From Oscillospiraceae bacterium (GTDB lineage Bacteria; Bacillota; Clostridia; Oscillospirales; Ruminococcaceae), in the NCBI GenBank assembly GCA_018110855.1, contig JAGBFZ010000384.1, forward strand, positions 1-17,693: a stretch of 17,693 nucleotides of DNA. The letters are read 5' to 3'. Made by a program: the position numbers and the translations under genes. The notes under the pieces were generated by a model. The model made no database searches. It worked only from the letters and a program-made list of their open reading frames with translations, and was not told where the DNA came from. Shown here piece after piece: positions 1-17,693 of the stretch; positions within the stretch are counted from its first letter, which is position 1; each line of letters starts with the position of its first letter.

Positions 1-585
1 GGTCTCACATCCGATACTGATGTCCGCAAGCCCGATGGATTCATCGTTATCAAGAAGAGCGCAACTACCGTTTCTTTCGTAATTGATACAAATGCAATTG
101 CATCTCTTACCGATAACGGTCTCCAGTTCCAGGTTTACAACGTAACCATCAACTCTGCTGATCTCGAGGCAGGTTCTCCCGAAGGCGAGTTCAAGCCCAT
201 CGATGACAAGTTCGCTAAGGACTACACCAACGAGGATAAGACCTACGAAGAGCTCTATCCCGCAGCAGCAGAAGAGACCGAAGCTCCCGCTGAGGAAGCA
301 GTAGAAGAGACCGAGGATCCCGCTGAGGAAGCAGCAGAAGAGACCGAGGCTCCCGCTGAGGAAGCAGTAGAAGAGACCGAGGCTCCCGCTGAAGAAGCAG
401 TAGAAGAGACCGAGGCTCCTGCTGAGGAAGCAGTTGAAGAGACTGAGGCTGCTCCTGCTGAGACAGAGGCTCCCGCTGCTGATACAACAACAGCTCCCGC
501 TGCTACAGGCAACACCGCAGCTGCTGCAATTGCAGTTGTAATGGTTGCTGCAGGCGCTGCTGCTCTCGTTTCCAAGAGAAAGTAA
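1..585 (+). CDS. C-terminal part of a sortase-type cell-surface protein (5' end outside window)
   Basis: The frame is open from the first base to a TAA at 583-585, giving 194 residues with no start, so this is the 3' part of a longer gene. The first ~85 residues look like the end of a beta-rich extracellular domain. They are followed by an acidic Glu/Thr/Ala/Pro repeat region (unit EETEAPAEEAV, about residues 90-155), a PAATGN motif, a ~20-residue hydrophobic Ala/Val helix and the terminal SKRK. That order (spacer, TG-containing motif, hydrophobic helix, basic tail) is the layout of Gram-positive cell-wall sorting signals. The motif is not classical LPXTG, so sortase anchoring is inferred; simple membrane anchoring is the alternative. 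A strong terminator follows 23 bp after the stop. The function of the missing N-terminal part cannot be judged. Confidence 0.85.
   Translation, partial: GLTSDTDVRKPDGFIVIKKSATTVSFVIDTNAIASLTDNGLQFQVYNVTINSADLEAGSPEGEFKPIDDKFAKDYTNEDKTYEELYPAAAEETEAPAEEAVEETEDPAEEAAEETEAPAEEAVEETEAPAEEAVEETEAPAEEAVEETEAAPAETEAPAADTTTAPAATGNTAAAAIAVVMVAAGAAALVSKRK
268..465 (+). repeat. In-frame 33-bp tandem repeat coding for EETEAPAEEAV units
   Basis: Five consecutive 33-bp units lie at 268-300, 301-333, 334-366, 367-399 and 400-432, and a degenerate sixth follows to about 465. Each encodes 11 residues of the type (A/V)EETEAPAEEA. Differences between units are single bases (GAT for GCT, GAA for GAG, CCT for CCC), so the array is recent or homogenised. 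It forms the cell-wall-spanning or stalk part of the surface protein and could vary in copy number by slippage. Confidence 0.9.
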
Positions 586-607
586 TCAGTACATAAGCAG
601 AATTTCG

Positions 608-638
608 GAACGCTGTGCAATGCACAGCGTTCTTTTTT
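608..638 (+). terminator. Intrinsic terminator of the surface-protein gene
   Basis: A perfect 11-bp stem GAACGCTGTGC / GCACAGCGTTC closes a 3-nt loop (AAT at 619-621) and is followed directly by six T at 633-638. It lies 22 bp after the stop codon. Confidence 0.93.
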
Positions 639-668
639 ATATTTTATATGGATTTTTGAGAAAAAGTA

Positions 669-677
669 TGATATAAT
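669..677 (+). promoter_or_regulatory. Extended -10 promoter of the small-protein pair
   Basis: TGATATAAT fits an extended -10 element (TGn-TATAAT) 31 bp before the ATG at 709. No convincing -35 is seen at 17 bp (TGGATT at 649-654 is weak), as expected for extended -10 promoters. Confidence 0.6.
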
Positions 678-708
678 TAAAATGACCAAATGAAAAGGAG
701 CGTCCGAA

Positions 709-924
709 ATGAAAAGCCGTCTTGAAGCCTTTGAAGAAATGCTTTCGGAGGTCTTGCAGAAATACAGCGAAACATCTGAAAAGCTCGAAAAGCTCAAAGC
801 CGAGGGAAAAACCAAAACAGCCTCATTTCGTGAGCTTCTGGGAGAAAAGCTGACCTGCCGATATATGATATCACTCTACGAAAAGCATGGACTCATTCAA
901 AAAAATAATTTTAAGGAGAGATAA
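709..924 (+). CDS. Small coiled-coil protein of unknown function (71 aa)
   Basis: The ATG at 709 follows an AAGGAG ribosome site at 695-700 with an 8-nt spacer and a good extended -10 promoter. The product is cytosolic and charged: residues 1-32 form a likely amphipathic, coiled-coil-prone helix rich in Leu, Glu and Lys (MLSEVLQKYSETSEKLEKL), followed by a short basic linker and a second helix-like segment (FRELLGEKLTCRYMISLYEKHGLI). I do not recognise the family. It sits 2 nt upstream of the 47-aa membrane mini-protein, with that gene's ribosome site inside its last codons, so the two are very likely co-translated and may work together, for example as a cytosolic partner of the membrane peptide. 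The 71-aa length with its own promoter and ribosome site supports a real gene; the role is unknown. Confidence 0.72.
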   Translation: MKSRLEAFEEMLSEVLQKYSETSEKLEKLKAEGKTKTASFRELLGEKLTCRYMISLYEKHGLIQKNNFKER

Positions 925-926
925 GA

Positions 927-1070
927 ATGAACTATATTTACCCCCTCATGTCGCAGATACCCGCCACAGGAAATGTGGAGCAGAAAACCTATATAATCGT
1001 AATAGCAATAGCAGCCGTGCTGATAATAGGAGCAGTTGTGGCAGGCATATTCACCAAGAAGAAAAAATGA
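927..1070 (+). CDS. 47-aa membrane mini-protein resembling a free-standing sorting signal
   Basis: The ATG at 927 has an AAGGAG site at 913-918 (8-nt spacer) and a TGA at 1068-1070. The product starts MNYIYPLMSQIPATGNVEQK, continues as a ~22-residue hydrophobic helix (YIIVIAIAAVLIIGAVVAGIF) and ends TKKKK. IPATGN resembles an LPXTG-type sortase motif with Ile for Leu, and motif plus helix plus basic tail is a complete sorting-signal layout, yet there is no export signal and almost no passenger. The positive-inside rule predicts the N-terminus outside and KKKK inside, which would place IPATGN on the outer face. The neighbouring surface protein carries a similar ATGN motif. The function is unknown; a sortase decoy or regulator, a surface-displayed peptide, or simply a small membrane protein are all possible. 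Confidence 0.7.
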   Translation: MNYIYPLMSQIPATGNVEQKTYIIVIAIAAVLIIGAVVAGIFTKKKK

Positions 1071-1080
1071 GAAAATATTA

Positions 1081-1109
1081 TTGCATTTTATCTGAATATA
1101 TGATACAAT
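1081..1109 (+). promoter_or_regulatory. Sigma-A promoter of the SPFH/zinc-ribbon gene
   Basis: TTGCAT (1081-1086), a 17-bp spacer and TACAAT (1104-1109), with TGA just before the -10 (extended -10). The predicted start near 1116 gives a leader of about 45 nt before the ATG at 1162. Confidence 0.8.
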
Positions 1110-1161
1110 ATTATTAATAATTCTGCAAAAATATAGCAGAGAAAAAACGGAGGTTATTACT

Positions 1162-2430
1162 ATGGGACTTATCACCGCAGCAGTATCATCAGTATCAGGC
1201 TCACTTGCAGATTCATGGAAGGAAGTCATAGAGCCCGATGAAATGTCCGACAGCACCCTGCTTGTAAAGGGTGTAACCATCAAAAAAGGCTCAAATAAGC
1301 GCGGAACGGAGAATGTGGTATCCAACGGTTCCATCATTCACGTTTTCCCCAATACCCTCATGCTCCTTATGGACGGCGGCAAGATCGTGGATTACAGCGC
1401 ACAGGAGGGCTACTACGAAGTAAATAACTCCTCATCACCCTCGCTTTTCAACGGCGAGCTTAATGAGACCCTCAAGGATACATGGGAGCGCTTCAAATTC
1501 GGCGGCGCACCCTCACAGAGACAGTATGTATATTACATAAACACCGCTGAGATAAAGGGAATCAAGTTCGGAACCCGTCAGCCCGTAAACTATTTTGATA
1601 ATTTCTATAATGCAGAGCTGTTCCTCAGAGCGCACGGCTCATACTCCATCAGGATCACCGACCCCATCAAGTTTTTCACCGAATTTGCCCCCAAGGGAAC
1701 CGACAGAATAGAAATAAAGGACCTGTCCGAGCAGCTTTTCAATGAGTTCATGGACGCACTCCAGTCTGCCATCAACCAGATGTCTGTGGACGGCGTAAGA
1801 ATTTCCGCAATAACCTCAAAATCCAGAGAGCTTTCCAAGTACATGGCAGATACTCTCGACTCCGACTGGAACGAGCTGAGAGGAATCGAGATATGCTCCG
1901 TAGGAATGGCAAGCATATCCTACGATGACGAGTCCAAGGCACTTATCAATATGAGAAACAAGGGCGCAATGATGTCCGACCCCACCATCAGAGAGGGCTT
2001 TGTTCAGTCCTCCGTTGCACAGGGACTCCAGAGCGCAGGCTCCAACCCCGCAGGCGCAGGCAATGCATTCATGGGAATGAATATGGGCATGGGCGGCGCA
2101 GGCGGCTTTATGAACGCAGCGTCCCAGACCAATGCAGCTCAGATGCAGATGCAGGCACAGCAGGCTGCCGCTCAGCAGGCTGCGGCACAGCAGTCGGCAA
2201 ATACATGGAAATGCTCCTGCGGCGCAGAAAATACAGGCAATTTCTGCAATAACTGCGGCTCGAAGAAGCCATCCCCCGCAGGGGAGTGGACTTGCTCCTG
2301 CGGCACAAAGAACACAGGCAAATTCTGCGGAAACTGCGGTGCAAAGAATCCTAACGAGGAATGGACCTGTTCCTGCGGCGCAGTAAACAAGGGCAATTTC
2401 TGCAATAACTGCGGAGCAAAGAGACAGTAA
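1162..2430 (+). CDS. SPFH/band-7 family protein with three C-terminal zinc ribbons (YdjI-like)
   Basis: 422 residues, ATG preceded by CGGAGG at 1148-1153. Residues ~1-270 resemble the bacterial SPFH/virion-core-like family that includes B. subtilis YdjI, a membrane-associated protein that works with a PspA homologue in envelope stress. A Met/Gly/Ala/Gln-rich linker follows (~285-345, with QMQMQAQQAAAQQAAAQQ). The end holds three near-identical zinc-ribbon repeats starting at residues 349, 376 and 401, each W(K/T)CSCG...FC(N/G)NCG, with four Cys per unit arranged CxC...CxxC. The first and third repeats share an almost identical DNA stretch, so the triplication is recent. One ribbon is usual in such proteins; three is noteworthy. 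The membrane protein gene follows after 4 bp and HtrA lies downstream, an envelope-quality-control setting. The specific partner is not known. Confidence 0.85.
   Translation: MGLITAAVSSVSGSLADSWKEVIEPDEMSDSTLLVKGVTIKKGSNKRGTENVVSNGSIIHVFPNTLMLLMDGGKIVDYSAQEGYYEVNNSSSPSLFNGELNETLKDTWERFKFGGAPSQRQYVYYINTAEIKGIKFGTRQPVNYFDNFYNAELFLRAHGSYSIRITDPIKFFTEFAPKGTDRIEIKDLSEQLFNEFMDALQSAINQMSVDGVRISAITSKSRELSKYMADTLDSDWNELRGIEICSVGMASISYDDESKALINMRNKGAMMSDPTIREGFVQSSVAQGLQSAGSNPAGAGNAFMGMNMGMGGAGGFMNAASQTNAAQMQMQAQQAAAQQAAAQQSANTWKCSCGAENTGNFCNNCGSKKPSPAGEWTCSCGTKNTGKFCGNCGAKNPNEEWTCSCGAVNKGNFCNNCGAKRQ
2206..2427 (+). repeat. Triplicated zinc-ribbon coding repeat
   Basis: Three units begin with Trp codons at 2206, 2287 and 2362. 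The first and third share GGCAATTTCTGCAATAACTG exactly, while the second differs at several positions. This pattern points to internal duplication. Confidence 0.85.
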
Positions 2431-2434
2431 AGCA

Positions 2435-2812
2435 ATGGAAAATAAAATGAGCAAGGTAAAGCTGACAGCCTTTGCCGTATTTCACATTCTGATGAAATTC
2501 ATTCCCTTTCTGCTCACATATACCATAACACAGCACCCCCACTATCATTTCCATATATTATTTCATAATGCAGCAGCATTGCTAATAGGTTTGTATGCCG
2601 TAGGCTCGCTGATATGGGACTATTTTACGGTAAAAAAGTACAAAACGCAGGGGGAAATAAACATGGTCCCCCTGCTTATAGTGGATATAAGCCTTCTGGC
2701 AGTGTCTCTCACCCTGTTCATACAATATTTCAGCGTTATAATGGAAATTTACGGCTATACAAATTTCTTTGAATTTCTGAAATTCTATTTTATAACGGGA
2801 TATTTGTATTAA
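2435..2812 (+). CDS. Small polytopic membrane protein of unknown function (125 aa)
   Basis: The ATG at 2435 lies 4 bp after the stop of the SPFH gene, in the same transcript, with no strong ribosome site of its own, so translation is probably coupled. An internal ATG at 2447 (MSKVKL) is an alternative start. Hydrophobic segments at roughly residues 9-31, 43-62 and 76-99 predict three membrane helices, with a His-rich loop between the first two (THPHYHFH-type, near residue 35) and an aromatic tail (FFEFLKFYFITGYLY). I do not recognise the family. The strong terminator 10 bp after the stop shows that it ends the transcription unit. A role with the SPFH protein at the membrane is an inference from gene order only. 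Confidence 0.75.
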   Translation: MENKMSKVKLTAFAVFHILMKFIPFLLTYTITQHPHYHFHILFHNAAALLIGLYAVGSLIWDYFTVKKYKTQGEINMVPLLIVDISLLAVSLTLFIQYFSVIMEIYGYTNFFEFLKFYFITGYLY

Positions 2813-2822
2813 AATGATCCTT

Positions 2823-2860
2823 AAAAAATCTCTCCCCGTGAAAACGGGGAGAGATTTTTT
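2823..2860 (+). terminator. Intrinsic terminator with GAAA loop
   Basis: A 17-bp perfect stem (AAAAAATCTCTCCCCGT with its complement) closes a GAAA tetraloop at 2840-2843 and ends in a T run reaching 2861. The A run on the left arm means it would also stop leftward transcription. Confidence 0.95.
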
Positions 2861-2875
2861 TACCTATATCTATCG

Positions 2876-2942
2876 GCGCGGTGACAAAACTCTCCGAACC
2901 ACATAAACTAACAACGCGACCTCGCCGCGGGTCGTCACCCGC
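2876..2942 (+). repeat. 67-bp dispersed intergenic repeat, copy A
   Basis: This stretch matches the reverse complement of 17449-17515 over the same 67-bp length without gaps, 52 of 67 bases identical by hand alignment. Conserved blocks are GCGCGGTGACAAAACT at the left end, TAACAACGCG in the middle and a G/C-rich right end; the 17-bp block between the first two is diverged. The right half folds into a hairpin (GCGACCT with GGGTCGT, including a G-T pair at the base), and in this copy the ends GGTGAC/GTCACC are complementary. It lies just after a terminator and before the htrA promoter. No open frame is present. Confidence 0.85.
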
Positions 2943-2975
2943 ATTTTTAATTTTTTTCGTTCATATATCACATAT

Positions 2976-3003
2976 TTTACACATTAGGGCGTTATTATAT
3001 AAT
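2976..3003 (+). promoter_or_regulatory. Sigma-A promoter of the HtrA-like protease gene
   Basis: TTTACA (2976-2981), a 16-bp spacer and TATAAT (2998-3003). Transcription would start near 3010, leaving a leader of about 68 nt that contains AAAAGCTCA twice (3025-3033 and 3045-3053). Confidence 0.75.
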
Positions 3004-3077
3004 CACAGAAAGAAAAAAGAGCGAAAAAGCTCAGAATAAAGAACAAAAGCTCACATATCGACGAAAGGAAGATCTAT

Positions 3078-4469
3078 ATGTACGAAAATAATTACAATTA
3101 TATTGAAGTTCCCGAGGAGGGAAAAGAGAAGAAGAAGGAGAATAAGGTGGGCAAGACCCTTGCAATGCTCCTTGCAGTGGCAATCGTAGGCGGAGCCTCA
3201 GGCTTCGGCGGAGCATATCTCCAGAACAGCATTGCGGTAAATGAAGAAACCGCCGCTCCCGCTTCCTCAGGAAATACATCAGCACCCACCGTCACCGAAA
3301 GCTCGTCCAAAAACGAGAATACAGGAAATGTGGTAAATACCCTCCTTAACACAGGTTCTTCGGACGGTACACTAACCACAAAGCAGATAGTTGAAAAGGT
3401 ATCGCCCTCTGTAGTGGGAGTACATTCCTCCTTCAAGACCCAGTCGGGAACAAGCTCGGGAACAGGAACAGGAATAATCCTCAGCGACGACGGATATATC
3501 ATCACCAACGCCCACGTTGTCCAGACTGAGGTAAATGAATACGTCTCCAACAATAACCGTAATTATAATTATAACCCCTTCGGCGGAAACGGTGACATAT
3601 TTGATTACTTTTTCGGAAACAACGGCTTCGGCGGAAGCTATCAGACAAAGCTCCATCAAGCAGACAAGATAACAATAGTCCTCTCTACCGATGAAGAGAC
3701 CGAGTATGAAGCAGAAATTATCGGCGCAGATGAAAACAGCGACCTTGCAGTGCTGAAAATAAATGCAGAAAACCTTGACCTTATCCCCGCAGAATTCGGC
3801 GATTCCAACCAGCTCACCATGGGCGATAAAGCAGTTGCGATCGGTTATCCTTTAGGACTTGGACTTTCCACCTCCGAGGGAATCGTCTCGGGACTTAACA
3901 GGACCCTTAACATAGAGCTTTCAGCAGGCGGCTCAGCGTCCATGACACTTATCCAGACAGACGCAGCCATCAACCCCGGCAACTCCGGCGGTCCCCTTAT
4001 CAACAGCAAGGGACAGGTAGTAGGTATCACATCCTCGAAGCTTGTAAATAACTCCGTTGAGGGACTTGGATTTGCAATACCCATCTCCGACGCAATGCCT
4101 CTTATCAGCGACCTTATGAATAAGGGCTATGTAACAAACACCACACCTCAGATAGGTATCACAGGCTCGGATATCAACAGTGCAATAATGAGATATTACA
4201 ATCTACCTGTTGATAAGGGCGTAATGGTAGTCTCTGTCAGCGAGGGCAGCGGAGCAGAAGCCGCAGGCATCAGCGCAGGCGATGTTATCATAGCCGCAGA
4301 CGGCAAGGAAATCACCTCAATGAAAGAGCTTACCGCCGCAAAGAAGGGCAAGGCTATCGGTGATACAATGGTTATCACCCTTGCAAGAGCCGACGGCAAT
4401 ATAGACGTTACTCTCACCCTCACAGGTGAGGAGGATATAAAGCCCGAAGCAGAGATCTCCTCCAATTAA
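3078..4469 (+). CDS. Membrane-anchored HtrA/DegP-type serine protease with one PDZ domain
   Basis: 463 residues, ATG preceded by AAAGGAAG at 3064-3071. Layout: a charged cytosolic tail (1-25, KEKKKENK), one membrane helix (about 26-47), an extracytoplasmic Ser/Thr/Asn-rich linker (to ~100), a trypsin-like domain (~102-345) and a PDZ domain (~355-450). The catalytic triad is visible: His146 in TNAHVV, Asp222 in NSDLAVLKI, Ser303 in GNSGGPLI. The family degrades or refolds damaged proteins outside the membrane and answers envelope stress. Between His and Asp there is an Asn/Tyr/Gly/Phe-rich insertion (~155-190), in the place of the regulatory LA loop. The gene has its own promoter and terminator. 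It faces toward the leftward replication fork, opposite to the dnaA-gyrA cluster. Which of the HtrA paralogues (HtrA, HtrB, YyxA) it matches cannot be said. Confidence 0.95.
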   Translation: MYENNYNYIEVPEEGKEKKKENKVGKTLAMLLAVAIVGGASGFGGAYLQNSIAVNEETAAPASSGNTSAPTVTESSSKNENTGNVVNTLLNTGSSDGTLTTKQIVEKVSPSVVGVHSSFKTQSGTSSGTGTGIILSDDGYIITNAHVVQTEVNEYVSNNNRNYNYNPFGGNGDIFDYFFGNNGFGGSYQTKLHQADKITIVLSTDEETEYEAEIIGADENSDLAVLKINAENLDLIPAEFGDSNQLTMGDKAVAIGYPLGLGLSTSEGIVSGLNRTLNIELSAGGSASMTLIQTDAAINPGNSGGPLINSKGQVVGITSSKLVNNSVEGLGFAIPISDAMPLISDLMNKGYVTNTTPQIGITGSDINSAIMRYYNLPVDKGVMVVSVSEGSGAEAAGISAGDVIIAADGKEITSMKELTAAKKGKAIGDTMVITLARADGNIDVTLTLTGEEDIKPEAEISSN

Positions 4470-4498
4470 CAGCTCATTTTCTCCTTCATCCCTCATAA

Positions 4499-4538
4499 AT
4501 GCAGAAAAGCCGCTCAATACCGAGCGGCTTTTCTGCAT
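4499..4538. terminator. Bidirectional intrinsic terminator between convergent genes
   Basis: A 17-bp perfect stem (4499-4515 with 4522-4538) has a G/C core GCCGCTC/GAGCGGC and a 6-nt loop AATACC. The core is followed by TTTT on both strands, so it can end both the htrA transcript and the rsmE-regulator transcript. Confidence 0.88.
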
Positions 4539-4546
4539 ATTAAAGG

Positions 4547-5203
4547 TCATAATAATACAAAATGATTCTTCTTAAACTCAATTATCCCCTCATCTCTCAG
4601 CCTGCCAAGCTCCGCCGAAAGAGCGCTTCTCTCGGTGCAGAGATAATCCGCAAGCTGCTGACGGTTAAAGGGAATGTCAAATTCATTGCACCCAACCCTT
4701 TTGGACTGCTCCGAAAGATAGGAAAGCACCTTTTCACGAATAGTCCTCTTAGAAAGATGCATGACCTTAGAAGCAAGTGCAAGTGTCTTTTCTCCCAATG
4801 CCGCCGCTAAATTCTCCGTTACCCTCATGTGAAAGGGACAGGCGGAAGGACAAGAACAGAGTATCTTTCCCGCCGTAAGAAAAAGTATCTCGCAGTCCGA
4901 TTCTGCAACAACATCAAAATCAATAGGTATCTCGCCCATAACACCGCATACCTCACCGAAAATATCGGATGGAACACATTCAGCAATAAGGCTCACACTT
5001 CCCCAGTAATCAGCGGATTCAATGTGAACTTTTCCGCAAAGCACCATTCCAATGGCAGATATCACATCACCCGAGGAATATATCCTCTCCCCCTTGGAAA
5101 AGCTTTTACGCTTCGCACCCAGACACCCGAGCATAGAGGACAATTCCTCATCGGAAACTCCCCGAAAAAGCCTTGAGGATAATATAATATCGCCGTATTC
5201 CAT
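4547..5203 (-). CDS. Crp/Fnr-family transcriptional regulator
   Basis: 218 residues from the ATG at 5203. A longer frame reaching 5314 exists but overlaps rsmE by over 100 bp; the chosen ATG shares its A with the rsmE stop (TGATG) and has GGGGGA upstream. N-terminal part (~15-115): cyclic-nucleotide-type jelly-roll (FSKGERIYSSGD, GKVHIE, DIFGEVCGVMGE). Middle: a dimer helix containing CSCPSACPFHMRVTENL, a Cys pattern common in clostridial members of this family. C-terminus: winged HTH (FNRQQLADYLCTERSALSAE, then LGRLRDEGII), with a very short wing. The effector is unknown; the Arg expected for cAMP binding is not evident, so cAMP sensing is unlikely. The N-terminal four-Cys set of Fnr is absent as such. 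Confidence 0.9.
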   Translation of the reverse strand: MEYGDIILSSRLFRGVSDEELSSMLGCLGAKRKSFSKGERIYSSGDVISAIGMVLCGKVHIESADYWGSVSLIAECVPSDIFGEVCGVMGEIPIDFDVVAESDCEILFLTAGKILCSCPSACPFHMRVTENLAAALGEKTLALASKVMHLSKRTIREKVLSYLSEQSKRVGCNEFDIPFNRQQLADYLCTERSALSAELGRLRDEGIIEFKKNHFVLL

Positions 5204-5928
5204 CACATTTCCCCCGCAGAAAGCATAATCATGGCAGTAACCGCAATAGGACAGGTCTCGCAGCGTAAAATACGCTTGCCGAGCCAAATGGGAACAATAC
5301 CCATCTCGCAGCATTTGTCAGCCTCTGACCTGTCAAAGCCGCCCTCAGCGCCTATCATAACACCGCAGGACCTGCCGCCCGAAAAATCAATGTCCGAAAG
5401 CCGCTCCCCACCATTTTCATAGCATAAAAGGCGGATATCATTGCCGCAAAGCTCCTTCACAGCCTCGTCAAAGCTTATGATACCGCATATCTCGGGAATA
5501 ATACCCCTGCCCGACTGCTTAGCAGCCTCCTCGGCAATTTTTCTCCATCTCTGAAGCTTTTTTTCCGCCGATTTTTCATCGGGACGGGAAACGCATCGTT
5601 TTGAGATAAAGAAAACAATCCTCGCCGCACCCAGCTCAACGCACTTCTGAATAATAAGCTCAGGCTTGTCCTGTTTTGGGAGAGCCTGAAAAACAGTAAG
5701 CCGCAGCTCAGGCTCGGAAGAAGAGGGGATTTTATCAATGACCCTGCAAAAAACCTCATCGGAGGTCATTTTCTCGATAACCGAAACGAAGTCCATACCC
5801 TCTCTGCAAAATGTGATATCATCACCTATCTTCATTCTGAGCGATCTTCCGATATGAACAGCGTCACCGCCTCTCACCGTAATATGATCGCCGCACAGAG
5901 CATTTTCATCAATAAAAAAGCGTGGCAT
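5203..5928 (-). CDS. rsmE: 16S rRNA (uracil-1498-N3)-methyltransferase RsmE
   Basis: 241 residues from the ATG at 5928, which has AGGAGA seven bases upstream; an in-frame extension to 6033 lacks such a site and adds a non-homologous leader. The family is a SPOUT (trefoil-knot) methyltransferase that uses S-adenosylmethionine to methylate N3 of U1498 in 16S rRNA. Seen in the sequence: N-terminal PUA-like barrel (MPRFFIDENA, DAVHIGRSLRMKIGDDI), KPELIIQKCVELGA, the SAM-site IGAEGGFDRSE and the knot LGKRILRCETCPIAV, where LGKRILRTETA is usual; the Thr-to-Cys and following Cys-Pro are small deviations. Translationally coupled to the regulator gene through TGATG. Cys is unusually frequent for the family. 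Confidence 0.95.
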   Translation of the reverse strand: MPRFFIDENALCGDHITVRGGDAVHIGRSLRMKIGDDITFCREGMDFVSVIEKMTSDEVFCRVIDKIPSSSEPELRLTVFQALPKQDKPELIIQKCVELGAARIVFFISKRCVSRPDEKSAEKKLQRWRKIAEEAAKQSGRGIIPEICGIISFDEAVKELCGNDIRLLCYENGGERLSDIDFSGGRSCGVMIGAEGGFDRSEADKCCEMGIVPIWLGKRILRCETCPIAVTAMIMLSAGEM

Positions 5929-5983
5929 AAAATTTCTCCTAACAGATTCACCCGCAGTGCATATCGGGCATAAAATAACTATG

Positions 5984-6008
5984 ACAGACTGTGTACAAAA
6001 CAGACTGT
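5984..6008. promoter_or_regulatory. Pair of ACAGACTGT palindromes in the rsmE/feoA divergent region
   Basis: ACAGACTGT occurs at 5984-5992 and 6000-6008, 16 bp apart. Each is a 4-1-4 palindrome (ACAG-A-CTGT). They lie between the divergent rsmE and feoA genes, where promoters of both must be; TTGTAC with TTTTAT at 17 bp (minus strand) is a weak rsmE promoter candidate overlapping the repeats. No clear Fur or Fnr box is seen. Operator function is an inference. Confidence 0.4.
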
Positions 6009-6038
6009 TTATCATATATATCAAGGGAAGCAATACTT

Positions 6039-6287
6039 ATGAATAATATATATGCATTATCAGCCCTTGCCGAGGGCAGCACAGCCACCGTAACAGAGAT
6101 GAACAGCACAGGGGATATGCGGCGGCGGCTTATGGATATGGGGCTTATCGAAGGAACAAGAGTGATCTGTCTCCACCGCAGCCCCGCAGGGGACCCCATA
6201 GCCTACCTTATCAGAGGAGCAGTAATAGCCCTCCGCAAGGAGGACACAGGAAAAATATTGGTAAGAACAGATCAGCTTGCAGAGTAG
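6039..6287 (+). CDS. feoA: FeoA-family protein (ferrous iron transport accessory)
   Basis: 82 residues from the ATG at 6039, preceded by AAGGGAAG at 6023-6030; an upstream in-frame GTG at 5991 has no ribosome site and would add a non-conserved leader. FeoA proteins are small SH3-like cytosolic proteins that assist the FeoB ferrous-iron permease. Seen here: LAEGSTATVTEM, the core RRRLMDMGLIEGTRVICLHR, then SPAGDPIAYLIRGAVIALRK and the final strand GKILVRTD, matching the whole family length. No feoB is next to it, which is unusual for a feo operon; it is a monocistronic gene here. Its last 16 bp overlap the end of the convergent glycosidase gene. Related SH3-like domains also occur in DtxR-type regulators, but the DNA-binding part is absent. 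Confidence 0.93.
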   Translation: MNNIYALSALAEGSTATVTEMNSTGDMRRRLMDMGLIEGTRVICLHRSPAGDPIAYLIRGAVIALRKEDTGKILVRTDQLAE

Positions 6288-7060
6288 ACCCTCACATAAT
6301 CGGCATATATCCTGTCAGGGAGCATATCTTTGTCGGGAATACCGGTCCATCCCCCCGTCTCGGAAGAAATTATAAGGTATAAGGGAACCTGACAGGTTCC
6401 CTTAGCCTTTTGAGCATCAGTCCTCCACGTTTCCTCTCCGTCAATGAAAAAAACATATTCTGTCTCAGTCCAGAGAAGCCCGAAGGTGTGAAATTCCCCG
6501 TCATAAACATCGGCATCAACAACTTTTCCCTCAGACTTGTGCTGATAACCGTAGCCGTCCCAGTTGAGGGTGTGCTGAATTTTCCCCTCGCTGTAAAAGG
6601 GAGATTCGTAAATATCTATCTCAGTACCGTCTCTGCCGCCGTTTTTCTCACTGTTGACGGAATCGCCCATAAGCCAGAAAGCGGTCCAGTACCCGGGGAT
6701 ATTGTTAAGGGTGCATTTTATTTCGAAGTATCCGTAAGCCTGCTCGAAAATATCCTTTGTGCGTACAGCCCCCGAATCGAAGCTGTCTCTTTCCTCGTTA
6801 TAGCACATTTCGATAACTAAGTGTCCCTCACCGTCAAGATAGGACATATCATCATTCCAGTAATTGTTCAGATCCTGTCTTTTGTACTCGGGACATCTTT
6901 CCCATTTAGAGAGATCAAGTTCCGTACCCTCAAAATCGTCCTCGAATGTGATATAATAGGGAGTGTGGTCAAATATTTTATAACTTTCAACATCTGTGTT
7001 TAAAAATGTTGAAAGTTCCGTGTTCACCGTCGCCATAAAAGCAAAAAGCTCTGAAATCAT
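6272..7060 (-). CDS. Glycoside hydrolase family 16 protein without signal peptide
   Basis: 262 residues from the ATG at 7060 (AGAGGAT upstream, 6-nt spacer); an extension to 7177 would overlap gyrA and has no ribosome site. GH16 enzymes cleave beta-1,3/1,4-glucans or galactans by a retaining mechanism. Seen: ITFEDDF...LDLSKWE at the start, YGYFEIKCTL, the catalytic signature GTEIDIYE (nucleophile Glu147, Asp149, acid/base Glu152), FHTFGLLWTETEYVFFIDG and the closing RIYADYVRVYS. The jelly-roll domain fills the whole protein; no binding module, dockerin or anchor. The N-terminus (MISELFAFMATVNTELSTF) does not look like a Sec signal, so secretion is doubtful: the protein may be cytosolic or leave by another route. 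It follows gyrA by 52 bp with a hairpin but no clear promoter between, so it may be read from gyrA. Substrate not assignable. Confidence 0.9.
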   Translation of the reverse strand: MISELFAFMATVNTELSTFLNTDVESYKIFDHTPYYITFEDDFEGTELDLSKWERCPEYKRQDLNNYWNDDMSYLDGEGHLVIEMCYNEERDSFDSGAVRTKDIFEQAYGYFEIKCTLNNIPGYWTAFWLMGDSVNSEKNGGRDGTEIDIYESPFYSEGKIQHTLNWDGYGYQHKSEGKVVDADVYDGEFHTFGLLWTETEYVFFIDGEETWRTDAQKAKGTCQVPLYLIISSETGGWTGIPDKDMLPDRIYADYVRVYSAS

Positions 7061-7081
7061 AATGATCCTCTTTAAACCATA

Positions 7082-7104
7082 CGCCGCACAAAAAATGTGC
7101 GGCG
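7082..7104 (-). terminator. G/C-rich hairpin after gyrA, weak terminator or processing site
   Basis: A 9-bp perfect stem CGCCGCACA / TGTGCGGCG closes a 5-nt loop. It lies 8 bp after the gyrA stop and 21 bp before the glycosidase start. On the minus strand it is followed by TATGGTTTAAAG, not a T run, so full termination is unlikely; it may be a 3'-end stabiliser or partial terminator. Confidence 0.5.
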
Positions 7105-7112
7105 CAGTTATT

Positions 7113-9710
7113 TTATTCCTCAGTATCCTCAATTTCTGCCTCTTCTTCAATGTCATCATCATCAGGCTCTTCGTCAATAATTACCTCGCTCTGCTCCTCA
7201 AGAGCAGCCTCGGCAAGTTCCTTCTGAAGCTCCTCTTCGGAGGGCTGCTCTATCTTCTGAGTTTCCGCACTGTCATCATGCTCAGCTCTTGTGAATGCAA
7301 CCACCCTGTCCTCGCCGCTTACTCTCATAAGCTTGACGCCTGTAGCATATCTTCCCATAATGCGTATATCGCAGGCTCTTATCCTGATAATAACGCCATC
7401 GGAAGCGATCATGATGATGTCATCATCCTCGTCAACTATCTTTATGCCGCATACATAGCCCTTTTCCTCGGAAACCTTGTAATTGAGCATACCATAGCCG
7501 CCGCGCTTCTGAATACGGTAATCCTCAAGACGGCATCTCCTTCCGAGACCCTTGTCGGAAACCGTAAGAACAGCAGCACCGTCTCTTACTCTCGCCATGG
7601 AAACTACCTCGTCACCCTCACGGAGCTTGATAGCCTTAACGCCGTGAGCAGTCCTGCTCATAGGTCTCATCTGAGTTTCCTCAATGCGTATAGCAAAGCC
7701 CTTTTTGGTAGCAACAATGACCTGAGCATTGCCATCGGTGAGCCTTACACCTGCTATCTCGTCACCCTCGTCAAGACCCACAGCCCTCAATCCGTTCTTG
7801 CGGACGTTCTTGTAGGAGGAAAGGGGAGTTCTCTTGATCTTGCCGTTTTTCGTCACCATGATAATATATTTTCCCTCATCATAATCGGAGGTCTTAATCA
7901 TAGCGGCAATTTTCTCGTCCTCAGCCAGAGGGAGCATATTTATAACATTAACGCCTCTCGACTGCTTTGAACCCTCGGCAATTTCAAAGCAGCGGAGCTT
8001 GTACATAATGCCCTTGTTGGAGATAAACAGCACATCATCATGAGAGGAAGCAATAAACATCTCCTGAATAAAGTCCTCGTCTCTCTGCTTGATGGCACTA
8101 ACTCCCTTTCCGCCGCGCTTCTGAATCTTGTACTCGCTTAAAGACTGTCTCTTGATGTATCCGATATTCGTAAGAGTAACCACGCAGTCCTCCACAGGGA
8201 TAAGGTCCTCAACATCTACCTCACCGCTGACATTTTCAATATCGGTCTTTCTCTCGTCACCGTATTTCTTCTTAATTTCCTCAAGCTCGTCGGAAATGAT
8301 AGCAAGAACCTTTTCGTTGTCCCCGAGAATTTCCGTAAGCTCCTTGATCTTAGCATGAAGCTCGGCAAGCTCATCTTCTATCTTTTTGCGCTCCATGTTT
8401 GAAAGCTGATACATTCTCATCTGAGCAATAGCCTCAGCCTGAACATCGGTAAGAGCGAACCTGTCCATAAGTCTCTGCTTTATCTCCCCGATATTTTCGG
8501 AGGTGCGGCATATCTTGATAACCTCGTCAATGTTATCCGCCGCAATGACCATACCCTCTAAAATATGCGCCCTTGCCTTAGCCTTGTCAAGATCGAACTG
8601 AGTCCTTCTTCTGATAACTTCAACCTGGAAATCCAGATATTCCGAAAGCATCTGCTTGAGAGTAAGCACCTTAGGCTCGCCCTTAACAAGAGCGATCATA
8701 ATAATGCCCACAGTGTCCTGCAGCTGAGTGTACTGGAATAAGTGATTAAGGACCACCTGAGGAATAGCGTCCTTTTTCAGTTCAATAACGATCCTTACAG
8801 CATTATCCTTGTCCGACTCGTCACGAATAGTAAAAATGCCGTCGATTCTCTTATCCTTGGCAAGCTCGGCAATTCTCTCAATGAGAGTCTTTTTGTTCAC
8901 CATGTAGGGTATCTCGTCAACGATAATGCAATTTCTGCCCTTAATTTCTTCAATTCTCGTCCTGCCTCGGAGAGTGACCTTTCCTCTTCCCGTAGCATAA
9001 GCAGCCCTTATGCCCGCACGACCCATTATAATGCCGCCCGTGGGGAAATCGGGACCCTTTATATGCTCCATAAGCTCGTCAAGAGTGCAGTCGGGATTTT
9101 TGATAAGAGTCTGAACCGCACCGATAGTCTCGGTAAGATTGTGAGGAGGGATATTGGTAGCCATACCGACCGCAATGCCCACCGAACCGTTAACCAAGAG
9201 ATTCGGGAAACGGGAGGGAAGAACAACAGGCTCTTTCAGTCTGTCATCATAGTTAGGCATGAAGTCAATGGTGTCCTTGTTGATGTCTGTGAGCATATCA
9301 AGGGACATTTTCTCCATTCTCGCCTCAGTATAACGGTAAGCAGCAGGGGGGTCTCCGTCAAGGGAGCCGAAGTTTCCGTGACCGTCCACAAGAGGATATC
9401 TCATAGAGAAATCCTGAGCAAGTCTTACCATGGCGTCATATACGGAAGCGTCACCGTGAGGGTGATAACGACCGAGAACGGTACCAACGGTATCGGCGCA
9501 CTTTCTGTACTCCTTGTCGGGAGTAAGCCCGTTTTCATACATGGTGTATAAAATACGTCTGTGAACAGGCTTGAGACCGTCCCTTACATCGGGAAGCGCA
9601 CGGGAAACAATAACTGACATAGAGTAAGCAAGAAAGGATTCTCTCATTTCCTTTTCAATATCCCTGCCTATAAACCTGTTATTATTCAAACTGAAAACTT
9701 CATCTGACAA
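7113..9710 (-). CDS. gyrA: DNA gyrase subunit A
   Basis: 865 residues from the TTG at 9710. Several TTG codons lie upstream in frame (9719, 9716), but AAAGGAG ends next to them; the TTG at 9710 has a 9-nt spacer and fits best. GyrA cuts and rejoins DNA in the A2B2 gyrase that introduces negative supercoils. Seen: the winged-helix/tower core from SYL-type [20 protein letters not shown], catalytic Tyr127 in AYRYTEARM, the quinolone region [10 protein letters not shown] and the GyrA box QKRGGKG (530-536), which marks a true gyrase rather than ParC; a second QKRGGYG lies further on. The tail is very acidic ([20 protein letters not shown]). The residue matching E. coli Ser83 is Ala88; Asp87 is kept as Asp92. 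It is third in gyrB-membrane protein-gyrA. Confidence 0.97.
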
Positions 9711-9763
9711 AATCAACAACTCCTTTTACGGATAAAAGCATTTAAATAAAGCAATAAAGCGTG

Positions 9764-10450
9764 TCAATCACCCTTGTATCTCACGCCCATAATATTGGAA
9801 AGCCTGTTTTTTATCTCCATTACTTCATAGGGCTTAAAAGCAGACTTGGGAATAACGAAAACATTGAATTTCTTGATGTACACAACGAAAAGCTCGGAGC
9901 TTTCAACAATTTCAACAGCAGCGTTGTCAAGATGAATGATAGTAGCAGGAGGAAGCTCCTCTTCGTTATCATTCTCCCCATTACTTGTGTCATCGCTCTG
10001 CATTTCCTTTTCGACAGCCTCAGCCTCTTTCTGAGCCTCTTCAGAAATATACGGATCGTATAAAGTTGATATTTTTATCTTATCAGTATAAATTTCAGCT
10101 TCATAAACCGTACCCTCAAGTTCGCCAAGACTATTTTCGAGCTTTCTGAAAGTATTCTTGGGACGAATGAGGAAATATCCGCCCAATACCACGCACATCA
10201 CAATAAGCATGTAAGAGAATGAAACATCCTCATTTTCCGCAGCTGTAGCAATGGTAAGTATCTGAGAAACAAGACCCAGAATAACTATAAGCATCTGAAT
10301 ACAAACGCTTTTAAAAACATATTTTTTCTGAAACAGCTTAAAGCCTTTCAGAATATCCTCTTTTGAGCTTTTGTATTCACCCTTGGCAAGAAGCTCCTCA
10401 AAGGATCTCCTGCCGTCATCGTAAATATCATCGTCCAAAACCGACAACAT
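9764..10450 (-). CDS. Two-helix membrane protein between gyrB and gyrA (possibly YcxB-like)
   Basis: 228 residues, ATG at 10450 with AAAGGAA upstream; 22 bp after gyrB and 53 bp before gyrA, all on one strand, so it should be co-transcribed with gyrase. Residues 1-45 are charged and cytosolic; hydrophobic helices lie at about 48-69 and 78-95 with a short loop; the remaining cytosolic domain (~100-228) has an acidic low-complexity insert (about 140-170, EEAQKEAEAVEKEMQSDDTS) and ends in a beta-rich part with FVVYIKKFNVFVIPKSAF. Two N-terminal helices plus a PH-like IPKSAF strand recall the YcxB-like family of membrane proteins, but I am not certain. There is no known link to gyrase. B. subtilis has no gene at this place. 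Confidence 0.8.
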   Translation of the reverse strand: MLSVLDDDIYDDGRRSFEELLAKGEYKSSKEDILKGFKLFQKKYVFKSVCIQMLIVILGLVSQILTIATAAENEDVSFSYMLIVMCVVLGGYFLIRPKNTFRKLENSLGELEGTVYEAEIYTDKIKISTLYDPYISEEAQKEAEAVEKEMQSDDTSNGENDNEEELPPATIIHLDNAAVEIVESSELFVVYIKKFNVFVIPKSAFKPYEVMEIKNRLSNIMGVRYKGD

Positions 10451-10472
10451 AAATCATTCCTTTGTAAAGTAA

Positions 10473-12494
<2,022 letters not shown>

Positions 12495-12511
12495 TTATAC
12501 TATTTATTATA

Positions 12512-12757
12512 TTATCTGCATCTTTTCATAATGGTAGCGGAGGAAACATTTGAGATGAACACTCTCTCCCTGCCCGCCACAGTAGCAATAATAAACGACT
12601 TAGGCATCTCATAGGAAACGGAAACAGCAGATTTTCTCTTACCCGAAGCAGCAAGATAATCCTTTGTTATCCTGCTCACCGAGGTATTTTCAATGTCAAA
12701 GACCCCGATAATATCCGAGTCTCTGACAACCGTATCGCTTCCAAGATGAATATACAT
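12512..12757 (-). CDS. remB: RemB-like regulator (DUF370, YaaB)
   Basis: 81 residues, ATG at 12757, four bases after the recF stop, with the ribosome site (AAAGGGCTGAGG) overlapping the recF end. The opening MYIHLGSDTVVRDSDIIGVF matches the DUF370/RemB family (B. subtilis YaaB), which together with the RemA family acts on extracellular-matrix genes; RemA-type proteins are DNA binding. The central TPKS-type segment (MPKSFIIAT) and the end ISNVSSATIMKRC also match. The place between recF and gyrB is the same as in B. subtilis. What it controls in this organism is unknown. Confidence 0.93.
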   Translation of the reverse strand: MYIHLGSDTVVRDSDIIGVFDIENTSVSRITKDYLAASGKRKSAVSVSYEMPKSFIIATVAGRERVFISNVSSATIMKRCR

Positions 12758-12761
12758 ATCC

Positions 12762-13886
12762 TCAGCCCTTTATCTTAGTGATATTGCCGCCCTTGACGGA
12801 GAATATCCTCCCCTCAGGCTCACCGATAACTCTCGTGTCGCAGCAGGTGATGAATACCTGCATACCGTCAATATTTTCAAGAATAAATCTCTGCCTGCCC
12901 ATGTCAAGCTCGCTGAGAACATCATCAAGGAGCATAACAGGAGCCTCTCCCGTCTGATCTCTGATAATTTTCGCCTGAGCGATCTTCATAGCCAGAGCCA
13001 CGCTTCTCTGCTGCCCCTGAGAGCCGAACTCTCTCACCGAAAGCCCGTTAATGGCAGTGCAGACATCGTCCCTGTGAACGCCGCAAAGCGTGTAACCCGC
13101 CCTGATATCGTCCTCAATGCCGTTTCTGAGCTTCTGAAGATAAATATCAGCAAGCTCTCCATCATGATCGGTACGACCCTCAAGGCGTCTGTAAACAGTT
13201 GACTGATAGTATAATTTTAAATTTTCATTACCATCTGTAATTTTATTATATAAACTCTCAGTATAACTATTTAAATTATTACAATAAGTATCACGAATAA
13301 CAGAGATATAAGCTCCCGTCTTAGCAAGCTGAACGTCCCATACATCGAGCATACTTCTGTCAGCCCTGCCGAAATTTATTTCTTTTATAAGAGCATTTCT
13401 CTGACTAAGCAATCCGTCATACTTGTTAAGAGCATAAACGAAGGATTTTTTCAGCTGAGAAGCGGAAAGATCGATAAAGCTCCTGCGGTTTTCGGGAGAC
13501 CCCTTTGCAAGAGCAAGATCCTCGGGCGTAAAAACCACGCATTTAAGGCTTCCGAAAAGCTTTGAAAGCAATGGGAGCTTAACTCCGTTAAGAGTGATAA
13601 TCTTGTCTTTAAGAGAGCTTTTTTTCACCTCAAAGCCGATTTTCTGAGGACGGAAGGAATCTGTAAATTCGAGCGAAATTTCCGCCTTGTCCTTGTCGAA
13701 GCCTATAAAATCCCTGTCTCTTGTGCCCCTGAATGAACGGCAGCCCGACATGAGCCAGACAGCTTCAATGAAATTTGTTTTCCCCTGAGCGTTGTCGCCG
13801 CAAAGTATGTTCAGCTTCTCATGGGGATAAATATCCGCCCCCGACAGATTCTTGTACCCGTCGGCAGAAACATGGGTGATTACCAT
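12762..13886 (-). CDS. recF: DNA replication and repair protein RecF
   Basis: 374 residues, ATG at 13886 sharing its A with the yaaA stop (TGATG), ribosome site GAGG inside yaaA. RecF is an SMC-like ATPase that helps load RecA at gaps with RecO and RecR. Seen: N-terminal strand LSGADIYPHEKLNIL, Walker A GDNAQGKT (30-37), CVVFTPEDLALAKGSPENRR, the ABC signature FGSQGQQRSVALAMKIAQ and Walker B VMLLDDVLSELD (from ~316, Asp321, Asp322). The stretch around 13190-13310 is clearly richer in A/T than the rest of the gene and encodes a Tyr/Asn/Lys-rich part of the arm domain (YCNNLNSYTESLYNK). Confidence 0.96.
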   Translation of the reverse strand: MVITHVSADGYKNLSGADIYPHEKLNILCGDNAQGKTNFIEAVWLMSGCRSFRGTRDRDFIGFDKDKAEISLEFTDSFRPQKIGFEVKKSSLKDKIITLNGVKLPLLSKLFGSLKCVVFTPEDLALAKGSPENRRSFIDLSASQLKKSFVYALNKYDGLLSQRNALIKEINFGRADRSMLDVWDVQLAKTGAYISVIRDTYCNNLNSYTESLYNKITDGNENLKLYYQSTVYRRLEGRTDHDGELADIYLQKLRNGIEDDIRAGYTLCGVHRDDVCTAINGLSVREFGSQGQQRSVALAMKIAQAKIIRDQTGEAPVMLLDDVLSELDMGRQRFILENIDGMQVFITCCDTRVIGEPEGRIFSVKGGNITKIKG

Positions 13887-14116
13887 CAGAGGACCTCGAG
13901 CCTGAGGATAATATCCTCACCCTGTATCTCGGCGACATCGCCGCTGCGAAGCTTTTTTCCCCGCATAAGGCAAACCTCACCGTTGACCTTGACAATGCCC
14001 TCAGCGATCATTTCCTTAGCCTCCGAGCCGATGTCCGCAGCCCCCGAGAATTTAAGAAGCTGCTGGAGCTTAATAAAATCGGTGCTTATTTTGATCTGTT
14101 CGGTCTGAACTTCCAT
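13886..14116 (-). CDS. yaaA: S4-domain RNA-binding protein YaaA (recF-linked)
   Basis: 76 residues from the ATG at 14116. In-frame ATG at 14122 and TTG at 14134 also exist; AAAGG at about 14127-14131 is best spaced for 14116. The S4 fold (FIKLQQLLKFSGAADIGSEA, KEMIAEGIVKVNGEVCLMRG, KKLRSGDVAEI) fills the protein; it binds RNA in relatives. This small protein is a standard member of the dnaN-recF interval in Bacillota, and it is translationally coupled to recF. Its exact RNA target is not known to me. The alternative, a heat-shock Hsp15-like protein, has the same fold, but the context favours YaaA. Confidence 0.93.
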   Translation of the reverse strand: MEVQTEQIKISTDFIKLQQLLKFSGAADIGSEAKEMIAEGIVKVNGEVCLMRGKKLRSGDVAEIQGEDIILRLEVL

Positions 14117-14171
14117 AATCATTTGACCTTTCAAAAATAATATAGATCATTCTGTAAATATTATTGTAAAA

Positions 14172-15278
14172 TTATTCCGACTTTAATCTTACAGGCAGCA
14201 CAAGGAAGGTGTAAGCGTCACCCTCAACAGGAACAATTTTCATAGGAGAAAGCCCGCCGTTCAGAAGGAGCTTGACCTTGTCCGACTCGGAAGCCTTGAG
14301 AGCGTCAAGGAGATATTTGCAGTTAAAGCCGATCTCAACCTTGTTTCCGCTCATGTCAATGTTGAAAACATCGGAAAGCTTTCCAAGGGAGGTGGAGCAG
14401 CTTATCTTGACCTGACCGTCTCCGAAGGAGCATTTAACGGGAGCCTTAGTCTGCTCCACGATAAGCAGTGAGCATCTTTCAAGGCTTGCGATAAGGTCCT
14501 TCGTGTTAAGAACTATCTCAGTGGTGTGATTCTGAGGAATAGATCCCTTGTAATTGTGGAACTCGCCCTCAAGAAGCCTTGAAATAACGGTGTAGCCGTT
14601 TATCTCAAAAGCAATGTGCTTTCTTGAAACGAACATATTGACATTATTTTCCCCGTCATCCTTCAGCAGCTTTGAAAGCTCTGAAAGAGCCTTTGCCTTA
14701 ACGACAAAATGATACTTGTCCTCAGTGGAGAGCTTTTCCGTCCTTACAGCCAGCCTGAAGCCATCTATTGCCACAAGATTGAATATCCCGTTCTCAATGT
14801 CAAACAGCTCACCTGTAAGTATTGGCTTAGAGTCAGAAACAGATACTGCAAAAATAGTCTGATTTATCATATTTTTAAGAAGCCCCTGTGAAACACTTAC
14901 GCAGTCGGAGGTATCGTAATCGGGCATATTGGGATAATCATCGGCAGAGAGAGCTAAGATATTATATTCAGCGTCACCGCCCCTGATAGTAGCCTTTAGC
15001 TTTTCATCTATCTCAATTACCACATTTTCCGAGGGCATTTTTCTGATGATCTCGGAAAACAGCTTTGCGTTAACGGTAAATTCGCCATGATCCTCAGACT
15101 GAACATCAATAGTAGTCCTTATTCCAAGCTCCAGATCATAGCCTGTCAGCTCAAGCTTATCCTTATCAAGATACATTTTTATTCCCTCAAGAGCAGTAAC
15201 GGGAGATTTAACGGGAACCGCCCTTGAAACATTATTAACAGCCTCATTGAGAGAAGCCTGTTTGCAAATAAACTTCAT
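14172..15278 (-). CDS. dnaN: DNA polymerase III beta subunit (sliding clamp)
   Basis: 368 residues, ATG at 15278 with AAAGG upstream (minus strand GAAAGGTCGTTAATAAAAATG-type context). The clamp is a ring of two subunits, each of three similar domains (about 1-120, 130-250, 255-368), holding the replicase on DNA. Seen: MKFICKQASLNEAVNNVSRA, VTALEGIKMYL, the mid-protein AVSVSDSKPILTGELFDIEN, DGFRLAVR and the C-terminal MKIVPVEGDAYTFLVLPVRL, which forms part of the peptide-binding groove. It is the first gene after the origin on this side; 55 bp separate it from yaaA. No strong promoter is seen in the 100 bp before it, so reading from dnaA through oriC is possible. Confidence 0.97.
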   Translation of the reverse strand: MKFICKQASLNEAVNNVSRAVPVKSPVTALEGIKMYLDKDKLELTGYDLELGIRTTIDVQSEDHGEFTVNAKLFSEIIRKMPSENVVIEIDEKLKATIRGGDAEYNILALSADDYPNMPDYDTSDCVSVSQGLLKNMINQTIFAVSVSDSKPILTGELFDIENGIFNLVAIDGFRLAVRTEKLSTEDKYHFVVKAKALSELSKLLKDDGENNVNMFVSRKHIAFEINGYTVISRLLEGEFHNYKGSIPQNHTTEIVLNTKDLIASLERCSLLIVEQTKAPVKCSFGDGQVKISCSTSLGKLSDVFNIDMSGNKVEIGFNCKYLLDALKASESDKVKLLLNGGLSPMKIVPVEGDAYTFLVLPVRLKSE

Positions 15279-15335
15279 TTTTATTAACGACCTTTCTGTT
15301 TAAAATCTCATCCTTCAAAGTATCTCTCCGAAAAA

Positions 15336-15382
15336 TTACAAAACAGTAACAATACAAAACAATTAATTACAAAATAGTAACA
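15336..15382 (+). repeat. 16-bp direct repeat with 31-bp period at the unwinding site
   Basis: TTACAAAACAGTAACA (15336-15351) and TTACAAAATAGTAACA (15367-15382) differ at one base; the starts are 31 bp apart, about three helical turns. The second copy overlaps the DnaA-trio-like stretch. Confidence 0.8.
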
Positions 15383-15401
15383 GTAATAGGGGTGTTGAAA
15401 T
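15375..15401 (-). promoter_or_regulatory. Predicted basal unwinding element: DnaA-box-like site, G/C cluster and DnaA-trios
   Basis: Read on the minus strand (dnaA to dnaN direction): ATTTCAACA (15401-15393), CCC (15392-15390), then the trinucleotides CTA TTA CTG TTA CTA (15389-15375), followed by TTTTG. This mirrors the B. subtilis element of DnaA box, G/C-rich spacer and DnaA-trios (CTA/TTA/CTT series) that directs DnaA onto single strands. Position next to dnaN is also the same. The box is the local TTTCAACA version, not TTATCCACA. Confidence 0.65.
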
Positions 15402-15632
15402 TACCCAAACCTCTCCCATTCTGCTTCCCTAAGGCATTTCAGGCTCAACACCGACCTGTTGAAAAAATACCGTATCCGTTGAAATTTTCTCAAAAAAGAA
15501 ATTTTCATTCCGGACCCGTTCAAAGCGTTGAAACTTCTTTCAAAAAAAACATACCGGCGTGGAAATTTCCGTTGAAAACCGATTCTCACTCTGAATAGGA
15601 TTCAAAATATTGTTGAAAGATACTTTTATACT

Positions 15633-15911
15633 TTTTGTAAAACCAAAATGTAACAACTTGTAACCATTTTGTAACTATGATTTTCATCATAATAAAAGTT
15701 TTGAACACACATTTCAACAAGCTGTTGAAAACTGTTGATATAACTTTCTGTAAAATCACACTATCAGTATAATTTACTTTAAATAATACATTCAGTAAAT
15801 GAAAATTAGATATCCAAAAATCATCCGACCTCAAAAAAAGGCTATAAATAGGGATTTTTGAAATTTTGTTGAAAAAGTTACAATTTGTAATCTTTTGTAA
15901 CCGTATTGTAA
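15633..15911 (+). repeat. Second origin motif: repeated TTTTGTAA(C)
   Basis: Plus-strand copies: TTTTGTAA at 15633, TGTAAC at 15649, TTGTAAC at 15658, TTTTGTAAC at 15667, TTTGTAA at 15884, TTTTGTAAC at 15893, TTGTAA at 15906. Minus-strand copies lie at 15336-15343 and 15367-15374, plus a TTTTGTAT at 15352-15359. The copies form two clusters in this part, each beside TGTTGAAA sites. A binding site or unwinding motif is inferred; the binding factor is unknown. Confidence 0.6.
15712..15730. repeat. Palindromic pair of origin boxes
   Basis: TTTCAACA-AGC-TGTTGAAA: the only minus-strand box and a plus-strand box form 8-bp perfect arms around 3 bp, with a third box (TGTTGATAT, 15733-15741) 10 bp further in tandem. 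This is the densest box cluster in the region. Confidence 0.75.
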
Positions 15912-15944
15912 TTTGCCTGTTGAAAGCCGGGAAGAGTTATTTTC

Positions 15945-15973
15945 TGAAAAAGAAAAATCCTTTTGTATAAAGG
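15945..15973 (-). terminator. Weak terminator after dnaA
   Basis: On the minus strand CCTTT-ATACA-AAAGG is followed by ATTTTTCTTTTT. The stem is only 5 bp, so termination would be partial at best; it begins 1 bp after the dnaA stop codon. Confidence 0.35.
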
Positions 15974-15974
15974 C

Positions 15975-17324
15975 TCAGCCCGCAGCTCCCTTGATATTTT
16001 TAATAATATCCTCAATGGTTTCCTTAGTCCTTGAATCGGTTGCCACAGCTTCGGCAATGCTGTCAATGTAAAAGGAAACGGTTGAATGATTCTTGCCGCC
16101 CAGCTCGGCGCCGATGTTCTGAAGCGAAAGCTGAGTCATCTCCTTGATGACGTAAGCTGCCACCTTTCTTGCCGTCGAGATCTGAGAGGATCTCTTCATG
16201 CTTCTGATATCGTCGCTTGTAACGCCGTAAATTCCCGCAACCTCACCGATTATCCTGTCCACCGTAACGGGAGCGATGGTATCATCGCTGAGTATCTCTC
16301 TTATGGCGTTCATAGCCTGAGTCATGGTGGGTGGAGTACCCATAAGGTGCTGAGAAGCCTTGAGCTTTTTAACGCAGCCCTCAAGCTGTCTGATATCAGC
16401 CTTGAGCCTTGTGGCGATCGTATCTATCACATCGTCTGTGAGTGTGAGATTCAGAAGATCCGCCTTGCGCCTTATTATGGCAACTCTTGTTTCAAAATCG
16501 GGAGGAGTGATATCCGCAATAAGACCCCATTCAAAACGGGTCCTGATGCGTTCCTCAAGAGTTTTGATGTCCTTGGGAGGCCTGTCCGAGGTGAGGATTA
16601 TCTGCTTGCCCTGACTGTGGAGCTCGTTGAAGGTGTGGAAAAATTCCTCCTGAGTGGATTCCTTTCCCGAGATAAACTGAATGTCGTCCATTAAAAGAAC
16701 ATCAGCACTGCGGTATTTTTTTCGGAAATCGTGAGTAGTCTGCTCTCTGATGGCATTGATAAGCTCATTGGTAAAAGCCTCGCCCGTAACGTAAACGATG
16801 TAGGTATCGGGCCTTGCAGCCTTGATGGCATTGGAAACAGCAGTCAGCAGATGAGTTTTGCCCAGTCCCGAGGGACCGTGTATAAATAACGGATTATAGG
16901 CGCTGCCCAGATTTTTTGAGACCGCAACGCAGGCAGCGTGAGCAAATTCGTTTGATTTTCCAACGATAAAGGTGTCGAAGGTGTAGTCATATTCAGCGTT
17001 TGAAAAGGTAAGCTCCAGCTCTTCTCTGTCCTTTATGGGCTTGGAGTCGTTCTCATCGGAAAGCTCAGCAGGGGAGATATTTATCTCCACATCGAAGCCC
17101 ATAACGTTCAGGAAGGCATCCTTCAGGATCTTTTCGTAATTTTTCAGGATAATGCCCTGCTGAAACTTTGACTGAACGGTAAAATAAGCCACGTTATCCT
17201 CAAGCTTCACAGGCTTCATGGATTTTATCCACATATCGAAGGCAACGGAGGTCAGCTCGCCGTTTACCACCTTCTGATGGATAAGGTCCAGGACCTTTTC
17301 AAAAACCTCGTCGAAAGATTTCAT
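15975..17324 (-). CDS. dnaA: Chromosomal replication initiator protein DnaA with unusual DNA-binding signature
   Basis: 449 residues from the ATG at 17324 (GGGG six bases upstream; MKSFDEVFEKVLDLI is the usual family start). In-frame ATG 17336 and TTG 17360 have no better ribosome site. DnaA-ATP binds origin boxes and opens DNA. Domain I ~1-85, short linker II ~86-108, AAA+ III ~109-325 with Walker A GPSGLGKT (150-157), Walker B VLLMDDIQF (209-217) and the Arg-finger box ERIRTRFEWGL (258-268); domain IV ~355-449. In domain IV the near-invariant GGRDHTTV reads GGKNHSTV (409-416: Asn412, His413, Ser414), and the A-x-PRQ segment reads STARK (383-387). These positions make base and backbone contacts in the E. 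coli DnaA-DNA structure, so altered box preference is plausible. Two promoters lie upstream. Confidence 0.97.
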   Translation of the reverse strand: MKSFDEVFEKVLDLIHQKVVNGELTSVAFDMWIKSMKPVKLEDNVAYFTVQSKFQQGIILKNYEKILKDAFLNVMGFDVEINISPAELSDENDSKPIKDREELELTFSNAEYDYTFDTFIVGKSNEFAHAACVAVSKNLGSAYNPLFIHGPSGLGKTHLLTAVSNAIKAARPDTYIVYVTGEAFTNELINAIREQTTHDFRKKYRSADVLLMDDIQFISGKESTQEEFFHTFNELHSQGKQIILTSDRPPKDIKTLEERIRTRFEWGLIADITPPDFETRVAIIRRKADLLNLTLTDDVIDTIATRLKADIRQLEGCVKKLKASQHLMGTPPTMTQAMNAIREILSDDTIAPVTVDRIIGEVAGIYGVTSDDIRSMKRSSQISTARKVAAYVIKEMTQLSLQNIGAELGGKNHSTVSFYIDSIAEAVATDSRTKETIEDIIKNIKGAAG

Positions 17325-17409
17325 ACAAAACCCCATTTCGGAGCGGAAGAAAAACCGCAAAAATCAAGCGTCTGCACCCTCAGAAGGCACATCGCCGCTA
17401 TACTAATAT

Positions 17410-17438
17410 ATTATACCATATTAACGAAAAAAAAGCAA
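17410..17438 (-). promoter_or_regulatory. Proximal dnaA promoter P2
   Basis: On the minus strand TTGCTT (17438-17433), 17-bp spacer, TATAAT (17415-17410), with TGG before the -10 (extended -10). Predicted start near 17403, a leader of about 79 nt. Confidence 0.8.
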
Positions 17439-17448
17439 GCACTTTTTT

Positions 17449-17515
17449 GCGGGGGACGCCCCTCGGCGAGGGCGCGTTGTTAATATGTAAAGATTTGTCA
17501 GTTTTGTCACCGCGC
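17449..17515 (-). repeat. 67-bp dispersed intergenic repeat, copy B
   Basis: Inverted relative to copy A (2876-2942), same length, 52 of 67 bases identical. It lies between the two dnaA promoters, so a transcript from the distal promoter contains it in sense orientation. The G/C-rich half forms the same hairpin as copy A, with one paired change (A-T in A at 2919/2932, C-G here at 17472/17459) that keeps pairing. Confidence 0.85.
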
Positions 17516-17599
17516 AATTGATTTATCGGCAAATTATAATATGATCTATGCAGCTGATTTTTACTGCAGCTTCTTAAAGAGGATATCTGCACTTATATA

Positions 17600-17628
17600 A
17601 TTATAGCACAAAAGTTCTAATTTGTCAA
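17600..17628 (-). promoter_or_regulatory. Distal dnaA promoter P1 (perfect sigma-A consensus)
   Basis: On the minus strand TTGACA (17628-17623), 17-bp spacer, TATAAT (17605-17600), with TGC before the -10. Both hexamers are perfect. The leader to dnaA would be about 270 nt and includes repeat copy B and P2. Confidence 0.88.
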
Positions 17629-17647
17629 TACTATTTAAGAAAAAATA

Positions 17648-17676
17648 TTTCGAAAGATCTCATAAGAGTGTATAAA
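17648..17676 (+). promoter_or_regulatory. Possible divergent promoter leading out of the window
   Basis: TTTCGA (17648-17653), 17-bp spacer, TATAAA (17671-17676) on the plus strand. In Bacillota the gene divergent from dnaA is usually rpmH; no coding start is visible before the window ends, so this is tentative. The rest of 17325-17693 holds no gene: only the two dnaA promoters, the repeat and a short inverted repeat TGCAG/CTGCA (about 17549-17568). Confidence 0.35.
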
Positions 17677-17693
17677 TATTTCAAAAAAGGATA

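Follow-up and report, generated by a model that had tools for sequence, protein, structure and literature searches.

The closest described replication origins are those of Firmicutes such as B. subtilis and C. difficile, in which the element oriC2 lies in the dnaA-dnaN gap and combines clustered DnaA boxes with a module of box, GC spacer and DnaA-trios, the trios being located towards dnaN, on the strand opposite dnaA. The basal unwinding system (BUS) of such origins is defined as a DnaA box with three or more NAN trios no further than 16 bp away (PMC8287927), and the origin of C. difficile is described as two-part (PMC7561715). The core of these boxes is TTATCCACA. Depending on lineage, other cores have been reported. 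The mollicute consensus, TT(T/A)TC(C/A)ACA (PMC3322544 Table 2, citing Cordova 2002), allows A instead of C at position 6; the cyanobacterial box is TTTTCCACA, with A3 changed to T, and one box annotated on the linear chromosome of Cyanothece is TTATCAACA, an A6 form (PMC4674748). In epsilonproteobacteria a shifted box with the core TTCAC goes along with an altered helix 5 and with changes in the contact residues of DnaA, where serine is also common at 435 and 438 (PMC5043019). According to a review, no studied origin has a nine-mer more distant than the two-mismatch box of H. pylori (PMC4285127). In this study, we found that the window, the whole stretch of 17,693 nucleotides that was analysed, contains in its dnaA-dnaN gap a dense array of boxes with the core TTTTCAACA, likewise two mismatches away from TTATCCACA. 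Like the Firmicutes oriC2, this gap has clustered boxes and, on the dnaN side and the strand opposite dnaA, a box followed by a GC spacer and trios; unlike it, the core is TTTTCAACA, and one clear box rather than a tandem stands at the trios.

The window carries dnaA and dnaN, with gyrB further along its contig, and each of the three scores above its own family cut-off; by the equivalog score of TIGR00362 the window protein is DnaA (Table 1). The contig ends 369 bp upstream of dnaA, and no Rfam RNA reached the gathering threshold in 15200-17693. At the other end of the window, positions 1-585 encode, according to the list of open reading frames, the C-terminal portion of a surface-like protein in which EETEAPAEEAVEETEAPAEEA is repeated in tandem.

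Table 1. Features of the dnaA-dnaN region, in window coordinates
Feature	Position	Strand	Basis or remark
dnaN (sliding clamp), downstream flank of the origin	14172..15278	minus	TIGR00663, 290.1 bits (cut-off 137.65)
dnaA-dnaN intergenic gap, almost certainly oriC	15279..15974	minus	696 bp, GC 0.30
Pair of 21-nt repeats at a distance of 31 bp (AATTACAAAACAGTAACAATA and its 90% copy), reaching the trios	15334..15385	plus	
DnaA-trio run TAG-TAA-CAG-TAA-TAG	15375..15389	plus	same in all four close relatives of the alignment
GC spacer GGG between trios and box	15390..15392	plus	TAG instead in one relative (L006)
Putative DnaA box adjoining the trios, ATTTCAACA	15393..15401	minus	sequence match, trio module
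Putative DnaA box TTTTCAACA	15457..15465	minus	sequence match
Putative DnaA box ATTTCAACG	15477..15485	minus	sequence match
Putative DnaA box GTTTCAACG	15526..15534	minus	sequence match
Putative DnaA box TTTTCAACG	15570..15578	minus	sequence match
Putative DnaA box CTTTCAACA	15611..15619	minus	sequence match
Three phased TGTAAC direct repeats, 10 and 11 bp apart	15649..15675	plus	OmpR-family-operator-like
Putative DnaA box ATTTCAACA	15711..15719	plus	the only one of ten reversed, facing the box at 15723; alignment
Putative DnaA box TTTTCAACA	15723..15731	minus	sequence match, alignment with relatives
Putative DnaA box TTTTCAACA	15867..15875	minus	sequence match, alignment with relatives
Three phased TGTAAY direct repeats, 10 and 11 bp apart	15886..15912	plus	OmpR-family-operator-like
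Putative DnaA box CTTTCAACA	15918..15926	minus	sequence match, alignment with relatives
dnaA	15975..17324	minus	TIGR00362, 469.9 bits (cut-off 343.9)

The motif [TC]GTTGAAA, which in the dnaA direction reads TTTCAAC[AG], occurs nine times on the plus strand of the gap, starting at the first positions of the nine minus-strand boxes of Table 1, and once on the minus strand, at 15712; six of the nine plus-strand sites are exact copies of TGTTGAAA. A sequence-only reading of this DNA had correctly placed the array at 15393-15926, with six exact copies on one strand and a single minus-strand site, and its ten plus-strand sites become nine by exact count. It was also right that this density is far above chance, as 5000 dinucleotide shuffles of the gap gave on average 0.12 plus-strand and 0.09 minus-strand sites, and never more than 3 on the two strands combined. 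The genome-wide count that it had proposed gave 182 copies of TGTTGAAA (both strands, 2,608,293 bases), the reversed control giving 29. The gap accounts for seven of the 182, against about 0.04 expected per 534 bp. Equal frequency elsewhere would have spoken against the array and was not observed: on a 193-kb and a 103-kb contig of relatives, the densest 700-bp motif bins fall on the dnaA-dnaN gap.

The gap sites fit the mollicute-type consensus and depart from the canonical TTWTNCACA, which has C at position 6. Three of them match TTTTCAACA exactly and 11 within one mismatch, three sites match TTTTCCACA within one mismatch, and altogether there are 12 A6-type sites and no C6-type site. As had been claimed, the canonical TTATCCACA is absent from the 696 bp scanned, even at one mismatch. 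Because the core letter of the boxes is changed, this origin gives no hit to the textbook box, which bears out part of the earlier statement that it would escape standard origin finders; a finder that goes by the dnaA-dnaN position should still land on it. Outside the gap, one TTATCCACA lies inside dnaA (17225-17233), and the genome has 69 copies versus 20 for the reversed control, an excess possibly owing to coding bias, with no copy in the origin. Elsewhere in the genome, an inverted pair of TTTCAACA and TGTTGAAA is found at L220:1112-1130 (G000:C83:7111-7129), upstream of mraZ (L220:634-1068), with a TGTAAY pair about 250 bp further up, at L220:1380. The gene mraZ heads the division/cell-wall cluster, and the inverted pair may mark a DnaA-regulated division operon.

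At the dnaN end of the gap, the plus strand reads TAG-TAA-CAG-TAA-TAG-GGG-TGTTGAAAT, that is, five trios, the GC spacer and a box within 15375-15401, which is the sequence form of a BUS. Scanning both strands of 210 gaps with a custom pattern, a few low-scoring rows of which may be spurious, we found the trio-spacer-box module in 86, and in all 86 it is on the strand opposite dnaA. The trio-side site of the window takes the standard place of a DnaA box, as the sequence-only reading had noticed. The fourth letter of the module box is mostly G (42 of the 86) or T (38), with A in four and C in two; in Bacilli the box is TGTGAATAT, TGTGGATAT or TGTGGATTT, and among nearer relatives TGTGGAAAN and TGTTGAAAN are frequent. 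With a strict trio-box pattern, the module was detected in six of 15 loci of the genus and missed in nine, one of which (L011) has a trio core nearby. The two 21-nt repeats that run into the trios are a probable unwinding element, judging from their sequence, and are related to the TGTAAH repeats described below.

Judged by sequence, as a cluster of ten variant boxes beside dnaA and dnaN, the array is almost certainly oriC. In two relatives, GC skew changes sign between adjacent 10-kb bins at the locus (-0.093 to +0.120 in G009 and -0.094 to +0.085 in G002), and the coding strand flips along with it. The cumulative skew minimum lies 1.2 kb from the gap on the 103-kb contig of G002 and far from the gap on G009:C40, and skew is irregular beyond 10-30 kb on both contigs. 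In an alignment with four close relatives, one of which (L006) is truncated where its contig stops, 88-93% of the box letters agree with the window. For the other letters of the dnaA-dnaN gap the identity is 60-71% when gapped columns are ignored and 53-69% when they are scored as mismatches. The box array is evidently under selection, as these identities argue. We looked for TTTCAACR and TWTCCACA upstream of dnaA in 14 genus loci (361-506 bp read) and found neither in any of them, so the origin looks one-part, unlike the bipartite origin of C. difficile. As a separate observation, 31 consecutive columns (15724-15754, GTTGAAAACTGTTGATATAACTTTCTGTAAA) are identical in the window and the four relatives; this block adjoins the only facing pair of boxes and is longer than the boxes alone explain.

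The box letters form a series across relatives. Of 20 genomes of the genus searched, 16 had a dnaA match and 15 gave a locus with a readable gap; one member (G006), 99% complete, has no DnaA match, probably owing to an assembly gap. The wider sample, consisting of the best-scoring search matches rather than a random draw, comprised 217 loci plus the window. Removal of the window's own copy (L001) and a weak non-DnaA hit (L111) left 216 sequences, and leaving out four duplicates (L034, L129, L160, and L197) and two gaps under 120 bp (L005 and L150) gave 210, among which nine had no dnaN in reach and are represented by up to 700 bp after dnaA. Unbiased 8-mer counts were compared with dinucleotide shuffles in 191 of these (5 + 10 + 124 + 52), the groups outside the genus being drawn by DnaA identity, not by taxonomy, and 19 loci with DnaA 44-50% identical belonging to no group. 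In the 52 distant loci, most of them from Bacilli and clostridia and all with a DnaA under 44% identical, TATCCACA was found 72 times versus 0.6 expected; in the 124 loci with DnaA at least 50% identical, mostly of the same family, TTTCCACA was found 192 times versus 6.8 and TTTCAACA 270 times versus 10.8; and in the 15 genus loci, TTTCAACA was found 28 times versus 0.7 (five loci) and 59 times versus 1.2 (ten loci). The core is accordingly TTATCCACA in distant loci, a mix of TTTTCCACA and TTTTCAACA in nearer relatives, and nearly only TTTTCAACA in the genus, whose 15 gaps contain 152 A6-type and 19 C6-type sites in total (5-19 and 0-4 per gap). The array is therefore conserved in relatives, as the sequence-only reading required. 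Over 198 loci, 71 origins are C-type, 49 A-type, and 78 mixed, and the change between A-dominant and not occurs 29 times on the DnaA tree. One C6-type relative, L035, has eight C6 sites and one A6 site.

The base-contacting positions of DnaA are 399, 423, 432-435, 438, and 439 (PMC5043019), with L438 given as a contact position in PMC8235120. At 399/423/432/433/434/435/438/439 the window DnaA has, by alignment, R Q K N H S S F, and E. coli DnaA has R P R D H T L H, so that six of the eight positions differ. When loci were divided into four bands of gap GC, the excess-A6 fraction was 0.36, 0.19, 0.14, and 0.05 for T435 DnaAs, 0.75, 0.71, 0.47, and 0.30 for DnaAs with S/A435 and D433, and, in the first three bands, 0.63 (two loci), 1.01 (seven), and 0.85 (three) for N433 DnaAs, four H433 loci without T435 being excluded; in the lowest band, N433 with its two loci is below S/A435-D433. 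In a tree-corrected regression over 198 of the 210 loci (dnaN present, at least two sites, minimum branch lengths set), gap GC was a strong predictor of the A6:C6 ratio (coefficient -7.9, standard error 1.1). With tree and gap GC corrected for, N433 (p 0.025) and S/T438 (p 0.034) were nominal signals only among 36 tests of contact positions; N433 had the lowest p, and H433, K423, K399, and M438 were also under 0.05. T435 was not significantly associated with A6:C6 in the tree-corrected analysis of the 198 loci (p 0.14).

A single-residue determinant in domain IV was sought in 487 tests, none of which survives correction; the best (p 0.00065) concerns window residue 396 (V in 27 loci), outside the listed contact positions. 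N433 is not required for A6 boxes, because seven loci with A6-only origins keep D433. We also rejected a switch from Asp433-cytosine to Asn433-adenine at box position 6, against which stand these seven origins and the assignment of D433 and L438 to box position 7, not 6, in PMC8235120. The changed box can thus be stated with confidence, and a changed DnaA specificity is claimed only as likely because GC is dominant, the residue signals are nominal, and N433 is dispensable.

A second element, better conserved than the boxes and missed by the sequence-only reading, is present in the same gap. It consists of phased repeats of the form TGTAAH-N4/5-TGTAAH pointing from dnaN to dnaA, and the best-conserved letters of the four-relative alignment are TTGTAA/TTACAA (97-98%). 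TGTAAH pairs are found in 14 of the 15 genus gaps (absent from L020) and in nine of 195 other gaps; over all 210, 39 pairs are in one orientation and five in the other, with 1.1 expected. Genome-wide, the strict TGTAAY pair was counted 14 times, as opposed to two for the reversed control, and four of the 14 are in the origin gap. Of the ten elsewhere, two are inside reading frames and eight are upstream of a same-orientation ORF. The neighbouring ORFs were assigned by a mechanical rule. On inspection by eye, the products of four of the eight genes are of lipoprotein or secreted type; the eight include one with a weak IseA-like domain (23.4 bits, below the cut-off of 29.9), one with a transglutaminase-like domain, and rsmD.

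Direct-repeat operators with a period of about 11 bp are shared by origin-binding response regulators (MtrA, CtrA, Spo0A, HP1021; also WalR), and by motif form the window repeats are of the WalR/MtrA type, a TGT/GTnAC direct repeat. The S. aureus WalR motif is given as TGTHH-N6-WGTNDD, and WalR regulates dnaA there (PMC10746227); the MtrA operator consists of GTnAC direct repeats (PMC6265350), and MtrA is reported on four such boxes between the DnaA boxes of the M. tuberculosis oriC (PMC4285127). The TGTAAC repeats likewise lie between DnaA boxes, the likeness being one of motif. A WalR orthologue was considered as the binder, but no protein of the genome passes the family cut-off: there are 37 matches to the YycF model, the best at 232.8 bits versus a cut-off of 340. 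The conserved TGTAAC arrays point to a putative second origin-binding regulator.

Taken together, we consider it highly probable that the array is oriC, that its TTTTCAACA-like sites are DnaA boxes from which a filament opens the origin, and that their core has drifted. DnaA domain IV would bind about ten boxes, nine in one orientation, presumably in preference to TTATCCACA. By analogy with B. subtilis-type origins, a DnaA-ATP filament would then extend from the last box (15393-15401) across GGG onto the five single-strand trios (15375-15389) and open the AT-rich stretch adjoining dnaN. Positions 3 and 6 are where the core has drifted away from TTATCCACA towards TTTTCAACA. A DnaA helix-turn-helix without the P423/T435/H439 set of Bacilli probably made this drift possible, these residues being the supposed cause, and AT-rich composition probably favoured it.

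The strongest competitor keeps the DnaA boxes but leaves specificity unshifted: position 6 would be tolerant, and AT mutation pressure would have turned C6 into A6. We give this appreciable weight, if short of even, since gap GC dominates the A6:C6 ratio, many origins mix both letters (the 78 above), and the letter switches often on the DnaA tree. At a gap GC of 0.28-0.34, however, the excess of A differs with the residues, being 0.19 in 12 T435 loci, 0.71 in 30 S/A435-D433 loci, and 1.01 in seven N433 loci, values uncorrected for relatedness, and the window gap, at GC 0.30, is free of C6 altogether. That another protein binds the TTTTCAACA array and DnaA uses other sites in the genome could draw on the 69 copies of TTATCCACA and on the TGTAAC repeat that shares the gap, but is very improbable: the site fills the box place of the trio module, relatives grade from TTTTCCACA to TTTTCAACA in the same gap, no C6-type site lies in the window gap, and TTTCAACR and TWTCCACA are both absent from the stretch read upstream of dnaA in the 14 genus loci. 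An array arising by chance or as a compositional artefact of the AT-rich spacer has a negligible probability; low GC would favour it, but the shuffles never exceeded three sites against ten seen and the boxes are conserved in relatives, two results that already refute it.

Beyond the reading of the array as a drifted oriC, it is tempting to speculate that this is a two-input origin, in which a re-tuned DnaA (A6 instead of C6; N433/S435/S438/F439 in its recognition helix) would load on the box array while an OmpR-family envelope response regulator on the TGTAAC arrays would gate initiation, much as MtrA and CtrA do, with an independent origin of this control in the gut clostridial lineage concerned. 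We regard this as unlikely; if true, the origin would combine a box array invisible to canonical searches with two helically phased TGTAAC arrays woven between the boxes.

The change of C6 to A is not new, as it is already in the published mollicute consensus. The mollicute consensus, however, is a degenerate one over several species, whereas the genus studied here is not a mollicute one and has the A form almost exclusively, in a dense oriented array. The cyanobacterial consensus keeps C6, and in the boxes cited from PMC4674748 A3-to-T and A6 are not combined; epsilonproteobacteria, in the account of PMC5043019, shift position 5 and keep C6, whereas the window shifts position 6 and has Asn433. 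The proposal of an oriC with a shifted box is thus supported, but its uniqueness was overstated in view of the TTTTCCACA-TTTTCAACA mixtures, the mollicute consensus, and the Cyanothece TTATCAACA. Literature searches, with most subscription journals outside their scope, returned no paper on the DnaA box in Ruminococcus or Ruminococc*, and for TTTTCAACA with DnaA only a phytoplasma review and papers unrelated by title.

In summary, to predict origins of these bacteria from their boxes, the consensus must allow C or A at position 6. The relatives provide a natural series of origins from TTTTCCACA to TTTTCAACA together with varied DnaA recognition helices, which makes a co-change of initiator and site specificity directly testable.
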